Assembly (NCBI RefSeq): GCF_900100205.1
Contig: NZ_FNEQ01000001.1
Location: forward strand, 992,001 to 1,056,000
Direction of reading: 5' to 3'
From: Duganella sp. OV510
Lineage (GTDB): Bacteria; Pseudomonadota; Gammaproteobacteria; Burkholderiales; Burkholderiaceae_D
Length of the DNA: 64,000 nucleotides
The notes beneath the pieces were generated by a model. The model was not told the origin of the DNA. It saw only the letters and a program-made list of their open reading frames with translations, and searched no databases. Made by a program: the position numbers and the translations under genes. Shown one piece after another: positions 1 through 64,000 of the stretch. Within the stretch, counting starts at the first letter, position 1, and each line of letters begins with the position of its first letter.

Positions 1-486
1 CATGAACAGGTCGCCCGGCACCAATCGCAATTCCAGCACGTGCCGCCATTCGCCGCGCGCCAGCACCAGCAGCACGCCGGCGATCGACAGCACAGCGCCT
101 GCCACCTGCCGGCGGCTGACCGGCACGCCGAAGAACAGCCAGCCGGTCAGCATCATCCATACCGGCATGCCGGACGCCACCAGCGTGACGTTGATCGGCG
201 ACGAGCTTTGCAGTGCCATATATTGCAGCGCGTTGTACATGCCGATGCCCAGCAGGCCGAGCCAGGCGTAGGTTTTCCAGTGCCTCCACAGTCCCGCCTG
301 GCGACGGAACACCGGACCGGCCAGCGGCAACAGGATGACGAAGGCGATGCTCCAGCGGAGAAAATTCAGCAGCACCGGCGGCAGCATGTCGTGCACCAGG
401 CGGCCGACAATGGCGTTGCCAGCCCATAGCATTGGCGGCAGGGTCAGCAGGAAAATGGTCTTGGCGGTCAGGCGTTTTTGCGTCAT
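1..486 (-). CDS. DMT/EamA-family transporter, N-terminal part (runs off the window edge)
   Basis: The leftward reading frame starts at ATG 484-486 and stays open for 162 codons to the window edge. The complete gene would be about 290-300 codons, so roughly the first half is seen. It is strongly hydrophobic. Membrane segments begin at residues 8-28 (FLLTLPPMLWAGNAIVGR) and about residues 38-55, followed by a helix with GLLGIGMYNALQYMAL and another with VWMMLTGWLFFGV. This spacing is typical of the EamA repeat of drug/metabolite exporters in the inner membrane. The substrate cannot be told. It is transcribed divergently from the DUF3460 gene, with a 125-base spacer. Confidence 0.85.
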   Translation of the reverse strand, partial: MTQKRLTAKTIFLLTLPPMLWAGNAIVGRLVHDMLPPVLLNFLRWSIAFVILLPLAGPVFRRQAGLWRHWKTYAWLGLLGIGMYNALQYMALQSSSPINVTLVASGMPVWMMLTGWLFFGVPVSRRQVAGAVLSIAGVLLVLARGEWRHVLELRLVPGDLFM

Positions 487-611
487 TTTTGATATTCGTG
501 CAACATTATGCTTCAGAGCATACCCGATCCGGCCAGTGCGCAGCGATAGAAATAGCGCTGGAGCACCGGGGGCGGTAAAATAGCCGTTGCTGATCCACCC
601 ACTTAGATAAT

Positions 612-821
612 ATGAAACTTTCTAAACAACATTCGATGTACGAATCCGACCACACCCTGTTCATCAAGGCGTTGAAGGAAAAGAATCCTGGCATTGAAGC
701 CGGCCAGCAACAAGGCCGCGCGCTGCTGTGGGACCGTCCAGCGATTTCGCTGGATGAGCAGGAGCGTCAGCTGAAATCGGCTGTCAAGCAGCAAGCTTAC
801 GTCTACCAGAACAAGGTTTAA
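612..821 (+). CDS. DUF3460 family protein
   Basis: A 69-residue soluble protein that matches the pattern I know for DUF3460, a family largely confined to Burkholderiales. An early YESDHTLFIKALKEKNP stretch is followed by GRALLWDRP and a C-terminal QAYVYQ. No function is established for the family. It carries no signal peptide or membrane segment. It lies 26 bases upstream of scpA in the same direction, and the order DUF3460-scpA-panC appears to be a common betaproteobacterial neighbourhood (from memory), so co-transcription is likely. Length and start agree with the family. Confidence 0.85.
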   Translation: MKLSKQHSMYESDHTLFIKALKEKNPGIEAGQQQGRALLWDRPAISLDEQERQLKSAVKQQAYVYQNKV

Positions 822-847
822 GCGCTCAGCGCACGCGGGCGGCGGGG

Positions 848-1897
848 ATGGTGCCAGAAGATACGGCTGACGTGAAGCCGCCAGTACCGGACGCCGAACA
901 CGGCGCGCCGGATGGCGACGTCCATCCACTCGCTGATGCTGGCGCCGCTGCTGCCAACGACGTTGCGGCGCCTGCCGTCGACGCTGCAAGCGATGCGCCG
1001 GCTGCGGCGAACGCCACGGCGGCGGCGGCAGACGACGCGGCAAGCGATGCAGTGGCTGCGGAGGACGCCACGGCTGTGGAGGCCGCTGCCGCCGAAGCCG
1101 AAGCCGTCACGGCCGAAGTCTCCGCCCACGCCCGCCTCTACGGCGAGCCGCTGCTGAAGCTGCCCACCGACCTGTACATCCCGCCCGACGCGCTAGAGGT
1201 TTTCCTTGATGCCTTCGAAGGCCCGCTGGACTTGCTGCTGTACCTGATCCGCAAGCAAAACTTCAACATCCTCGACATTCCGATGGCGCAGCTGACGCTG
1301 CAATACCTGAAGTACGTCGACCAGATCCGCCTGTCCAACCTGGAACTGGCGGCCGAGTACCTGCTGATGGCAGCCATGCTGATCGAGATCAAGTCGCGCA
1401 TGCTGCTGCCGCAACGCCAGGCCGACCTCGATGTTGAGGCGGACGATCCGCGCGCCGAACTGGTACGCCGCCTGCTGGAATACGAGCAGATCAAGCTGGC
1501 AGCCTACGACCTGAACGCGATTCCGCAGCTCGACCGCGATTTCGTCCGCACCCAGATCTTCATCGAGCAAAGCCTGATTCCGACCTGGCCGGACGTGGCG
1601 GCGGTCGATCTGCAACAGGCCTGGCTGGACGTGATGAAGCGCGCCAAGCTGACCCAGCACCACAAGATCAGCCGCGAGGAACTGTCGGTGCGCGAGCACA
1701 TGACCGGCATCCTGCGCCGCCTGCAATCGGCCCGCTTTGTCGAGTTTGCCGATTTGTTTGACATCGGCGGCGGCGTGCCGGTGGTGGTGGTCAACTTTGT
1801 GGCGCTGCTGGAGCTGGCCAAGGAAACCCTGATTGAAATTACCCAGGCCGAGCCGTTCGCACCGATCTATGTGCGGCTGGCCTACTCGCCGGCGTGA
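848..1897 (+). CDS. scpA: Segregation and condensation protein A (ScpA)
   Basis: ScpA is the kleisin subunit that bridges SMC and ScpB in the bacterial condensin complex acting on the nucleoid. The kleisin core begins near residue 117 with FLDAFEGPLDLLLYLIRKQ and continues through LAAEYLLMAAMLIEIKSRML and the acidic and basic region typical of the family. The winged-helix C-terminus ends near residue 345. The first roughly 95 residues are unusually rich in Ala, Asp and Glu and have no family counterpart. Either this is a genuine disordered extension or the true start lies further in; the ATG at 848 has only a weak purine-rich upstream stretch. scpB is not adjacent. panC follows after 26 bases. 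Confidence 0.92.
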   Translation: MVPEDTADVKPPVPDAEHGAPDGDVHPLADAGAAAANDVAAPAVDAASDAPAAANATAAAADDAASDAVAAEDATAVEAAAAEAEAVTAEVSAHARLYGEPLLKLPTDLYIPPDALEVFLDAFEGPLDLLLYLIRKQNFNILDIPMAQLTLQYLKYVDQIRLSNLELAAEYLLMAAMLIEIKSRMLLPQRQADLDVEADDPRAELVRRLLEYEQIKLAAYDLNAIPQLDRDFVRTQIFIEQSLIPTWPDVAAVDLQQAWLDVMKRAKLTQHHKISREELSVREHMTGILRRLQSARFVEFADLFDIGGGVPVVVVNFVALLELAKETLIEITQAEPFAPIYVRLAYSPA

Positions 1898-1914
1898 GCC
1901 GGCAACAAGAATGA

Positions 1915-3155
<1,241 letters not shown>

Positions 3156-3221
3156 GATGGGGCCATCATGCGCCGCGCAAGGTGCAGCGTCAATCGTCGC
3201 GCGTGGCGTGTTTGAGGGAGA

Positions 3222-4433
3222 TCAAGCGGCGACGTTTTGGGCCCAGGCCAGCGCCGACAGGTGGGCCTTGTTGACCTCCAGCGGGTTCAGCTTGAGCGTT
3301 GCCGCCAGCGAGGCGACCAGGTCGGAACTCAACTCGCAGGCTTCCGCCAGCGCCAGGTAAGGACCGTATTTTCCGCTGCGCGACAGCAAGGCGGCCACCA
3401 CATCGTCGGACAGCTGAACATTCGCCAGCACCTGATCCATCGGCATGCCCAGCAGCCGGTCCAGCAGCGAGAACATGCCGGCGACGAACACATTCTCCGC
3501 CTCGGGCTTGCCCAGCGCCGCCTGCGCCAGCAGCTCGGCCAGGCGGCCGCGCACCACCGCTGTCTCCAGCAGCACCGGCGAATAGCCGGACGTGCTGGCG
3601 GTCGCCAGCAGCAAGGTCAGCCAGCGGTACAGCGGCTGGTAGCCCAGCAAGGTCAGCGCCTGCCGCAAGGACTGCACTTCCCTGCCCGCGCCAAAACCCG
3701 CCGAATTGATAAACCGCAGCAACTTGTAGGACAGCGTGGCGTCACGCTTCAGCACCGCCTCCAGCTGGACGATATCGGCATTCTGCCGCACCATCTGCAT
3801 CAGCTGCATGATCACCGTCTGCGCCGGATTCAGGCTCTTGGTGTCGGTCGACGGACGCGGCGTCAGGTGCAGCTTGCCGACGAAAGCATTCAGGCCCAGC
3901 GCCGCGCAGGCGTCGAAATCGGCCCAGTTGCTGACCGGGCGGGCGATCATGCCCACAGTGGACTGCTTCAGCGCCGCATAGGTGCGCGCCTGCGTTGCCA
4001 CATCGGCGCCCGAGAAACGCACCTCGACATACGAGGCCATGGTCGGCAAGCGGCTGCCGGTGCGGGTCAGGTCCGCCTCGCGCAGCAGGATGCCGACGCC
4101 GCCGGCGCGCAAGCCTTGGACAGCCGCCATCGTATCCGGATGGGCCAGTTCGGCCGCGCGGATCGACAACACAGTGCGTTCAGGGGGAAGGTCGTACAGC
4201 GTATCGGCCGACAGCATGGCCGGCACGGCTTCAAGGAAGAGGATTTTGTCGCGCAGCAGCCAGCCGTCATCCTCGTCAACCACCTGGCTGGCAACAAAGC
4301 CTATCAGGGATTCAAGCGACTCCCGCGTGGAGACGGTGCCCGTGCCGGCATGTTGCCAGGCAAGCTCATAGCCGACCACGCGCTGCTTGGGGTCGAGCAA
4401 TGGCTCACGGACGAGGAAGGTGGTCTGGTGCAT
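3222..4433 (-). CDS. EAL-HDOD signalling protein (YuxH-like) with degenerate EAL domain
   Basis: A 403-residue cytoplasmic protein. Residues 1-190 form an EAL-type domain: it opens with REPLLDPKQRVVGYELAWQ, but the catalytic EAL/ExxxR set is missing, so phosphodiesterase activity is unlikely. Residues about 200-390 are an HDOD domain (LMQMVRQNADIVQLEAVLKR, SYKLLRFINSAGF, VFVAGMFSLLDRLLGM). Proteins of this architecture act as signalling scaffolds, often connected to c-di-GMP, motility or type IV pili. It is the last gene of the leftward chemotaxis cluster, 76 bases after cheY, with a GC-rich hairpin in the gap. In related bacteria this position is often taken by cheZ or flagellar genes, so its placement is notable. 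Confidence 0.85.
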   Translation of the reverse strand: MHQTTFLVREPLLDPKQRVVGYELAWQHAGTGTVSTRESLESLIGFVASQVVDEDDGWLLRDKILFLEAVPAMLSADTLYDLPPERTVLSIRAAELAHPDTMAAVQGLRAGGVGILLREADLTRTGSRLPTMASYVEVRFSGADVATQARTYAALKQSTVGMIARPVSNWADFDACAALGLNAFVGKLHLTPRPSTDTKSLNPAQTVIMQLMQMVRQNADIVQLEAVLKRDATLSYKLLRFINSAGFGAGREVQSLRQALTLLGYQPLYRWLTLLLATASTSGYSPVLLETAVVRGRLAELLAQAALGKPEAENVFVAGMFSLLDRLLGMPMDQVLANVQLSDDVVAALLSRSGKYGPYLALAEACELSSDLVASLAATLKLNPLEVNKAHLSALAWAQNVAA

Positions 4434-4481
4434 GGCCTTAGAGGTATAGCTCGGCAGCGCCCGCGTCCGCGCTACCCGCTT

Positions 4482-4500
4482 GCGGGGGACTGGCCCCCGC
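4482..4500 (-). terminator. GC-rich hairpin between cheY and the EAL-HDOD gene
   Basis: A perfect 7-base inverted repeat GCGGGGG-ACTGG-CCCCCGC sits just past the cheY stop. There is no T-tract on either side, so it is not a classical intrinsic terminator. It could attenuate transcription from the che operon into the EAL-HDOD gene or stabilise the upstream mRNA end. Confidence 0.35.
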
Positions 4501-4509
4501 CGCCGACAA

Positions 4510-4899
4510 TCAAGCTCCGAGTTTTTCGAAGATCTTGTTCAGTTTTTCGTCCAGCGTTGCTGCGGTGAATGGTTTAACCACATAACCGTTGGCGCCGGCT
4601 TGCGCCGCCGCGATGATGTTTTCCTTTTTCGCTTCCGCAGTCACCATCAGCACTGGCAGTTTGGCCAGGGCTGGATCGGCACGAATGTTCTGCAACATCG
4701 TCAGGCCGTCCATATTCGGCATGTTCCAGTCGGACACGACGAAGTCGAAGGATTCTGCGCGCAGTTTTGCCAGCGCCATCACGCCGTCTTCTGCCTCGTC
4801 GACATTGGCATAACCCAGTTCTTTTAACAGATTCCGGACGATGCGGCGCATCGTCGAAAAATCGTCAACAACTAAAAATTTCATCTTTGGATCAGCCAT
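4510..4899 (-). CDS. cheY: Chemotaxis response regulator CheY (flagellar motor type)
   Basis: A single receiver domain of 129 residues whose key positions match the E. coli CheY numbering: acidic pair D12/D13, phospho-acceptor D57 (in [12 protein letters not shown]), T87 and K109 (in YVVKPF). When phosphorylated by CheA it would bind FliM and change flagellar rotation. An AACGGAG ribosome-binding site precedes the ATG. A 124-base gap separates it from cheB upstream, long enough to hold its own promoter. It differs from the second CheY-like gene at 12.2 kb and is the better candidate for the motor-binding CheY. Confidence 0.95.
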
Positions 4900-5023
4900 G
4901 AATTGCTCCGTTGTTTCTCTACGCGGTTGTTAATAGTGCCTACTATTTGGCATTAAGTTGTAGGATAGCATTTTCGTTGCCCTAAGGCGAACAAAGTCGC
5001 AGTAAAACGTCACACTTGCACAA

Positions 5024-6100
5024 TTAAACACGCAGAGCGCGCATACCGTGCTGTGCCAGGTGACCGAGCACCATGCCCGGCAGTGCCTGCAGCGCGCCGA
5101 CTTCGTGCGCAGCCCCCACCGCAATCGCCTCGCGCGGCATGCCGAACACCACGCAACTTGCTTCATCCTGGGCGAAATTATACGCCCCGGCGTTACGCAT
5201 CTCCAGCATGCCGGCGGCGCCGTCCTTGCCCATGCCAGTCAGGATAACACCAACCGCGTTCTTGCCTGCTGCTTGCGCGGCGGAACGGAACAGCACATCG
5301 ACCGACGGACGGTGGCGGTTGACCGGCTCGGCCTGGTCGATGCGGGTCATGTAGTTGGCGCCGCTGCGCGTCAGGTACAGATGCGAGTGGCCGGGCGCAA
5401 TATAGGCGTGGCCCGGCAGCACACGCTCATTGCCCTGCGCTTCCTGCACCGAGATCTTGCACAGCGTGTCGAGCCGCTTGGCAAACGAGCGGGTAAAGCC
5501 TTCCGGCATGTGCTGGGTGATCAGGATGCCGGGGCAGTCGGACGGCATCTGCATCAGAAATTCGCGGATCGCCTCGGTGCCGCCGGTGGAAGCGCCGACG
5601 ATGATCAGTTTTTCCGACGACAGCAGCGGATTGCGCAGCGCCGACAGCGGCGTCGCCGTATGGCCTTCGTGGCCCGGCTGCGGCAGGCGGCGCGCCTGCA
5701 CACGGGCCTTGGAGGCGGCACGGATCTTGTCGGTGATCAGCTCGGTGTATTCGCGCATGCCAGCCTGAATCGAGATTTTCGGCTTGGTGACAAAGTCCAC
5801 CGCGCCCAGTTCCAGCGCGCGCATGGTGATTTCCGAGCCGCGCTCGGTCAGCGACGACACCATCACCACCGGCATCGGCCGCAGGCGCATCAGTTTTTCC
5901 AGGAAATCCAGGCCGTCCATCTTCGGCATCTCGACGTCCAGCGTCAGCACGTCAGGGTTGGTCTGCTTGATCAGCTCGCGCGCCACCAGCGGGTCGGGCG
6001 CGGCGCCCACCACTTCCATGTCGGGTTGGGAGTTGATGATCTCGCTCATGACGCTGCGGATCAGTGCGGAGTCGTCGCACACCAGGACTTTGATCTTCAT
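5024..6100 (-). CDS. cheB: Chemotaxis protein-glutamate methylesterase / glutaminase CheB
   Basis: CheB removes methyl groups from, and deamidates, chemoreceptors during adaptation. The 358 residues comprise a receiver domain (residues 3-120, phospho-acceptor D55 in [12 protein letters not shown]), a linker of about 40 residues, and a C-terminal methylesterase domain. The catalytic residues are S171 (GASTGGT), H197 (ITQHMPEGF) and D293 (GMGKDGA). The gene is 18 bases downstream of cheD in the same operon. It lacks the C-terminal pentapeptide-tether motif found on the receptor, as expected for an enzyme. Confidence 0.97.
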
Positions 6101-6118
6101 AAAATGCTTTCTTGTTAT

Positions 6119-6718
6119 TTAAAACAGATCGATCTCGCCGCCCACCGGTGCCACCTTGAGGCGGCTGGCGTATTCGATTTCGCGCTTGACCAGGGTGTCA
6201 TTGTGGCTTTGCATCAGCTTCTTGACCAGCACCTTGCCGGTGCGCGGGAAGAAATACACCTTGCGCGGGTAGATGTCATTCAGGTCTTCCGCCACCACCC
6301 TGATCCGTTCCACTTTCAAAAAATTCAGCACAAAGGCGGCATTGCGTTCGCCGACGTTGATCGCGGTAAAGCCCTTCAGCACGGCGCCGCCGCCGAATAC
6401 CTTGGCTTCCAGGTTCTCGCGCTTGGCGCCGGCCTTCAGCAGGTCATTGATCAGGATTTCCATCGCATACGTGCCATAGCGCGCCGAAGCCGACACCGGG
6501 CTGCCGTTGTCGCCGCCGCCGTCCGGCAGCATGAAGTGGTTCATGCCGCCCAGGCCGGTGGTGCGGTCGCGGATGCAGGCCGACACGCAGGAGCCGAGCA
6601 CGGTGACGATCAGCATGTCCTTGTTGGTGTGGTAATACTCACCAGGCAGGATCTTGGCGGCCTGACAGTCAAACGTCCGGTCGTAATAGACGTTGGTGGC
6701 AAATTGTTCGAGGTCCAT
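6119..6718 (-). CDS. cheD: Chemoreceptor glutamine deamidase CheD
   Basis: CheD deamidates receptor glutamines and in some bacteria also binds CheC or CheX. The 199 residues carry the catalytic Cys44 (LGSCVSACIRD) and His61 (GGMNHFMLP), then RYGTYAMEILINDLLKAGA and the KVFGGGAVL loop. The C-terminus ends in GGEIDLF, very like the C-terminal end of the CheZ-like protein encoded at 12.6 kb (see findings). It lies between cheR (8-base gap) and cheB (18-base gap), the usual betaproteobacterial order. Confidence 0.96.
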   Translation of the reverse strand: MDLEQFATNVYYDRTFDCQAAKILPGEYYHTNKDMLIVTVLGSCVSACIRDRTTGLGGMNHFMLPDGGGDNGSPVSASARYGTYAMEILINDLLKAGAKRENLEAKVFGGGAVLKGFTAINVGERNAAFVLNFLKVERIRVVAEDLNDIYPRKVYFFPRTGKVLVKKLMQSHNDTLVKREIEYASRLKVAPVGGEIDLF

Positions 6719-6726
6719 GTTTTCTC

Positions 6727-7593
6727 TCAGGTGCGGTGCGGCGGTGCTTTACGGGCGGCCGAGCTATCGTCCAGTTCGTAGACGGTCTTGCCGCGCAGTT
6801 TCAACGACTCCGAGACATACAGGAAATTCTCCGAGTGCCCGGCAAACAGCAGGGCATCCGGCTTCATCAGCGGCACGAAGCGCGCCAGGATCTTGCGCTG
6901 GGTCGCCTTGTCGAAGTAAATCATCACGTTGCGGCAGAAGATGGCGTCGAACTGGCCACTGATCGGCCAGCTGTCCGCCAGCAAGTTCAACTGCTTGAAC
7001 GTTATCATATTACGCAATTCCGGCCGGACACGGGCCATGCCTTCGCGGTCGCCCTTGCCTTTGAGGAAAAAGCGGCGCTGGCGCTCGGGCGACATCTTGT
7101 CGAGACGGTCCATGCCGTAGACGCCGTTGGCGGCGGTGGCCAGCACATTGGTATCGATGTCGGTAGCGACAATCTGCACGTTGGGCGTCAGCGTGTTGAA
7201 CGCTTCGCAGACGGTCATGGCGATCGAGTAGGGTTCCTCGCCGGTGGAGCTGGCGGAGCACCAGATGGTCAGCGGCTCGCGCTTGCCCTTGACGTGGTCG
7301 GCCAGTAGCGGGAAGTGGTGGGCTTCGCGGAAGAACGAGGTCAGGTTGGTGGTCAGCGCGTTGGTGAACGACTCCCACTCCTCGCCGAGGCGGCCGGCTT
7401 CCAGCTCGTCCAGGTATTTGGCGAACGAGTCGATGCCGGTGGCGCGCAGGCGGCGCGCCAGGCGGCTGTAGACCATCTCCTGCTTGCTGTCCGCCAGCGA
7501 GATGCCGGCGCGCTTGTAGATCAGGCCACGCACCCGCTCGAAATCGCGGGCGTTGAAGTCAAATTCTTTGACGGTGTCTTTTGATTGCGGCAT
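6727..7593 (-). CDS. cheR: Chemotaxis protein methyltransferase CheR
   Basis: CheR uses S-adenosylmethionine to methylate receptor glutamates. The 288-residue protein has an N-terminal helical domain (about residues 10-80) and a Rossmann methyltransferase domain. Motifs are TTNLTSFFREAHHF, the SAM site WCSASSTGEEPYSIAM, VATDIDTNVL and the catalytic-face CRNVMIYFD. The neighbouring MCP ends in a tryptophan-centred pentapeptide of the type that tethers CheR. The gene follows the MCP after a 69-base spacer that contains a strong hairpin. Confidence 0.96.
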   Translation of the reverse strand: MPQSKDTVKEFDFNARDFERVRGLIYKRAGISLADSKQEMVYSRLARRLRATGIDSFAKYLDELEAGRLGEEWESFTNALTTNLTSFFREAHHFPLLADHVKGKREPLTIWCSASSTGEEPYSIAMTVCEAFNTLTPNVQIVATDIDTNVLATAANGVYGMDRLDKMSPERQRRFFLKGKGDREGMARVRPELRNMITFKQLNLLADSWPISGQFDAIFCRNVMIYFDKATQRKILARFVPLMKPDALLFAGHSENFLYVSESLKLRGKTVYELDDSSAARKAPPHRT

Positions 7594-7632
7594 ATGTTGA
7601 ATCCTTTTTGATGCGTGTTTCTAAATATGCCA

Positions 7633-7660
7633 CGTCGCACCGGCAAACGCCGGTGCGACG
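7633..7660 (-). repeat. Perfect 12-bp hairpin between the MCP gene and cheR
   Basis: CGTCGCACCGGC and its exact reverse complement are separated by the 4-base loop AAAC, giving a very stable stem that starts three bases past the receptor stop codon. No T-tract follows in the leftward direction. It could be a partial terminator, an mRNA-stabilising element that keeps receptor mRNA more abundant than cheRDB mRNA, or a repetitive extragenic palindrome. Confidence 0.7.
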
Positions 7661-7662
7661 GC

Positions 7663-9390
7663 TTAAAACTCTTCCCATTCGTCGGCGCCCGAGGACGCCG
7701 GCGTGGATTTCTTCGCTGCGGCCGGCTTTGGCGAAGGCTTGGTCGCTGCCGGGCGCGGCGCGGCAATCGCTGGCGCGGCGGCTGCGGCCGGCTTGGCCGT
7801 CACCGCGCGGCGCGGCGCCGGCGCAGCCTGGCGCACCGCCGCATCATGCGACAGCTTGAAGATGCTGACCGCCTGCGACAGGAATTCCGCCTGCTCCTGC
7901 ATGCTTTCCGCCGCTGCTGCCGCCTGCTCCACCAGCGCCGCATTCTGCTGCGTCATCTCATCCATCTGCGAGATCGCCGTATTGACTTCCTCGATGCCGT
8001 TGCTCTGTTCCTGCGTGGCGGCGGTGATCTCGCCCATGATATCGGTCACCTGGCGGATCGACGTAACGATCAGATCCATGGTCTGGCCAGCTTCATCCAC
8101 CAGTTTGCTGCCAGCGTCGACTTTCTCCACCGAATCGGTAATCAGCTCCTTGATTTCCTTGGCGGCGCCGGCCGAGCGCTGCGCCAGATTGCGCACCTCG
8201 GAAGCCACCACCGCGAAACCACGGCCCTGCTCGCCCGCACGCGCCGCCTCGACGGCCGCATTCAGCGCCAGGATATTGGTCTGGAAGGCGATGCCGTCGA
8301 TGACCGAAATAATGTCGGCAATCTTGCGCGACGATTCGGTGATCGAACCCATGGTCTGCACCACCTGCGACACCACGCTGCCGCCCTTCTCCGCCACCGA
8401 CGATGCCGATACCGCCAGTTGGTTGGCCTGGCGCGCATTGTCGGCATTCTGCTTGACGGTCGAGGTCAATTCTTCCATCGACGACGCCGTCTCCTCCAGC
8501 GAGCTGGCCTGCGACTCGGTGCGTGCCGACAGGTCGGCATTGCCCGAGGCGATTTCCTGCGACGCGGTCGAAATCAGCTCGGTGCCGGTGCGCACATCGC
8601 CCACCGTCTTGGCCAGGCTGTCGTTCATGTCCTTCAACGCCTGCAGCAGTTCGCTGGTTTCATCGCTGCCTTCCACCTGCACGTGCGAAGTCAGTTCGCC
8701 CGACGCCACCTTCTGCGCCACGCCAACCGCGCCCGACAGCGGCACGGTGATCGAGCGGGTAATAATCGTTGCGCACACCACGCCCAGCGCCACCGCCACG
8801 CCCCCCAGCACAAACAGCACCAGCATCAGGCCGCGATCGGCGGTGACGGAATTGTCCATCACTTCGGCAGCGTTGGCCTGCTGCATGTCGACCAGCTTGT
8901 TGATCAGCGCCAGCGTCTGGGTGTTCAGCGGATCGATGCGGCCGGAAATCACCTTGGCGCCGCCTTCGCTGTTGAACGCCAGGATCTGTCCGATCGCTTC
9001 CTTGAACGCGGCATCGGTGTCGGCGTCCAGCGCCGCCAGTTCCGTCAGCACTTTTTTCTCGCTGTCATTCAGGCCCTGCGCCTTCAGTTCATTCAGCGCC
9101 TTGTCGTAACGGGCGCGTTGGTCCTTGACCTTCTGTTCTTCCTTCTGCATCAGGCTGACGTCCGACTGCAGGCCGATATTCCGCATGGCGATGCCGGTTT
9201 CCAGCATGGCACTCTTCATCGTGCCCGCTTGCAGGTTCTTGGCGGTCGCTGTTTCCAGTCCCTTGGTCAGCTTGTTCTTGTTGCTGTAATTCAGGTAGTT
9301 AGTCATCAGCACGATGCCCACCAGGATCAGCAGGATGATGCCGAAGCCAATGCGTAGCCGTGCGCCGATTTTGAAATCGCGTAAATTCAT
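7663..9390 (-). CDS. Methyl-accepting chemotaxis protein with C-terminal CheR/CheB tether
   Basis: A 575-residue inner-membrane chemoreceptor. The first transmembrane helix is at residues 13-32 ([20 protein letters not shown]). A periplasmic four-helix-bundle sensor of about 155 residues follows, then a second transmembrane helix ([20 protein letters not shown]) and a HAMP domain. The long coiled-coil signalling domain has methylation-region Gln/Glu pairs ([20 protein letters not shown]) and the conserved tip [18 protein letters not shown] Pro/Ala-rich flexible linker of about 50 residues leads to the terminal DEWEEF, the kind of pentapeptide that binds CheR and CheB. The ligand is unknown. 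It is encoded inside the che operon and is likely the main high-abundance receptor. Confidence 0.95.
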
Positions 9391-9505
9391 GGTGTCACTC
9401 CCCTCTTCTATACTCTATCGTCGTGTGGCGGCGCGCCCTTCTTTTTGGGGCACGTCCGTATTGCTTTAACACCGGGGCGGGGCTGTGGCGCCGGCGGTGG
9501 CGGTC

Positions 9506-10000
9506 TTACGCCGCCAGTTGGTCCATCAAGCCCATTTCAGGGCTGGACATCAGCTTGTCGATATTCACCAGGATCAGCATGCGCTCATCGATGGTACCCA
9601 GGCCGATCATGTAGTCGCTGCTGAAGGCGGTGCCCATTTCCGGCGCCGGCTTTACCTGCTCCGGCGTCAGCGTGGTCACGTCGGACACGGAGTCCACCAC
9701 CATGCCGACGATGCGGCCATTGATGTTGAGGATGATGACCACGGTGAACTGGTCGTACACCGGCTCGCCCAGGTTGAACTTGATGCGCATGTCGACCACC
9801 GGAATGATGATACCGCGCAGGTTGATCACGCCCTTGATGAATTCCGGCGCGTTGGCGATGCGGGTGACCGCCTCGTAGCCGCGGATCTCCTGCACTTTCA
9901 GGATGTCGATGCCGTATTCTTCCGCGCCCAGCTTGAAGGCCAGGTATTCGTGGCCGGCGATCTCGCTGGCGTGTGCGGTGTTGGATTGGATCTCTGCCAT
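9506..10000 (-). CDS. cheW: Chemotaxis coupling protein CheW
   Basis: CheW links receptors to CheA in the membrane-associated signalling array. The 164-residue protein is a single CheW/SH3-like domain: [21 protein letters not shown], the loop with [33 protein letters not shown], and the late [13 protein letters not shown]. It lies 9 bases downstream of cheA and 115 bases upstream of the MCP gene, so translation may be coupled to cheA. Confidence 0.96.
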
Positions 10001-10009
10001 CTTGGCCCC

Positions 10010-12202
10010 CTATGAAGAAAAAATCGATTCGTCGGCCAGTTGGCGCGACGAGCGTATCAGTGCAGCGACGTCCAGAATCAGCGACACGCCGCCGTCGCCA
10101 AGGATGGTGGCGCCGGAGATGCCAGCCACCTTGCGGTAATTCGACTCCAGGTTCTTGACCACCACCTGCTGCTGGCCGACCAGTTCATCGACGAACAGGC
10201 CAGCCTTGCGGCCGTCGGTTTCGACGATGATGACGATGCCCTGGCACGGGTCGCTGAAGCGCGGCGTGATGTCGAACATCTGGTACAGCGGCACCAGCGG
10301 CAGGTATTCGCCGCGCACCTTGATGACCCGGCCCTTGCCGCTGATTTCCTTGACATCTTCCGGCGCCGGTTGCAGCGACTCGATGACAAAGCCAAGCGGC
10401 AGGATGTACACCTCGTCGCCGACACGGATCGACATGCCATCCAGGATCGCCAGCGTCAGCGGCAGCGAAATCGAAATGGTGGTGCCGAAGCCCTTGGCCG
10501 AACGGATGTCGACCACGCCGCCCATGGCAGTGATGTTACGCTTGACCACGTCCATGCCGACGCCGCGGCCGGAGACATCGGTGACCACATCGGCGGTGGA
10601 GAAGCCCGGCGCGAAGATCAGTTGCCAGACTTCGGCGTCGCTCATGGTATCACTGACCGCCAGGCCGTTCTGCTGCGCCTTGGCCAGTATCCGCTCGCGG
10701 TTCAATCCGCCGCCGTCATCCGAGACTTCGATAATGATGTTGCCCCCCTGGTGCGAGGCCGACAGGAACAAACGGCCGGCATCGCTCTTGCCGCCGGCGC
10801 GGCGCACCTCCGGCATCTCGATGCCGTGGTCGATCGAGTTGCGCACCAGGTGGGTCAGCGGATCGACGATGCGCTCGATCAGGCCCTTGTCCAGCTCGGT
10901 GGCGGCGCCGTTGGTGATGAAGTCGACCTTCTTGCCCAGCTTGTGCGCCAGGTCGCGCACCATGCGCGGGAAGCGCGAGAACACGAAGTCCATCGGCATC
11001 ATGCGGATCGACATCACCGCTTCCTGCAGGTCGCGGGTGTTGCGGGTCAGCTGGCCGACGCTGTTCAGCAGGCGCTCGTGCACCATCGGGTCCAGCGTGT
11101 CGACGCGCTGCTCGATCATCGCCTGTGTGATCACCAGTTCGCCGACCAGGTTGATCAGCTGGTCGACCTTCTCGATCGACACGCGGATCGACGCCGATTC
11201 GGCGCCGGCGTGGGCAGGCGCCTTCTCTTTTTCCTTCTCTTCCTTCTTGGCGACTTTCTTCTCTTCTTCCGCTGGCGGTGTCTCGATGACGATGCCGGCG
11301 GCGGCGCGGATCTGTTCGACCGGCTGGAAGAAGCCGTAACCCTGCGCATCCTCGGAGGCGGCGCCGGCGTTGGCGCGGATTTCGTCCAGCGGCTGGAAGA
11401 AGCCATAGCCTTCGCCGCTGGCGCCGGCCGGTTTCAGTTCGGTGGTATCGAAGAAGCCATAGCCCAGATCGGCCTCGACCTGGTCGCGCGCGGTCTTCTC
11501 TTTTTGCGCCTGGGCGTCGTCCAGCGCCGGCAGTTCGGTGACCTGCATCTCGTCCGGATTCAGCACGAACGAGCAGATGGCGATGATGTCATCCAGGCTT
11601 TCGTGCGTGGTGACCACCATCGCATTGCGGTCCTTGTCCAGCGGCGTGATCGAAACGTGGCCCATCAGACCCAGCTCCTCGCCCAGCGCCTGTACTTCGC
11701 GGTGCGCCATGGCCGGCAGTTCCAGGCGGTAGCGGCGGCCGCCGCTGTGATCGACCACCTTGGCTTCGACCGCGTTATAGGCCGGCGCAACGGGCGCCAG
11801 CGCCACCACCGGCACATCCTGCGCCAGCGATTGCAGCATCATGCGCACGTTGCCGACCGCATCCTGGTCCACTTCGCTGCCGAGGCGGTGCCCGTCCAGC
11901 TGCATCTTGAGGATGTCCTTGGCGGCCAGGAAGGCGTCCACGTGTTCGCCGGTCAGCGCCATCTCGCCCTTGCGGATACGGTCCAGCAGGGTCTCCAGCA
12001 CGTGCGTGATTTCGCTCATGTCGGTCACGCCAAAGGTCGACGCGCCGCCCTTGACCGAATGGGCGGTACGGAAGATCGCGTTCAGATCCTCGGTGTCAGG
12101 CGACTCCACATTGACGGCCAGCAGCAGCCGCTCCATTTCAGCCAGCAGTTCCTCGGCCTCATCGAAAAAGACCTGATAAAACTGGCTTATATCGATGGTC
12201 AT
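10010..12202 (-). CDS. cheA: Chemotaxis histidine kinase CheA
   Basis: CheA is the dimeric kinase that phosphorylates CheY and CheB in response to receptors. The order of its 730 residues is: HPt domain with H48 (FRTAHSVKGGASTFG), a divergent response-regulator-binding region around residues 150-235, and a charged Lys/Glu linker. The dimerisation domain comes next (VDQLINLVGELVITQAMIEQ). The ATPase domain carries N box HLVRNSIDHGIE, G1 DDGGGLNRERIL and G2 GRGVGMDVV. A C-terminal CheW-like domain closes the protein. Three YGFF motifs (Y248, Y266, Y289) sit in the linker, each followed by an acidic/IRA segment in two cases. Total length is in the normal range for betaproteobacteria. Confidence 0.97.
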   Translation of the reverse strand: MTIDISQFYQVFFDEAEELLAEMERLLLAVNVESPDTEDLNAIFRTAHSVKGGASTFGVTDMSEITHVLETLLDRIRKGEMALTGEHVDAFLAAKDILKMQLDGHRLGSEVDQDAVGNVRMMLQSLAQDVPVVALAPVAPAYNAVEAKVVDHSGGRRYRLELPAMAHREVQALGEELGLMGHVSITPLDKDRNAMVVTTHESLDDIIAICSFVLNPDEMQVTELPALDDAQAQKEKTARDQVEADLGYGFFDTTELKPAGASGEGYGFFQPLDEIRANAGAASEDAQGYGFFQPVEQIRAAAGIVIETPPAEEEKKVAKKEEKEKEKAPAHAGAESASIRVSIEKVDQLINLVGELVITQAMIEQRVDTLDPMVHERLLNSVGQLTRNTRDLQEAVMSIRMMPMDFVFSRFPRMVRDLAHKLGKKVDFITNGAATELDKGLIERIVDPLTHLVRNSIDHGIEMPEVRRAGGKSDAGRLFLSASHQGGNIIIEVSDDGGGLNRERILAKAQQNGLAVSDTMSDAEVWQLIFAPGFSTADVVTDVSGRGVGMDVVKRNITAMGGVVDIRSAKGFGTTISISLPLTLAILDGMSIRVGDEVYILPLGFVIESLQPAPEDVKEISGKGRVIKVRGEYLPLVPLYQMFDITPRFSDPCQGIVIIVETDGRKAGLFVDELVGQQQVVVKNLESNYRKVAGISGATILGDGGVSLILDVAALIRSSRQLADESIFSS

Positions 12203-12247
12203 GGTGATACTCCGTTACGTTCGCTTCGCATCATTGCGCGCCCTATA

Positions 12248-12613
12248 TCAGCCGATGACCTTTTTAACTACCTCGATAAGCCGCTGTGGGTCGAAAGGCT
12301 TGACCAGCCAGCCGTTGGCGCCGGCGGCGCGGCCCTTGGCTTTCATTTCGTCGGACGATTCGGTGGTCAGCATCAGGATAGGCGTCTTGGCATAGCTGGG
12401 CAGCTCGCGCAGCAACTGGATCAGTTGCAGGCCGTCCATGCGCGGCATGTTCTGGTCGGTCAGCACCAGGTCGACGTTCTGCAGCTTGGCCTTTTCCAGG
12501 CCTTCCTGGCCGTCCACCGCTTCCACCACCTGGTAGCCGGCAGCCTTGAGGCTGAAGGCAACCATCTGGCGCAGGGAGCTGGAATCATCAACTGCAAGTA
12601 TAGTCTTGGCCAT
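12248..12613 (-). CDS. CheY-like single-domain response regulator
   Basis: A receiver domain of 121 residues: acidic pair D9/D10 (ILAVDDSSSLRQM), phospho-acceptor D53 (VLTDQNMPRMDG), TTE near position 83 and the conserved Lys in WLVKPFDP. It sits directly upstream of cheA, as in many Burkholderiales che operons, and is more like the CheY/PilG group that works as a kinase partner than the motor CheY at 4.5 kb. It could be a phosphate sink or a second output regulator. Gaps are 34 bases to the CheZ-like gene and 45 to cheA. Confidence 0.93.
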   Translation of the reverse strand: MAKTILAVDDSSSLRQMVAFSLKAAGYQVVEAVDGQEGLEKAKLQNVDLVLTDQNMPRMDGLQLIQLLRELPSYAKTPILMLTTESSDEMKAKGRAAGANGWLVKPFDPQRLIEVVKKVIG

Positions 12614-12647
12614 CTTATTCTCTCTTGTAAATCACGTTGTTTAGGTG

Positions 12648-13196
12648 TTAGAACAGCTCGATGTCGCCGCTTTCCAGGTGCTGCTGACTGACTGCCTTGC
12701 GCAGCACGCTGCGCAATTCCAGACTCTGTATCGCCAGCGCCATGCTGACCTTGCCCAGCAGTTCGACAATCTGCTCGTTGTCGCTCTCCGGCAGCATTTC
12801 GTCGCCGTGCGCGCCCAGCGTGCCGAGGAACTCGCGCAGACCGGTGACGCGCTTCAGTGTGCGGTCCAGCAGCTGGCTGGTCATGTCCTGGAACTGCAGG
12901 CTGGTGATGGCGGCGTTGACATAGCCGCCGACCTGGCCTTGCAGCGCCTCCAGCTGGGTGCGCTGCTCGGGTGTGACGGTGCCACCATCCAGCAGCAGCT
13001 GGATGGTGGCCTGTTCCGCTTCCACCGTCTGGTGGATGGCCATGAAGTTGAAGGACAGCTTTTCAATCGCTTCCTCCAGCAGCAGGCCAGTCTGGATCAG
13101 GTCGGTCTCGACTTCGGTCAGATGCCGGCGACCGTGGTCAGACACGCCGGACAGCAGGCGCTTGACATGGGAACCCAGAATTTTTTTTCTCGTCAT
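12648..13196 (-). CDS. cheZ: CheZ-like CheY-phosphate phosphatase
   Basis: The 182-residue, almost entirely helical protein carries the CheZ catalytic motif QDMTSQ with D104 and Q108, preceded by AAITSLQF and followed by LLDRTLKRV. In CheZ the Asp and Gln of this helix dephosphorylate CheY. It is shorter than the 214-residue E. coli CheZ, and the N-terminal hairpin helix seems reduced. The last residues SGDIELF resemble a CheY-docking tail. I prefer CheZ over CheC/CheX because the CheC ExxN motif is absent. Its place between motB and cheY supports a chemotaxis role. The symbol is used in a family sense. Confidence 0.75.
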   Translation of the reverse strand: MTRKKILGSHVKRLLSGVSDHGRRHLTEVETDLIQTGLLLEEAIEKLSFNFMAIHQTVEAEQATIQLLLDGGTVTPEQRTQLEALQGQVGGYVNAAITSLQFQDMTSQLLDRTLKRVTGLREFLGTLGAHGDEMLPESDNEQIVELLGKVSMALAIQSLELRSVLRKAVSQQHLESGDIELF

Positions 13197-13217
13197 AACA
13201 GTCTCGATTACTTCTGC

Positions 13218-13253
13218 TTGCTTATTTGCTTATTTGCCTATGTGCTTATTTGC
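13218..13253. repeat. Short tandem repeat, 8-bp unit, 4.5 copies
   Basis: The unit TTGCTTAT (plus strand) is repeated from 13218, two copies perfect and two with one mismatch each, plus a half copy. It covers the end and stop codon of motB and the first part of the gap before the CheZ-like gene. On the coding strand it reads as repeated GCAAATAA. Unit changes would alter spacing in 8-base steps without changing MotB beyond its last residues. Confidence 0.8.
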
Positions 13254-14202
13254 GGACAGGCGGGCCGGCCGGCTTGGCCTGGGCGGCAGCCGCAGGTGCG
13301 ATCTCGCCGGCATCCTCGACGTCGCCAACCTCGATCTTGCGGCCGTCGCGCAGCACACTGTCTTCGGCGCGCTTGTTCATCACCACGATGCTGATGCGGC
13401 GGTTGATCGGATTGAACGGATCGGCCTTGTCGAGGTTGATGGCCGAGGCCAGCCCCACCACGCGCAGCATCTTGGCATCCTGCATGCCGCCAGCGATCAG
13501 CTCGCGGCGCGAGGCGTTGGCGCGGTCGGCCGACAATTCCCAGTTGCTGTAACCGGCGTCGCTCATGTAAGGCGTCGAGTCGGTGTGGCCGGACAAGGTG
13601 ATGCGGTTGGGCACATCGTTCAGCACGAAGCCGATCTCGTGCAGGATTTCCTTGGTGTACGGTTGCAGCTCGGCCTTGGCCAGCGCGAACATCGGACGGT
13701 TCTGCTCGTCGACGATCTGGATGCGCAAGCCTTCGCTGGTGATGTCCAGCAGCAGCTGTTCCTTGTATTTCTTCAGCAGCGGATTGGCCTCGATCTTGTT
13801 CTCGATGCGCTCCTTGAGGTTTTTCAGGCGCTGGTTCTCTTCCGCTTCCAGCGCTGCCTTGGCGGCGGTCAGGTTATAGGTCTTCTTGACCTGCGGATCG
13901 TCGCTGGCCTTGACCTGGCCGTCGGTGCGGGTCAGGTCCTTGCCGCCGCCCTTCAGGATCGAGGAGCTGTCGCCGCTGCCGGAACCGCCGGACATCGCCA
14001 CTTTTAGCGGCGTCTTGAAGTATTCGGAAATGCCGTTAAGGTCACCCTTGGTGGTCGAGCCGAGCAGCCACATCAGCAGGAAGAAGGCCATCATTGCCGT
14101 CACGAAGTCGGCGTAGGCAATCTTCCAGGCGCCGCCGTGGTGACCGCCGCCATGCTTCTTGATGCGCTTGACGATAATCGGCCGCAGGCCCTCTTCAGCC
14201 AT
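13246..14202 (-). CDS. motB: Flagellar motor stator protein MotB
   Basis: MotB is the peptidoglycan-anchored half of the proton-driven stator. The 318 residues begin with a basic cytoplasmic segment, then one transmembrane helix (WKIAYADFVTAMMAFFLLMW) that contains the proton-carrying D32. A plug and linker region follows, and the C-terminal OmpA-like peptidoglycan-binding domain starts near residue 150 (LSGHTDSTPYMSDAGYSNWE, ELSADRANASRRELIAGG). It is 37 bases downstream of motA. Its stop codon lies inside an 8-bp tandem repeat. Confidence 0.97.
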   Translation of the reverse strand: MAEEGLRPIIVKRIKKHGGGHHGGAWKIAYADFVTAMMAFFLLMWLLGSTTKGDLNGISEYFKTPLKVAMSGGSGSGDSSSILKGGGKDLTRTDGQVKASDDPQVKKTYNLTAAKAALEAEENQRLKNLKERIENKIEANPLLKKYKEQLLLDITSEGLRIQIVDEQNRPMFALAKAELQPYTKEILHEIGFVLNDVPNRITLSGHTDSTPYMSDAGYSNWELSADRANASRRELIAGGMQDAKMLRVVGLASAINLDKADPFNPINRRISIVVMNKRAEDSVLRDGRKIEVGDVEDAGEIAPAAAAQAKPAGPPVRK

Positions 14203-14239
14203 GATTCATCCTTAAACAATAGAGTATGCGCAGCATGGC

Positions 14240-15100
14240 TTACTTCGATTTGGATTTCTTGATGTGGTCTTCCAGCTCGTTGAAGGACGGACGCTCGGTC
14301 GAGTACAACACTTTGCGGCCGAATTCCACTGCCAACGCCGGCGCATAGCCGTTCAGGCTGGCCAGCAGCGTGACTTTCACGCACTGGTACATCTTGGTCG
14401 ACTCTTCCAGCTTCTGCTCCAGCAGACTGGCCAGCGGACCGACGAAACCGTAAGCCAGCAGGATGCCGAGGAAGGTGCCGACCAGCGCGTGAGCGATCAG
14501 GATACCCAGCTCGGCCGGCGGCAGGCCCACCGATTCCATCGTGTGCACCACGCCCATCACCGCCGCCACGATACCGAAGGCCGGCATGCCGTCGCCCAGC
14601 CTGGCGATGGCATGCCCGGGTGCGGCGCCCTCGTGGTGGTGGGTTTCAATTTCGATATCCATCAGGTTCTCGATCTGGAACGCATCCATATTGCCGGACA
14701 CCATCAGGCGCAGGTAATCGGTCATGAATTCGACGATGTGGTGGTCTTCCAGCACGCTTGGGTACTTGCTGAATAGCGGGCTCTGCTCCGGGCTATCGAT
14801 GTCGCCTTCGATCGACATCAGGCCCTCCTTGCGCACCTTGGACAGCACGTCGAACAGCAGCGACATCAACTCCATGTACAGGTCTTTGGTGTAGCGCGAG
14901 CCCTTGAACAGCGTCGGCAGCGCAGCCAGCGTGGATTTCAGCGTCTTGCCGTTGTTACCGACCAGGAAAGCGCCAAAGGCGCCGCCACCGATCATGACCA
15001 GCTCCAGCGGCTGGAACAGCGCGGCCAGATGCCCGCCACTCATGGCGTAGCCGCCGAACACGCCGACGCAGACCACTACATATCCGATGATGACTAACAA
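14240..15100 (-). CDS. motA: Flagellar motor stator protein MotA
   Basis: MotA forms the pentameric proton channel with MotB. I place the start at TTG 15098-15100, giving 286 residues beginning LVIIGYVVVCVGVFGGY, because family members start exactly there and a GGGGAG site lies 10 bases upstream. The frame stays open further upstream but without homology. Four membrane segments are visible, along with the cytoplasmic loop (RYTKDLYMELMSLLFDVLSK) and the P-A-x-G region DGMPAFGIVAAVMGVVHTM that contacts the MotB Asp. The long upstream gap carries a hairpin that separates it from the methyltransferase gene. Confidence 0.95.
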   Translation of the reverse strand: MLVIIGYVVVCVGVFGGYAMSGGHLAALFQPLELVMIGGGAFGAFLVGNNGKTLKSTLAALPTLFKGSRYTKDLYMELMSLLFDVLSKVRKEGLMSIEGDIDSPEQSPLFSKYPSVLEDHHIVEFMTDYLRLMVSGNMDAFQIENLMDIEIETHHHEGAAPGHAIARLGDGMPAFGIVAAVMGVVHTMESVGLPPAELGILIAHALVGTFLGILLAYGFVGPLASLLEQKLEESTKMYQCVKVTLLASLNGYAPALAVEFGRKVLYSTERPSFNELEDHIKKSKSK

Positions 15101-15122
15101 GGTGTGCTGACTCCCCAGAGCG

Positions 15123-15158
15123 AAAACCGGCCGAATTGTGACTAAGCGGGCCGGTTTT
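15123..15158 (-). terminator. Terminator-like inverted repeat upstream of motA
   Basis: AAAACCGGCC pairs with GGCCGGTTTT across a 16-base loop, with four T residues on the leftward strand and six on the rightward strand. It lies between the methyltransferase stop (15233) and the motA start (15100). It would partly insulate motAB-che from flhDC transcription, so motA probably has its own promoter or is controlled by read-through. Confidence 0.5.
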
Positions 15159-15232
15159 TTCAAGAATTTACATATAGAACTACAATAGCCTGACTAGGGG
15201 GCGAGGGGCAAGTGAATAACGTCAAATGATGC

Positions 15233-16015
15233 TTAAAAGTACCATATATAGAGGGGATTCTCTCCTGCTGTGGCACGAATGATGCTATCTGGCGTTCTTT
15301 CCTCAATGACAAATTCATAGCTTACGAGCATCGAACCAGCAGCCATTTCCGCGCTCGCCTTGCGCCACAATCCCGGCATGGCAGCTGGCGACAGGTAGGC
15401 GAACACCAGGTCGAACTGACGGAAATCAAGATTTTCATAGTCGCCGCGCATGAAACGGGCGCGACTGCCGGTCAGCCGCGCCCGCAGCCAGCTATATAAC
15501 CAGGGCAGCGGCGCCAGTTCGATACCGATCGCCTCGGCGTCCGGGCGCACGCGCGCCATGTATAGCGTAAAGCCGCCAAGGCCGCTGCCGATATCGACCA
15601 CGCGCGGCGGCTTGTCCGCCGGTAGCAATTGGCGCACCGCGTCCCACACGGCCGGCCCGGACGGGTAGTAAGGCACTTGCGTGCGGAAGGTCGACCAGTA
15701 CCAGCCCAGCAGCAGCAAAAAGCCGGCGCCGAACAGCCAGGACGGCAGCTGCAGCGCGAGCGTGGTCAGCAGCGCCAGCGGGAACAGCAGCTGGATCGCG
15801 CGCCACCAGGCTGCCAGCGCCAGCTTCCAGGTGATCAGCGCGGCCAGCAGGCCCTGCACGACGGCCAGCGTCAGATAATCGGTGGGTAAACGGAAACTGG
15901 CCATCAGGTACAGGATGGCCAGGGTCAGCGGCAATGCACCGCACTGGATCAGCATAGCCCGCACGGCAGGCGCGCGGAGGATGCGTTGAATGTAATTGAT
16001 ATACGTTTCAGTCAC
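15233..16015 (-). CDS. Membrane-anchored class I SAM-dependent methyltransferase
   Basis: With the GTG start at 16013-16015, seven bases after flhC, the protein has 260 residues. Residues about 20-115 form four hydrophobic helices (MLIQCGALPLTLAILYLMAS; LAVVQGLLAALITWKLALAA; LLFPLALLTTLALQLPSWLF; GAGFLLLLGWYW). The rest is a Rossmann methyltransferase with SAM motif I VVDIGSGLGGFTLYMA, the acidic IGIELAPLPW, and FDLVFAYLSPAAMPG. An upstream start overlapping flhC is possible. The acceptor is unknown; the membrane anchor suggests a lipid, quinone-like or membrane-protein substrate. It is embedded between flhDC and motAB, which normally adjoin each other. Confidence 0.85.
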   Translation of the reverse strand: MTETYINYIQRILRAPAVRAMLIQCGALPLTLAILYLMASFRLPTDYLTLAVVQGLLAALITWKLALAAWWRAIQLLFPLALLTTLALQLPSWLFGAGFLLLLGWYWSTFRTQVPYYPSGPAVWDAVRQLLPADKPPRVVDIGSGLGGFTLYMARVRPDAEAIGIELAPLPWLYSWLRARLTGSRARFMRGDYENLDFRQFDLVFAYLSPAAMPGLWRKASAEMAAGSMLVSYEFVIEERTPDSIIRATAGENPLYIWYF

Positions 16016-16022
16016 GCGGGCA

Positions 16023-16571
16023 TTATGCCGCGATTGCCTCGGCTTCGCGCGATTTTTTGGTCTTGCCGGCACGCGAAGGCATGTGGCACAGGCCGCAGAC
16101 GTAGCTGCCGTTCAGGTCCATGGCGTTGACCACGAACTTGCCCTGGCACTTGCCGCATGGCGCAGTTTCCAGCATCTTGCTGCTGAAGAAGCGCACCAGC
16201 GTCCAGGCGCGGGTCAGCGACAGCAGCGGCTCTTCGCCCGGCTCCGGCGGCATTTGCTCCAGGTAGAGCTTGTACGCCTTCATCACCGCTTCGACACCGG
16301 TGGCGCCGGCATGCGTCACCAGGAAGCTGTGGATGTTGATGAACAGCGAGGAGTGGATATTTGGCTGCCAGGTCAGGAACCAGTCGGTCGAGAAAGGCAG
16401 CATGCCTTTCGGCGGCGACACGCCCCTCAGCTCCTTGTACAGCTTGAGCAGGCGTTCGCGCGACAGCGACACTTCCGATTCCAGCAGTTGCAGGCGGGCG
16501 CCCAGCTGGATCAATTCGATGGCCAGCTGAATTTCCTGGGCTTCCGACACAACACTCTTCTTGGCGGCCAT
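16023..16571 (-). CDS. flhC: Flagellar master transcriptional activator subunit FlhC
   Basis: FlhC joins FlhD in the FlhD4C2 activator of class II flagellar promoters. I choose the ATG at 16569-16571 ([17 protein letters not shown]), giving 182 residues, rather than one six codons upstream that lacks family support. The zinc site is seen as four cysteines in [10 protein letters not shown] and VCGLCHMPS near residues 136-160. The region [18 protein letters not shown] is highly typical of the family. It starts 18 bases after flhD and ends 7 bases before the methyltransferase gene. Confidence 0.96.
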
Positions 16572-16589
16572 GATCTGCGCTCCCAGCAA

Positions 16590-16907
16590 TTAAACGATTT
16601 CTTCGACTGGCTGGCCGGCCATCAGGATGGCGGCGTGCGACTGGGCCAGAACGCGGTCTTTATTGTAGTTGGTCAGCATCGACAGGATGGCGCTGTCGTC
16701 GAAGCGGAAGCGGGCCAGCATCATATTGCCGCCTGCCAGCTTGAGGATTTGTGCGTTGCTCATGCCTTCGATCAGGTCGGCGATTTCAGCAGCGATGCCC
16801 AGACGGAAAATCGCGGTGACTTTATCGGCGCGGATCATCTGCTGAGCCAGCATCAGGTAGCTCAGGTTGGCGTCGCGAATTTCAGCCATCATATCGTTTG
16901 CGGTCAT
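16590..16907 (-). CDS. flhD: Flagellar master transcriptional activator subunit FlhD
   Basis: The ATG at 16905-16907 has a strong AAGGAG site and gives 105 residues beginning MTANDMMAEIRDANLSYLML, the normal FlhD length. The frame stays open upstream but is not homologous. Conserved segments are LAQQMIRADKVTAIFRLGI and RFRFDDSAILSMLTNY. It is the first gene of the leftward motility cluster. The 568-base AT-rich region upstream carries repeats and palindromes and is where nutritional and stress control of motility would be expected to act. Confidence 0.96.
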   Translation of the reverse strand: MTANDMMAEIRDANLSYLMLAQQMIRADKVTAIFRLGIAAEIADLIEGMSNAQILKLAGGNMMLARFRFDDSAILSMLTNYNKDRVLAQSHAAILMAGQPVEEIV

Positions 16908-17044
16908 TTTCCCACTCCTTGCGTTTTCTCTCTGTCGGAACACGTTTGCGTTTCCGTTGAGATACATTCTGCTTGAGCAACAAAAGGGCGAGTAGAGGAT
17001 ACTCTCCGTATTTTTCGTCGGGAAATAGAGGACGCGACCTGTCG

Positions 17045-17063
17045 GTGTTTGTCTTACAAACAC
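17045..17063. promoter_or_regulatory. Perfect palindrome upstream of flhD (candidate operator)
   Basis: GTGTTTGT-CTT-ACAAACAC, eight-base arms with a three-base centre, ends 138 bases upstream of the flhD start codon. The size fits a dimeric regulator site. It could instead be a small hairpin in the flhDC leader. No cognate regulator can be named. Confidence 0.5.
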
Positions 17064-17175
17064 TCGCAGATCAGCTGCTACGCCCTTGCGGCGTAGGTTT
17101 CTTGCGGGATACAAGTTTCAAAAAATCATCCCTTTAAATCGAAAAATAAAGCGGCAAAGCGACTCTTTTTTGCGA

Positions 17176-17246
17176 CATCTAAACCGGTAACGGCAGTCTT
17201 TTGGAGAACTTTAGGGTTTTAACGAAAAAAATTTAAAAATTTTTTG
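17176..17246. repeat. Direct repeat copy 1 in the flhD-kynU region
   Basis: Starts with CATCTAA, then CGGTAACGGCAG, a variable 6-base stretch, a near-identical GG-GAACTTTAGGGTTTT block, and an A-rich then T-rich tail. It aligns with copy 2, which begins 108 bases further on. The conserved core is about 45 bases. The A/T tail is a possible nucleoid-protein binding tract. Confidence 0.75.
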
Positions 17247-17283
17247 CCTACCCGCCCGACCGGTCGATGCACGGTTTCCTGCG

Positions 17284-17360
17284 CATCTAAGAACGGTAAC
17301 GGCAGGGTTTAGGGGAACTTTAGGGTTTTTTTGAAAAAAAATCGAAAAATTTTTAAAAAA
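17284..17360. repeat. Direct repeat copy 2 in the flhD-kynU region
   Basis: Same organisation as copy 1: CATCTAA, CGGTAACGGCAG, the GGGGAACTTTAGGG block and an A/T-rich tail ending at a run of A. It is slightly longer than copy 1 in the tail. It lies about 115 bases upstream of the kynU start codon. Confidence 0.75.
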
Positions 17361-17475
17361 GTGCGCAAGTCCAGTATTCATGCGGGTTTGCGGCGGATAC
17401 TGCCGCTGAAAAATCGGCGCTTTGGGCAATTTTTCAGGTTACACTCGCTGCTTTAGACCTCAACTTGTATCCACA

Positions 17476-18717
17476 ATGACAACTCGCAATCACTGCCTGG
17501 AGCGCGACGCGCAAGATCCGCTCGCCTCCTTGCGCGACCAGTTCGATCTGCCAGCCGGCATTATTTATCTGGATGGCAACTCTTTGGGCGCACGGCCAAA
17601 ATCCGCCCTCACCCGCGCCCAGCAAGTGATCGCCCAGGAATGGGGCAAGGACCTGATCCGCAGCTGGAACGCTGCCGGCTGGTTCGAGCTGCCCAAGCGC
17701 CTCGGCAAGCTGCTGGCGCCGCTGATCGGTGCCGCCGATGGCGAAGTGGTTGTCACGGATACCACGTCGGTCAATCTGTTCAAGGCGCTGGCCGCCGCGC
17801 TGGATATGCAAGCCGCCGATGCCGGCCGCCGCGTGATCGTCACCGAACGCTCGAACTTCCCGACCGACATCTATATGGCCCAGGGCCTGACCACCTGGCT
17901 GGATCGCGGCTACACGCTGCGCCTGATCGACAGCCCGGAGGAACTGCCGGCCGCCATCGGCGCCGATACCGCCGTGGTCATGCTCACCCACGTCAATTAC
18001 CGCACCGGCTACCAATACGACATGCAGGCCGCTAGCGCCCTCGCCCACGAGCACGGCGCGCTGATCCTCTGGGACCTGGCCCACTCGGCCGGTGCGGTGC
18101 CGGTCGATCTGCACGCCGGCGGCGCCGATCTGGCGGTGGGCTGCACCTATAAATACCTGAACGGCGGCCCTGGTGCACCGGCTTTCATCTGGGTGCCGAA
18201 AAAGCACCAGCCGCATTTCCACCAGCCGCTGTCCGGCTGGTGGGGCCACGCCGCGCCATTCGCCATGGCGCCAGACTTCCAGCCGGCCGAGGGCATCGCC
18301 CGGGCGCTGTGCGGCACCCAGCCGATCGTCTCGCTGGCCTTGGTCGAATGCGGCCTGGACGTCCACCACCAGACCAGCATGGCGGCGATCCGCGCCAAGT
18401 CGCTGGCGCTGACCGATCTGTTCATCGAACTGGTGGAAGCCCGTTGCGCCGCCCATCCACTGGGCCTGGTCACGCCGCGCGCACACGCCAATCGCGGCAG
18501 CCACGTCAGCTTTACCCATCCGCACGGCTACGCGGTGATGGCGGCGCTGATCGCACGCGGCGTCATCGGCGATTATCGCGAGCCAGCCATCATGCGTTTC
18601 GGCTTCACGCCGCTGTACACCAGCTATGCTGATGTATGGGACGCTGTCGAAATCCTGCGCGACATCCTGGATCGCAAGGACTACAACATCGACGCCAAGC
18701 GCGACGCCGTGACCTGA
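17476..18717 (+). CDS. kynU: Kynureninase
   Basis: KynU cleaves L-kynurenine to anthranilate and L-alanine with PLP. I take the ATG at 17476 ([19 protein letters not shown]), giving 413 residues, close to the pseudomonad enzyme. Key stretches are [20 protein letters not shown], the phosphate-binding [25 protein letters not shown] with the PLP-contacting Asp, and the Schiff-base lysine in [26 protein letters not shown] is near the end. kynA follows after 16 bases, so they form an operon. The usual third gene kynB (arylformamidase) is not here. Confidence 0.97.
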
Positions 18718-18733
18718 AAACGAGATAAACAGT

Positions 18734-19591
18734 ATGAGCGAAAACAAATGCCCGATGCACGGTGCCGACACCAACCCTGAATGGCACGGCGCGCAAATGG
18801 ACTTCAGCAACGCGATGAGCTACGGCGACTATCTGGGCCTGAACCAGATCCTGCACGCCCAGCACCCGCTGTCGCCCAACCACAATGAAATGCTGTTCAT
18901 CATCCAGCACCAGACCAGCGAACTGTGGATGAAACTGATGCTGCACGAAATGCGCGCGGTGCGCACGCACATCCAGGCCGACGACCTGCCGCCAGCCTTC
19001 AAGATGCTGGCGCGCGTGGCACGCATCATGGACCAGCTGGTGCACGCCTGGGACGTATTGGCCACCATGACGCCGCCGGAATACACTGCCATCCGCCCTT
19101 ACCTGGGCGCCTCATCCGGCTTCCAGTCCTACCAGTACCGCGAGATTGAATTCATCCTCGGGAACAAGAACGCCGCGCTGCTCAACGTGCACGCCACCAC
19201 GCCGGAACTCCCGCTGCTGCAAGAAGCGCTGAACACGCCGTCGATCTACGACGAAGCCGTCAAGCTGCTGGCCCGCCACGGCCTGCCGATTTCCGCCGAG
19301 CGCCTCAACGCCGATCCCACCTTGCCAACGGCAGCCGACGAATCAGTGCAGCAAGCGTGGCTGCAAGTCTATGGCGACCCAACGCGCTATTGGGCGCTGT
19401 ACGAGCTGGCGGAAAAGCTGGTCGACATGGAAACCGCGTTCCGCTTCTGGCGCTTCCGCCATGTCACCACGGTCGAGCGCATCATCGGCTTCAAGACCGG
19501 CACCGGCGGCACGGCCGGCGTCAGCTACCTGCGCAAGATGCTGGACGTGGTGCTGTTCCCCGAGCTGTTCGCGCTACGCACCGCGCTGTAA
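18734..19591 (+). CDS. kynA: Tryptophan 2,3-dioxygenase
   Basis: KynA opens the indole ring of tryptophan to N-formylkynurenine using heme and oxygen. The length is 285 residues, as usual. Landmarks are [36 protein letters not shown], the active-site [16 protein letters not shown], and the proximal heme histidine in [19 protein letters not shown] followed by [13 protein letters not shown]. It is the second gene of the kynU-kynA operon. It converges on the S15 peptidase gene with only three bases between the stops. Confidence 0.97.
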
Positions 19592-19594
19592 GCC

Positions 19595-21556
19595 TTACTT
19601 GACGGAGGCGCCGACCAGCGGCAGCTCGATATAGCTGTCGTGGTAAATGCGCTGGGTTGCCTTTTTATAGTCCGCCGGCTGCGCGTGGAAGATGTTCGGC
19701 ACAAAGGTCTGCGGATTGCGGTCATACAGCGGGAACCAGCTGGACTGGATCTGCACCATGATGCGGTGGCCCGGCAGGAACACGTGATTAGCGGTCGGCA
19801 GCGCAAACCGATACGGCAGCGGTGTGTTGGCCGCCAGTGGCTTGGCCGTCTCCAGGCTCTCTCGATAACGGCCACGGAAGATATCTGCCGACACCATCAG
19901 CTGATAGCCGCCCAGCTCCGGCTGCGACGGCACCTGATCCGGATAGACATCAATCACCTTGACCACCCAGTCGGCGTCCGTGCCGCTGGTGGAGGCCAGC
20001 AGGTGTGCCACCGGCTCGCCGCTGATCTTCACTGGCGCCGACAGCACGCCGGTGGTATAGGTCAGCACATCGGTGCGGCCCGAGGGTTCGCGCTGATCGT
20101 CGACCAGCCAGCGTGGCCAGGTCTGGCCCTTGGCTTCGTCATAGCCCACCGCCGCGATCGGCCGCGCGCGATATGGCACCGGCTTGGCAGGGTCGGAGAT
20201 GTATTCGTCATAGCCGTTCTTCTGCGCCGGTGCACGCAATGCCACCGGCGCGGCGTTGGTCAGATTCAGCCTGGCGTTGGCGCCCAGCTTCAGCGTGGCC
20301 GGCGCGATGAAACAGCCGGTGACACAGCCGGCTGGCCAACGCTCCAGCGCGCGCCATTTGTTGGTGCCGGTCTCGAACGCCGTCACCGGGGCGATCTTCG
20401 CCGCCAGCGCTTCCGGCGATGGCTCGTCCTTCAGGTAACGGTCGAGGAAGGGCCGCAGAATCTCTTCGCGGAAGTGCAGGCCGGTGTCGCTGTTGAAGCG
20501 GATCGGCCCCAGCTTGCTGCCGTCGCCATCCTGGCCGCCGTGGTTCCATGGCCCCATCACCAGGAATACCTTGTTGTCCTTGTCGTTAGGCTTGATCGCC
20601 TTATAGGCGGCGATGGCGCCGTAGATGTCTTCCGCGTCCCACAGGCTGTGTACCAGCAGCGTTGGCACGGTGATCGGCTGCTTCGCAAGGATCTGGTCAA
20701 CGGCCTGGCTTTGCCAGAACTGGTCATACGATGGATGCGCCAGCACCTTGCGCCAGAAGCCACTCTGCTCGACGCCGCGCTGACGCGCCAGTTCGCCGGC
20801 CGAGCCGGCGCGCATGAAGGTATCGTAGTCGTCGTAGGTGTTGATGAACCAGTGCGCGTCGTTGCGGCGCGTGACCACCTGCTCCAGGATGTATGGCAGG
20901 TTCACCTGGCGAAAGGCGCCGTTGTGGAACCAGTCGTCGCCGCGCCAGTTGTCGACCATGGGATTCATCGGTACCGCCACCTTCAGCGCCGGGTGCGGAT
21001 TCACCAGCGCGATCAGCGGCAGATAGCCATCATACGAACTGCCGATGATGCCCACCTTGCCATTCGACTCCGGCACATTCTTGCTCAGCCACTCGATGGT
21101 GTCCCAGGTGTCGGTGGAATGGTCGATGGCGGTCGGATTGAAGGCGGTGCCGGCCATCGGCCGGTTCATCACGTAGTCGCCCTGCGAGCCGTACTTGCCG
21201 CGCACGTCCTGCACAACGCGGATATAACCGCCTTTGGTAATGACGTCGGCCTGGTTGTCATAGCCCTGCAGGATCGATTCCATCTGGGCGTTTTCCGACT
21301 GGCTGGTCATGCCTTCGGCACTGTACGGCGTGCGGGTCAGCAGCATCGGCGCGTTGCGCGCCTTGCGCGGAATGACGATGACAGTGTTCAGGTGGACGCC
21401 GTCACGCATCGGTATCATCACCGTGCGCTTGATATAGTCGAAGCTATCCACCGGCGCCTTGAACTCCTCAGGCGTCTCGCTGGGCAGCGTATTTTGTGCG
21501 TGTGCGGAGAGGAAGACGCTGGCCAGAACAGCCAGCGCCAGTGCGGATTTCTTCAT
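19595..21556 (-). CDS. Secreted CocE/NonD-type hydrolase (X-Pro dipeptidyl-peptidase S15 family)
   Basis: The 653-residue protein has a signal peptide (MKKSALALAVLASVFLSAHA, cleavage near residue 20) and is therefore periplasmic or outside the cell. The alpha/beta hydrolase domain contains RDGVHLNTVIVIPRKA, the oxyanion VVQDVRGKYGSQGDY and the nucleophile S174 in GIIGSSYDGYLPL. A C-terminal jelly-roll (PepX_C-like) domain follows from about residue 400. Members hydrolyse acyl-amino-acid, ester or X-Pro substrates; the exact substrate cannot be told. An 11-base perfect inverted repeat lies just upstream of the start codon. htpG is upstream in the same direction. Confidence 0.9.
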   Translation of the reverse strand: MKKSALALAVLASVFLSAHAQNTLPSETPEEFKAPVDSFDYIKRTVMIPMRDGVHLNTVIVIPRKARNAPMLLTRTPYSAEGMTSQSENAQMESILQGYDNQADVITKGGYIRVVQDVRGKYGSQGDYVMNRPMAGTAFNPTAIDHSTDTWDTIEWLSKNVPESNGKVGIIGSSYDGYLPLIALVNPHPALKVAVPMNPMVDNWRGDDWFHNGAFRQVNLPYILEQVVTRRNDAHWFINTYDDYDTFMRAGSAGELARQRGVEQSGFWRKVLAHPSYDQFWQSQAVDQILAKQPITVPTLLVHSLWDAEDIYGAIAAYKAIKPNDKDNKVFLVMGPWNHGGQDGDGSKLGPIRFNSDTGLHFREEILRPFLDRYLKDEPSPEALAAKIAPVTAFETGTNKWRALERWPAGCVTGCFIAPATLKLGANARLNLTNAAPVALRAPAQKNGYDEYISDPAKPVPYRARPIAAVGYDEAKGQTWPRWLVDDQREPSGRTDVLTYTTGVLSAPVKISGEPVAHLLASTSGTDADWVVKVIDVYPDQVPSQPELGGYQLMVSADIFRGRYRESLETAKPLAANTPLPYRFALPTANHVFLPGHRIMVQIQSSWFPLYDRNPQTFVPNIFHAQPADYKKATQRIYHDSYIELPLVGASVK

Positions 21557-21565
21557 GAACGCCCC

Positions 21566-21601
21566 GGTGTGTTGTGAAACGCTAAAGTATCACAACACAC
21601 C
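21566..21601 (-). promoter_or_regulatory. 11-bp perfect inverted repeat upstream of the S15 peptidase gene
   Basis: GGTGTGTTGTG and CACAACACACC are exact complements across a 14-base loop. The element ends 10 bases before the ATG of the peptidase gene and about 15 bases past the htpG stop. It could be an operator, or a hairpin next to the ribosome-binding site. No T-tract follows, so it is a poor intrinsic terminator for htpG. Confidence 0.65.
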
Positions 21602-21616
21602 AGCGCGCGGCAGGGC

Positions 21617-23527
21617 TTATTTCGCCAGCAGCAGCTCGTTCAGGCGTTTGACGAAGCTGGCTGGGTCGCTCAGCGAACCGCCTTCGGCCAGCAGTGCCTG
21701 ATCGAACAGGATGTTCGACCAATCGCTGAAGGAACTGGCCACGTCTTCGTTCTTCAGGCGCTGCACCAGCGGGTGATCCGGATTGATTTCCAGGATAGGC
21801 TTGGACTCCGGCGCATTCTGGCCCGCCGCCTTCAGCATGCGCAGCAGATTACCCGACAGCTCGTTCTCGTCCGCCACCAGGCATGCCGGCGAATCGGTCA
21901 GGCGGAAGGTCACGCGCACGTCCTTGGCTTTATCGGTCAGCGCTTCCTTCATCTTCTCGACCAGATCCTTGTACGAGGACTCGGTTTCTTCGTGTTCCTT
22001 CTTCTCGGCTTCATCTTCCAGCGCGCCCAGATCCAGGCCGCCTTTGGCCACCGACACCAGTTCCTTGCCTTCGAACTCGGTCAGGAAGGACAACATCCAC
22101 TCGTCGACGCGGTCGGTCAGCAGCAGCACCTCAACGCCTTTCTTGCGGAAGATTTCCAGGTGCGGGCTGTTTTTCGCGGCGATGTAGTTATCGGCGGTGA
22201 CGTAGTAAATCTTGTCCTGGCCTTCCTTGGCACGCGCGATGTACTGTTCCAGCGAAGTGATTTGCTGGTCGTTGTCGTTGGCGGTCGAAGCAAAACGCAG
22301 CAGCTTGGCCAGACGGTCCTTGTTGGCCGCGTCTTCGCCGATGCCCTCTTTCAGCACCTGGCCGAACTCGGTCCAGAAGGTCGTGTACTTGTCTTTCTTT
22401 TCCTGCTCGTCGGCGTTGGCCAGTTCTTCCAGCATGCCGATCACGCGCTTGGTCGAGCCATCGCGGATCACTTTGACGTCACGCGACTCTTGCAGGATTT
22501 CACGCGAGACGTTCAGCGGCAGGTCAGCCGAGTCGATCACGCCCTTGACGAAGCGCAGATAGGTCGGCATCAGCTGCTCGGCATCGTCCATGATGAAGAC
22601 GCGCTTGACGTACAGCTTGATGCCGCCACGCTTGTTGCGGTCCCACAGGTCGAACGGCGCCTTGGCCGGAATGTACAGCAGCTGGGTGTATTCGCTGCGG
22701 CCTTCAACGCGGTTGTGCGTATGGGTCAGCGGCGCCGCGAAGTCGTGCGAGACGTGCTTGTAGAACTCCTCGTACTGTTCCGGCGTGATGTCGGATTTGC
22801 TGCGCGCCCACAGCGCGCTGGCCTGGTTGACGGTTTCCAGCTCGTCCTTGAGGACGGTTTCTTTCTGCTCTTCGTCCCACTCTTCCTTCTGCATCACAAT
22901 CGGCAGCGAGATGTGGTCCGAGTATTTGCGGATGATGGACTTGATCTTCCACGACGACAGCAGCTCGTCCTCGCCTTCGCGCAGATGCAGGATGATGTCC
23001 GTGCCACGGCCAATCTTCTCGATCTGTTCGACAGAGTAGTCGCCCTGGCCTTCCGATTCCCAGCGCACGCCTTCCGAAGCGGCGGCGCCAGCACGGCGGG
23101 TTTCAACGGTAATCTTGTCGGCGACGATGAAGCCTGAGTAGAAGCCCACGCCGAACTGGCCGATCAGGGCCGCATCCTGCTGCTGGTCGCCCGACAGCTT
23201 GCCGAAGAATTCCTTGGTGCCCGACTTGGCGATTGTGCCGAGGTGCGAAATCGCCTCGTCACGGCTCATGCCGATGCCGTTGTCGGAAATGGTAATGGTG
23301 CGCGCGGCCTTGTCGAAGCTGACCTTGATCTTTAGTTCATGGTCGTTGCCGTACAGGGCGTCGTTGTTGATCGCTTCAAAACGCAGCTTGTCCGATGCGT
23401 CGGAGGCGTTGGAGATCAGTTCACGCAGGAAGATCTCTTTGTTCGAGTACAGGGAGTGAATCATCAGCTGCAGCAGCTGTTTCACTTCTGCCTGGAATCC
23501 AAGGGTTTGTTTTTCGGTATCAGCCAT
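21617..23527 (-). CDS. htpG: Molecular chaperone HtpG (Hsp90)
   Basis: A 636-residue cytoplasmic Hsp90. The N-terminal GHKL ATPase has [20 protein letters not shown], the ATP-lid [20 protein letters not shown] and [16 protein letters not shown]. The middle domain includes [19 protein letters not shown] and [16 protein letters not shown], and a C-terminal dimerisation domain ends in NELLLAK. The length is close to E. coli HtpG (624). It is probably transcribed alone or with the S15 gene downstream. No CIRCE-like element is visible upstream. Confidence 0.97.
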
Positions 23528-23582
23528 TTTGGAATAGTCTTTTGGTTAAGATTTCAGGAAAGTGGGGATTATAAGAGGCTTT

Positions 23583-25451
23583 TCAAGAGCCGACCAATTC
23601 CCTTTCCAGGAATCGCCACACGGCCGGGTCTTGCATCGCCGCGACGTTGAGGCGCATGCGGGTCGACGGCAGCTGCTTGGGCGAGAACAGGCTGCCCGGC
23701 GCCAGCAGCAGATTATGCGCCATGGCGCGCTCCGTCAGCACATTGGTGTCGCAGCCGGCATCGGCCCAGACGAACATGCCGGCCGGCGGCGAGCCGTCGA
23801 CTTTCAGGCCGGCCCGCTCCATCTGCCGCAGCGTCTTGGCGCGCAGCCCATCCAGCCGTGCACGCAATCTGTCGGCGTGCTTGCGGTAGGAGCCCTCGGA
23901 CAGCACCTTGTACACCACCCGCTCGCCGATGTCGCTGGTGGTCAAGGTGGACAGCATCTTGCGGTCGGCCAGGCGCTCGGCGCGCTCCGGCGAGGTGGCG
24001 ATGAAGCCGACCCGCAGGTTGGCGGCCATGGTCTTGGAAAAGCCGCTCAGGTAGATCACGCGCTGTAGCTGGTCCAGCGCCGACAGCCGCGTCGCCGGCT
24101 GCACCGCGCTGCCGGGATGCAGGTCGCAGTAGATATCGTCTTCTACGATGATGAAGTCGTGTTCCTCCGACAGGCGCAGCACCTGGAAGGCCTTGGCCGC
24201 CGACAGCGAGGTGGAACTCGGGTTGTGCAGCACCGAGTTGATGATGTACAGCTTGGGCTTGTGCAGCGCCGCCAGCTCGGCCAGGCGGGCGATGTCCGGG
24301 CCGTCGGCCAGGCGCGGGATGCCGACCACTTTGGCGCCCAGCGCGGCGAAGGAGCCGAACATCAGGAACCAGGCCGGGTCGTCGACGAAGATCGTGTCGC
24401 CAGGCCGCGTGAATTCGCGCGCCACCAGGTCCAGCGCCTGCGTGACGCCGGCCGTGGTAAGGATCTGCTCTGGCGCGGCGGCGATTTCCAGCTCGGCCAG
24501 CTTGTGCTGGAGTTGCTGGCGCAGCGGCAGAAAGCCTTGCGGCACGCCATAGCTTAATAAGAGCGTCGGGTTCTGGCGGCTGACGGCGCGCAGGGCGTTG
24601 GCCACCGCAGGGCCGTCCAGCCACTCGGGCGGCAGCACGCCGGAGCCTGGCATCTGCTGATGCGGCATCTGGCGGAACATATTCCGCACCAGCCACACCA
24701 CGTCTATCGGTTTGCTGTCGAAGCCGGATAGCGCAGCGCGCCCGCCAGCCGCGCCATGCACGCCGAATGCGCCGCCGCCCGCCGCCGGATCGGCCACGTT
24801 GAGCGCCATCGCCGGCCGCTCCCGCACGAAGAAACCGGCGCCACGGCGGGATTCCAGGTAGCCGGTGGCCACCAGCTTGTCGTAGGCGGCCACCACGGTG
24901 AAGGCCGATACGCCGTGCGACGCCGCAAACGCCCGGATCGACGGCATGCGCGCGCCACCGCGCAACACGCGGTCATCGATACGCGCAGCCACCGAACGCA
25001 CGATCTGGTCGATCAGCGTTTCGCCCGATTCACGCAACAACAGGCCCAGCATCGGCCCAGCGCCGCCGCGCCCGGCCACGCCATTAGCTGCGGCCGCACC
25101 AGCGCCAGTAGCTGCAGCCGTACCGGCGCCAGCGTTCGCGCCGGCAGACGCGCGACCAGGCGCCGCAGGCCCCTGCGCGGGATCTTGCGCCGTTGCCGCT
25201 CGTGTGTTGCCAGCAGCCCTGCCAGGTGTACGCGTTGGCGCACGTGGCCCACGCGGCTCATTGCGACCGGCAGACGTACTGGCAGCAGCCGGGCCGGGCA
25301 AAGGCACCGCCGTCACCGCCGGGCCGGGCACAGGGGCGGCCATGGCGCGGGCTTCGCGTGCCTGGGCGGCGGCCAGCGCCTCGTTGACTGCTTCCGCTGC
25401 CGCCGCTGCTGCGGCGCCCAACAGCGAAGTGCGTGGTCGTGTATTGGTCAT
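23583..25451 (-). CDS. MocR-type transcriptional regulator (GntR wHTH fused to aminotransferase fold)
   Basis: 622 residues from the ATG at 25449-25451. Residues about 135-205 are the GntR winged helix (LIDQIVRSVAARIDDRVLRG, SHGVSAFTVVAAYDKLVATG). Residues about 260-620 are a fold-I aminotransferase domain with the PLP lysine in LSGFSKTMAANLRVGF. Such proteins sense PLP or an amino compound. The first about 130 residues are an Ala/Gly/Pro-rich extension that most MocR proteins lack; an internal ATG at codon 134 is the alternative start. The divergent DMT exporter is the likely target, with a direct repeat in the shared promoter. Confidence 0.9.
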   Translation of the reverse strand: MTNTRPRTSLLGAAAAAAAEAVNEALAAAQAREARAMAAPVPGPAVTAVPLPGPAAASTSAGRNEPRGPRAPTRTPGRAAGNTRAATAQDPAQGPAAPGRASAGANAGAGTAAATGAGAAAANGVAGRGGAGPMLGLLLRESGETLIDQIVRSVAARIDDRVLRGGARMPSIRAFAASHGVSAFTVVAAYDKLVATGYLESRRGAGFFVRERPAMALNVADPAAGGGAFGVHGAAGGRAALSGFDSKPIDVVWLVRNMFRQMPHQQMPGSGVLPPEWLDGPAVANALRAVSRQNPTLLLSYGVPQGFLPLRQQLQHKLAELEIAAAPEQILTTAGVTQALDLVAREFTRPGDTIFVDDPAWFLMFGSFAALGAKVVGIPRLADGPDIARLAELAALHKPKLYIINSVLHNPSSTSLSAAKAFQVLRLSEEHDFIIVEDDIYCDLHPGSAVQPATRLSALDQLQRVIYLSGFSKTMAANLRVGFIATSPERAERLADRKMLSTLTTSDIGERVVYKVLSEGSYRKHADRLRARLDGLRAKTLRQMERAGLKVDGSPPAGMFVWADAGCDTNVLTERAMAHNLLLAPGSLFSPKQLPSTRMRLNVAAMQDPAVWRFLERELVGS

Positions 25452-25486
25452 TTTACCGTCACAGTATGTCAAATTATGTTTGCAAG

Positions 25487-25505
25487 TGTACTGGCACTGT
25501 ACTGG
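25487..25505. promoter_or_regulatory. Direct repeat, candidate MocR operator
   Basis: TGTACTGG-CAC-TGTACTGG: two identical 8-base half-sites with an 11-base period, about one helical turn. MocR regulators are known to bind direct repeats in divergent promoters. It lies between the MocR gene and the exporter gene it faces. A CATAAT -10-like box for the regulator gene is at 25473-25478, so the repeat would overlap the -35 region of that promoter. Confidence 0.6.
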
Positions 25506-25527
25506 TTTTGTCACGTAGGATGTCAGC

Positions 25528-26466
25528 ATGACACCAACACCCATGCTGACCACTCACAGCCGCCTGAGTGACGAAACCACCGGCATGCTGCTCGGCCTGA
25601 TCGGTGTTGCCATCTTCAGCCTGACGCTGCCCTTCACCCGCCTCGCTGTTGGCGCCGGCGCGGAAGGCGCGGCAGGACTGTCGCCGATGTTCGTCGCCCT
25701 CGCCCGCGCACTGGCTGCCGCCGTACTGGCAGCCGGCTGGCTGTACTGGAAACGCGCCCCGTTGCCGCCGCGCTCCGCGCTGCCGGCACTGGCCATGGTC
25801 GCCATCGGCTGCGTGATCGGTTTCCCCTGGCTGACTTCCGTTGCCATGCGCAGCCTGCCTGCCGCCCACGGCGCTGTACTGGTCGGCGTGCTGCCGCTGG
25901 CTACTGCCCTGTTCGCCGCCCTGCTGGGTGGAGAAAAACCGTCCCGAGGCTTCTGGATCATGGCGATCATAGGCTCGGCGCTGGTGGTCGGCTTTGCGCT
26001 GCGGCAGAGCGGCGGCAGTCTGCACGCCGCCGACCTGGCGATTTTCCTGGCGGTGCTGCTGGCGGCCATGGGCTACGCCGCCGGCGGCCGCCTGTCGCAG
26101 ACACTGGGCGGACAGCAAACCATCTGCTGGGCGCTGGTGCTGGCCGCCCCACCGCTGCTGCCGGTGATCGGCTGGCTGGCGTGGCAGGAAGCTGCGCAGA
26201 TTGCCAGCGCCAACACCGCCGCCTGGGCCGGCTTCGCCTACGTTTCCGTATTTTCAATGTTTATCGGATTCTTCTTCTGGTATCGCGGCATGGCGCTCGG
26301 TGGCGTGGCGCGGGTCGGGCAAGTACAGTTGGTGCAACCCTTTTTATCTGTACTGGGCGCCACCGTGGTACTGGGCGAAGCACTGGAATGGCAAACCCTG
26401 GTCTTCGCAATCGCTGTCATCGCCACCGTGGGCGCGGGCCGCAAAATGCAGGTAAAACGGGGCTGA
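25528..26466 (+). CDS. DMT/EamA-family exporter controlled by the divergent MocR regulator
   Basis: 312 residues, ten predicted membrane helices in two EamA repeats: GMLLGLIGVAIFSLTLPFTR, VALARALAAAVLAAGWLYW, MVAIGCVIGFPWLTSVAMRS, ALFAALLGGEKPSRGFWIMA, and the second half to the end (QLVQPFLSVLGATVVLGEAL). DMT genes divergent from MocR regulators usually export amino acids or related amines, so that is the likely role here. A shorter start at the sixth codon is possible. A RidA gene follows after about 100 bases. Confidence 0.88.
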   Translation: MTPTPMLTTHSRLSDETTGMLLGLIGVAIFSLTLPFTRLAVGAGAEGAAGLSPMFVALARALAAAVLAAGWLYWKRAPLPPRSALPALAMVAIGCVIGFPWLTSVAMRSLPAAHGAVLVGVLPLATALFAALLGGEKPSRGFWIMAIIGSALVVGFALRQSGGSLHAADLAIFLAVLLAAMGYAAGGRLSQTLGGQQTICWALVLAAPPLLPVIGWLAWQEAAQIASANTAAWAGFAYVSVFSMFIGFFFWYRGMALGGVARVGQVQLVQPFLSVLGATVVLGEALEWQTLVFAIAVIATVGAGRKMQVKRG

Positions 26467-26563
26467 CGCCGTACAGTATCTGGATTTCGCGGCAACTGTA
26501 AGCATCCTCCGCCGCGAGAGTACAATATCGGTCTCCACACTAATAATTAACTGGATAACCACA

Positions 26564-27025
26564 ATGTCTGTTTACGAAAAACTGAAAGCGCTTGATATCA
26601 CCCTGGCAGCACCAGCCACTCCAGCCGCCGCCTACGTCATGTACGCCCAAACCGGCAATCTGGTATTCCTGTCTGGTCACATCGCCAAGCGCGCCGACGG
26701 CAGCGTCTGGGTCGGCCAGTTGGGCAAGAACATCGACACCGCAGAAGGCAAGGCCGCCGCACGCGCCATCGCCATCGACCTGATCGGCACCCTGCAAGCG
26801 GCCGTCGGCGGCGACCTGACCCGCGTCAAGCGCATCGTCAAGGTCATGAGCCTGGTGAACTCCACCCCTGAATTTACTGAACAGCACCTGGTCACCAACG
26901 GCGCTTCCGAGCTGCTGGGCGAAGTCTTCGGCGACGCCGGCAAGCACGCCCGCTCCGCCTTTGGTGTCGCCCAAATCCCGCTTGGCGCCTGCGTCGAAAT
27001 CGAACTGATCGCGGAAGTCGCGTAA
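26564..27025 (+). CDS. RidA family protein (PF14588-type, YjgF endoribonuclease/chorismate-mutase-like)
   Basis: A 153-residue protein of the longer Rid subgroup. It has YVMYAQTGNLVFLSGHIAKR, GQLGKNIDTAEGKAAARAIA, VKRIVKVMSLVNSTPEFTEQ, and the C-terminal HARSAFGVAQIPLGACVEIE with the Arg that in true RidA hydrolyses reactive enamine/imine intermediates. Its place before a PLP aminotransferase gene suggests it deals with the aminoacrylate-type by-products of such enzymes; this is inference. A weak hairpin follows its stop codon. Confidence 0.92.
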   Translation: MSVYEKLKALDITLAAPATPAAAYVMYAQTGNLVFLSGHIAKRADGSVWVGQLGKNIDTAEGKAAARAIAIDLIGTLQAAVGGDLTRVKRIVKVMSLVNSTPEFTEQHLVTNGASELLGEVFGDAGKHARSAFGVAQIPLGACVEIELIAEVA

Positions 27026-27031
27026 AGCGGG

Positions 27032-27059
27032 CGGCAGCTTATCCGCTGCCGTTCCTTCT
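27032..27059 (+). terminator. Weak hairpin after the ridA-like gene
   Basis: CGGCAGC-TTATCC-GCTGCCG followed by TTCCTTCT: a seven-base stem with an imperfect T-rich tail, six bases past the stop codon. It would be a leaky intrinsic terminator before the aminotransferase gene. Confidence 0.45.
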
Positions 27060-27108
27060 ATAAAAGCCGCCACAAGCGCGCTTGTTGTTATCCTCTAGTG
27101 AGACACGT

Positions 27109-28302
27109 ATGAAAATCGAAAATCCCAATCCGATCCAGTGGCAGTTCGCCGAACGCGCCGAACAGCTGCAGGCTTCCTTCATCCGCGAGATCCTGAAGAT
27201 CACGCAGCAGCCAGAGATCATCTCCTTCGCCGGCGGCCTGCCATCGCCGCTGACCTTCCCGGTCGACGAAATGAAGCTGGCCTACGACAAGGTCCTGACC
27301 AACAACGGCAAGGTCGCGCTGCAATACGGCCCGACCGATGGCTATACCCCGCTGCGCCAGTGGATCGCCGATTCGCTGTCGACCGGCGGCGCCAAAATCG
27401 TGCCGGAACAAGTGCTGATGGTCTCCGGCTCGCAGCAGGCGCTGGACCTGTTGGGCAAGGTGCTGATCGACGAAGGCAGCCGCGTGCTGGTTGAAACCCC
27501 CTCCTACCTGGGAGCGCTGCAGGCATTCTCGGTCTACCTGCCGGAATTCAAATCGGTGGCTACCGACGAACATGGCCTGGTGCCGTCGTCGATCGACAAG
27601 GTCGCGCAAGGCGCGCGCCTGCTGTACTCGCTGCCCAACTTCCAGAACCCGACCGGCCGTTCGCTGTCGATCGAGCGTCGCCAGGAGCTGGTGGAAACCT
27701 GCGCCCGCCTTGGCCTGCCGCTGATCGAGGACGATCCTTACGGCTCGCTGAGCTACAAGGGCGAGCCGCTGCCAAAGATGGTGGCGATGAACCCGGACGG
27801 CGTGATCTACATGGGCTCCTTCTCCAAGGTGCTGACCCCTGGCATCCGCCTCGGCTACGTGGTCGCCCCGCTGCCGCTGGCGCGCCGCCTGGAACTGGCC
27901 AAGCAGGCGGCCGACCTGCACACGTCGCAGCTGACCCAGATGGTGGTGCACGAAGTGATCAAGGACGGCTTCCTCGACCAGCACATCCCGAAAATCCGCG
28001 CGCTGTACGGCGACCAGTGCCAGGTAATGCTGGACGCGATGGCCCAGCACTTCCCGGCCGGCGTCGAATGGACCAAGCCGGAAGGCGGCATGTTCATCTG
28101 GGTCACGCTGCCGCAGCACATCAACGCCATGCAGCTGCTGGATGAAGCGATCGCCCAGAAAGTGGCGTTCGTCCCTGGTTCGCCGTTCTACGCCAACGAG
28201 CCGGCTACCAACACGCTGCGTCTGTCCTTCGTCACCGTGCCGCCGGAACGCATCCGCCACGGCATCGAGATCCTGGGCAAGCTGATTGCCGCAAAAATCT
28301 AA
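27109..28302 (+). CDS. PLP-dependent aminotransferase (fold type I, LysN/2-aminoadipate-like)
   Basis: From the ATG at 27109 (MKIENPNPIQWQFAERAEQL) the protein has 397 residues. Motifs are IISFAGGLPSPLTFPVDEMK, ALQYGPTDGYTPLRQWIADS, the cofactor Asn in YSLPNFQNPTGRSLS, EDDPYGSLSY, and the Schiff-base lysine in YMGSFSKVLTPGIRLGYV. The opening and the LRLSFVTVPPERI ending match the branch containing 2-aminoadipate and broad-specificity aromatic/branched transaminases. The exact substrate cannot be fixed. A strong hairpin follows the stop. No regulator-type HTH is attached. Confidence 0.9.
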   Translation: MKIENPNPIQWQFAERAEQLQASFIREILKITQQPEIISFAGGLPSPLTFPVDEMKLAYDKVLTNNGKVALQYGPTDGYTPLRQWIADSLSTGGAKIVPEQVLMVSGSQQALDLLGKVLIDEGSRVLVETPSYLGALQAFSVYLPEFKSVATDEHGLVPSSIDKVAQGARLLYSLPNFQNPTGRSLSIERRQELVETCARLGLPLIEDDPYGSLSYKGEPLPKMVAMNPDGVIYMGSFSKVLTPGIRLGYVVAPLPLARRLELAKQAADLHTSQLTQMVVHEVIKDGFLDQHIPKIRALYGDQCQVMLDAMAQHFPAGVEWTKPEGGMFIWVTLPQHINAMQLLDEAIAQKVAFVPGSPFYANEPATNTLRLSFVTVPPERIRHGIEILGKLIAAKI

Positions 28303-28661
28303 GTAACACCCTCAGCGGGCGGCACTCGCCGCCCGCAAAAATACAACACCATCGCCCGCGACTTTATCACCAATAGTCACTAAAAACGGCAATTCCCATA
28401 ACTTCCAGCCAACATTACTTACACAATCTGGCGCTAGCGTGGCTGCGGCCTGATGCATCGAGGACAACACGCGTAGCCCACCGGATTTTTTTCACCCGAG
28501 CTCGACAGCAAAGCGGTATGATTTAGACGGATAGTCACTTTCATATCAGGCCAGCCTTTGTTGAAACACGCACCGATCACCTCTGTTTTGACCCGCCGTT
28601 GCCGACCCGCGCAACCGCTCAAACACGCCAATGCAACCCACCAGGTTAAAGGCGATCTCCA
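28303..28661. other. Intergenic region after the aminotransferase, upstream of the diguanylate cyclase gene
   Basis: 359 bases with no credible gene. At 28315-28336 an eight-base stem GCGGGCGG/CCGCCCGC with a six-base loop follows the aminotransferase stop; the next bases are A, so the T-tract is on the opposite strand and terminator function is uncertain. The remainder must hold the promoter of the REC-PAS-GGDEF gene; no clear -35/-10 pair stands out. Confidence 0.5.
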
Positions 28662-30020
28662 ATGAATTCCGGAAGTCTGAGTTTTGCTACGCGGCGCGAT
28701 GCCGCGATACTGATCGTGGACGACGCGCCCGAAAATCTCGGCGCGCTGCGCAAGCTGATGGTCGAACAGGGCTACCAGACCTTCGTCGCCACCAGCGGCG
28801 AGCGCGCACTGAAAATTGCGCGCCGCGTCCACCCGGACCTGATCCTGCTCGACATCATGATGCCGGGCATGGACGGCTACGAAACCTGCCGCCAGTTGAA
28901 GAGCAACGCCGCCACCCAGCGCATTCCAGTGATCTTCATGAGCGCGCGCACCGCCACCGAGGACGTGGTGGCCGGCTTCGATCTCGGCGCGGTCGATTAC
29001 ATCAGCAAGCCGCTGCGCATGCCGGAAGTGTGCGCACGCGTGCGCACCCAGCTGCAAATCCGCAGCCGCAGCGAAACGCATGAGGAACAGGCCGAACGCC
29101 TGCGCACCATCGTCAACAACATGGCCGAGGGCCTGCTGATCATCGAGGCCGACGGCCGCATTCAGTTCACCAATCCAGCCTGCGACAAATACCTGGGTTA
29201 TCAGGCGGAGGAACTGGCCGGCCGCGACATCACCGAACTGCTGAATCCATTGGTGGCACAGGAGTACCTGGACTACTTCGCCCGCTATGCCGCCGCGCCG
29301 CAGTCGGCGCACAACCACGGCACGCGCGAGGTCATCATCCGCCACCGCAACGGCAGTTCGGTGTGCATGGACCTGACGCTGACGCCGATGTACCTGCGCC
29401 AGCCGCTGTTCATCGGCCTGCTGCACGACATTACCCACCACAAGCAGTCGGAAGACGCGCTGCAACGCGCCGCCATGGTCGATCCCTTGACCAAGATCGC
29501 CAACCGCCGCCACTTCGACAGTTTCCTGGAAAAAGAATGGCAGCGCGCCATGCGCAGCGGCCAGCCTTTGTCGCTGGTAGTGCTGGACGTTGACCACTTC
29601 AAGCTATACAACGATACGCTGGGCCATCCGGCCGGCGACGCCTGCCTGCAGCAGGTGGCGCAGGCGATCGCCTCGCACGCGCTGCGGCCGACCGACCTCG
29701 CGGCACGCTACGGCGGCGAGGAATTTGTGCTGTTGTTTGCCGAGACCGACGCCGCTGCTGCCTACCAGCTGGCCGAATCCATCCGCGCCCACATCGAATC
29801 GCTACAGATCCCGCATCCGCGCTCGACCACGTCGGCGTGGCTGACGGTCAGCATCGGCGTGGCGACCATCCACCCGCACCAGCTGGACAACACCGAGTCG
29901 CTGTTTGTCGCCGCCGACCGCGCCATGTACGTGGCAAAGGAAGGCGGCCGCAATCAGGTGCAGGCCACCAAGACCGGTGGGGCCTCGCTAGCCGCAGTCA
30001 AAGCGCTGGTGATGCGCTGA
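28662..30020 (+). CDS. Response regulator with PAS and GGDEF domains (diguanylate cyclase)
   Basis: 452 residues. The receiver domain (about 14-130) has phospho-acceptor D64 in ILLDIMMPGMDGYETC. A short linker leads to a PAS domain (about 145-265: IVNNMAEGLLIIEADGRI, NPACDKYLGYQAEELAGRD). The GGDEF domain (about 285-445) has the intact active site RYGGEEFVLLF and an I-site RPTD five residues before it, so it should synthesise c-di-GMP and be product-inhibited. No partner histidine kinase is next to it. It likely affects the motility-to-biofilm switch. Its end overlaps the convergent MFS gene by 23 bases. Confidence 0.95.
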   Translation: MNSGSLSFATRRDAAILIVDDAPENLGALRKLMVEQGYQTFVATSGERALKIARRVHPDLILLDIMMPGMDGYETCRQLKSNAATQRIPVIFMSARTATEDVVAGFDLGAVDYISKPLRMPEVCARVRTQLQIRSRSETHEEQAERLRTIVNNMAEGLLIIEADGRIQFTNPACDKYLGYQAEELAGRDITELLNPLVAQEYLDYFARYAAAPQSAHNHGTREVIIRHRNGSSVCMDLTLTPMYLRQPLFIGLLHDITHHKQSEDALQRAAMVDPLTKIANRRHFDSFLEKEWQRAMRSGQPLSLVVLDVDHFKLYNDTLGHPAGDACLQQVAQAIASHALRPTDLAARYGGEEFVLLFAETDAAAAYQLAESIRAHIESLQIPHPRSTTSAWLTVSIGVATIHPHQLDNTESLFVAADRAMYVAKEGGRNQVQATKTGGASLAAVKALVMR

Positions 30021-31125
30021 CGCGTGGCGTGCCGCGCAGGGCTTTCAGCCCAAGCGGCACGCTGCCCGCCAGCGCCAGCAGCGCGAACACCGTCACGCCG
30101 ACACCGCCGGCGTCCTGGAATAACGCTCCCGCCCCCACCGTGCCTAGCGCCACGGCGGCAAACGTCACCACCACGGAGCGCGACAGCAGCGTGCCGTCGC
30201 GGTCTTGCGCCGAGATGAAGCTGTTCAGCACCGCCATGATGGTGTAGAAGGCCGCATTCAGCATCAACTGGCCGATGAAGTACAGCACCGCGCCGTGTGC
30301 CAGGAAGAAGCAGGCGACGGAGCCGAACATCACGGCCAGCGCCGCCATCACTGTCAGTCCGCGTCGCGCCGCCAGCACCGGTATCGCCGGCACCAGCGCA
30401 CCAAAGAATCCCAGCAGCGACGACACCGACAGCAGCACGCCGATCTGCGGCAGCGTCAGGCCGATACGCTCTCCCTGCAACGCCGACACCGCCCACACGC
30501 CGGCCTGCACGCTGTACACGCCAACAAACACGCCCCACGCCAGCCAGATGCCGGCCATGCCGCCCTGCCGTCCCATGTGCACGCCGGGCAGCCGCTGCGG
30601 CGCCAGCGACGGCACGCGCACCGCCACCACGCCCAGCACCGCCGCCATCAGCGCCAGTCCCTGCCACACGGCCGCGCCGCTGGCGGCATCCGGGAACAAG
30701 GTCAGCACCGTGAACACGCCGGCCACCGCCAGCCCGGACACCAGCAGCACCAGTCCCCACAGGCGTTCCGCATCCGGATGGCAAGCCAGGCAGATGCCGA
30801 CCATGACGATCATCTGCGCCTCGCACAAGCCGGCAACCAGGCGCAGCCCGCTGAACACCGGCACCGGCAGCAGCAGCGCGGAAGCGGCCTGGCAGGCCGC
30901 CAGCAGCACCACTGCGGCCGCCGTCAGTGGTACCGGCAGGCGTCGCGCCAATGGCGGCAGCACGATGCAGCCGATCAGCATGCCGATCATCTCGACGCCA
31001 ACCAGCATGGTCGCCTGGCCTTCGTCCAGGTGCAGCCGCGCCATCGCATTCGTCACCAGCAGCGGCATCATGGTGGTGCCGCCTATGCCCAGCGCCCAGG
31101 CGCAGGAAAGGATGAAAGTCCGCAT
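29998..31125 (-). CDS. MFS transporter
   Basis: 375 residues with about twelve membrane helices, beginning MRTFILSCAWALGIGGTTMM and including LPPLARRLPVPLTAAAVVLL, LRLVAGLCEAQMIVMVGICL and GVLLSVSSLLGFFGALVPAI. It is shorter than typical MFS proteins (400-450), yet both six-helix halves are present. It resembles YbfB/YjiJ-like or sugar-efflux-like single-gene MFS carriers; the substrate is unknown. It lies back to back with the AraC regulator gene at 31.3 kb, which may control it. The 3' end overlaps the diguanylate cyclase gene. Confidence 0.88.
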   Translation of the reverse strand: MRTFILSCAWALGIGGTTMMPLLVTNAMARLHLDEGQATMLVGVEMIGMLIGCIVLPPLARRLPVPLTAAAVVLLAACQAASALLLPVPVFSGLRLVAGLCEAQMIVMVGICLACHPDAERLWGLVLLVSGLAVAGVFTVLTLFPDAASGAAVWQGLALMAAVLGVVAVRVPSLAPQRLPGVHMGRQGGMAGIWLAWGVFVGVYSVQAGVWAVSALQGERIGLTLPQIGVLLSVSSLLGFFGALVPAIPVLAARRGLTVMAALAVMFGSVACFFLAHGAVLYFIGQLMLNAAFYTIMAVLNSFISAQDRDGTLLSRSVVVTFAAVALGTVGAGALFQDAGGVGVTVFALLALAGSVPLGLKALRGTPRVSASPAL

Positions 31126-31286
31126 GGTCTATCCCGTGTTGAATTTTTACCCAGCTTACGACGGCGGCGTAGTGCAATAGGTCTAAAATGGCCAAACACG
31201 GCACCAAAACGGCCATTTAGCCACAACGTGATCCAGCCGCCACAAACCGTACTATGCTAGCCGCACAATCTACAGGAGAAGCGCCC

Positions 31287-32375
31287 ATGCCGGTCAAGCC
31301 GCATCATCCCGACGCCGAAGCCGCAGCCGATGTGCCGCCGCATGTGATACGCCAGGTGCTGCAACTGGTGGCCAGCCGTGGCCACTCGCCTGAGCGGCTG
31401 TGCAAGGGGCTGGGCTTCACGCCGGAGAATCTGTGCGACGCCAACTTCCGCGTCTCCTACCGCCAAACCAGCCTGTTGATACGGCGTGCGATGCAGCGCT
31501 GGGGCGATCCGGCGATCGGCATCGCCACCGGCGCACGCCAGACGGTCGTGTGTTTCGGCCTGCCGGGCCTCGGCATGCTGACCTGCGCCACGCTGGGCGA
31601 GGCGTTCCAGTATCTGATCAAGTACCAGCGCGCCGCCGGCGCACTGACGGTCAATGAAATCGGCATCCTCGACGAACACCACTTCGTCACCGAGGTGGCG
31701 ACGCGCTTTCACGATCCCGAGTTGGAGCCCTTCTTCATCGAAGAGATTTTTGTCAGCGGCGTGGAAGTATCGCGCGCGATGGTCGGTTCGCACTTCCGCC
31801 CGGCGCGGCTGGAGCTGCGCTATCCTCGACCTGCGTATGCTGCCGCCTACAGCGAATACTTCCGTTGCCCGGTGGTGTTCAACGCGCCGCTGAATCGCCT
31901 GATCTGCGACATGGCCTGGTATCACTGTCCGCTGCCGACGCATGACCGCTATATGCAAGGCAGCCTGCAGGCGCAAATCGACCAGTTGCTGGAGACGGAA
32001 ACGCCGCGCAACGATCTGGTCGAATCCATCATGAACGAGTTGCGCGGCTCTGTGGACGAGGTGCCGGGCCTGGCGAAAGTCGGTGCGACGCTCAATCTCA
32101 GCGAGCGCACGCTGCGCCGCCGGCTGGCCGAGCTGGATACCTCCTATCAGCGGCTGGTGGACCAGGTGCGTTACGAGGCGGCGCTCGACCTGCTGAAGCG
32201 CAGCGAAATGCCGCTGGTCGATATCGCCATGGCCACCGGCTTCACCGATGCGCGCAACTTCCGCCGCGCCTTCAAGCGCTGGTCCGGCATGCTGCCCAAC
32301 CAGATCCGCCAGGGCGCGCCCGCTCCACGGCTGATTCCCGTGGAGCGGGCCGGCGCCGCGCAAGCAACCGCCTAG
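31287..32375 (+). CDS. AraC-family transcriptional regulator (arabinose-binding-like sensor domain, PF12625 type)
   Basis: 362 residues from the ATG at 31287, which has an AGGAGAA site; an upstream start is unlikely. The N-terminal about 230 residues are the sensor domain of the OruR/ArgR-like group (VIRQVLQLVASRGHSPERLC, FRVSYRQTSLLIRRAMQRWG). The C-terminal AraC DNA-binding domain has two helix-turn-helices (LNLSERTLRRRLAELDTSYQ and MPLVDIAMATGFTDARNFRR). It flanks the SDR-ALDH-monooxygenase operon and overlaps the SDR gene's end by four bases, so it is the likely activator of that cluster, the divergent MFS gene, or both. Confidence 0.93.
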   Translation: MPVKPHHPDAEAAADVPPHVIRQVLQLVASRGHSPERLCKGLGFTPENLCDANFRVSYRQTSLLIRRAMQRWGDPAIGIATGARQTVVCFGLPGLGMLTCATLGEAFQYLIKYQRAAGALTVNEIGILDEHHFVTEVATRFHDPELEPFFIEEIFVSGVEVSRAMVGSHFRPARLELRYPRPAYAAAYSEYFRCPVVFNAPLNRLICDMAWYHCPLPTHDRYMQGSLQAQIDQLLETETPRNDLVESIMNELRGSVDEVPGLAKVGATLNLSERTLRRRLAELDTSYQRLVDQVRYEAALDLLKRSEMPLVDIAMATGFTDARNFRRAFKRWSGMLPNQIRQGAPAPRLIPVERAGAAQATA

Positions 32376-33235
32376 GACAGCTCCCACTGGCCATCGCGTA
32401 CCTGCACCAGCCCGCGCCGCCGCAGCGACTCCAGGTAGCGTGCATGGCCGCGCAAGCCCTTCTTGCGGAACAGCGGGATCAGCCTGGGCAGCAGGTTCGG
32501 CGCCAGCATCGCCAGCCGCACCGTCCAGGATTCGCTGATGCGCGGATAGCGCTCCAGGCAGGGGTGATCCAGCATGCGCAGCACCTGCTTCGCCACATCC
32601 TCCGGCTGCTGCGGCGGGTCCATGAACTGCAGCGTGTTGCCGCCCTCAATCGCTTCGCGCATCAGCATCGGCGTCTCGGTGGCGGATGGCATCACGCTGC
32701 CGATCTTCACGCCGTGCCGTTCGGCGTCCATGCCCAGGCACAGCATGGCGCCGCGCAGGCCGAACTTGGTGGCCGAGTAGATGCCGGTTTCCGGCAGCGG
32801 AAAAATGCCGCCCAGCGAAACCGTATTGATGACGCGTCCATCGCCAGCCCGCTGCAAGGCCGGGAAGGCCAGCCGTGTCAGCACAATCGGTGACAGCAGG
32901 TTGATATTCAGCTCGCCGAGGATATTCTCGACCGAGCGCTCCTCGAAATGGCCGGTGCCGGTGATGGCCGCATTGTTGACCAGGATGTCCAGCCGCCCGA
33001 AGCGCTGCTGCACAAAGGCCAGCAACTCCGGCAGCTTGCTGAAGTCGCGCAAATCGATTTCCACGCCGGTGGCTGCCGGTCCCAGTTCAGCGACGGCGAC
33101 ATCCAGCGACGCCTGGTTGTAATCCGCCAGCACGCACTGGATGCCACGCGCGATAAAGCCACGGCAGATGGCGCGGCCGATGCCGCCGGCGCCGCCGGTA
33201 ATCAGGGCCACACGCCCCGTTGCAGTTGTCGTCAT
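32372..33235 (-). CDS. Short-chain dehydrogenase/reductase
   Basis: A 287-residue classical SDR. The nucleotide-binding motif is T13-G20 (TGGAGGIG), the NNAA motif is at residues 87-90, and the catalytic set is S140 and Y153-x3-K157 (IYSATKFGLRG). The basic C-terminal extension (PRLIPLFRKKGLRGHARYLE) is typical of SDRs acting on lipid-like substrates. It is the last gene of an operon (monooxygenase, aldehyde dehydrogenase, SDR), overlapping the dehydrogenase stop in an ATGA arrangement. It could oxidise a long-chain alcohol or reduce a ketone. Confidence 0.92.
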   Translation of the reverse strand: MTTTATGRVALITGGAGGIGRAICRGFIARGIQCVLADYNQASLDVAVAELGPAATGVEIDLRDFSKLPELLAFVQQRFGRLDILVNNAAITGTGHFEERSVENILGELNINLLSPIVLTRLAFPALQRAGDGRVINTVSLGGIFPLPETGIYSATKFGLRGAMLCLGMDAERHGVKIGSVMPSATETPMLMREAIEGGNTLQFMDPPQQPEDVAKQVLRMLDHPCLERYPRISESWTVRLAMLAPNLLPRLIPLFRKKGLRGHARYLESLRRRGLVQVRDGQWELS

Positions 33236-34740
33236 GCGCCGCCCCTCCCCAGTTGCATCCAGATGGTCTTGGTTTCCATGTACTGGTCATGCGCCAGCAG
33301 CGACTTCTCGCGGCCGCCAAAGCCGGACTCCTTGTAGCCGCCGAACGGCACGCCGGTATCGCCTTCCGAGAAGCAGTTGACCGACACCGTGCCGGCGCGG
33401 ATCTGCTTCGCCACGCTGTGCGCCGCGTCCAGGCTGCTGGTGTAGACGGACGATGCCAGGCCATAGCTGGTGTCGTTGGCAATCGCCACGCCTTCGGCCA
33501 GGCTGTCAAACGTCAGCACTGACAGCACAGGGCCGAAGATCTCTTCGCGTGCAATCGTCATCGACGGCTGCACCCGGTCAAAGATGGTCGGCTCGACAAA
33601 GCTGCCGCCGCTGTCCTGCCGCACCTGCTGGCCACCATAGACCAGTTGCGCGCCCTGCTCCTTGCCACCAGCGATATAGCCCAGCACCCGCCGCATATGC
33701 TGCGGTTCGATCATCGCGCCGATGCGCGTGGCCGGATCGAGCGGATCGCCGACGCACCATTCGTCAAACGCCCGCTTCACCTGTTCCAGCAGTTCGTCCT
33801 TGCGCGAGCGATGCACGATCAGCCGCGAGCCGGCGCTGCAATTCTCGCCCTGGCAGAACAGCGCACCCAGCGCCACCTGTTGCGCCACGCCAGCCAGGTC
33901 GTACGCATCGGCCAGCACCAGCGCCGGGCTCTTGCCGCCACACTCCAGCACCACCCGCTTCATATTCGACTCGGCCGAATACTTGAGGAACAGCCGTCCC
34001 ACCTCGCCAGAGCCGGTAAAGCTGACACAGTCGATATCGCCATGCCGGCCAATTGCCTGCCCCACTGTCTCGCCATGGCCCGGCACAATATTCAGCACGC
34101 CATCCGGCACACCCGCCTCCAGCGCCAGCCGGCCCAGCACCAGCGCCGTCAGTGTGGTTTGCTCGGCCGGCTTGATGACGATGGAATTGCCACTGGCGAG
34201 CGCCGGACCGATCTTCCAGCCAGCCAGGTAGATCGGAAAATTCCATGGCAGGACCGCGCCGACCACGCCGACCGGTTCGCGCACGATCATTGCCACGATA
34301 TCCGGCGCGGTAGGCGCTACCTGGTCGTACAGCTTGTCGGCGGCTTCCGCGTGCCAGCGCAGGCTTTCGATCATGTCAGGCAGGTCGGCCGACAGCGCAT
34401 CACGTATCGGCTTGCCGGAATCCAGGCTCTCCATGATCGCCAGTGTCTCAAGCTTGGCTTCCACCAGGTCGGCGAAACGCAACAAGACTTTCTTGCGGTG
34501 CTTGGGTGTGGCGCGCGACCAGTCGCCACGCTCGAACACGCGGCGCGCGGCACTGACTGCGTCATCCACTTCCAGCGCACCGCAGCGCGCGATGCCGGCC
34601 AGCCGGCGGCCGGTGGCGGGATTGATGGTGTCGAACTCCTCGGCCGAGATAGCGTTGACGAAACGGCCGCCGATCAGCGCGCGCGTTTCAAAATCCAGGC
34701 CGGCTGCCTGCTGCTGGTAGAACGCAAAGGTCTTCTCCAT
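33232..34740 (-). CDS. NAD(P)-dependent aldehyde dehydrogenase
   Basis: 502 residues from the ATG at 34738-34740, which has a GGAGG site. All ALDH landmarks are intact: LPWNFPIYLAGWKIGPALAS, cofactor loop FTGSGEVG, general base E266 (LECGGKSPALVL), nucleophile C301 (CQGENCSAGSR) and EEIFGPVLSVLTF. It resembles the broad PuuC/gamma-glutamyl-aminobutyraldehyde group but could act on fatty aldehydes. It lies 10 bases after the monooxygenase gene and overlaps the SDR gene by four bases, so the three are one operon. It would convert the aldehyde made by an upstream step to an acid. Confidence 0.95.
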   Translation of the reverse strand: MEKTFAFYQQQAAGLDFETRALIGGRFVNAISAEEFDTINPATGRRLAGIARCGALEVDDAVSAARRVFERGDWSRATPKHRKKVLLRFADLVEAKLETLAIMESLDSGKPIRDALSADLPDMIESLRWHAEAADKLYDQVAPTAPDIVAMIVREPVGVVGAVLPWNFPIYLAGWKIGPALASGNSIVIKPAEQTTLTALVLGRLALEAGVPDGVLNIVPGHGETVGQAIGRHGDIDCVSFTGSGEVGRLFLKYSAESNMKRVVLECGGKSPALVLADAYDLAGVAQQVALGALFCQGENCSAGSRLIVHRSRKDELLEQVKRAFDEWCVGDPLDPATRIGAMIEPQHMRRVLGYIAGGKEQGAQLVYGGQQVRQDSGGSFVEPTIFDRVQPSMTIAREEIFGPVLSVLTFDSLAEGVAIANDTSYGLASSVYTSSLDAAHSVAKQIRAGTVSVNCFSEGDTGVPFGGYKESGFGGREKSLLAHDQYMETKTIWMQLGRGGA

Positions 34741-34750
34741 GCCGCCTCCG

Positions 34751-36139
34751 TCAAGCCGCCGCGCGCAGTGCGGCCGGCTGTGCAGCCGCCGTATCAACGC
34801 GCAAGCAGTCGTAGTAGTCTTCAGTCAGTTCAGGCCAGCCCATCTTGCGCCGCAGCCGCTTCAGGTAAGACTTCAGCGCGTGCGCTTCCAGATAGACTTC
34901 ATGCCGCTGCGACTGCACGAACTTGAGCCCGCCCGACAGGTCGGGATGGTCATGCGCGATCAATTCATCGAAGCGGCCGGCGCTGGCCGGGTTGTCCAGC
35001 TGATCGCGCAGGTAGGCGGCGATCATGAAAGCTTCCGTGTCAAACAGCTTGTAGGCGCTGGAATTGGTTTCAACGTAGCCGATGCCGAACAGGTTGCGGT
35101 GATCGCGGCTGAACATCGACAGATACAGCTGCGGCCTGCCGCCGCGCCACTCAAAGTATTCAGCTGCGTATTTGCAGCTCCACTTGTAGCCGGTGGCATA
35201 GATCACCAGGTCCAGCTGCTCGCGGCTGCCGTCCCTGAACACCACATCGTCGCCGTCGTAATGCGACACATCCGGCCTGACCGTGATATTCCCATGCTGA
35301 AGATTGTGCAGCAGCTGCGAGTTAAGCAGCGGATGGCTTTCAAACAGCTTGTGGTCCGGCTTGGGCAAGCCGAAGCGTGTCAGGTCGCCGGTGAACATCT
35401 TCAGCAACAGGCTCATGACCGGACGCGCCACCCAGATCGGCAGCGGCGGGCCGCTCTCGCCCACCTGGTCGGCGGGAATGCCAAACAAATGCTTGGGAAT
35501 GAAGTGATAGCCGCGCCGCATGCTGATGAAGGCGTGCCGCGCGCGGCTGGCAGCATCGCAGGCAATATCCGCGCCGGAGTTGCCGGCGCCGACAATCATC
35601 ACCCGCTTGCCAGCAAATTCATCGCTGCTCTTGTAGGTGACAGAGTGGCGTATCTCGCCGTTGAACTGGCCTTTCACCTCGGGCATATTCGGGTCCCAAT
35701 TACAGCCGGTGGCGCAAATCACCGCCAGATAGCGGCGGCGCGTGCCGTCACCCAGCGTCACCACCCACTTGCCGCTGTCTTCTTTCTGTACATGCTGCAC
35801 CGGCGTATTGAAGCGGATCGCCGCACGCAGGCCGAATACATCCGCATAGCTGCGCACATAGCCGAGTATCTGCTGGTTGGTCGGATAGTCCGGATACGAC
35901 TTCGGCATCGGGAAGCCGATAAAGCCAGACAGATCGCGCGATGAAATGAAGTGCGCGGATTCGTAAATCGGACTGCCGGGATTCTGCATGTCCCAGATGC
36001 CGCCGACATCCGCATGGCGCTCGAACTGCTCGTATGCCAGGTTCATCGCCTTCAGCGCGCGCGCTGCCGACAAGCCGCCCGGCCCCGCGCCCACCACACA
36101 CACCGCGTTGCCGCAGTCGGTAATCTCGTTTGCGATCAT
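34751..36139 (-). CDS. Flavin-containing monooxygenase (class B, FMO type)
   Basis: 462 residues from the ATG at 36137-36139, with a GGGGGGA site. The FAD-binding GAGPGG is at residues 17-22, the FMO fingerprint F159-x-G-x3-H-x3-Y169 (FNGEIRHSVTY) is clear, and the NADPH-binding GAGNSG is at residues 184-189. The ATG motif (ICATGCNWDP) follows the first Rossmann half. The fingerprint ends in Tyr, so it belongs to FMOs rather than to type I Baeyer-Villiger enzymes. It is the first gene of the monooxygenase-ALDH-SDR operon and is divergent from the TonB receptor gene. Confidence 0.93.
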   Translation of the reverse strand: MIANEITDCGNAVCVVGAGPGGLSAARALKAMNLAYEQFERHADVGGIWDMQNPGSPIYESAHFISSRDLSGFIGFPMPKSYPDYPTNQQILGYVRSYADVFGLRAAIRFNTPVQHVQKEDSGKWVVTLGDGTRRRYLAVICATGCNWDPNMPEVKGQFNGEIRHSVTYKSSDEFAGKRVMIVGAGNSGADIACDAASRARHAFISMRRGYHFIPKHLFGIPADQVGESGPPLPIWVARPVMSLLLKMFTGDLTRFGLPKPDHKLFESHPLLNSQLLHNLQHGNITVRPDVSHYDGDDVVFRDGSREQLDLVIYATGYKWSCKYAAEYFEWRGGRPQLYLSMFSRDHRNLFGIGYVETNSSAYKLFDTEAFMIAAYLRDQLDNPASAGRFDELIAHDHPDLSGGLKFVQSQRHEVYLEAHALKSYLKRLRRKMGWPELTEDYYDCLRVDTAAAQPAALRAAA

Positions 36140-36349
36140 TGTGTTCCCCCCCATTGTTGAAAGTCCCGGCTTCATTGTGCAAACAAAGCCAGGCGGCGAC
36201 GGGGGCAAAAAGGACAAGCGGGGAGCCGAAGCGGCCACGCAACACCGACAGGGGTTGGCCGGGACGGCATCCTTGTCTGTCCGATCCGGCCCCCGGCGCG
36301 GTGAAGCACGCGTCTACATTGAAAAAAACCAAACAACCGAGGAGAGACC
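36140..36349. promoter_or_regulatory. Divergent promoter region, monooxygenase operon and TonB-dependent receptor
   Basis: 210 bases. The receptor gene has a strong GAGGAGA site before its GTG start. GACAAG at 36212-36217 and its complement CTTGTC near 36272 form a widely spaced weak inverted repeat. No convincing -35/-10 boxes were found, consistent with activator-dependent (AraC) promoters. Confidence 0.45.
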
Positions 36350-38776
36350 GTGAAGCCACATGCATTGCAGCCGCCATCCCGACCATCCCGCCACATGCGC
36401 GTGCTTGCGCACAGCATCGCCCTCGCCTTCGCCGGCACACTCAGCGCGCACGCCGACGACGATATCCAGAAAGTCATCGTCACCGCGCAATCCCGTGCGC
36501 AGTCAGTGCAGGAAGTACCGATCTCCATGGAAGTGATTACCGCGCGCGACATCCAGAACCTCGGCGCACGCAATCTCGGCGATGTCACAGGCTACCTGCC
36601 TGGCTTCCAGGTTGACGCCACCCAGCCCACCCAGCCGATCTTCGGCATACGCGGCGTGCAGGCGGGCGACTTCGGCATCGGCACCGATACGCCGGTCGGC
36701 ATTTACGTCGATGGCGTCTACACCGGCAAGACCGGCGGTGCGCTGATGAACTTCATCGACATCCAGCGGGTGGAAGTGCTGAAAGGCCCGCAAGGAACGC
36801 TGTTCGGCCGGAATAGCGCGGCGGGCGCCATCTCGGTGGTCACCAACGAGCCGGAAGCGGAATTCGATGCCAGCGGCCATGTCAAGGTGGGCGATTACGG
36901 CCGCGTCGATGCCGACGCCATGCTCAACGTGCCGCTTAGCGGCAGTACCGCCGCACGGCTGGTGTTCGTCCGCGCCCGCAGCGATGGCTGGGTGCGCAAT
37001 ACCAGCACCGGCCACCGCACCACCGGCGACAATACCTGGGCCACGCGCCTGTCGCTCAAGCAGAAAATCAGCGACGCGACGCTGCTGCTGTCGTGGGAGC
37101 ACGAACAGTTACGCCAGAAAGGCTGGCCAGCCTTTGGGGTCGTCAAGGATCCAACGCTGCCATTTTCCGGCTACACCGGCGTCTACGATACTGCCTACGT
37201 TGCCCGTTTCAGCGACCCACGCAAGGCGCCGCTGGAGAACGACACCGATGGCCGCGAGACGCGCAACTTCGACGGCGTGACGCTGCGCGCCGAGATACCG
37301 CTGGGCGGCGTCACGCTGCGCTCCACCACCGCCTACCGCACCTTCTCGTCATATAATCTGACCGACAACGACGGCAGCGCGCGTATCGACTTCCGCCTGG
37401 CCACGCAAGACCAGAAAAAGGCCTACAACTGGCAGCAGGAATTCAAGCTGTCCGGCACCACCGACACGCTGGACTGGATCGCCGGCGCCAGTTTCTACAA
37501 CAACCGCGAGCGGCAGCGCAGTTCCGCCATTCTCAACACCGCTACGCTGGATAGCCTGAGCCTGATGCAAGGCGGCGTCGCCGATTTCGCCACGCTGTTT
37601 GGTGGACTGGGCATGGCAGGCGTTCCCGGCGTGGACGAAAGCTCGGTATTCAGCTGGCAGGAGGACAATAACGCCAGCCTGCGCACGCGTGCCTTCTCTG
37701 TTTACGGGGACTTGATCTGGCGCCTGGCGCCTGGCACGCGCCTGACCACCGGCTTGCGCTGGAGCCGCGACCGCAAGGAAATGCAATGGCATGTGCCGGG
37801 CCGTGAATCGGTCGCGCTGGACGCGCTGCTCAACACCTACGGCCCGGCTGCGGGACTGGATGCTTCGGCACTACCGCCGAATATCATCTTTGCCGCCGCC
37901 GGCCCGCTGGCCGCCACGCCTGTCAGCGCCAACCGCAGCTGGACCGACTGGAGTCCGCGCCTGGTACTCGATCACAAGCTGAATGACGACCTGCTGCTGT
38001 TTGCCTCGCTATCGCGCGGCTATCAGGCCGGTGGCTTCAATGTCTTCACGCCGCCGAACGCCACATCATCCAATCCGCGTGAGCGCGATCCGAGCTTCAG
38101 TCCCGAAAAGATGACCAATCTGGAACTGGGCTTCAAGCTGACCGCGCCGTCGCTGCGCGCCACCATCAATGGCTCGCTGTTCGCCTACCGTTTCAAGAAC
38201 CTGCAAGACGTCAAGCTGGGCGGCACCAGCGCCATCCCCACCTACAACATCATCAATAGCGACCAGGAGGCCAAGGGCCTGGATCTCGATGCGCGCATCC
38301 GCATCTCGCCACGCCTGACCGCGTTCGCCGGCGTCGAGTTGATCGACCAGACCTACCAGCGCTACCAGACCACCGACAGCAGCGGCGCCACACTCGATCT
38401 GTCAGGCCAGACGGTCGGCACGCCGCGCTTCAGCGGCATGGCTGGCATCAACGCCAACTGGGAGGCGCTGAACGGCCGCATGAGCGCCACGCTGCAAGGG
38501 AATTATCACAGCAAATCCCGCTGCAACGACGACACGCGCGCGCTGCAATGCCTGAACGCACCAGCCTTCCGCACCGGCGACTCCGGCGGCAAAGCCGACC
38601 TGCGCCTCGGCTGGGACGCCAGCAACGGCAAGTTCGGCATCGGGCTGCTGGTGAACAACCTGTTCGACAAGCGCTACGTCTACAACCTGGATGGGCAGAC
38701 CAAAGCCTTCGGCCTGCCTTATGCCAGCGTTACCGCGCCGCGCACCATTGCGCTTGAACTGCGCGGCAGCCTATAA
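36350..38776 (+). CDS. TonB-dependent outer-membrane receptor
   Basis: 808 residues from a GTG start. A signal peptide spans about residues 16-36 (MRVLAHSIALAFAGTLSAHA). The plug domain has VIVTAQSRAQSVQEVPISME, a GIRGVQ motif, GIYVDGVYTGKTGGALMNFI, and IQRVEVLKGPQGTLFGRNSA. A 22-strand barrel follows, with the TonB_dep_Rec signature NLELGFKLTAP, NLFDKRYVYNLDG and the terminal aromatic-type strand ending in L. There is no N-terminal STN signalling domain. It resembles receptors for large hydrophobic or carbohydrate substrates more than siderophore receptors. It sits between the two catabolic operons, converging on the kinase gene with a 6-base overlap. Confidence 0.95.
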   Translation: MKPHALQPPSRPSRHMRVLAHSIALAFAGTLSAHADDDIQKVIVTAQSRAQSVQEVPISMEVITARDIQNLGARNLGDVTGYLPGFQVDATQPTQPIFGIRGVQAGDFGIGTDTPVGIYVDGVYTGKTGGALMNFIDIQRVEVLKGPQGTLFGRNSAAGAISVVTNEPEAEFDASGHVKVGDYGRVDADAMLNVPLSGSTAARLVFVRARSDGWVRNTSTGHRTTGDNTWATRLSLKQKISDATLLLSWEHEQLRQKGWPAFGVVKDPTLPFSGYTGVYDTAYVARFSDPRKAPLENDTDGRETRNFDGVTLRAEIPLGGVTLRSTTAYRTFSSYNLTDNDGSARIDFRLATQDQKKAYNWQQEFKLSGTTDTLDWIAGASFYNNRERQRSSAILNTATLDSLSLMQGGVADFATLFGGLGMAGVPGVDESSVFSWQEDNNASLRTRAFSVYGDLIWRLAPGTRLTTGLRWSRDRKEMQWHVPGRESVALDALLNTYGPAAGLDASALPPNIIFAAAGPLAATPVSANRSWTDWSPRLVLDHKLNDDLLLFASLSRGYQAGGFNVFTPPNATSSNPRERDPSFSPEKMTNLELGFKLTAPSLRATINGSLFAYRFKNLQDVKLGGTSAIPTYNIINSDQEAKGLDLDARIRISPRLTAFAGVELIDQTYQRYQTTDSSGATLDLSGQTVGTPRFSGMAGINANWEALNGRMSATLQGNYHSKSRCNDDTRALQCLNAPAFRTGDSGGKADLRLGWDASNGKFGIGLLVNNLFDKRYVYNLDGQTKAFGLPYASVTAPRTIALELRGSL

Positions 38777-40333
38777 CTGCTCCGGATAGCCGGTGATGTC
38801 AGCGATCTGCTGATACATCGGCTGCAACTGCTTGTACATATTGAGGTAGACGCGCCGGTACAGCTGATCGTAGATTTTCTGATTGGCGGCGATCGGATGG
38901 AACACGCGGCCCGGACGCGTCATGGCACGCGTTGCGGTGTTGAAGTCCTTGTGCAGCCCGAGGCCTGCGGCGATGGCGATGGCCGCGCCCAGGCCGGAGG
39001 TTTCGTAGACATGCGCGCGGGCGGCGGGCAAGCCGAAGATGTCCGCCGTCAGTTGCATCGCCGCGTCGCTTTGCGAGCCGCCGCCGGCGATGCGCAATTC
39101 TGTCACCGCCACACCGCTGCGTTTTTCGATACGCTCCTTGCCCTCCCTGAGCGCATAGGCCAAGCCCTCCAGGATGGCCCGATACATATGCGCGCGCGTG
39201 TGGACGTCGCCGAAGCCGATCATCGCACCCTTGGCTTCGGGCCCGGGGATGCGGATGCCTGGACTCCAGTACGGCTGCAGCATCAATCCCATGGAGCCCG
39301 GCGGCACCTCGTTAACCAATTGGTCGAACATCGCTTCCGGCGCCGTACCCTGCTCCGCGCCAGCCATCTTTTCCAGATGTCCGAATTGCTCCTTGAACCA
39401 GTTGACCATCCAGTAGCCACGGAAGATCTGCACCTCGGTACTGTAGGCGCCTGGCACGGCTGCCGGATACGGTGGAATGAAGGGCGTCACCTCCACGTAC
39501 TGTTTGCTGGTGGTGTTGATGGTCGCGGTGGTGCCGTAACTGAGGCAGGCGATGTGCGGTTCCAGGCTGCCGGCGCCGATCACCTCGCACGCCTTGTCCG
39601 CAGCGGCGGCCACCAGCGGCGTGCCTTCCGGGATGCCGGTTGCCGCAGCAGCGGCTGCGGTAACGGTGCCGATCACGGTCCCTGGCGACACCAGCTCGGG
39701 CAGCATGTCGGGGCGCACACGCAGCGCCTGCCATTTCCAGTCGCGCCGTGCGGCCCATTGGTGGCGCCTGTAGTCGAACGGCAGGTAGGCTACCTGCGAG
39801 CCGGTTGAATCAACATGGCGCCCACACAGCCGGTAGTTGAGGAAGCCGGACAGCAGCACGTATTTATACGTTTGTGCCCAGATCTCCGGCTGCTGCTCGG
39901 CGATCCAGTTGATTTCCGCTTCGCGCCGGAAGTATTCAATCGTGTCCTCCACCCGTGCAGCCTTGAAGGCGGCGCGCCACCACCAGCTTAACGGTTTTTG
40001 CTTGCCGACGCGGCGCTGGTCCAGCCAGGTGATCGCTGGCCGCAGCACCTTGCCTTCGCGGTCCAGATTGACCACCGTGCCGCGCTGCGTGGTGACAGCG
40101 ACGCCCTTGATGGCGCTGCGCGGGATGTCGGTGCTGCGCCACAGTTGCTGGCAGGCGGCGGCGACCGCGTCCCAATAACCATCGGCGTCATGCTCGGCCC
40201 AGCCGGGATGCGCGGAGAAATAGGCTTGCAGGTGAATCTGCGACTTGGCGGCCAGATTGCCGTTCAAGTCAAACAGCAGCGCGCGCACGCTTTGCGTGCC
40301 GTTGTCGATGGAGAGCAGGTAGTGGTCTGCCAT
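38771..40333 (-). CDS. FGGY-family carbohydrate/polyol kinase
   Basis: A 520-residue cytoplasmic kinase. It opens with YLLSIDNGTQSVRALLFDLN (phosphate-1 motif D10-N-G-T-Q), has RGTVVNLDREGKVLRPAITW, the hinge ACLSYGTTATINTT, and the C-terminal adenosine loop IAGGGSQSDAAMQLTADIFG. FGGY enzymes phosphorylate glycerol, xylulose, ribulose and similar polyols; the closest family cannot be assigned here. It is the last gene of an operon behind a GlpD-like dehydrogenase (15-base gap), so a glycerol derivative is a likely substrate. Confidence 0.93.
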   Translation of the reverse strand: MADHYLLSIDNGTQSVRALLFDLNGNLAAKSQIHLQAYFSAHPGWAEHDADGYWDAVAAACQQLWRSTDIPRSAIKGVAVTTQRGTVVNLDREGKVLRPAITWLDQRRVGKQKPLSWWWRAAFKAARVEDTIEYFRREAEINWIAEQQPEIWAQTYKYVLLSGFLNYRLCGRHVDSTGSQVAYLPFDYRRHQWAARRDWKWQALRVRPDMLPELVSPGTVIGTVTAAAAAATGIPEGTPLVAAAADKACEVIGAGSLEPHIACLSYGTTATINTTSKQYVEVTPFIPPYPAAVPGAYSTEVQIFRGYWMVNWFKEQFGHLEKMAGAEQGTAPEAMFDQLVNEVPPGSMGLMLQPYWSPGIRIPGPEAKGAMIGFGDVHTRAHMYRAILEGLAYALREGKERIEKRSGVAVTELRIAGGGSQSDAAMQLTADIFGLPAARAHVYETSGLGAAIAIAAGLGLHKDFNTATRAMTRPGRVFHPIAANQKIYDQLYRRVYLNMYKQLQPMYQQIADITGYPEQL

Positions 40334-40348
40334 GATGTCTCGTAGTGG

Positions 40349-42007
40349 TTATTGTTGCGGCATGCTGTAATGCGCCTGCCAGAGTGCGAGATACGCGGCC
40401 TGCTCCTGCTCCCACCGCTGATCGTCCCAGCCAAGTTCCGGCTGGCAGATGGTGCGGATGCGTGGCAGGATGGCGACGCCGCCGCCGCGCAACTGGATGC
40501 CGATACGCGTGCGCCGCAGCAGCAGGTCTTCCAGCTTGCAGACGTCTTCATGGCGCGCGGCCCAGCGCAGCTGCGCCCAGATGGTTTCCGTGCCAGGAAT
40601 GACGGCCAGCTCACCGGCCTGCGCCGCATCCACCAGTTCCTGTGCCTGCACGCCGTAGCGGCCCTGCAGGCGCAGCGCCTGACCGGCCGGCAGCTCCGGT
40701 GTATAGCGCAGCGGTGGCGAGGGCGTGAATACCGGCTGTGGCGACAGCTTGTCCTGCAGCTCCGGCAGTCGCGTGGCGGCCAGCTTGAGCACGTCCAGCG
40801 CGATCACGCGGAAGGTGGTCAGCTTGCCGCCGGTGACGGTCAACAAGCCGTTTTCCAGCCACAGTGCGTGGTCGCGCGTCTCTTTCGACGGATCGGACTT
40901 GCCGCTATCGATGACCGGCCGCACGCCGGCGTAGGTGGCGATGATGTCATCATCGCCCAATTGCAGTTGCGGGAACTGCGCGAGCAAGGCGGCCAGCAGG
41001 TAATCGCATTCGGCGCGCGTGATGGCTGCTTCTTGTGATAGATCGTCACGGTGATCCACATCGGTCGTGCCGACCAGCGTAACACCTTCCCACGGATAGG
41101 CGAACACCGGGCGGCCGTCGGCGGGATGCATCAAGCTGATCGCCTGCGCCAGCGGCAGCCGCCAGGCCGGCAGTACCAGGTGACTACCACGCAAAGGCCG
41201 CAGTCGACGCGCCGCCCCGTCGCGCTCCGTGCCGCCGGCCGCCGAAGCGCCACCGGGACGGCCGGCATGCATGCCAGTTGCTTCATTGGCCGCCACGCCC
41301 GAAGCAGGCGGCGTTGTGCGCAGCCGGTCTGCCCAGGCGCCGGTCGCGCTGATGACCATCCGTGCGCGCACCTCGTGCTGCGCACCATCCAGGCCGTCGC
41401 GCAGACGCACGCCTTCCACGTCGCCATTCGCTGGCGTGGCGTCGCCAGCGCGTAGCAGCGCCTCGACAGCCATGTAATTTAATGCGACAGCACCATGCGC
41501 GCGCGCCTCCTGTAACACCCTCAGCACCAGCCGCGCATCATCCGTCTTGGCGTCCGTGTAGACCATCCCACCCTGAAGGCCGTCCGTGGCGACATTCGGT
41601 GCCAGCGCCGCGAACTCGTCGCGGCCATAGTAGTGCCGCGCGCGCTGTCCCGCCATGCGGTCATAAATCGCCAGTCCCGCCAGGAATGCCCGCTTGCCCG
41701 GCTTGCGCCCCACATAATCGCCAAAGGCGAAGCTCTGCGGCTCCACCAGGCCGGCGGCCTGACGCAACAAATGCTCGCGCTCATGCACCGACTCGCGCGT
41801 CAACGCAAACTGCCCCTCTTTCAGATAGCGCAATCCACCATGCACCAGCTTTGAAGACCGGCTCGACGTACCCCAGGCAAAATCGCGCTGCTCAACCAGC
41901 AACGCCTTCAGGCCGCGCCTTGCCGCCTCCAGCAGAATGCCAGCGCCCGTAATGCCGCCGCCAATCACAATCACATCCCACTCACGCGCGAAGTCGGTGC
42001 GCTTCAT
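40349..42007 (-). CDS. GlpD-like FAD-dependent glycerol-3-phosphate dehydrogenase
   Basis: 552 residues. FAD-binding GGGITGAG is at residues 16-23, followed by SSRSSKLVHGGLRYLKEGQF, GGMVYTDAKTDDARLV, and GTTDVDHRDD. The DAO_C helical domain is at the C-terminus. GlpD enzymes oxidise the C2 hydroxyl of sn-glycerol-3-phosphate and pass electrons to quinone at the inner membrane. An extra Ala/Gly-rich stretch at about residues 231-268 has no counterpart in E. coli GlpD (501 residues). It overlaps the upstream synthase-like gene in an ATGA arrangement. A substrate with an O-alkyl group at C1 is possible given the neighbours. Confidence 0.92.
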   Translation of the reverse strand: MKRTDFAREWDVIVIGGGITGAGILLEAARRGLKALLVEQRDFAWGTSSRSSKLVHGGLRYLKEGQFALTRESVHEREHLLRQAAGLVEPQSFAFGDYVGRKPGKRAFLAGLAIYDRMAGQRARHYYGRDEFAALAPNVATDGLQGGMVYTDAKTDDARLVLRVLQEARAHGAVALNYMAVEALLRAGDATPANGDVEGVRLRDGLDGAQHEVRARMVISATGAWADRLRTTPPASGVAANEATGMHAGRPGGASAAGGTERDGAARRLRPLRGSHLVLPAWRLPLAQAISLMHPADGRPVFAYPWEGVTLVGTTDVDHRDDLSQEAAITRAECDYLLAALLAQFPQLQLGDDDIIATYAGVRPVIDSGKSDPSKETRDHALWLENGLLTVTGGKLTTFRVIALDVLKLAATRLPELQDKLSPQPVFTPSPPLRYTPELPAGQALRLQGRYGVQAQELVDAAQAGELAVIPGTETIWAQLRWAARHEDVCKLEDLLLRRTRIGIQLRGGGVAILPRIRTICQPELGWDDQRWEQEQAAYLALWQAHYSMPQQ

Positions 42008-43593
42008 GACATCAGCTTCCCGGGATTCATGATCCGCTGCGGGTCCACATGCTCCAGCACCGAACGCAGCATCGACATACCCAGCCGCCCCTTTTCCGCC
42101 GCCAGATACGGCGCATGATCGGCACCTACGCCGTGCTGGTGGCTGATCGTCCCGCCATGCTCGACAATCGCCAGCGAAGCCGCCGTCTTCAGCGACTTCC
42201 AGCGCGCCAGGTCGGATTCATAGTCGCCGGCCAGCCGGTACACAAACGTCGTGTAGACGCTCGCCCCTTGCGCATACAGATGCGACAAGTGCGTATAGGT
42301 ATGCACCTGCTCCCCATACTGGCCCAGCGCCGCCACGGCGCCCTTCTCCAACGCCCGCATCATGATCTCGACGCGCGGCCAATCCACCGCCGTCTCGACC
42401 GTATCGATGGCATAGCCATGCGACCACGCCGCGTTGCGCAAGTAGACATTGCGGAAGCGGTTTTGCCGCCACTTGTCGCCCATGAAGCGCCCCACATGCA
42501 CGCCGCCATGCGGCAGCGTCATCGCCAGCGCCTCGCGCAAGGCTGCGCGCGCCAGCGATTTGCGGCCACTGACACCGATCATCAGCATGCACTTGCCGTC
42601 GCCACAGCCGCGCAGCGACAGATAGCCTTCCAGCACAGACACCATGCGACGATGGCCGGCCAGCGCCAGCATGGTCAGCGTCTCCAGCGGATTCGACAGA
42701 CGCAGCATCGACAGCGACAAGCCGGCCTGCACCACCTGCCGCACCGCTGTCTCCGCCGTCTGCCAGTTGGGGAAGAACACCGCGTGGAACGCCTCATAAG
42801 CCGGCGCCGGCGTCACCCGCACCGTCGCTTCGGTCAGGATGCCGAGACGGCCTTCGGAGCCTAGCACTATCTCACGCAGATCCGGCCCGGCAGCCGACGC
42901 CGGGAATGTCGGCAAATGCAGCGTGCCCGATGGCGTCTCCAGCGAGCCGCCTCGGAACATCTGCTCGATGCGCCCGTAGCGCAGCGACTGCTGCCCCGAC
43001 GAGCGTGTCGCCACCCAGCCGCCCAGCGTTGAATACTCGAACGACTGCGGGAAATGGCCCAGCGTGTAGCCGCGCGCGCGCAACTGCGCCTCCAGGTCGG
43101 GGCCGAGCACTCCGGCGCCAAAGGTCGCCAGTTGCGATTCCGTGTCCAGATATAGCAACTGGCGCATGCGCGTCATGTTCACCGCCAGTGACGGCATACC
43201 GGCTGGCGCAGTCAGATGACCGGCAACGCTGGTGCCGCCACCTTGCGGGATCACCGCCACCCCATGCTGGCGTGCATAGTCCAGCAAGTCGCGCACGTCC
43301 TGCGCGCTCTCCGGATAGGCTACGCCGTCCGGCGCTGCGCCAATCACGCCATACCGCAGGCGTAGCCAGTCCGGCAGGCTCTGGCCCAGTGCATTGCGCA
43401 GCCGGAGTGCCGGCGCGGTATTCACCAAGCGATGCGCCGGCAGACGCGAGGCGCCGACCTGCGCGCAAGCCTGCTCGAAGCCCGCATCCGGCACCGGCTT
43501 GCCGGCGCCGATGCGCTGCGCGAGAAAAGCCAACGCGCCATCGTTCAGCGCAAATTCAACCGCATCGTCACCCCAACCGTTCCAGCGTCTCAT
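42004..43593 (-). CDS. FAD-binding oxidase, alkyl-DHAP synthase (AGPS)-like
   Basis: 529 residues from the ATG at 43591-43593, with a GGGAGAT site. The PCMH FAD domain has GVAYPESAQDVRDLLDYARQ and the pyrophosphate loop QGGGTSVAGH (residues 117-126). The C-terminal half has HTYTHLSHLYAQGASVYTTF and the His-rich active-site stretch TISHQHGVGADHAPYLA, both as in eukaryotic alkylglycerone-phosphate synthase. That enzyme exchanges an acyl for an alkyl group on dihydroxyacetone phosphate. It is first in the operon with GlpD-like and FGGY kinase genes. Whether it makes or cleaves ether bonds cannot be told from sequence. Confidence 0.9.
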   Translation of the reverse strand: MRRWNGWGDDAVEFALNDGALAFLAQRIGAGKPVPDAGFEQACAQVGASRLPAHRLVNTAPALRLRNALGQSLPDWLRLRYGVIGAAPDGVAYPESAQDVRDLLDYARQHGVAVIPQGGGTSVAGHLTAPAGMPSLAVNMTRMRQLLYLDTESQLATFGAGVLGPDLEAQLRARGYTLGHFPQSFEYSTLGGWVATRSSGQQSLRYGRIEQMFRGGSLETPSGTLHLPTFPASAAGPDLREIVLGSEGRLGILTEATVRVTPAPAYEAFHAVFFPNWQTAETAVRQVVQAGLSLSMLRLSNPLETLTMLALAGHRRMVSVLEGYLSLRGCGDGKCMLMIGVSGRKSLARAALREALAMTLPHGGVHVGRFMGDKWRQNRFRNVYLRNAAWSHGYAIDTVETAVDWPRVEIMMRALEKGAVAALGQYGEQVHTYTHLSHLYAQGASVYTTFVYRLAGDYESDLARWKSLKTAASLAIVEHGGTISHQHGVGADHAPYLAAEKGRLGMSMLRSVLEHVDPQRIMNPGKLMS

Positions 43594-43692
43594 TGTTTTT
43601 CTATCTCCCTGGCGGGCGCTTGTTATACTGGAGCGCACCGATTATTCACCAGTTGAGATTAAAACAATGCCGCCCGCCGGTATTGCGCATTC

Positions 43693-44715
43693 ATGACAGC
43701 TCCCTTGTTCGATCATGCCAAACGCGTAGCGGGCTCTTATCTCCAGCCGCTGCTGGAAGCCGCCGCAGCGCGCGGCGTGACGGCGCGGGCGCTGGAGCAA
43801 GCCGCCGGCCTGGCGCCCGGCACGCTGGAACCGCTGCCGGAATCGCTGCCCGCCGACGACTATGTGCACCTGCTCGACCTTGGCGCACAACTGGCCAACG
43901 ATCCGCATTTCGGCCTGCATGTCGGCCAATGCGTCAAACTGGGCACCTACACCGTCTATGGCCTGATCCTGTTGAGCTGCCGCGACTTCGGCCACGTTTT
44001 CGAACAGACCATGCGCTATGAACAGCTGGCGCATGACCTGGGCCGTTCCAGCATCACTGTCGATGACGACATCGCCTACTACGCCTGGCATAGCAATTAC
44101 AGCAGCGCGCACCGGCACCTGGCCGATAGCGTGTTTGCAGGCATCCGGGTGTTCAGCAACTGGCTGGCCGGCATCACGCTGCCGGCCAATGATCTGAAAT
44201 TGATGCACGATGGCGGTCCGCCCGAGCTGCGCGACGAGTATGAAAAAGTGCTGGGCGCGGTGCCCGAATTTGACGCCGAGGCCAATGTGGCCAGCTTCAA
44301 CGCCATGATGCTGTCCTGGCCTGTGCCGAACGCCGACGTCAGCCTCTACCCGGTGTTGCAACAGCACGCGGAGCAGCTGCTGCAACAGCGCCTCGCCAGC
44401 CAGCCGGCGATCACGCAGCAGGTGCATGCTGCCATCATCGCCAGCCTGTCGAGCGGCCAGGTCAGGCTGGCGTCGATTGCCGAAGCACTGAAGCTGTCGC
44501 CGCGCACCTTGCAGCGCAAGCTGAGCGAAGCCGGCGCCACCTTCCAGCAGGTGCTGGACCAGGCCCGCTTTGCGCTGGCCAGGGAATACCTGAAACGTCC
44601 CGAATTAAACCTGGTGGATATCGCTTTCCTGCTCGGCTACCAGGAGCAAAGCGCGTTCAATCACGCTTTCAAGGAATGGGCCGGCGTCAATCCCGGCGCC
44701 TGGCGCGCCAGTTAG
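43693..44715 (+). CDS. AraC-family transcriptional regulator
   Basis: 340 residues with the PF12625-type sensor domain (YLQPLLEAAAARGVTARALE, HFGLHVGQCVKLGTYTVYGL) and the C-terminal AraC DNA-binding domain (LASIAEALKLSPRTLQRKLS; LVDIAFLLGYQEQSAFNHAF). It is divergent from the synthase-like/GlpD-like/kinase operon with a 99-base spacer, so it is very likely that operon's regulator. It is a separate gene from the AraC regulator at the other end of the cluster, implying two inputs. No strong ribosome-binding site precedes the ATG. Confidence 0.93.
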   Translation: MTAPLFDHAKRVAGSYLQPLLEAAAARGVTARALEQAAGLAPGTLEPLPESLPADDYVHLLDLGAQLANDPHFGLHVGQCVKLGTYTVYGLILLSCRDFGHVFEQTMRYEQLAHDLGRSSITVDDDIAYYAWHSNYSSAHRHLADSVFAGIRVFSNWLAGITLPANDLKLMHDGGPPELRDEYEKVLGAVPEFDAEANVASFNAMMLSWPVPNADVSLYPVLQQHAEQLLQQRLASQPAITQQVHAAIIASLSSGQVRLASIAEALKLSPRTLQRKLSEAGATFQQVLDQARFALAREYLKRPELNLVDIAFLLGYQEQSAFNHAFKEWAGVNPGAWRAS

Positions 44716-44813
44716 ATCGGGTGTCCGCGCACGCGGATGAAAGGGCGCGCCGCTGCAATCGTGGCCACCATGACGACCATCGCCGCCGCCGGCATTAACG
44801 CACGCATCCGCAT
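44712..44813 (-). CDS. 33-residue hydrophobic small protein
   Basis: A short frame whose ATG at 44811-44813 has a near-perfect GCGGAGG site six bases upstream. The product has one hydrophobic segment (LMPAAAMVVMVATIAAA) and a basic tail FIRVRGHPI, like a single-pass membrane small protein. It begins 13 bases after the SRPBCC gene in the same direction, so it is probably in that operon, and its stop shares four bases with the stop of the convergent AraC gene. It has no recognised family. The good ribosome-binding site and tight packing are the main support. Confidence 0.5.
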   Translation of the reverse strand: MRMRALMPAAAMVVMVATIAAARPFIRVRGHPI

Positions 44814-44826
44814 CACACGCCTCCGC

Positions 44827-45270
44827 TTATTTTTCCGCCACCGCTTTCATTTTGGCCAGGCCGCTTTCAAACGCCGGGCCTAGCGCCCTGTCCATGCTGA
44901 TAATCATATTCATGATCTTACCCGTAAAATCAGTTTCGCCGTTCATGCTCCAGCGTACCGTGGTGCCGCCATCCTGCGGCTGCACCCAGAATTCCATCAT
45001 TGACGGCGCCGCATTCTCTCCGGCGAATTGCAGCTTGACGCTGATATTGCTTGGCGTCTGGCGCAGCACTTCCATGTGGCCGGCGCTGATATTCGCCCAT
45101 GGCGACCAGCGCGGCCATTGGCTGAAGTCACTGATCAACGGGATCACTTTTTCCGGCGGCGCCTGGATGCTGATCGCACGCTGGACGGTATAGCTACTTG
45201 GCTGCAGCGCCGCCACCACAAACAGCACCAGCACCAGCACCGAGAACCCGACGATTATTTTTTTGAACAT
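44827..45270 (-). CDS. SRPBCC family protein with N-terminal membrane anchor
   Basis: 147 residues from the ATG at 45268-45270. One transmembrane helix (IIVGFSVLVLVLFVVAALQ) is followed by a START/SRPBCC-type fold (YTVQRAISIQAPPEKVIPLI, PRWSPWANISAGHMEVLRQT, VQPQDGGTTVRWSMNGETDF). These domains bind hydrophobic ligands, and members annotated as polyketide cyclase-like have no common reaction. It is divergent from the VOC protein gene (95-base spacer). The ligand is not predictable. A longer frame upstream is out of family and was not used. Confidence 0.88.
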   Translation of the reverse strand: MFKKIIVGFSVLVLVLFVVAALQPSSYTVQRAISIQAPPEKVIPLISDFSQWPRWSPWANISAGHMEVLRQTPSNISVKLQFAGENAAPSMMEFWVQPQDGGTTVRWSMNGETDFTGKIMNMIISMDRALGPAFESGLAKMKAVAEK

Positions 45271-45365
45271 GGTTTTACTCCTTCTTGCGCATGATGCATT
45301 GGCGTCCGTCCCGGCGTACACTGTCTGCTGCTGTTGACAATATACTTATCTGCCGGAGGAAGCAC

Positions 45366-45764
45366 ATGCTGTCGCACGTTTATGTGGGCATTAACAATTT
45401 TGAACCGGCGCTGGCTTTTTACAGCGCCTTGATGGAGATAGTCGGCGCGCGCCAGCGCTTTGTCGACGCCAGCCAGCCGTGGGCTGCCTGGCAGCCGGCC
45501 GAAGGCGCGCGGCCCTTGTTCGTGATCGGCAAACCGTATGATGGCCAGCCTGCGGGCTGCGGCAATGGGCAGATGGTGGCGCTGATGGCGGCGTCACGCG
45601 AGGCGGTGGACCGCGCCCACGCGGCGGCGCTGGCGCTTGGCGGCAGTTGCGAAGGTGCGCCGGGCCTGCGCCCGCACTACCACGCCAACTACTATGGCAC
45701 CTACTTCCGCGACCCGGAAGGAAATAAACTCGGCGTCGTCTGCCACGACGCCCTGCCCGATTAA
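45366..45764 (+). CDS. VOC/glyoxalase-like protein
   Basis: 132 residues from the ATG at 45366, which has a GGAGGA site. It has the vicinal-oxygen-chelate fold: LSHVYVGINNFEPALAFYSA (first metal-ligand His), a central gap, then YYGTYFRDPEGNKLGVVCH with the second-half ligand region. Such proteins include glyoxalase I, extradiol dioxygenases and antibiotic-resistance proteins; with a single module it probably works as a dimer. No substrate can be assigned. Its stop overlaps by four bases that of the convergent 66-residue protein gene. Confidence 0.9.
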   Translation: MLSHVYVGINNFEPALAFYSALMEIVGARQRFVDASQPWAAWQPAEGARPLFVIGKPYDGQPAGCGNGQMVALMAASREAVDRAHAAALALGGSCEGAPGLRPHYHANYYGTYFRDPEGNKLGVVCHDALPD

Positions 45765-45961
45765 GCCAGTGCTTCCTTGGCGGCTTCCTCTGGCGTCAAG
45801 CCTTCATAGAACTGGTCGGTGAACCATTCCACCTGCTCTTCGATATGGTCCTGCGCCTCCTGCTGGGTGGCGCCGCCCTTGACCAGGAAGCCCTCCACTT
45901 CAATACACCAGTTAATCAGTTCGAGGGTTTCCGGGTCCAGCTCTTCTTTTTTCTTTGCCAT
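45761..45961 (-). CDS. Small acidic protein of unknown function
   Basis: 66 residues starting MAKKKEELDPETLELINWCI; the ATG at 45959-45961 is chosen because its AAGGAG site is 8 bases away, whereas the ATG three codons upstream would sit on the site itself. The protein is very acidic and helical (QEAQDHIEEQVEWFTDQFYE, LTPEEAAKEAL). No membrane segment or metal site is apparent. It lies 12 bases after the M16 peptidase gene, so it is likely co-transcribed. I recognise no family. Confidence 0.7.
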   Translation of the reverse strand: MAKKKEELDPETLELINWCIEVEGFLVKGGATQQEAQDHIEEQVEWFTDQFYEGLTPEEAAKEALA

Positions 45962-45973
45962 GATGATCACTCC

Positions 45974-48799
45974 TTACTTCTCGGGATACAGCACTACCTG
46001 CAGGTAGTTGTTTGTATCAAAATAACGCTGCGCGGCCGTTTTCAGGTCCGCTACCGTCAGCGCGTTCACGCGCGACTCATAAGTGAGTATATCCTCTGGA
46101 TTGTTATTGTTGAAGAAGGCATTTTGTAACGACGCCATCCAATAGCCATTTTCGCGCATCCCCTTGCGATAGCTCTTGATCCACGAAGCCTTGACCTTGT
46201 TCAGGTCCGCCTCGTCTATGCCATCCCGCTTGATCTTGTCGATTTCCGCAAACGTCGCGGCCAGCACCTTGTCCACATTCTCCGGCGCGCATGGCAGCGT
46301 GGCGTTGATCGAGTAGTTCCCGTACGGGATGCGGTTCATGCTGCCGCTCATGCCGCCGCTATACATCGCGCCCATCTTCTCGCGCAGCGTTTCAATCAGC
46401 TTGATGTTCATGACTTCCACCAGCGCTTGCAAGCGGATGCGCGCCGCCCGCGAGTATTCCACCTCACCGGTGAAGGACAGCGAAATGGTGCTCTTCGGCT
46501 CCGAGCCGGCATGTACTTCCTTCTTGACCACGCCTTTGACCGGGCGCACGCCCTCGTCGCGGAACGCCACCGGGATCTCGCCCGCCGGCAGGCTGGCGAT
46601 GTAGGTGGCAAGCAGCGGCTTGATCTTCTCGACCTCGAAACTGCCGATGATGAAGAAGGTGAAGTCACGCGCGCTCGACATGCGGCTGTTATAAATATCC
46701 AGCACGCGGTCCAGCGCCAGCTGGTCGAAGTCGGCCGGCTTGGCGGCGCGCAGCACGCGCGGGCTATTGTTGTACAGCGCTGCCGTCACGGTATCGTAGA
46801 ACACCGATTCCGGCCGCGCCAGATTGTTCTGCGCCAGTTCGCGCTGGCGGTCGACGTAGGCGGTGTAGATGGCGGCGTCCTTGCGCGGCTGCGTCATTTG
46901 CAGGTACACCAGTTGCAGCATGGCTTCCACGTCGGTGCTGCCGGAGCTGCCGCCCACCGATTCGTTGAGCGAGCTGACTTGCGCGCTGGAGCTGACGCTC
47001 TTCCCGGCCAGCACCTTCACCAGGTCGTTGGGCGAATAATTCAGCACGCCCATCTGGCCAACGATGCTGCTGGCGTAATGCGCGGCGAAGACATCGCTGT
47101 CCGGCAGCAGTGACCAGCCGCCGTAACGCAGACCGCCCAGGATCACCTGGTCATTATTGAAGTCGGTCGGCTTCAGCACCACTTTCACGCCGTTGCTCAG
47201 CGTGAGCTCGGTGGTGCCGATGACGGCATTGACCTTTTCGCTGACGATGCGGCCGGCCTTCGGCAGGGTCGGCATCAACTGGCTGGCATAGACCTTGTCT
47301 TCGATCGGCTTGACGGCGATCTTCTCGGCGGCGGTGGCAATCGCCACCAGTTGATCTGCCTTCGGCGGCGCCGCGCCGGCCTTGTCGACGCCGGTGTAGA
47401 TCACCAGCTTGCTCTGGTTATCCGGCACGGCGGCGCGCACGGCGTCATTCACCTCCTGCACCGTAATCCCTGGTATCAGCTCGGTCGCGTAGCGGTACTC
47501 GGTGGCGATACCGGGGATGCTTTCATCCTCCAGGAAGTTGCGGATGTACTCCGCCGCATAGCCGGACGAATCGGATTTTTCGCGCTCGTTGTACATGCGC
47601 TCGTAGTTGCGCAACATGCCCTTCTTGGCGCGCTCCACTTCCGACGTGCTGAAGCCGTACTGGCGCGCACGCTGGTCTTCCTGCACCAGCGCGTTGATGG
47701 CCGGCGTGGCGCCGCCCTTGCCCAGCACCGCGCCGGCGCCGAAGGAACGGTAGCCGCGCACGATCTTGTTCATGCCGCTGCCGCCCTGCAGGAAAGGCGG
47801 ATCGACCTGCTGCGTCAATTCGTACATGCGCTGGCTGAGGATGAAGCTGTACATGCCCTCGATCAGCTTCTGGCGGTAGTCGCCGATGGTCTCGCCGGCC
47901 GGCCAGGACTGGATCGGATAGCGGATGTAGACCGTGTTGGCGCTGACTTCCTTGTCGGTGAAGACGATGCCTTCGGAATCCTGGCGTTCCGGGATCTGCG
48001 CGTACGCGCGCAGGCGCGGCCTGGCCGGATTTTTCAGCTTGGCGAAATGCCGCTCAATCAGGCCTTGCGCCTCGGCCGGCTCGATGTCACCGACCACCAC
48101 CACCGCCATCAGGTCCGGACGATACCAGTCGCGGTAGAAGCGCTTGATGGCGTCGTACTTGAAGTTCCTGATGATTTCTTCTTTACCGATCGGCATGCGC
48201 TCGGCGTAGCGCGAGCCGTTCAGCACCTTCGGCAGCACCACCTTGTTCATGCGGTCGTCCACGCCTTTGCCGAGGCGCAGTTCCTCCAGCACGATGCCGC
48301 GTTCGCTGTCGATATCGGCATCATTGAACGACAGGCCGTGCGCCCAGTCCTCCAGCACCTGGAAGCCCTGTTCGACGACTTCCTTTTTATCGGTAGGGAT
48401 GGGCAGAATATAAACAGTTTCATCGAAACTGGTATAGGCGTTGAGGTCCGCACCAAACTTCACGCCGATCGACTGCAGATAGGACACCAGTTCGTTGCGC
48501 TTGAAATGAGTCGAGCCATTGAAGGCCATGTGCTCGGTGAAGTGCGCCAGGCCTTGCTGGTCCTCGTCTTCCAGGATCGAGCCCGCCTTGACCACCAGCC
48601 GCAATTCGAGCTTTTTCTCGGGACGGCCATTCTGGTGGATATAGTAGGTCAGCCCATTGGACAGTTTGCCAACTTTTACCTGCGGTCCGATCGGCACCTG
48701 ATCGCTCAGCTTCAGTGGCGGGAGAGTCTCGGCTTGCGCCAGAAAAGAACATGCCAACAGTGCAGCGCCGGACACGATACGCAGGGTAATCAGCTTCAT
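45974..48799 (-). CDS. M16 family zinc metallopeptidase (pitrilysin type)
   Basis: 941 residues with a signal peptide (MKLITLRIVSGAALLACSFLAQAE), so periplasmic. The zinc site is inverted HxxEH with H86, E89 and H90 (HFTEHMAF), and E166 (SERGIVLEELRL) 76 residues later as third ligand. Length and two-lobed clamshell organisation match the pitrilysin family with four roughly 230-residue domains. It would degrade peptides or small proteins. The 66-residue protein gene follows. A palindrome and the FMN riboswitch lie on the opposite side of its start. Confidence 0.95.
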   Translation of the reverse strand: MKLITLRIVSGAALLACSFLAQAETLPPLKLSDQVPIGPQVKVGKLSNGLTYYIHQNGRPEKKLELRLVVKAGSILEDEDQQGLAHFTEHMAFNGSTHFKRNELVSYLQSIGVKFGADLNAYTSFDETVYILPIPTDKKEVVEQGFQVLEDWAHGLSFNDADIDSERGIVLEELRLGKGVDDRMNKVVLPKVLNGSRYAERMPIGKEEIIRNFKYDAIKRFYRDWYRPDLMAVVVVGDIEPAEAQGLIERHFAKLKNPARPRLRAYAQIPERQDSEGIVFTDKEVSANTVYIRYPIQSWPAGETIGDYRQKLIEGMYSFILSQRMYELTQQVDPPFLQGGSGMNKIVRGYRSFGAGAVLGKGGATPAINALVQEDQRARQYGFSTSEVERAKKGMLRNYERMYNEREKSDSSGYAAEYIRNFLEDESIPGIATEYRYATELIPGITVQEVNDAVRAAVPDNQSKLVIYTGVDKAGAAPPKADQLVAIATAAEKIAVKPIEDKVYASQLMPTLPKAGRIVSEKVNAVIGTTELTLSNGVKVVLKPTDFNNDQVILGGLRYGGWSLLPDSDVFAAHYASSIVGQMGVLNYSPNDLVKVLAGKSVSSSAQVSSLNESVGGSSGSTDVEAMLQLVYLQMTQPRKDAAIYTAYVDRQRELAQNNLARPESVFYDTVTAALYNNSPRVLRAAKPADFDQLALDRVLDIYNSRMSSARDFTFFIIGSFEVEKIKPLLATYIASLPAGEIPVAFRDEGVRPVKGVVKKEVHAGSEPKSTISLSFTGEVEYSRAARIRLQALVEVMNIKLIETLREKMGAMYSGGMSGSMNRIPYGNYSINATLPCAPENVDKVLAATFAEIDKIKRDGIDEADLNKVKASWIKSYRKGMRENGYWMASLQNAFFNNNNPEDILTYESRVNALTVADLKTAAQRYFDTNNYLQVVLYPEK

Positions 48800-48869
48800 T
48801 CCGAATGCAAAATATGTAATAGACCTGCTACCTTACACCGAAATCCGGAATTTAGGCTAGAATCCTCGT

Positions 48870-48887
48870 GCCTGCCGTCCGGCAGGC
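48870..48887. repeat. Short perfect inverted repeat upstream of the FMN riboswitch
   Basis: GCCTGCCG-TC-CGGCAGGC, an eight-base stem with a two-base centre, just before the riboswitch and about 70 bases upstream of the M16 gene start. It could be an operator or a terminator remnant. There is no T-tract. Confidence 0.5.
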
Positions 48888-48895
48888 AACAACAA

Positions 48896-49008
48896 CGTCT
48901 TCGGGGCGGGGTGTAATTCCCCACCGGCGGTAAAGCCCGCGAGCGCGGAAACGCGCAGATCTGGTGTAACTCCAGGGCCGACGGTTAAAGTCCGGATGAA
49001 AGAAGATG
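48896..49008 (+). promoter_or_regulatory. FMN riboswitch (RFN element)
   Basis: The conserved RFN blocks are all present: GGGGCGGGGTG at 48903, AATTCCCCACCGGCGGTA, GCCCGCGAGCG, CAGATCTGGTG, and ACTCCAGGGCCGACGGTTAA, then AGTCCGGATGAAAGAAGA. The closing P1 stem pairs TCTTC (48898-48902) with GAAGA (49002-49006). It lies in the leader of ribB, about 100 bases before its start codon. In proteobacteria this element usually turns translation or transcription off when FMN is plentiful. The gap from 48800 to 49105 contains no other gene. Confidence 0.95.
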
Positions 49009-49105
49009 TGCGCTTGACGCATCCTGCTGCCCGAGCCATCGGCGTGGTGGGCTGCGCGTATTCGCTTGCCCTGTCGCGTTCCTATTTCATCAAGGAGCGT
49101 TTCAC

Positions 49106-49765
49106 ATGCTGGACCACACCGCAATATCCCCTTACATCTTGGTATCCGACGATCTGGAAGGCCGCATCCACGCGGCACTGGAAGCCATGCGCGCCGGCGT
49201 CCCGGTCATCCTGCTCGATGATTTCGATCGCGAGAACGAAGCTGACCTGATCGTTGCCGCTGAAAAGTTGACCGTGCAGACCATGGCCATGATGATACGT
49301 GAATGCAGCGGCATCGTTTGCCTGTGCCTGAGCGCCGACAAGGTGCGCGAACTGGCATTGCCAATGATGGCAGCCAACAACGGCAGCCGTTATGGCACAC
49401 CGTTCACGGTATCGATCGAAGCACGCGAAGGCGTCACCACCGGCGTCTCTGCGGCCGACCGCGTGACCACCATCCGCGCGGCGACGGCGGCCAACGCCAG
49501 GCCATCCGACCTGGTGCACCCCGGCCACGTATTCCCGCTGCGCGCCACGCCTGGCGGCGTGCTGTCCCGCAAGGGCCACACCGAAGGTTCGGTCGATCTG
49601 GCGACGATGGCGGGCCTGGATCCATCGGCGGTGCTGTGCGAGTTGATGAACCCCGACGGCACCATGATGCGCGGCGCCGACATTGAACGCTTCGCCGAAC
49701 AGCACCAGCTGCCTATCCTGACCATCGCCGAAATGATCGCGTGGCGCCAGCAGCAAGGCATCTAA
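49106..49765 (+). CDS. ribB: 3,4-Dihydroxy-2-butanone 4-phosphate synthase
   Basis: RibB converts ribulose 5-phosphate to the four-carbon unit of riboflavin. The 219-residue length is that of the stand-alone enzyme (E. coli 217) and there is no fused GTP cyclohydrolase II domain. Active-site segments are [51 protein letters not shown] and [13 protein letters not shown]. An AAGGAG site is seven bases before the ATG. It is controlled by the FMN riboswitch and is the only rib gene in the window. Confidence 0.97.
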
Positions 49766-49794
49766 CCGGCACGCTTTAGCCTGAATGCCAGGCG

Positions 49795-51183
49795 TCAGAC
49801 CCCGCCTGGCCGCGCGGGTTTGACGTAGCGGTACACCAGGTACAAGGCGCCCGCGTATGCCGCTGCGATCAGCGTGAACGCCAGCGGCATGCGCAGCGCC
49901 CATTCAGGCGTCACGTGCATCACCGTCCCCATCATCGCCACGCCGACCAGCGCACCGATCTGACGATTGGCGTTCAACGCGGCGGCGGCGCTGTTGGCGT
50001 GGGCCTTGCCAGCTACCAGCATCACGGTCGCCGTCATGCCCGGAATCGCAATGCCGATGGCGACATTCATCAGCACCGCCGCCGCCACCAGCAGCCAGTA
50101 AGGCGTATCCGGACGCAAGCCAAACAGCATCATCAGCGCCATGCCGAGGCCCACCAGCAGGCCATACATCATCGGCGGCCGCGTGCCGACACGCGCCGTA
50201 ATGCGGCCGGAAGTCAGATTACCAATGGCGAAGGCCGCCATCATCGGTATCAGTTTGAGGCCCGTTTGCAGCGCATCGGCCCCGCCCTGCTGAATAAATA
50301 AACTCAGCAAGAACAACTGCCCGAACACCGCAAAATTAATCAGGAAGCCGACACCGTTAGCGGCCGCAAAGGCTGGCGTATCGAACAGCGCTTTCGGCAG
50401 CAAGGGATGCGCGCCTGCCCGCTCGCGTCGCACCAGCAGCACGGCGGCAGCCAGCGTGGCCACGCCAGCGCCAAGCACTGCGCCCGACATCCAGCCCAAC
50501 GCCGGCCCCTCGATCAGCACAAAACTCAGCGCCGCCAGCGCGATCACCCCCAGCGCATGGCTCAGCATCGACAGGTCGCGCTGATGGCGCGGCGTAGCCG
50601 GCGCCATCACCTGCGTCAAGACGATGCCCAGCAAGCCAATCGGCACATTCACCCAGAACACGCTGCGCCAGCCGAATTCGTGCACCAGCAATCCCCCCAC
50701 CAGCGGTCCAGCCGCCGACGAGCAGCCGACGATGGCCGACCAGGTGCCCAGCATGCGCGCCCGCGTAGCCTGGTCTTCATACGCATGCGTCAGCAGGCTG
50801 AGAGAACTGGGCATGAACAGCGCCGCACCGACGCCTTGCAGGAAGCGCGCCGCGATCAGCGCATGGCCGCTCGGCGCCACGGCACACAGCACCGAGCCAA
50901 GGATGAACACACTCAGCCCGCCCTGGTAGACAGTCTTGGGGCCGAATCTGTCAGCCAGCGCGCCGCCTGCCATCAGCAATGCGGCAAACGTCAGCGTGTA
51001 GCCGTCGACCACCCATACCAGGCCGGTCAGCGGCACCGACAGGCTGGCGGAAATGTCGGTCAACGCCGTATTGACGGCAGTGACGTCGATCATCGCCATG
51101 ACGAAGCCGATGGCCAGCGTCATCAGCATCAATAAGGGAGGTACTTGCCGCGCCTGCGCGGCGCTTGTCGTCGAGGTATTCAT
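49795..51183 (-). CDS. MFS drug-resistance exporter, DHA2 (EmrB/QacA) type
   Basis: 462 residues from the ATG at 51181-51183. About 14 transmembrane helices are visible, including LLMLMTLAIGFVMAMIDVTA, WVVDGYTLTFAALLMAGGAL with the DRFG motif A, and LLTHAYEDQATRARMLGTW. It should export hydrophobic compounds by proton antiport. It has no adjacent EmrA-type membrane fusion gene, so it works alone or with distant partners. It is divergent from the LysR regulator, with a perfect palindrome in the shared promoter. Confidence 0.93.
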   Translation of the reverse strand: MNTSTTSAAQARQVPPLLMLMTLAIGFVMAMIDVTAVNTALTDISASLSVPLTGLVWVVDGYTLTFAALLMAGGALADRFGPKTVYQGGLSVFILGSVLCAVAPSGHALIAARFLQGVGAALFMPSSLSLLTHAYEDQATRARMLGTWSAIVGCSSAAGPLVGGLLVHEFGWRSVFWVNVPIGLLGIVLTQVMAPATPRHQRDLSMLSHALGVIALAALSFVLIEGPALGWMSGAVLGAGVATLAAAVLLVRRERAGAHPLLPKALFDTPAFAAANGVGFLINFAVFGQLFLLSLFIQQGGADALQTGLKLIPMMAAFAIGNLTSGRITARVGTRPPMMYGLLVGLGMALMMLFGLRPDTPYWLLVAAAVLMNVAIGIAIPGMTATVMLVAGKAHANSAAAALNANRQIGALVGVAMMGTVMHVTPEWALRMPLAFTLIAAAYAGALYLVYRYVKPARPGGV

Positions 51184-51206
51184 CCGCCCATGGTAGGCGG
51201 CTTGCA

Positions 51207-51256
51207 TGATGCAGTAAATACGCATAACATCAGCATTCTGATGCAAATATGCATCA
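51207..51256. promoter_or_regulatory. LysR-type operator region between the MFS exporter and LysR genes
   Basis: A perfect palindrome TGATGCA-AATA-TGCATCA lies at 51239-51256, fitting the T-N11-A type of LysR site (arms 7, centre 4). A related half-site TGATGCA at 51207-51213 starts a second, imperfect copy ending in CATCA at about 51232. Two boxes about 30 bases apart is the normal layout for a LysR regulatory and activation site. Confidence 0.7.
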
Positions 51257-51270
51257 CGCACGGAGCCGCC

Positions 51271-52137
51271 ATGGACTGGGACAACGCCCGCATCTTCCTC
51301 GCCATCTACCGCAAAGGCACGCTGCGCGCCGCCGCCGCCTTGCTGGACATCGACCAGGCCACCGTCGGCCGCCGCCTCAACGCGCTGGAAAAGTCGCTGG
51401 GCGCGCGCCTGTTCCTGCGCACGCCGTCCGGCTATCTGGCCACGCCAGCCGGTGAACTGGCCGTCACCGCCGCTGAAAAGATGGAACAGGCGGCGCTACA
51501 GTTTCAGCGCGAGATGCAAGGCATCGACAACCGGCTGTCCGGCAGCGTGCGCGTCACCACCTCAGACACCATGGCCGCGCACTTCGTCATCACCGCCATG
51601 CAGCGCCTGCACGTGATGCATCCGGAAATCCGCATCGTGCTGAGTACCAGCACCAGCATCACCAGCCTGACGCGGCGCGAGGCCGACCTGGCGGTGCGCA
51701 CCTTGAAGCCCAGCGATCCGGACCTGATTTCGCGCCACCTGACCCGCCGCAGCATGGGCCTGTACGCCACGCCGGCCTATCTGAAGGAGCGCGGCATGCC
51801 GGTGCCGGGCAACGGGCTGGCGGGGCATGACATCGTCATCTATCAGGTCAGCGTGGCGCCGCGCCACCAGGAAAAAATCTGCCTGGAGCCAGTGCACAAC
51901 GCGCGCGTGGCGATGGAGGTCAACAGCGGCCTGGCGCTGATCGACGCGGCGCGACTGGGCATGGGCGTGGCAGAGCTGCCCTGCCACATGGCCGATGGCG
52001 ACGCGCGCCTGGTGCGCATCTGGCCGGAACGGGTCGACCATTATGATGTGTGGCTGGCGATGCACGCGGATCTGAGCCGCAGCGCGCGGGTGCGCGCGGC
52101 GGCTGACGCCATCATCGACAGCTTCCCGGAAAAGTAG
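51271..52137 (+). CDS. LysR-family transcriptional regulator
   Basis: 288 residues from the ATG at 51271 (MDWDNARIFLAIYRKGTLRA), typical LysR length. The N-terminal winged helix-turn-helix reads AAAALLDIDQATVGRRLNAL and the periplasmic-binding-protein-like effector domain occupies about residues 90-285. It is divergent from the DHA2 exporter, which it probably regulates in response to a substrate of the pump. The palindromic operator is described separately. Downstream, an ABC permease gene starts after 40 bases. Confidence 0.95.
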   Translation: MDWDNARIFLAIYRKGTLRAAAALLDIDQATVGRRLNALEKSLGARLFLRTPSGYLATPAGELAVTAAEKMEQAALQFQREMQGIDNRLSGSVRVTTSDTMAAHFVITAMQRLHVMHPEIRIVLSTSTSITSLTRREADLAVRTLKPSDPDLISRHLTRRSMGLYATPAYLKERGMPVPGNGLAGHDIVIYQVSVAPRHQEKICLEPVHNARVAMEVNSGLALIDAARLGMGVAELPCHMADGDARLVRIWPERVDHYDVWLAMHADLSRSARVRAAADAIIDSFPEK

Positions 52138-52177
52138 CGGACACCTGTTCCCGCCGCGCCGGTGCTAATATGCCAAT

Positions 52178-52966
52178 ATGAGTACGCAAGCATCCTTCCC
52201 CAATCTCCTGCAACGGCTGCACCGTGGCGCGGTCGGCTGGCTGCAAAGCTGGTGGCGGCTGACGCAGTTCGCGGTGCTGATGCTGTCCGTGGCGCTGGCG
52301 CCGTCCAGCTATGGCCGCGAACGGCGCCCGCTGCTGGCGCGCCATCTGGTGGCCGACACCGCGCCCAGCCTGGCGTGGTATGGCGTATTGTCCGCGCTGG
52401 TCAGCCTGGTCTTGATACGCATCGTGGTGGTGACTTCGCAAAGCTATGGCCTGACGCGCTATGCGCTGGAGATGGTGGTGCGCGTGCTGGTGCTGGAGCT
52501 GATCCCGCTGACTGCCGCCGCCTTCGTGGCGCTGCGCACCACCCTGCCCGCCGGGCTGGAATTCGCTCAGGGCCGCAGCACCGGCCAGCATGTCACCGAG
52601 GCGGAACTGCATCGCGAGTTCTTTCCGCGTGTGGCGGCGGGCATTTTCGCGGTATGGCTGCTGGCCGCCGTCAGTTGTGTGCTGACGCTGATCCTTACCT
52701 ATTTGTCGCTATATGGCTTTACGCCGTGGGCGCTGGCTGGCTACACGCGCGTGGTCGGGCAAGTGTTCAACCCGGCCGTGACCATGATCCTGGTGCTGAA
52801 GATTGTGTTCTTCAGCTTTGCCGTCGGGCTGATACCGATGGCTTCCTCTTTTTATTTCGGCGAGAGCTACCGCAACAAGGTATCGCATGGTCTGTCCGAC
52901 ATGGTGCGATTGTTTGCCGTGATGCTGCTGATCGAAGTCGCCTCGCTTATGGGGAATTACTACTGA
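52178..52966 (+). CDS. MlaE-family ABC transporter permease
   Basis: 262 residues with five or six membrane helices (LAWYGVLSALVSLVLIRIVV, YALEMVVRVLVLELIPLTAA, GIFAVWLLAAVSCVLTLILT, KIVFFSFAVGLIPMASSFYF). The position and helix pattern match MlaE permeases that move phospholipids or other lipids across the inner membrane with an MCE protein. The mlaD-like gene follows one base after its stop. No ATP-binding subunit gene is next to it; typical loci have one. Confidence 0.85.
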   Translation: MSTQASFPNLLQRLHRGAVGWLQSWWRLTQFAVLMLSVALAPSSYGRERRPLLARHLVADTAPSLAWYGVLSALVSLVLIRIVVVTSQSYGLTRYALEMVVRVLVLELIPLTAAAFVALRTTLPAGLEFAQGRSTGQHVTEAELHREFFPRVAAGIFAVWLLAAVSCVLTLILTYLSLYGFTPWALAGYTRVVGQVFNPAVTMILVLKIVFFSFAVGLIPMASSFYFGESYRNKVSHGLSDMVRLFAVMLLIEVASLMGNYY

Positions 52967-52967
52967 T

Positions 52968-53936
52968 ATGACTGAACCAATCAACCAAGCCGCGCCTGTG
53001 CGCAATGCTGAATTCAAGGCCGCCCTGCTGCTGGTGCTGATGGTGGTGCTGGTGGCCGGCTCCGGCCTGTATCTGTTATACGCACGCGGCGCCTTCGAGT
53101 CGACGCAGACGCTGATACTGCAAGCCGACGACTCGGAAGGCGTGGTGGTCGGCATGGATGTGACGTTTGCCGGCTTCCCCATCGGACGCGTGCGCCGCAT
53201 TGAGCTGAGCAGCGAGGGCAAGGCGCGCGTGGTGGTGGATGTGCAGAGCAAGGATGCGCACTGGCTGCGCAGTTCCAGCATCTTCACGCTGGAGCGCGGC
53301 CTGGTGGGCGGCGCCAAGCTGCGCGCTTTCAGTGGCATTCCCACCGATCCACCACTGGAGGATGGCGCGGCGCGCACGCTGCTGGTGGGCGATCCGGGCG
53401 CCGAAATTCCGCGCCTGCTGGCGGCGGCGCGCGACCTGCTGCAAAACCTGAACGACCTGACGGCGGAGAATTCCGCGCTGGCCGCCAGCCTGGCGAATGT
53501 CGCCGGCGTGACCGGCAAGCTGAATGGCCCGCAAGGCGCGATGGGCCTGATCGCCGGCGATGACAAGAACGCCCAGCAGCTGATGGAACGCGCCAACAAG
53601 CTGCTGCTGACGGTGAATGCGCTGGCGGTCAAGGCGGATAGCCTGATCGGCCACGCGGACGAACAGGTCTTCGGCCAGAAAGGCGTGATGACCGATGCGC
53701 AGGCGACGGTGCAGCAGCTGAACGGCCTGCTGGCGGACGCGCGCAACTCGCTGAAGAAGATGGATGCGGTATTGGTTGAAGCGCAGGCGGTCGCCTCCAA
53801 CACCAGGGAAGCCACCGCAGACCTGGGCGCGTTGCGCGGCGAGGTGGAAAGCAGCTTGCGGCGTGTGGAGCAGCTGGTGAATGAAATCAACCGCAAGTGG
53901 CCGTTCAAGCGCGATACGGAGATCAAGCTGCCATGA
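52968..53936 (+). CDS. MlaD-type MCE-domain protein
   Basis: 322 residues. One N-terminal transmembrane helix (AALLLVLMVVLVAGSGLYLL) anchors it to the inner membrane and the MCE domain follows at about residues 45-125 (LQADDSEGVVVGMDVTFAG, GFPIGRVRRIELSSEGKA, GGAKLRAFSGIP). The remaining about 190 residues are helical and coiled-coil-like, longer than E. coli MlaD, which suggests a needle-like extension into the periplasm. It is one base from the permease gene and overlaps the following lipoprotein gene by ATGA. Confidence 0.88.
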   Translation: MTEPINQAAPVRNAEFKAALLLVLMVVLVAGSGLYLLYARGAFESTQTLILQADDSEGVVVGMDVTFAGFPIGRVRRIELSSEGKARVVVDVQSKDAHWLRSSSIFTLERGLVGGAKLRAFSGIPTDPPLEDGAARTLLVGDPGAEIPRLLAAARDLLQNLNDLTAENSALAASLANVAGVTGKLNGPQGAMGLIAGDDKNAQQLMERANKLLLTVNALAVKADSLIGHADEQVFGQKGVMTDAQATVQQLNGLLADARNSLKKMDAVLVEAQAVASNTREATADLGALRGEVESSLRRVEQLVNEINRKWPFKRDTEIKLP

Positions 53937-54652
53937 AGAAGATTATCGTCATCGCTGGCGTGCTGCTGGCCGGCTGCGGCAACAATCCGCCAGTGCCGGA
54001 TTGGCAGATGAACGCGCATAACGGCATCGACCGCGCCACTGCTGCTTACATGGAGGGCAACACGCGCATCGAGGCCGCCGAATTCAAGCGCGCCCGCAGC
54101 GCGCTGGCCAGCACCGGCAAGGTCGACCTGATGATCCGCGCAGAATTGATCCAATGCGCCGCGCGCGTCGCCTCGCTGGTGTTCGAGGATTGCGCCGGCT
54201 ACGACAAGCTGGCCCAGGATGCCAGCCCCGCCGACCGCGCCTACGCCGCCTACCTCGCCGGCCGTCTGCCCGGCGTCGGCCGCTCGGTCGCTGCCGCCCC
54301 AGCCGCGTCCACCACGACCGCCGCTGGCGCACCGCTGTCCGCCGCCGACATCGGGCTGCTGCCAGCGCAGCATCAGCCGGTGGCTGCGGCAACCAGCGAC
54401 GCGGCGGCGGCCAGCGCAGTGCAAGCCATCGCCGATCCGCTCTCGCGGCTGGTCGCCAGCGGCGTGCTGCTGCGCGCCGGCAGAGCCACGCCGCAAATTC
54501 TGGCGGACGCCGTGGAAACCGCCTCCGCCCAAGGCTGGCGCCGTCCACTGCTTGCCTGGCTGGGCGTACAGGCGATGCGCGCCGAACAAGCCGGCGACAC
54601 CGCAGAAGCCCAACGCATCAAGCGCCGCATTGATCTGGTCACCGAAAAATGA
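53933..54652 (+). CDS. Lipoprotein of an MCE-type transport operon
   Basis: 239 residues starting at the ATG inside the mlaD-like stop (53933). The signal sequence is MKKIIVIAGVLLAGCGNN with the lipobox LAGC, so it is a lipidated protein. The rest is a helical, alanine-rich domain (YMEGNTRIEAAEFKRARSAL, WRRPLLAWLGVQAMRAEQAG) without the usual ABC-type auxiliary fold (PF03886). It likely acts in the same envelope system as the MCE protein. Function unknown. It overlaps the DUF2867 gene by four bases. Confidence 0.8.
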   Translation: MKKIIVIAGVLLAGCGNNPPVPDWQMNAHNGIDRATAAYMEGNTRIEAAEFKRARSALASTGKVDLMIRAELIQCAARVASLVFEDCAGYDKLAQDASPADRAYAAYLAGRLPGVGRSVAAAPAASTTTAAGAPLSAADIGLLPAQHQPVAAATSDAAAASAVQAIADPLSRLVASGVLLRAGRATPQILADAVETASAQGWRRPLLAWLGVQAMRAEQAGDTAEAQRIKRRIDLVTEK

Positions 54653-55149
54653 ACATCACCACCACCGCCATTCCACAACAAACCGAGATAAGCCAACACC
54701 TGCGCGGCGCCGACTTTCACGACTGCTACACCACCGACCTCGCGCCTACGCCTCTGAGCGCACTGGAACTCTATCTGCGCGTGGCTGCCACCACGCCCGG
54801 CTGGGTCAACGCCGCCATGGCGCTGCGCAACCGCATCGTGCAACTGGTGGGCCTGAAAAACCTCGGCCTGCTGAGCGATATCGATCCAGCCAAGCCGGCC
54901 AGCGCCTATCAGGTCGGCGACCGCGTCGGCATATTTACCATCAACTATCTCAGCGAGCAGGAAGTCATCCTCGGCGACTCCGACAAGCACCTCAACGTCA
55001 GCCTCTCGGTCTGCAAGCTGCCGGGCAAGGTTGCGATCAGCACCGTGGTGCATACCCGGAATGCGCTGGGCCGCCTGTACATGCTATTTGTCGCCCCGGC
55101 GCACCGCCGCATCGTGCCGGCCACGCTGAGGAAAGCCAGCTTCCTGTAA
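54649..55149 (+). CDS. DUF2867 domain protein
   Basis: 166 residues ending in the DUF2867-type C-terminus HTRNALGRLYMLFVAPAHRR; the N-terminal half contains FHDCYTTDLAPTPLSALELY. Family members are small cytoplasmic proteins of unknown function. It is translationally coupled to the MCE operon by an ATGA overlap, so it may be linked to lipid transport, although that link is inference. A 30-base spacer precedes the nucleoside hydrolase gene. Confidence 0.85.
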   Translation: MNITTTAIPQQTEISQHLRGADFHDCYTTDLAPTPLSALELYLRVAATTPGWVNAAMALRNRIVQLVGLKNLGLLSDIDPAKPASAYQVGDRVGIFTINYLSEQEVILGDSDKHLNVSLSVCKLPGKVAISTVVHTRNALGRLYMLFVAPAHRRIVPATLRKASFL

Positions 55150-55179
55150 AATCCCCGCTTCACCGCATCAAGGATCGTC

Positions 55180-56142
55180 ATGGCTTACCCTCTCGCTCGC
55201 CCGTTGCGCGGGCTGTTTACCGCATTGGCGCTGTCGTGCGCTGTCGTCGCGCAGGCCGCGCCGCAAAAAGTCATCGTCGACATGGACATCGGCGACGACA
55301 TCGACGATGCTTTCGCCCTCGGCCTGCTGCTGCAAAGCCCTGAGATCGAGATTGTCGGCATCACCACCGCCTGGGGCGACACCGCCCTGCGCGCGCAACT
55401 GCTGGAACGCATGCTGCGCGAAACAGGCCACAGCCAGATTCCGGTGGCGCAAGGCGTCGCCACCAGCGGTAATCCGCAGCCGTTCACGCAGGCGCGCTAT
55501 GCACAGCGCGGCAAGCTGCCGGCAAAAGTCGATGCGGTGGACTTCTTGCTCGACCAGATCAAGCGCCAGCCCGGCCAGATCACGCTGCTGGCGCTCGGCC
55601 CGCTGACCAACATCGGCGCCGCCATCCAGCGCGACGCCGCCACCTTCAGCAAGCTGAAACAGGTCGCCATGATGGGCGGCTCGGTGCGCAGCGGCTACCG
55701 CAAGTCGCAATACGTGCCATCGCGCCCGGCCGACAAGGAATACAACATGGTCTCCGATATCGCCGGCGCGCAGAAGCTGTTCACCTCCGGCGTGCCGATC
55801 GTGATGATGCCGGTCGACTCGACCCAAATCCGCCTCGACGAAGTGGAACGCAACGCCCTGCTCGGCCACGGCTCGCCGGTGACCGATGCGCTGGCCCTGC
55901 TCTATCATCAATGGATCAACGCCTACCAGCCATGGTCCAGCAATATGCCGTCGCTGTTCGACGTGGTGCCGGTGGTATGGCTGATCGATCCGGCGGTCTG
56001 CCCGACCACGCCGCTGCGCATCGTCGTCGACAACGACGGCTACACCCGCGAGCAGCTGGGCAAGCCGAACGCGCAGGTCTGCCTGGCCTCGGACCAGAAA
56101 CGCTTCTTCGACATCATGATGCCGCGATTGCTGAAGGATTAA
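55180..56142 (+). CDS. Secreted inosine-uridine preferring nucleoside hydrolase
   Basis: 320 residues with a signal-peptide-like N-terminus (PLRGLFTALALSCAVVAQAA), so periplasmic. The metal-binding N-terminal motif is DMDIGDDIDDAFAL at residues 34-47, a slightly altered form of the DxDxGxDD signature. ITLLALGPLTNIGAAI, MMGGSVRSGY and MMPVDSTQ complete the active site. The C-terminal histidine region is less clear. It cleaves ribonucleosides to base and ribose for salvage. The SUI1/YciH gene starts 3 bases after its stop. Confidence 0.9.
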   Translation: MAYPLARPLRGLFTALALSCAVVAQAAPQKVIVDMDIGDDIDDAFALGLLLQSPEIEIVGITTAWGDTALRAQLLERMLRETGHSQIPVAQGVATSGNPQPFTQARYAQRGKLPAKVDAVDFLLDQIKRQPGQITLLALGPLTNIGAAIQRDAATFSKLKQVAMMGGSVRSGYRKSQYVPSRPADKEYNMVSDIAGAQKLFTSGVPIVMMPVDSTQIRLDEVERNALLGHGSPVTDALALLYHQWINAYQPWSSNMPSLFDVVPVVWLIDPAVCPTTPLRIVVDNDGYTREQLGKPNAQVCLASDQKRFFDIMMPRLLKD

Positions 56143-56145
56143 GCC

Positions 56146-56490
56146 ATGGCCCTTGTCTACTCCACCGAAACCGGCCGCATCTGCCCTGACTGCCGCAAGC
56201 CATTGGGCGATTGCGGCTGCAAAACGGCCGCCAAGGCCAAGCCGGCCGGCGACGGCAATGTGCGCGTGTCGCGCGAATCCAAGGGCCGTGGCGGCAAGAC
56301 CGTGACGCTGGTGCGCGGCCTGCCGCTGGACGCCGACGCACTGGCAACGCTGGGCAAGCAGTTGCGCAGCGCCTGCGGCTCGGGCGGCACCGTCAAGGAT
56401 GGCGTGCTCGAAATCCAGGGCGACCATTGCGAACGTGTGATGGCCGAACTGGTGAAGCTCGGCCACAAGCCCAAACGCGTCGGCGGTTAA
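56146..56490 (+). CDS. SUI1/YciH-type translation factor
   Basis: 114 residues of the eIF1/SUI1 fold as in E. coli YciH: VRVSRESKGRGGKTVTLVRG, LGKQLRSACGSGGTVKDGVL and EIQGDHCERVMAELVKLGHK. An N-terminal four-cysteine segment (ICPDCRKPLGDCGC) forms a likely zinc ribbon. YciH-like proteins affect initiation fidelity; the role here is inferred. It shares four bases at its stop with the convergent isochorismatase-like gene. It is 3 bases downstream of the nucleoside hydrolase gene. Confidence 0.93.
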   Translation: MALVYSTETGRICPDCRKPLGDCGCKTAAKAKPAGDGNVRVSRESKGRGGKTVTLVRGLPLDADALATLGKQLRSACGSGGTVKDGVLEIQGDHCERVMAELVKLGHKPKRVGG

Positions 56491-57098
56491 TGCTGCTTCG
56501 TGCGCTGGACCGACATATAGATATTGTCGCGCTCCAGCGCTTTCCCTTCGCGCACCGCCGTCAGCCACTGTTCGGTGCTGGCCACCGCCGCGAAGCCGGA
56601 ATGGAACACCGTGCTGAAGACACGATGTATCTCTTCCGCGCTGGCCTTGCCGGCCGCGTTTTCATACGATGGCGAACCGCTGGCGTCTGACAAAAACTCG
56701 ACCGACAAACCCTTGTGCGCGGCCTCGTAAATGGTCGACGCATCGCAGTTGTGCGTCATGTAGCCAACGATGGTCAGCGTGTCGACGCCGTTATCTGCGA
56801 TCCACTGTCCCAGATCCGTGCCGGTGAACACGCTGGCGTAAGTCTTGTTGATGTGATGGCTGGAGGGACGCTGGGCGATTTCATCGTGCAGCTGCCAGGT
56901 TGGCGAGCCCTTGGCGAAGATCGGCGACTGCTCCGGCGCGTCGTGCTGCACCACCACCACCGGGATGTCGGCGGCGTGCGCGGCATCCATGGCGCGGGTG
57001 ATATTCGGCAGCGTGACCTCCACCGGTGGGTATTCAATCTTCATATTCCCGCTGAAGTATTCGTTTTGCACATCGATGACGATCAGGGCACGGCGCAT
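56487..57098 (-). CDS. Isochorismatase-family cysteine hydrolase
   Basis: 203 residues from the ATG at 57096-57098; a longer frame upstream is not family-like. The catalytic triad is D9 (ALIVIDVQNEYF), K85 (HHINKTYASVF) and C118 (YMTHNCDASTIY). The fold covers nicotinamidases, isochorismatases and ureidohydrolases, so the substrate is open. It is divergent from the GlxA-type regulator with a 97-base spacer; that regulator may control it. Confidence 0.92.
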   Translation of the reverse strand: MRRALIVIDVQNEYFSGNMKIEYPPVEVTLPNITRAMDAAHAADIPVVVVQHDAPEQSPIFAKGSPTWQLHDEIAQRPSSHHINKTYASVFTGTDLGQWIADNGVDTLTIVGYMTHNCDASTIYEAAHKGLSVEFLSDASGSPSYENAAGKASAEEIHRVFSTVFHSGFAAVASTEQWLTAVREGKALERDNIYMSVQRTKQH

Positions 57099-57195
57099 GG
57101 TAATTCTCCTGGTTGGGTTGCGATGAGAGACATTGTGCGCCGCCGGACGGCGTGCCAACAGTGGCCCGAAGGCACACATACGATATAATCGGGCC

Positions 57196-58155
57196 ATGAA
57201 CGCGACCACCGCCCAAAACTACCGGATCGCCGTCATCGCCTTCGACGGCATCACACCCTTTCACCTGTCGGTACCCGGCATGGTGTTCCGTGACGCAGGT
57301 TTCGACCTGAAAATCTGTTCCGCAGACCCTTCGCCGCTGCGCACCACCGGCGGTTTCGATATCTCGGTCCGGCACGGCCTGTCGGCACTGTCCCGTGCCG
57401 ATATCGTCATCCTGCCGACCTGGCATGACGACTGCCGGGGCGCGCCGCCGGCGCTGCTGGAAGCGCTGAAACGCGCCCATCAGCGCGGCGCCCGCATCGT
57501 CGGTCTGTGTCTGGGCGCCTTCCCGCTGGCGGAAGCCGGCCTGCTGGCCGGCCATCGCGCCACCACGCACTGGGCGTTTGCCGATACGCTGGCCGGGCGC
57601 TATCCGGCCGTCGCGGTTGATCGCGAGGTGCTGTACGTCGATGATGATGTGCTGACTTCCGCCGGCGTGGCGGCGGGACTGGATTGCTGCCTGCACCTGC
57701 TGCGCCAGTTGCGCGGCGCCGAGGCGGCCAATCACATCGCGCGGCAGCTGGTGGTGGCACCGCAGCGGCAAGGCGGCCAGGCGCAGTTCATTGAACGTCC
57801 CGTGCCGGTCAGCGGCAGCGATGATCGGTTCGGGCAGGTACTGGAATGGGTCAACCGGCATCTGGCGCATCATCACAGCATCGATGCGCTGGCCGCGCGC
57901 GCCGCCATGAGCCGGCGCAATTTCACCCGCCATTTCCGCGATGCGACCGGCACCTCGTTCAAGCAGTGGCTGCTGAACCAGCGCGTGGCGCATGCGCAGC
58001 GGCTGCTGGAGAGCAGCGAGATATCGATCGAGATGGTGGCGCAGGAAGCTGGCTTTGGCTCCGCGCTGTCGTTGCGCCAGCATTTTCGCGCATCCTTGCG
58101 CACGTCGCCGTCGGCTTATCGCAAACTGTATCGTCCCACCGGAAATCAGCAGTGA
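57196..58155 (+). CDS. GlxA-type AraC transcriptional regulator with DJ-1/PfpI-like domain
   Basis: 319 residues from the ATG at 57196. Residues about 10-170 are a DJ-1/PfpI-like domain with the nucleophile-elbow Cys in IVGLCLGAFPLAEAGLL. The AraC DNA-binding domain (about 215-315) has HHSIDALAARAAMSRRNFTR and ISIEMVAQEAGFGSALSLRQ. The likely target is the divergent isochorismatase-like gene. Whether the DJ-1 domain is catalytic or only ligand-binding cannot be told. It converges on the RhlE-type helicase gene with a 24-base gap. Confidence 0.93.
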   Translation: MNATTAQNYRIAVIAFDGITPFHLSVPGMVFRDAGFDLKICSADPSPLRTTGGFDISVRHGLSALSRADIVILPTWHDDCRGAPPALLEALKRAHQRGARIVGLCLGAFPLAEAGLLAGHRATTHWAFADTLAGRYPAVAVDREVLYVDDDVLTSAGVAAGLDCCLHLLRQLRGAEAANHIARQLVVAPQRQGGQAQFIERPVPVSGSDDRFGQVLEWVNRHLAHHHSIDALAARAAMSRRNFTRHFRDATGTSFKQWLLNQRVAHAQRLLESSEISIEMVAQEAGFGSALSLRQHFRASLRTSPSAYRKLYRPTGNQQ

Positions 58156-58179
58156 CGCCATCCCATCAAGCCATGTAGC

Positions 58180-59433
58180 TTACTCGCCTGTCCCTTCGTT
58201 GGCGGCGGCTTCGCGCAGCTTGTCCTTCTTGCTCTTGCGCTTGCCCTTGATGCCACCGTTGACGATATCCGTGACGGCGCTTACCGGCTGCGCCGTTTCG
58301 GTCGGCTCAAAACCGGCGATCACTTCACGCGGCACACGCTGGTTCTGGCGCTTCTCGATCAGGCGGAAATGCTGCTCGGCGTCGGCGCTGACGAAGCTGA
58401 TCGCCATGCCGCTTTCGCCCGCGCGGCCGGTGCGGCCGATACGGTGCGTGTAGTCGACGGCGGAACGCGGCAGATCGTAATTCACCACCGCCGGCAGGCG
58501 CGCGATGTCGATGCCGCGCGCGGCCACGTCGGTCGCCACCAGCACTTGCAGATAGCCGCTGCGGAAGTCGGTCAGCGTCTGGGTGCGTGCGCCCTGGCTC
58601 AATTCGCCATGGAAGGACTCGGCATGAATGCCGTTGCGGCGCAGCTTGTCGGCCACGTGGTCGGACGCGTACCTGGAGGCGACAAACACCATGACGCCAC
58701 GCCATTTGTGCTGCTGGATCAGGTGCTTGAGCAGCATGGTCCGGCGCGGCACATCAACGCTGATTGCTCGCTGCGTGATCGCCGGCTGGTCGGACGACTC
58801 GGCCAGCACCTCGATGCGCGTCGGCGTGCGCAGCAGGCTGTCGGCCAGCTTTTGCACCGCCGGCGGGAAGGTCGCCGAGAAGAACAGGTTCTGGCGCTGC
58901 GCCGGCAGCAGCGCGAGAATGCGGTTCAGCTCTTCGCTGAAGCCGAGGTCCAGCAGGCGGTCCGCTTCGTCCAGCACCAGCATCGAGGTCTGCTCGATGC
59001 GCACCGCGTTGTGGTCAATCAGGTCCAGCAGGCGGCCCGGCGTGGCCACCAGGATGTCGGTGCCGCCGCGCAGCGCCAGCATCTGCGGATTGATCGAAAC
59101 GCCGCCAAACACCACCTGCACCTTGTAGGTGGTCGGCAGCATCGACACCAGCTGGCGCACCGACTCGCCCACCTGCGCCGCCAGCTCACGCGTCGGCACC
59201 AGAATCAGGCCGTGCAGCTGGCGCGGGCCGCCGCGCTTGGCCAGCAGCGTTTGCAGCATCGGCAGCGCGAAGGCGGCGGTTTTCCCGGAACCGGTTTGCG
59301 CCGCGCCCAGCACGTCTTCGCCGCGCAGGATGGCGGGAATCGCTTCGCGCTGGATCGCGGTCGGCTGCAGGTAGCCGATCTCGGTGATGGCGTTGAGCAG
59401 GGAGGGAGCAAGGCCCAGGGTGGAGAAGGACAT
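58180..59433 (-). CDS. rhlE: DEAD-box RNA helicase, RhlE type
   Basis: 417 residues. The helicase core motifs are complete: Q motif (YLQPTAIQREAIP), Walker A (AQTGSGKTAAF at about 45-55), PTRELAAQV, VLDEADRLLDLGF, SAT (FSATFP), VATDVAARGIDIARLPAVVN and HRIGRTGRAG. A basic C-terminal tail of about 40 residues (IKGKRKSKKDKL) is typical of RNA binding. RhlE-type helicases act in ribosome assembly and mRNA decay. The gene name is a family assignment. It is divergent from the M19 gene. Confidence 0.92.
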   Translation of the reverse strand: MSFSTLGLAPSLLNAITEIGYLQPTAIQREAIPAILRGEDVLGAAQTGSGKTAAFALPMLQTLLAKRGGPRQLHGLILVPTRELAAQVGESVRQLVSMLPTTYKVQVVFGGVSINPQMLALRGGTDILVATPGRLLDLIDHNAVRIEQTSMLVLDEADRLLDLGFSEELNRILALLPAQRQNLFFSATFPPAVQKLADSLLRTPTRIEVLAESSDQPAITQRAISVDVPRRTMLLKHLIQQHKWRGVMVFVASRYASDHVADKLRRNGIHAESFHGELSQGARTQTLTDFRSGYLQVLVATDVAARGIDIARLPAVVNYDLPRSAVDYTHRIGRTGRAGESGMAISFVSADAEQHFRLIEKRQNQRVPREVIAGFEPTETAQPVSAVTDIVNGGIKGKRKSKKDKLREAAANEGTGE

Positions 59434-59519
59434 ATCGGCCTGAATTCTTTAAATGAGGGCGATAGTATAAAGCATGCAGCGAATATACATTATGATGCAG
59501 TATAGCCGTTTTGATAAAG

Positions 59520-60515
59520 ATGAATGCCATGATCAATTGGGATGCCCACGCCTGCCTGCCCCAGCACCCGCTGGCCGATTTCACGCCGGTGCGCCGCCTG
59601 CACGCGGCTGGCGTCAATTATGTGTCGCTGAATGTGGGCGCCGATATGAATCCGCTGTCGCAGGTAATGACGGTGATTGCCGGCTACCGCGCTACCATTG
59701 CTGCCGATCCGCAGCGCTATGCGCTGGTGTCCAGCGTCGACGATATCATCCAGGCCGCCGCCGATGGCCGCATGGCGATCAGCTTCGACCTGGAAGGCGC
59801 GCTGCCGCTGCTGGAGCAGCCGGAAATGGTGGCGCTGTACGCGCAGCTGGGCGTGCGCCAGATCCACTTCGCCTACAACCGCAACAATAGCGTCGCCGGC
59901 GGCTGCCACGACGCGCCGCGCGGCCTGACGCCGCTCGGCCAGCGCATGGTGGCGGCGGTCAACGACAACGGCATCCTGATGGACTGCTCGCATACGGGCC
60001 GCGTCAGCAGCCTGGAGATCATGGAGGCGTCGTCGCAGCCGGTCATCTTCAGCCACGCCAATCCCTACACGCTGGTGCAGCACGGCCGCAACGTCACCGA
60101 CGAGCAGATACGCGCCTGCGCGGCCACCGGCGGCGTGGTGTGCGTTTCCGGCCTGTCCTTCTTCCTTGGCAGCGAACAGCCGGATGCGCACGCTGTGGCG
60201 CGCCATGCGGCCTATATCGCCGACCTGGTGGGCATACGCCATGTCGGCATCGGCCTGGATATCTGCTTCCAGCAGCCCGGCCTGGACGACACGCCGCCCG
60301 GCTTCGATCCATCGCACTGGTGGCCGGCGTCGGCCGGCTACAGCATGGCGCATCCGCCCAGCTTCACGCCGCCGGAAGTCTGGCGCGACCTGCCGGCAGC
60401 GTTGCGCCGCGCCGGCATGAGCGACAGCGAGGCGGAGCTGGTCCTGGGCCGCAACATGATGCGCGTGGCGCAGCAGGTCTGGGGCACGCCGGCGGCGCTG
60501 GCGCAAGCCGCCTGA
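59520..60515 (+). CDS. M19 family membrane dipeptidase-like protein
   Basis: 331 residues from the ATG at 59520 (MNAMINWDAHACLP); a TTG three codons earlier is possible, and no strong ribosome-binding site is seen for either. The M19 fold is clear: FDLEGALPLLEQPEMVALYA (metal Glu), LMDCSHTGRVS and VIFSHANPY (metal His residues) and HVGIGLDI. The first metal-ligand pair, normally H-x-D, is H10-x-C12 here. No signal peptide, so cytoplasmic. It might hydrolyse dipeptides or related amides. The convergent membrane protein gene abuts with no gap. Confidence 0.88.
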   Translation: MNAMINWDAHACLPQHPLADFTPVRRLHAAGVNYVSLNVGADMNPLSQVMTVIAGYRATIAADPQRYALVSSVDDIIQAAADGRMAISFDLEGALPLLEQPEMVALYAQLGVRQIHFAYNRNNSVAGGCHDAPRGLTPLGQRMVAAVNDNGILMDCSHTGRVSSLEIMEASSQPVIFSHANPYTLVQHGRNVTDEQIRACAATGGVVCVSGLSFFLGSEQPDAHAVARHAAYIADLVGIRHVGIGLDICFQQPGLDDTPPGFDPSHWWPASAGYSMAHPPSFTPPEVWRDLPAALRRAGMSDSEAELVLGRNMMRVAQQVWGTPAALAQAA

Positions 60516-60923
60516 TTAAGCGCGAACGCGGCGGACGCGCAGCGGCAGCCATTGGACAATGCCCCACGCCAGCTCCGGCACGATGAAGAGCCAAAGCAGC
60601 GGTGCACCGGTGGCGTGCAACGTCCAGATCATCCAGCTGCTGAACAGCAAGCGCGCGATGCCGTCGTAGCGGCCATACAGCGGCTGCGGGTCGCGGATGC
60701 GCAGCACCGACCATACCAGCACCACGCTGCCCAGCAGGCAGGCAAACAAAATGTGAAACGGCGTGAACGCCGGCAGCGCTGCGCCGCCCAGCGCCTGGTT
60801 GGTGGCGTCCAGCTGCGCGCGGACGATGGCAAAGCTCCACGGCGTGGCAAACGGCGCGGTCAGCACCAGGTCGTAGATGGCGCTGGCGCGGACGATGTGG
60901 CGATATGTGGCGATGTTCAGCAT
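60516..60923 (-). CDS. Small membrane protein under MerR control
   Basis: 135 residues with four hydrophobic segments (YDLVLTAPFATPWSFAIVRA, FHILFACLLGSVVLVWSVLR, LLFSSWMIWTLHATGAPLLW, LFIVPELAWGIVQWLPLRV). I do not recognise a family. The promoter carries a MerR-type long spacer and palindrome, and the divergent MerR regulator is the obvious controller. The substrate or stress is unknown. The gene starts at the ATG 60921-60923. Confidence 0.8.
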   Translation of the reverse strand: MLNIATYRHIVRASAIYDLVLTAPFATPWSFAIVRAQLDATNQALGGAALPAFTPFHILFACLLGSVVLVWSVLRIRDPQPLYGRYDGIARLLFSSWMIWTLHATGAPLLWLFIVPELAWGIVQWLPLRVRRVRA

Positions 60924-60949
60924 GGGCTCTCCCGTTCAATGATGTCGCC

Positions 60950-60981
60950 ATACTAAAGGCAGGAGTACACTCCAGGGTCAA
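60950..60981 (-). promoter_or_regulatory. MerR-type promoter and operator
   Basis: Reading leftward, a -35 TTGACC (60976-60981) and a -10 TAGTAT (60950-60955) are 20 bases apart, longer than the normal 17. The inverted repeat GGAGT-GT-ACTCC (60962-60973) lies inside this spacer. This is the classic layout in which a MerR dimer twists the promoter into an active form. It drives the 135-residue membrane protein gene. Confidence 0.75.
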
Positions 60982-61002
60982 GCACTAACTGGAGATCCAG
61001 GC

Positions 61003-61371
61003 ATGCAAATCGGTGAAATTGCCGCCGCCACCGGCATCAGCCGCGACACCCTGCGCTTTTACGAGAAGCGCGGCCTGCTGCGCGCGCGCCGGAGCGCCAA
61101 TGGCTATCGCGACTATCCGCCAGAAGCGGTGAATTGGCTGCGCTACATCCGGCTGGCGCAAACGCTGGGCTTCACGCTGAGCGAGATCGAGGCCGACCTG
61201 CCGCTGCTGGCCGAGCCGGACGACGCCGCGCCGCAGTTGCGCGCAGCCTTGCAGCGCAAGCTGGACGATATCGACCAGCGCATCCACGGCCTGCAACAAC
61301 TTCGCGGCGAGCTGGCGCGCCGCCTTGGAGACGATATGCATGCCTGCCCGCTACAGGGCGCCGTTACTTGA
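61003..61371 (+). CDS. MerR-family transcriptional regulator
   Basis: 122 residues. The N-terminal winged helix (MQIGEIAAATGISRDTLRFY, EKRGLLRARRSANGYRDYPP) is the MerR signature, followed by a coiled-coil dimer helix (LDDIDQRIHGLQQLRGELAR). The end HACPL has one cysteine only, so it is not a clear metal or redox sensor. It is divergent from the membrane protein gene and its operator sits in the shared region. Its stop overlaps the DUF4153 gene by eight bases. Confidence 0.93.
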   Translation: MQIGEIAAATGISRDTLRFYEKRGLLRARRSANGYRDYPPEAVNWLRYIRLAQTLGFTLSEIEADLPLLAEPDDAAPQLRAALQRKLDDIDQRIHGLQQLRGELARRLGDDMHACPLQGAVT

Positions 61372-63175
61372 GGCAGTTCTCGCGCGGCGGGTGCTCGGCT
61401 CTCAGCTCGAACCGCTGGCCGCCGATATCCAGTTCCTTGAAACGTGGTGTGGCCAGCGTGAATTCGCCCTTGCGCAGCTTTTCAATCAGCGGCTTGCAGG
61501 CAGCGTCGCGGTAGCTCAGCGTGGCAACCGTGCTCCACTTGCCATCGCCCTCTTCGGCATACAGCCGGGCGCCAAAGGCGTGCTGCTTTTCCAGCAGCAG
61601 CACATCCGGCTTGCCGTCGCCGTCGGCGTCGAACACAAAGGCGTCGCATTTGCCTTCTCTGGTGCTCAGGCACGAGGGCTTCTGATTGTCCGGTGTATCC
61701 TGCCAGTTTTGCGCCAGGAAGCCGGCCGGTACCTGGGCATTGGCCGGCCACACGGTCAGGTTGTCGGCCACCGACACTGGCGCTGTCGAATGCACCGGCG
61801 TCTTCCAGCGGTCCTTGTCATCCTGCGCCAGCATCGCCTTGGCGCCTGCCTGCAGTACCGCCGCATCCGGCCCGGTGGCGCGCGCCAGCTGCTGCAAGGC
61901 GGCCTTGCCATAGCGTCCGCCCTGGTAGCGCAGATAGTGGAAGTCGACATCGGCGGCTGCCAGCTTGCCCTGGGCCAGCCGCGCCATCTGGCTGTGCACG
62001 CCGATGCGCGCCGGGTCGGCCAGCGGCGAGAACAGCACCAGCAGCACTGCCAGCACCAGCAAAGCGGTGTAGATGTTCACCGTGGTCAGCGGCTGCAGCC
62101 AGGTGTCGTATTCGTAGGCGGCCCACAGGTAGCCGATGGCGTAGCAGGTGGTCACCAGCAGGTAGGCGGCGGCCATCACCCGGTCCGAGGTCCAGCCGTA
62201 CTGCGCCACCCGCAGCCCCAGCGCATAGATGCCGACCATGATCACTGGCAGGATCAGGATGGCGGCGGTGCGCGCACCGACACGCAGCGGCAGCGCGACG
62301 ATCGCGGCGCCGTTCTGGAAGGCGGCGTTGATCAGCACCAGCAGCACCGTCGCTGTCGCCAGCAGCACGGCGGTGGCGTGCCGTGTCTCCCACAGCGCGG
62401 TCAGGCCGGTGAAGGGCAGCGTGCACAGGAAGCCGGTCACCAGCACCACCGCCACCGGCAAGATCCACGACAGCAGCACCAGCAGCAAGGTGCGGATGCC
62501 GCGCACGATGGCCGGCCGCACGTCCGTCACATGCATGGCGCACGAGAAGGCGGTGCACACCACCGGCACGTTGAACCACGATTGCTGCAGCAGCTCGCGC
62601 AGGAAACCCAGCTTGACCAGCATGAACAGCTCGGCGCCCATCCACAGCACCAGGAACAGCGCGCCAACGAAGAACATGGAAAACAACAGTTGTATAGCCA
62701 GCTTCCAGGCGGTCTCGAAATAGCCGTTGTAGCTGGCGATGCGCCGGCCCTCGTGCGCGCCGGCCATCACCATCGCATGGGCGATAAAGAAGAAGGCGGC
62801 GGCGTAGCCCAGCAGCGGCACCGACGGCGACCACACGGATCTATACTGCCAGCGCGGCAGCAGCAGGTGCGAGTGCAGCCCGCGCCAGACATCGTGCTGG
62901 GCGAACAGCAGCAGCACCACGGCCGCCGCCAGCAGCCAGTAACCGACCGCGCGCAGCGTCAGGTGGCCCAGGCTGGACACCAGCAGCACCGGCCAGATCA
63001 GCAGCACCGTCATCAGCGGCACCATCACATAGGCCGACGTCGCCGGCCAGGCGGCGTCACGCGCGGCCGCATACAGCCAATACAGCAGCAATCCCTGCGC
63101 CAGCCCTGTCGCCAGCCGCGCCGCCATTACCTTGCGGCTGACTTGCGCTTCCAGCACGATCTCATTTTCCGCCAT
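61364..63175 (-). CDS. DUF4153 integral membrane protein
   Basis: 603 residues from the ATG at 63173-63175. About twelve membrane helices are packed in the N-terminal about 420 residues (LLLYWLYAAARDAAWPATSA, LTLRAVGYWLLAAAVVLLLF), then a soluble C-terminal domain of about 170 residues with a VFDADGDGKPDVLL calcium-like loop. DUF4153 proteins have no known role; an envelope or stress function is possible. It is divergent from dapC with an 87-base spacer. The family call rests on its size and helix pattern. Confidence 0.78.
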   Translation of the reverse strand: MAENEIVLEAQVSRKVMAARLATGLAQGLLLYWLYAAARDAAWPATSAYVMVPLMTVLLIWPVLLVSSLGHLTLRAVGYWLLAAAVVLLLFAQHDVWRGLHSHLLLPRWQYRSVWSPSVPLLGYAAAFFFIAHAMVMAGAHEGRRIASYNGYFETAWKLAIQLLFSMFFVGALFLVLWMGAELFMLVKLGFLRELLQQSWFNVPVVCTAFSCAMHVTDVRPAIVRGIRTLLLVLLSWILPVAVVLVTGFLCTLPFTGLTALWETRHATAVLLATATVLLVLINAAFQNGAAIVALPLRVGARTAAILILPVIMVGIYALGLRVAQYGWTSDRVMAAAYLLVTTCYAIGYLWAAYEYDTWLQPLTTVNIYTALLVLAVLLVLFSPLADPARIGVHSQMARLAQGKLAAADVDFHYLRYQGGRYGKAALQQLARATGPDAAVLQAGAKAMLAQDDKDRWKTPVHSTAPVSVADNLTVWPANAQVPAGFLAQNWQDTPDNQKPSCLSTREGKCDAFVFDADGDGKPDVLLLEKQHAFGARLYAEEGDGKWSTVATLSYRDAACKPLIEKLRKGEFTLATPRFKELDIGGQRFELRAEHPPRENCLK

Positions 63176-63262
63176 ATCCTGCACCTGTGGTTGTGTACCC
63201 GTATATTTTAACAATTTAGCATGGATGACCGGGCACACGCCGAGGCGCTATAATCAAGGACT

Positions 63263-64000
63263 ATGAACCCACTTCTCGACAAGCTTCATCCCTACCCGTT
63301 TGAAAAACTGCGTCTGCTGTTTGAGCAGGTAACGCCCAACCCGCAGTTCAAGGCCATCAGCCTGGGCATGGGTGAACCCAAGCATCCGACGCCGAAGTTC
63401 ATTCAGCAGGCGCTGATCGACAACCTCGGCGGCCTGGCCGTGTACCCGACCACCATTGGCACGCCCGAGCTGCGCAATGCCATCGCCAGCTGGCTGGAGC
63501 GCCGCTACAATCTGCCCAAGCTGAACGCCGCCACGCAAGTGCTGCCGGTGAACGGCTCGCGCGAGGCGCTGTTTGCGCTGGCCCAGGCGGTGATCGACAA
63601 GGACGCCGGCTCGATCGTGGTCAGCCCGAATCCGTTCTACCAGATTTATGAAGGCGCGGCCTACCTGGCCGGCGCCGAGCCGTACTTCGTCAACTCCGAC
63701 CCGGCGCGCAACTTTGGCTGCGACTACGACAGCATTCCGGTCGAGGTATGGCAGCGTGTGGCGCTGCTGTTCGTCTGCTCTCCAGGCAACCCGACCGGCG
63801 CCGTGCTGTCGCTGACCGACTGGGAACACCTGTTCGCGCTGTCGGAACGCTACAACTTCGTCATCGCCGCCGATGAGTGTTACTCCGAGATCTATCACGG
63901 CGAGCAACCGCCACTGGGCGCGATGGAAGCCGCCCACCAGCTTGGCCTGGCCACCATCGACAAGCCGTATGCGCGCCTGGTGGTGTTCAGCAGCCTGTCG
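63263..64000 (+). CDS. dapC: Succinyldiaminopimelate transaminase DapC (partial, runs off the window edge)
   Basis: 246 codons of a fold-I aminotransferase from the ATG at 63263; a complete DapC is about 400 residues, so the C-terminal third is missing. It opens MNPLLDKLHPYPFEKLRLLF, the betaproteobacterial DapC N-terminus. It continues with ISLGMGEPKHPTPKFIQQAL, YPTTIGTPELRNAIASWL and FVCSPGNPTGAVLSL, then IAADECYSEIYHG with the cofactor Asp. The PLP lysine should lie just beyond the edge. DapC acts in lysine/diaminopimelate synthesis, where dapD and dapE often follow. Confidence 0.93.
   Translation, partial: MNPLLDKLHPYPFEKLRLLFEQVTPNPQFKAISLGMGEPKHPTPKFIQQALIDNLGGLAVYPTTIGTPELRNAIASWLERRYNLPKLNAATQVLPVNGSREALFALAQAVIDKDAGSIVVSPNPFYQIYEGAAYLAGAEPYFVNSDPARNFGCDYDSIPVEVWQRVALLFVCSPGNPTGAVLSLTDWEHLFALSERYNFVIAADECYSEIYHGEQPPLGAMEAAHQLGLATIDKPYARLVVFSSLS

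Follow-up and report, generated by a model that had tools for sequence, protein, structure and literature searches.

A gene that stands between flhC and motA in the 64,000-nt stretch of DNA analysed here (the window) encodes a predicted membrane methyltransferase (MT), which we regard as a long-standing, conserved companion of the flagellar stator genes, a stator link that is well supported across the order. The gene order, the co-inheritance with motA, the fold class and the conserved SAM-site motif were directly established. Whether MT is an ancient flagellar-motor accessory, namely a membrane-anchored aKMT-like protein methyltransferase that would modify MotA/MotB and tune the stator, we consider an even call.

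The flhDC-MT-motAB locus

Inspection of the open reading frames, with identities assigned by Pfam and NCBIfam, revealed the minus-strand gene order flhD, flhC, MT, motA, motB in the window, a Duganella as judged by its nearest relatives. The genes are as follows:

16590..16907, minus strand, flhD (PF05247, E 3.9e-44)
16023..16571, minus strand, flhC (PF05280, E 1.4e-86; PRK12722)
15233..16015, minus strand, MT, the membrane methyltransferase gene (260 aa, GTG start at 16015)
14240..15103, minus strand, motA (TTG start taken at 15103; TIGR03818, E 1.1e-120, above the cut-off)
13246..14202, minus strand, motB (PRK09041, E 1.2e-134)

With the end of flhC at 16023 and the GTG of MT at 16015, 7 bases lie between the two genes. 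The earlier note had placed a four-helix membrane methyltransferase at exactly this distance 3' of flhC, and the reading frame, the Pfam assignment and the AlphaFold model bear this out, coordinates included. Besides, the same genome carries a second MotA homologue at G000:C16:464420-465265 (350.8 bits, above the family cut-off), and the homologue search found one MT only.

MT combines a predicted four-helix membrane domain with an aKMT-like methyltransferase domain

The AlphaFold model of MT, computed from a 20-row alignment (A1) of the window protein and related loci (mean pLDDT 85.5, pTM 0.70), comprises four long helices (residues 16-40, 47-64, 69-87 and 92-111) preceding a Rossmann domain that spans residues 121-259 or so, the helix/domain junction at residues 111-115 being poorly predicted. 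The four transmembrane helices are thus predicted within residues 16-111, and the seven-beta-strand methyltransferase domain at about residues 113-260. Positive-inside counts were uninformative for the topology of MT, as the loops are too short; the catalytic domain is probably cytoplasmic, since the number of helices is even and SAM is needed. MT was assigned to the class I methyltransferases by PF13649 (E 4.4e-7, over the cut-off), and D141, G143, G145, G147, G164, E166 and P210 are among the residues invariant in A2, a profile and alignment of 35 diverse MT homologues. PF13649, A2 and the model together revealed a seven-beta-strand Rossmann fold with SAM motif I and an acidic motif II.

The best PDB matches of the MT profile were aKMT, an archaeal protein-lysine methyltransferase from Sulfolobus islandicus (5fa8, E 5.6e-18; 5jwj, 3.2e-16), and 5bxy from Salinibacter ruber (4e-14), which its depositors named 'RNA methyltransferase'; phosphoethanolamine methyltransferases followed as the next family (E 9e-9). 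The whole catalytic domain aligns with aKMT (5fa8, 5fad, 5jwj), over profile positions 113-262. Foldseek with the MT model likewise put the aKMT/5bxy group on top, and VIA-align 2 gave Z scores of 21.0 for 5fad, the top structural match (rmsd 2.3 over 151 residues, 22% identity), 20.9 for 5bxy (26% identity across the MT domain) and 20.6 for 5fa8; the row after these scored 16.9. By profile and Z score, MT is therefore nearer to aKMT than to other class I methyltransferases with solved structures, with the exception of 5jwj, an NMR model of aKMT whose Z of only 16.3 (VIA-align 2) is in the range seen for other methyltransferases. In aKMT the chain is no more than the catalytic domain (156-162 residues modelled), and the solved chain of 5bxy is likewise confined to the domain (158 residues), whereas MT adds a four-helix N-terminal membrane domain and is encoded by a motAB-linked gene.

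The curated model prot_lys_mtase_Arch (NF041081) gave the window MT 14.3 bits against a cut-off of 200, while 20 of the 35 MT homologues match it at E <=0.01 (best 1.1e-5). Because the score lies below this cut-off, we call MT aKMT-like and not a member of NF041081. Neither FliB, the flagellin lysine methylase, nor CheR was among the 11 Pfam families found for MT at E up to 1, and no curated phospholipid N-methyltransferase model was among the 18 NCBIfam families at E <=1, a result that still leaves room for a lipid substrate. Our best reading is that MT is a membrane-anchored aKMT-like protein methyltransferase which is new in its four-helix anchor and its link to the stator.

Two mitochondrial enzymes offer a comparison by description. 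In two reviews, FAM173B (ATPSc-KMT) is reported to methylate the c-subunit in the c-ring of ATP synthase and FAM173A (ANT-KMT) the ADP/ATP carrier (adenine nucleotide translocase), both being aKMT-like with a putative transmembrane anchor (PMC9006661; PMC10238732), and aKMT itself is described as a broad-specificity enzyme (PMC9006661). As described there, both are lysine methyltransferases of the aKMT-like kind that are anchored in the membrane and have energy-coupling proteins of the inner membrane as targets, a likeness that MT would share. They differ in being mitochondrial and in having the c-subunit and the ADP/ATP carrier as substrates, and their architecture with a single transmembrane anchor is not that of MT, which has four long helices compared with the one putative transmembrane domain given for FAM173B in PMC9006661.

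MT co-occurs with motA across the order

A sample of 200 genomes of the order was searched with the A2 profile (MT at >=150 bits) and with TIGR03818 (motA). MT was detected in 112 and motA in 133 of the 200 genomes, with 109 genomes carrying both genes, three MT alone, 24 motA alone and 64 neither (Fisher p 3.7e-28, calculated over related genomes, which are not independent), and MT and motA occur together in 33 of the 51 sampled families. The 21 families that are mixed for motA comprise 37 genomes with both genes, three with MT alone, 20 with motA alone and 36 with neither, yielding a stratified (Mantel-Haenszel) p of 9.6e-7 with G309 scored as lacking motA; in the 15 of these families with any MT, the corresponding counts are 37, 3, 6 and 21.

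The three genomes with MT alone look largely like assembly gaps: G309 carries a piece of motA at a contig edge, MT is where the G299 contig breaks off, and the completeness of G245 is 84%. Family f3 runs contrary to the association (four genomes with motA alone, one with MT alone), and motA without MT was found in families f4, f9, f10, f22, f31 and f48. As 24 of the 133 genomes with motA have no MT, MT is dispensable for having a stator.

Position of MT relative to motility genes

Among the 109 genomes with both genes, MT lies 3' of motA at a distance leaving room for motB in 65 (22 families), just upstream of motA in 11 (4 families) and beside motA on the opposite strand in one, while the other 32 have MT either farther than 4 kb from motA on the same contig (10) or on another contig (22). 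A same-strand position less than 4 kb from motA is thereby found in 76 of the 109 genomes, and in the loci that were read motB is the gene that separates motA from MT. Other motility genes are also found next to MT, in several cases even where MT is over 4 kb from motA or on a different contig (L133, L144, L162, L173, L175, L251). A FlhB-family gene (PF01312) stands beside MT in L162, L184 and L251, directly before it in L162 and L251; MT follows flhC in L133 and L144, a motB in L173, and a second MotA-family gene together with a MotB-like one in L175. In L159, L165 and L176, all outside the window's family, flhDC lies upstream of motAB, yet MT comes after motB and not after flhC. No flagellar neighbours were seen by eye in 13 loci of families f20, f24, f37, f42 and f49 whose MT is likewise remote from motA, several of these loci being only 3.7 kb long.

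Beyond the order, a class sample of 274 genomes contained 19 with an MT match at E <=1e-15, two of them in the order; G407, G422, G559 and G596 are four weak class-level matches. The 13 further full-length cases of the class were all fetched, and motB directly precedes MT in six of them, motAB does so with rsgA (named by eye) in between in one, and neither arrangement was found in six. In Pseudomonas matsuisoli (L040), the genes are arranged as motAB, rsgA, MT, orn, where rsgA, MT and orn were named by eye.

Two further neighbours were observed. An HDOD-domain gene (PF08668) follows motB-MT in two distant lineages (L170, 3776-5191; L241, 4893-6332), and the reading frame at the equivalent position in L173 had no Pfam match. 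In family f24 (L140, L146, L148, L149), MT either overlaps the end of a DJ-1-like gene or directly adjoins it (PF01965 for L149, by eye for the other three) and lies on a different contig from motA.

Because motAB stays with MT across the order, MT likely belongs with the stator and not with the master regulator. FlhDC was considered as the primary functional partner and rejected, as MT lies mostly behind motB once the window's family and a few relatives are set aside. The earlier note had supposed that MT, placed behind the master regulator, is either relevant to motility or simply rides along; the motility link is supported by co-occurrence and position, the likely context being the stator instead of FlhDC.

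flhC-MT-motA is the usual order in the window's family

MT had also been taken for an insertion between flhDC and motAB genes that are normally adjacent. In the window's family, an MT match at E 0.001 was obtained for 158 of 195 genomes, and a strong one (E <=1e-37) for 138, of which 132 hold a same-strand MT directly behind flhC. The six remaining genomes are G043, where MT lies elsewhere, and five whose flhC position was not among the matches listed, including G029 with MT on the opposite strand about 2 kb from flhD (L087). The order flhC, MT, motA was read in 69 of 69 loci of L001-L039 and L041-L070, where some genomes are counted twice from two collections, and in 34 of the 40 loci L071-L110.

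In 13 fetched family loci without MT (L111, L113-L124), flhC adjoins motA. Tblastn searches of these loci returned weak right-strand matches to the ends of MT in the flhC-motA gaps of L123 (3771-3925) and L111 (2086-2157), with best E values of 0.017 and 0.007, respectively, among the matches listed; chance matches elsewhere in L113, L117 and L119 have E values of 0.23 to 0.79, again among the matches listed. The matches in L123 and L111 are likely MT remnants, so the absence of MT there looks like loss. Since flhC-MT-motA is the usual order of the family, and since two MT-less genomes carry likely remnants, we reject the insertion reading.

Coupling, constraint and putative regulatory elements

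The gap between motB and MT has a median of -1.5 nt, with the two genes overlapping in 20 of 40 loci, and that between flhC and MT a median of 25.5 nt, with <=30 nt in 68 of 116 loci; starts were chosen via alignment, so that single gap values are approximate. Co-expression of MT with flhDC is plausible from the short flhC-MT gaps. Median dN/dS values over 15 pairs were 0.22 for MT, 0.068 for motA and 0.067 for flhC, which demonstrates that MT is under purifying selection and evolves about three times faster than motA.

Four candidate regulatory elements were recognised in the window:

about 15123..15158, minus strand, hairpin CCGGCC/GGCCGG between MT and motA, in a 61-nt stretch that folds at -17.1 kcal/mol
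15182..15211, minus strand, promoter-like TTGCCC-18-TATTGT upstream of motA
17188..17213, minus strand, proximal sigma-28-like promoter, TAAAGTTC-N11-GCCGTTA, about 306 nt upstream of flhD
17297..17322, minus strand, distal sigma-28-like promoter, TAAAGTTC-N11-GCCGTTA, about 415 nt upstream of flhD

An identical stem occupies the hairpin position in nine of the 33 loci scanned (L002-L007, L015, L019, L022); altered stems were seen in other Duganella loci and none in L010 and L016. As to the terminator-like hairpin of the earlier note, the inverted repeat and its fold are present, but a terminator proper is unproven, as no U tract follows the stem and the hairpin is absent from the list of the terminator scan. 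It is possibly a weak terminator or attenuator. Within the MT-motA intergenic region, 16 of the 18 regions aligned from related genera retain TATTGTAG (absent from L008 and L091), and the -35-like half of the promoter-like element is more variable than TATTGTAG.

Both tandem elements upstream of flhD sit within a 61-nt direct repeat, and their layout, TAAAGTTC-N11-GCCGTTA, is that of sigma-28 promoters. Where 500 nt of sequence 5' of flhD could be examined (128 loci, some from genomes represented twice), at least one such element occurs in 64 loci and two in 44. The pattern TAAAGTTN-N(10-12)-GCCGNTA matched three times in the 6.4 Mb genome, compared with two matches in the reversed control; two of the three lie upstream of flhD and the third between an FlgA and an FlgM gene (named by Pfam). 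The textbook sigma-28 form with GCCGATA was not enriched in this genome (four matches vs six in the reversed control). The sequence pattern suggests FliA feedback on the flhDC master operon. Given the elements upstream of flhD and of motA, flhDC and MT may form a single unit boosted by sigma-28, and motAB may additionally be transcribed from a promoter of its own.

Search for a substrate lysine in MotA and MotB

The N-terminal tail of MotB is basic and conserved, with KRIKK at residues 12-16, and represents a candidate target. Close to the membrane, the cytoplasmic portions of both proteins are rich in lysine (K12, K15, K16 and K27 of MotB; K52 and K55 of MotA). We compared lysine conservation between stators from genomes with and without MT (125 vs 32 rows for MotA, 108 vs 32 rows for MotB), leaving out L040, L084-L090, L112 and L125-L128, where the MT state is unsure, as well as identical rows and rows of odd length; 20 of the 23 motA-only genomes outside the family were taken, G200, G365 and G378 being left out. 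K55, K112 and K281 of MotA and K15/K16 of MotB are better conserved in the presence of MT, as are many non-lysine columns, and the KRIKK-type tail is kept in many stators of genomes without MT. A tree of 118 MotA+MotB rows requires at least eight changes of the MT state but offers only four independent contrasts. The comparison thus yielded candidates and, over these rows and four independent contrasts, no specific signal of MT-dependent lysine conservation.

Proposed function and alternative readings

We infer catalysis, lysine as the acceptor, MotA/MotB as the substrate and an effect on the motor. The four helices would keep the catalytic domain of MT at the inner membrane, on its cytoplasmic side. 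There the domain would methylate, with lysine as the likeliest acceptor, a cytoplasmic segment of the stator close to the membrane, either the loops of MotA or the basic N-terminal tail of MotB. MotA and MotB would be made from the same locus as MT, and their methylation could affect ion-channel plugging, recruitment or torque, so tuning stator assembly or torque. Such stator methylation may be likened to that of the ATP synthase c-ring by FAM173B and of the ADP/ATP carrier by FAM173A. The narrower proposal, that MT is a dedicated stator lysine methyltransferase acting on a membrane-proximal lysine of MotA/MotB in 33 of the 51 families sampled from the order and in part of the remaining class, we put forward tentatively and at somewhat less than an even chance; the aKMT/5bxy fold class also includes RNA and small-molecule enzymes.

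The association with motA cannot by itself tell the stator from the flagellum in general, and MT could be a flagellum-specific protein methyltransferase whose substrate is another membrane-near protein of the motor or export apparatus (FlhB, FliF, FliG), as the FlhB-family gene adjoining MT in L162, L184 and L251 might indicate. We consider this unlikely, as motAB is by far the commonest neighbour of MT (76 of 109 genomes, same strand, within 4 kb) and the MT of L175 adjoins a second MotA-family gene. It is less likely still that MT binds SAM or has lost catalysis and serves as a stator assembly factor or chaperone that uses the fold for binding. A membrane anchor and faster evolution than that of MotA would suit such a protein, and an accessory protein for stator units, as proposed here for MT, has a precedent by description in FlgX, a stator chaperone in Campylobacter according to PMC6686046; however, the glycines of the SAM motif, D141 and E166 are invariant in the 35 diverse homologues, as expected of an active enzyme.

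The membrane anchor and the class I fold would also be compatible with methylation of an inner-membrane lipid or a small molecule needed by the motor, and MT has weak profile similarity to cyclopropane-fatty-acid synthase (NCBIfam, E 1.2e-5, 24.4 of 600 bits) and to phosphoethanolamine methyltransferase (E 9e-9). Protein-lysine methyltransferases rank first, nevertheless, and align over the whole MT domain, and a tight link to motA would be odd for a general lipid enzyme, which makes this reading very unlikely. A modification of FlhD/FlhC or a regulation of flagellar expression by MT would fit the short flhC-MT gaps inside the family, but it is highly improbable given that MT lies mostly behind motB outside the family, even where flhDC is upstream of motAB (L159, L165, L176). 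The least probable case is that of a passenger without a role in motility. No phenotype was reported among the matches listed in open-access PMC text, and MT lies far from flagellar genes in some lineages; on the other hand, MT tracks motA within families (p 9.6e-7), is associated with motility genes in several separate ways and is under purifying selection. The reading that we retain is that of a membrane-anchored protein methyltransferase acting on MotA/MotB.

The flagellar stator is among the best-studied molecular machines. Among the matches listed in open-access PMC text, there was no report of a stator-modifying enzyme, of stator methylation or of the MT gene. With MT and motA occurring together in 33 families of a single order, the usual models may be missing a layer of motor assembly or control. 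Should the proposed function hold, methylation by related enzymes anchored in the membrane would be common to two different rotary ion machines.
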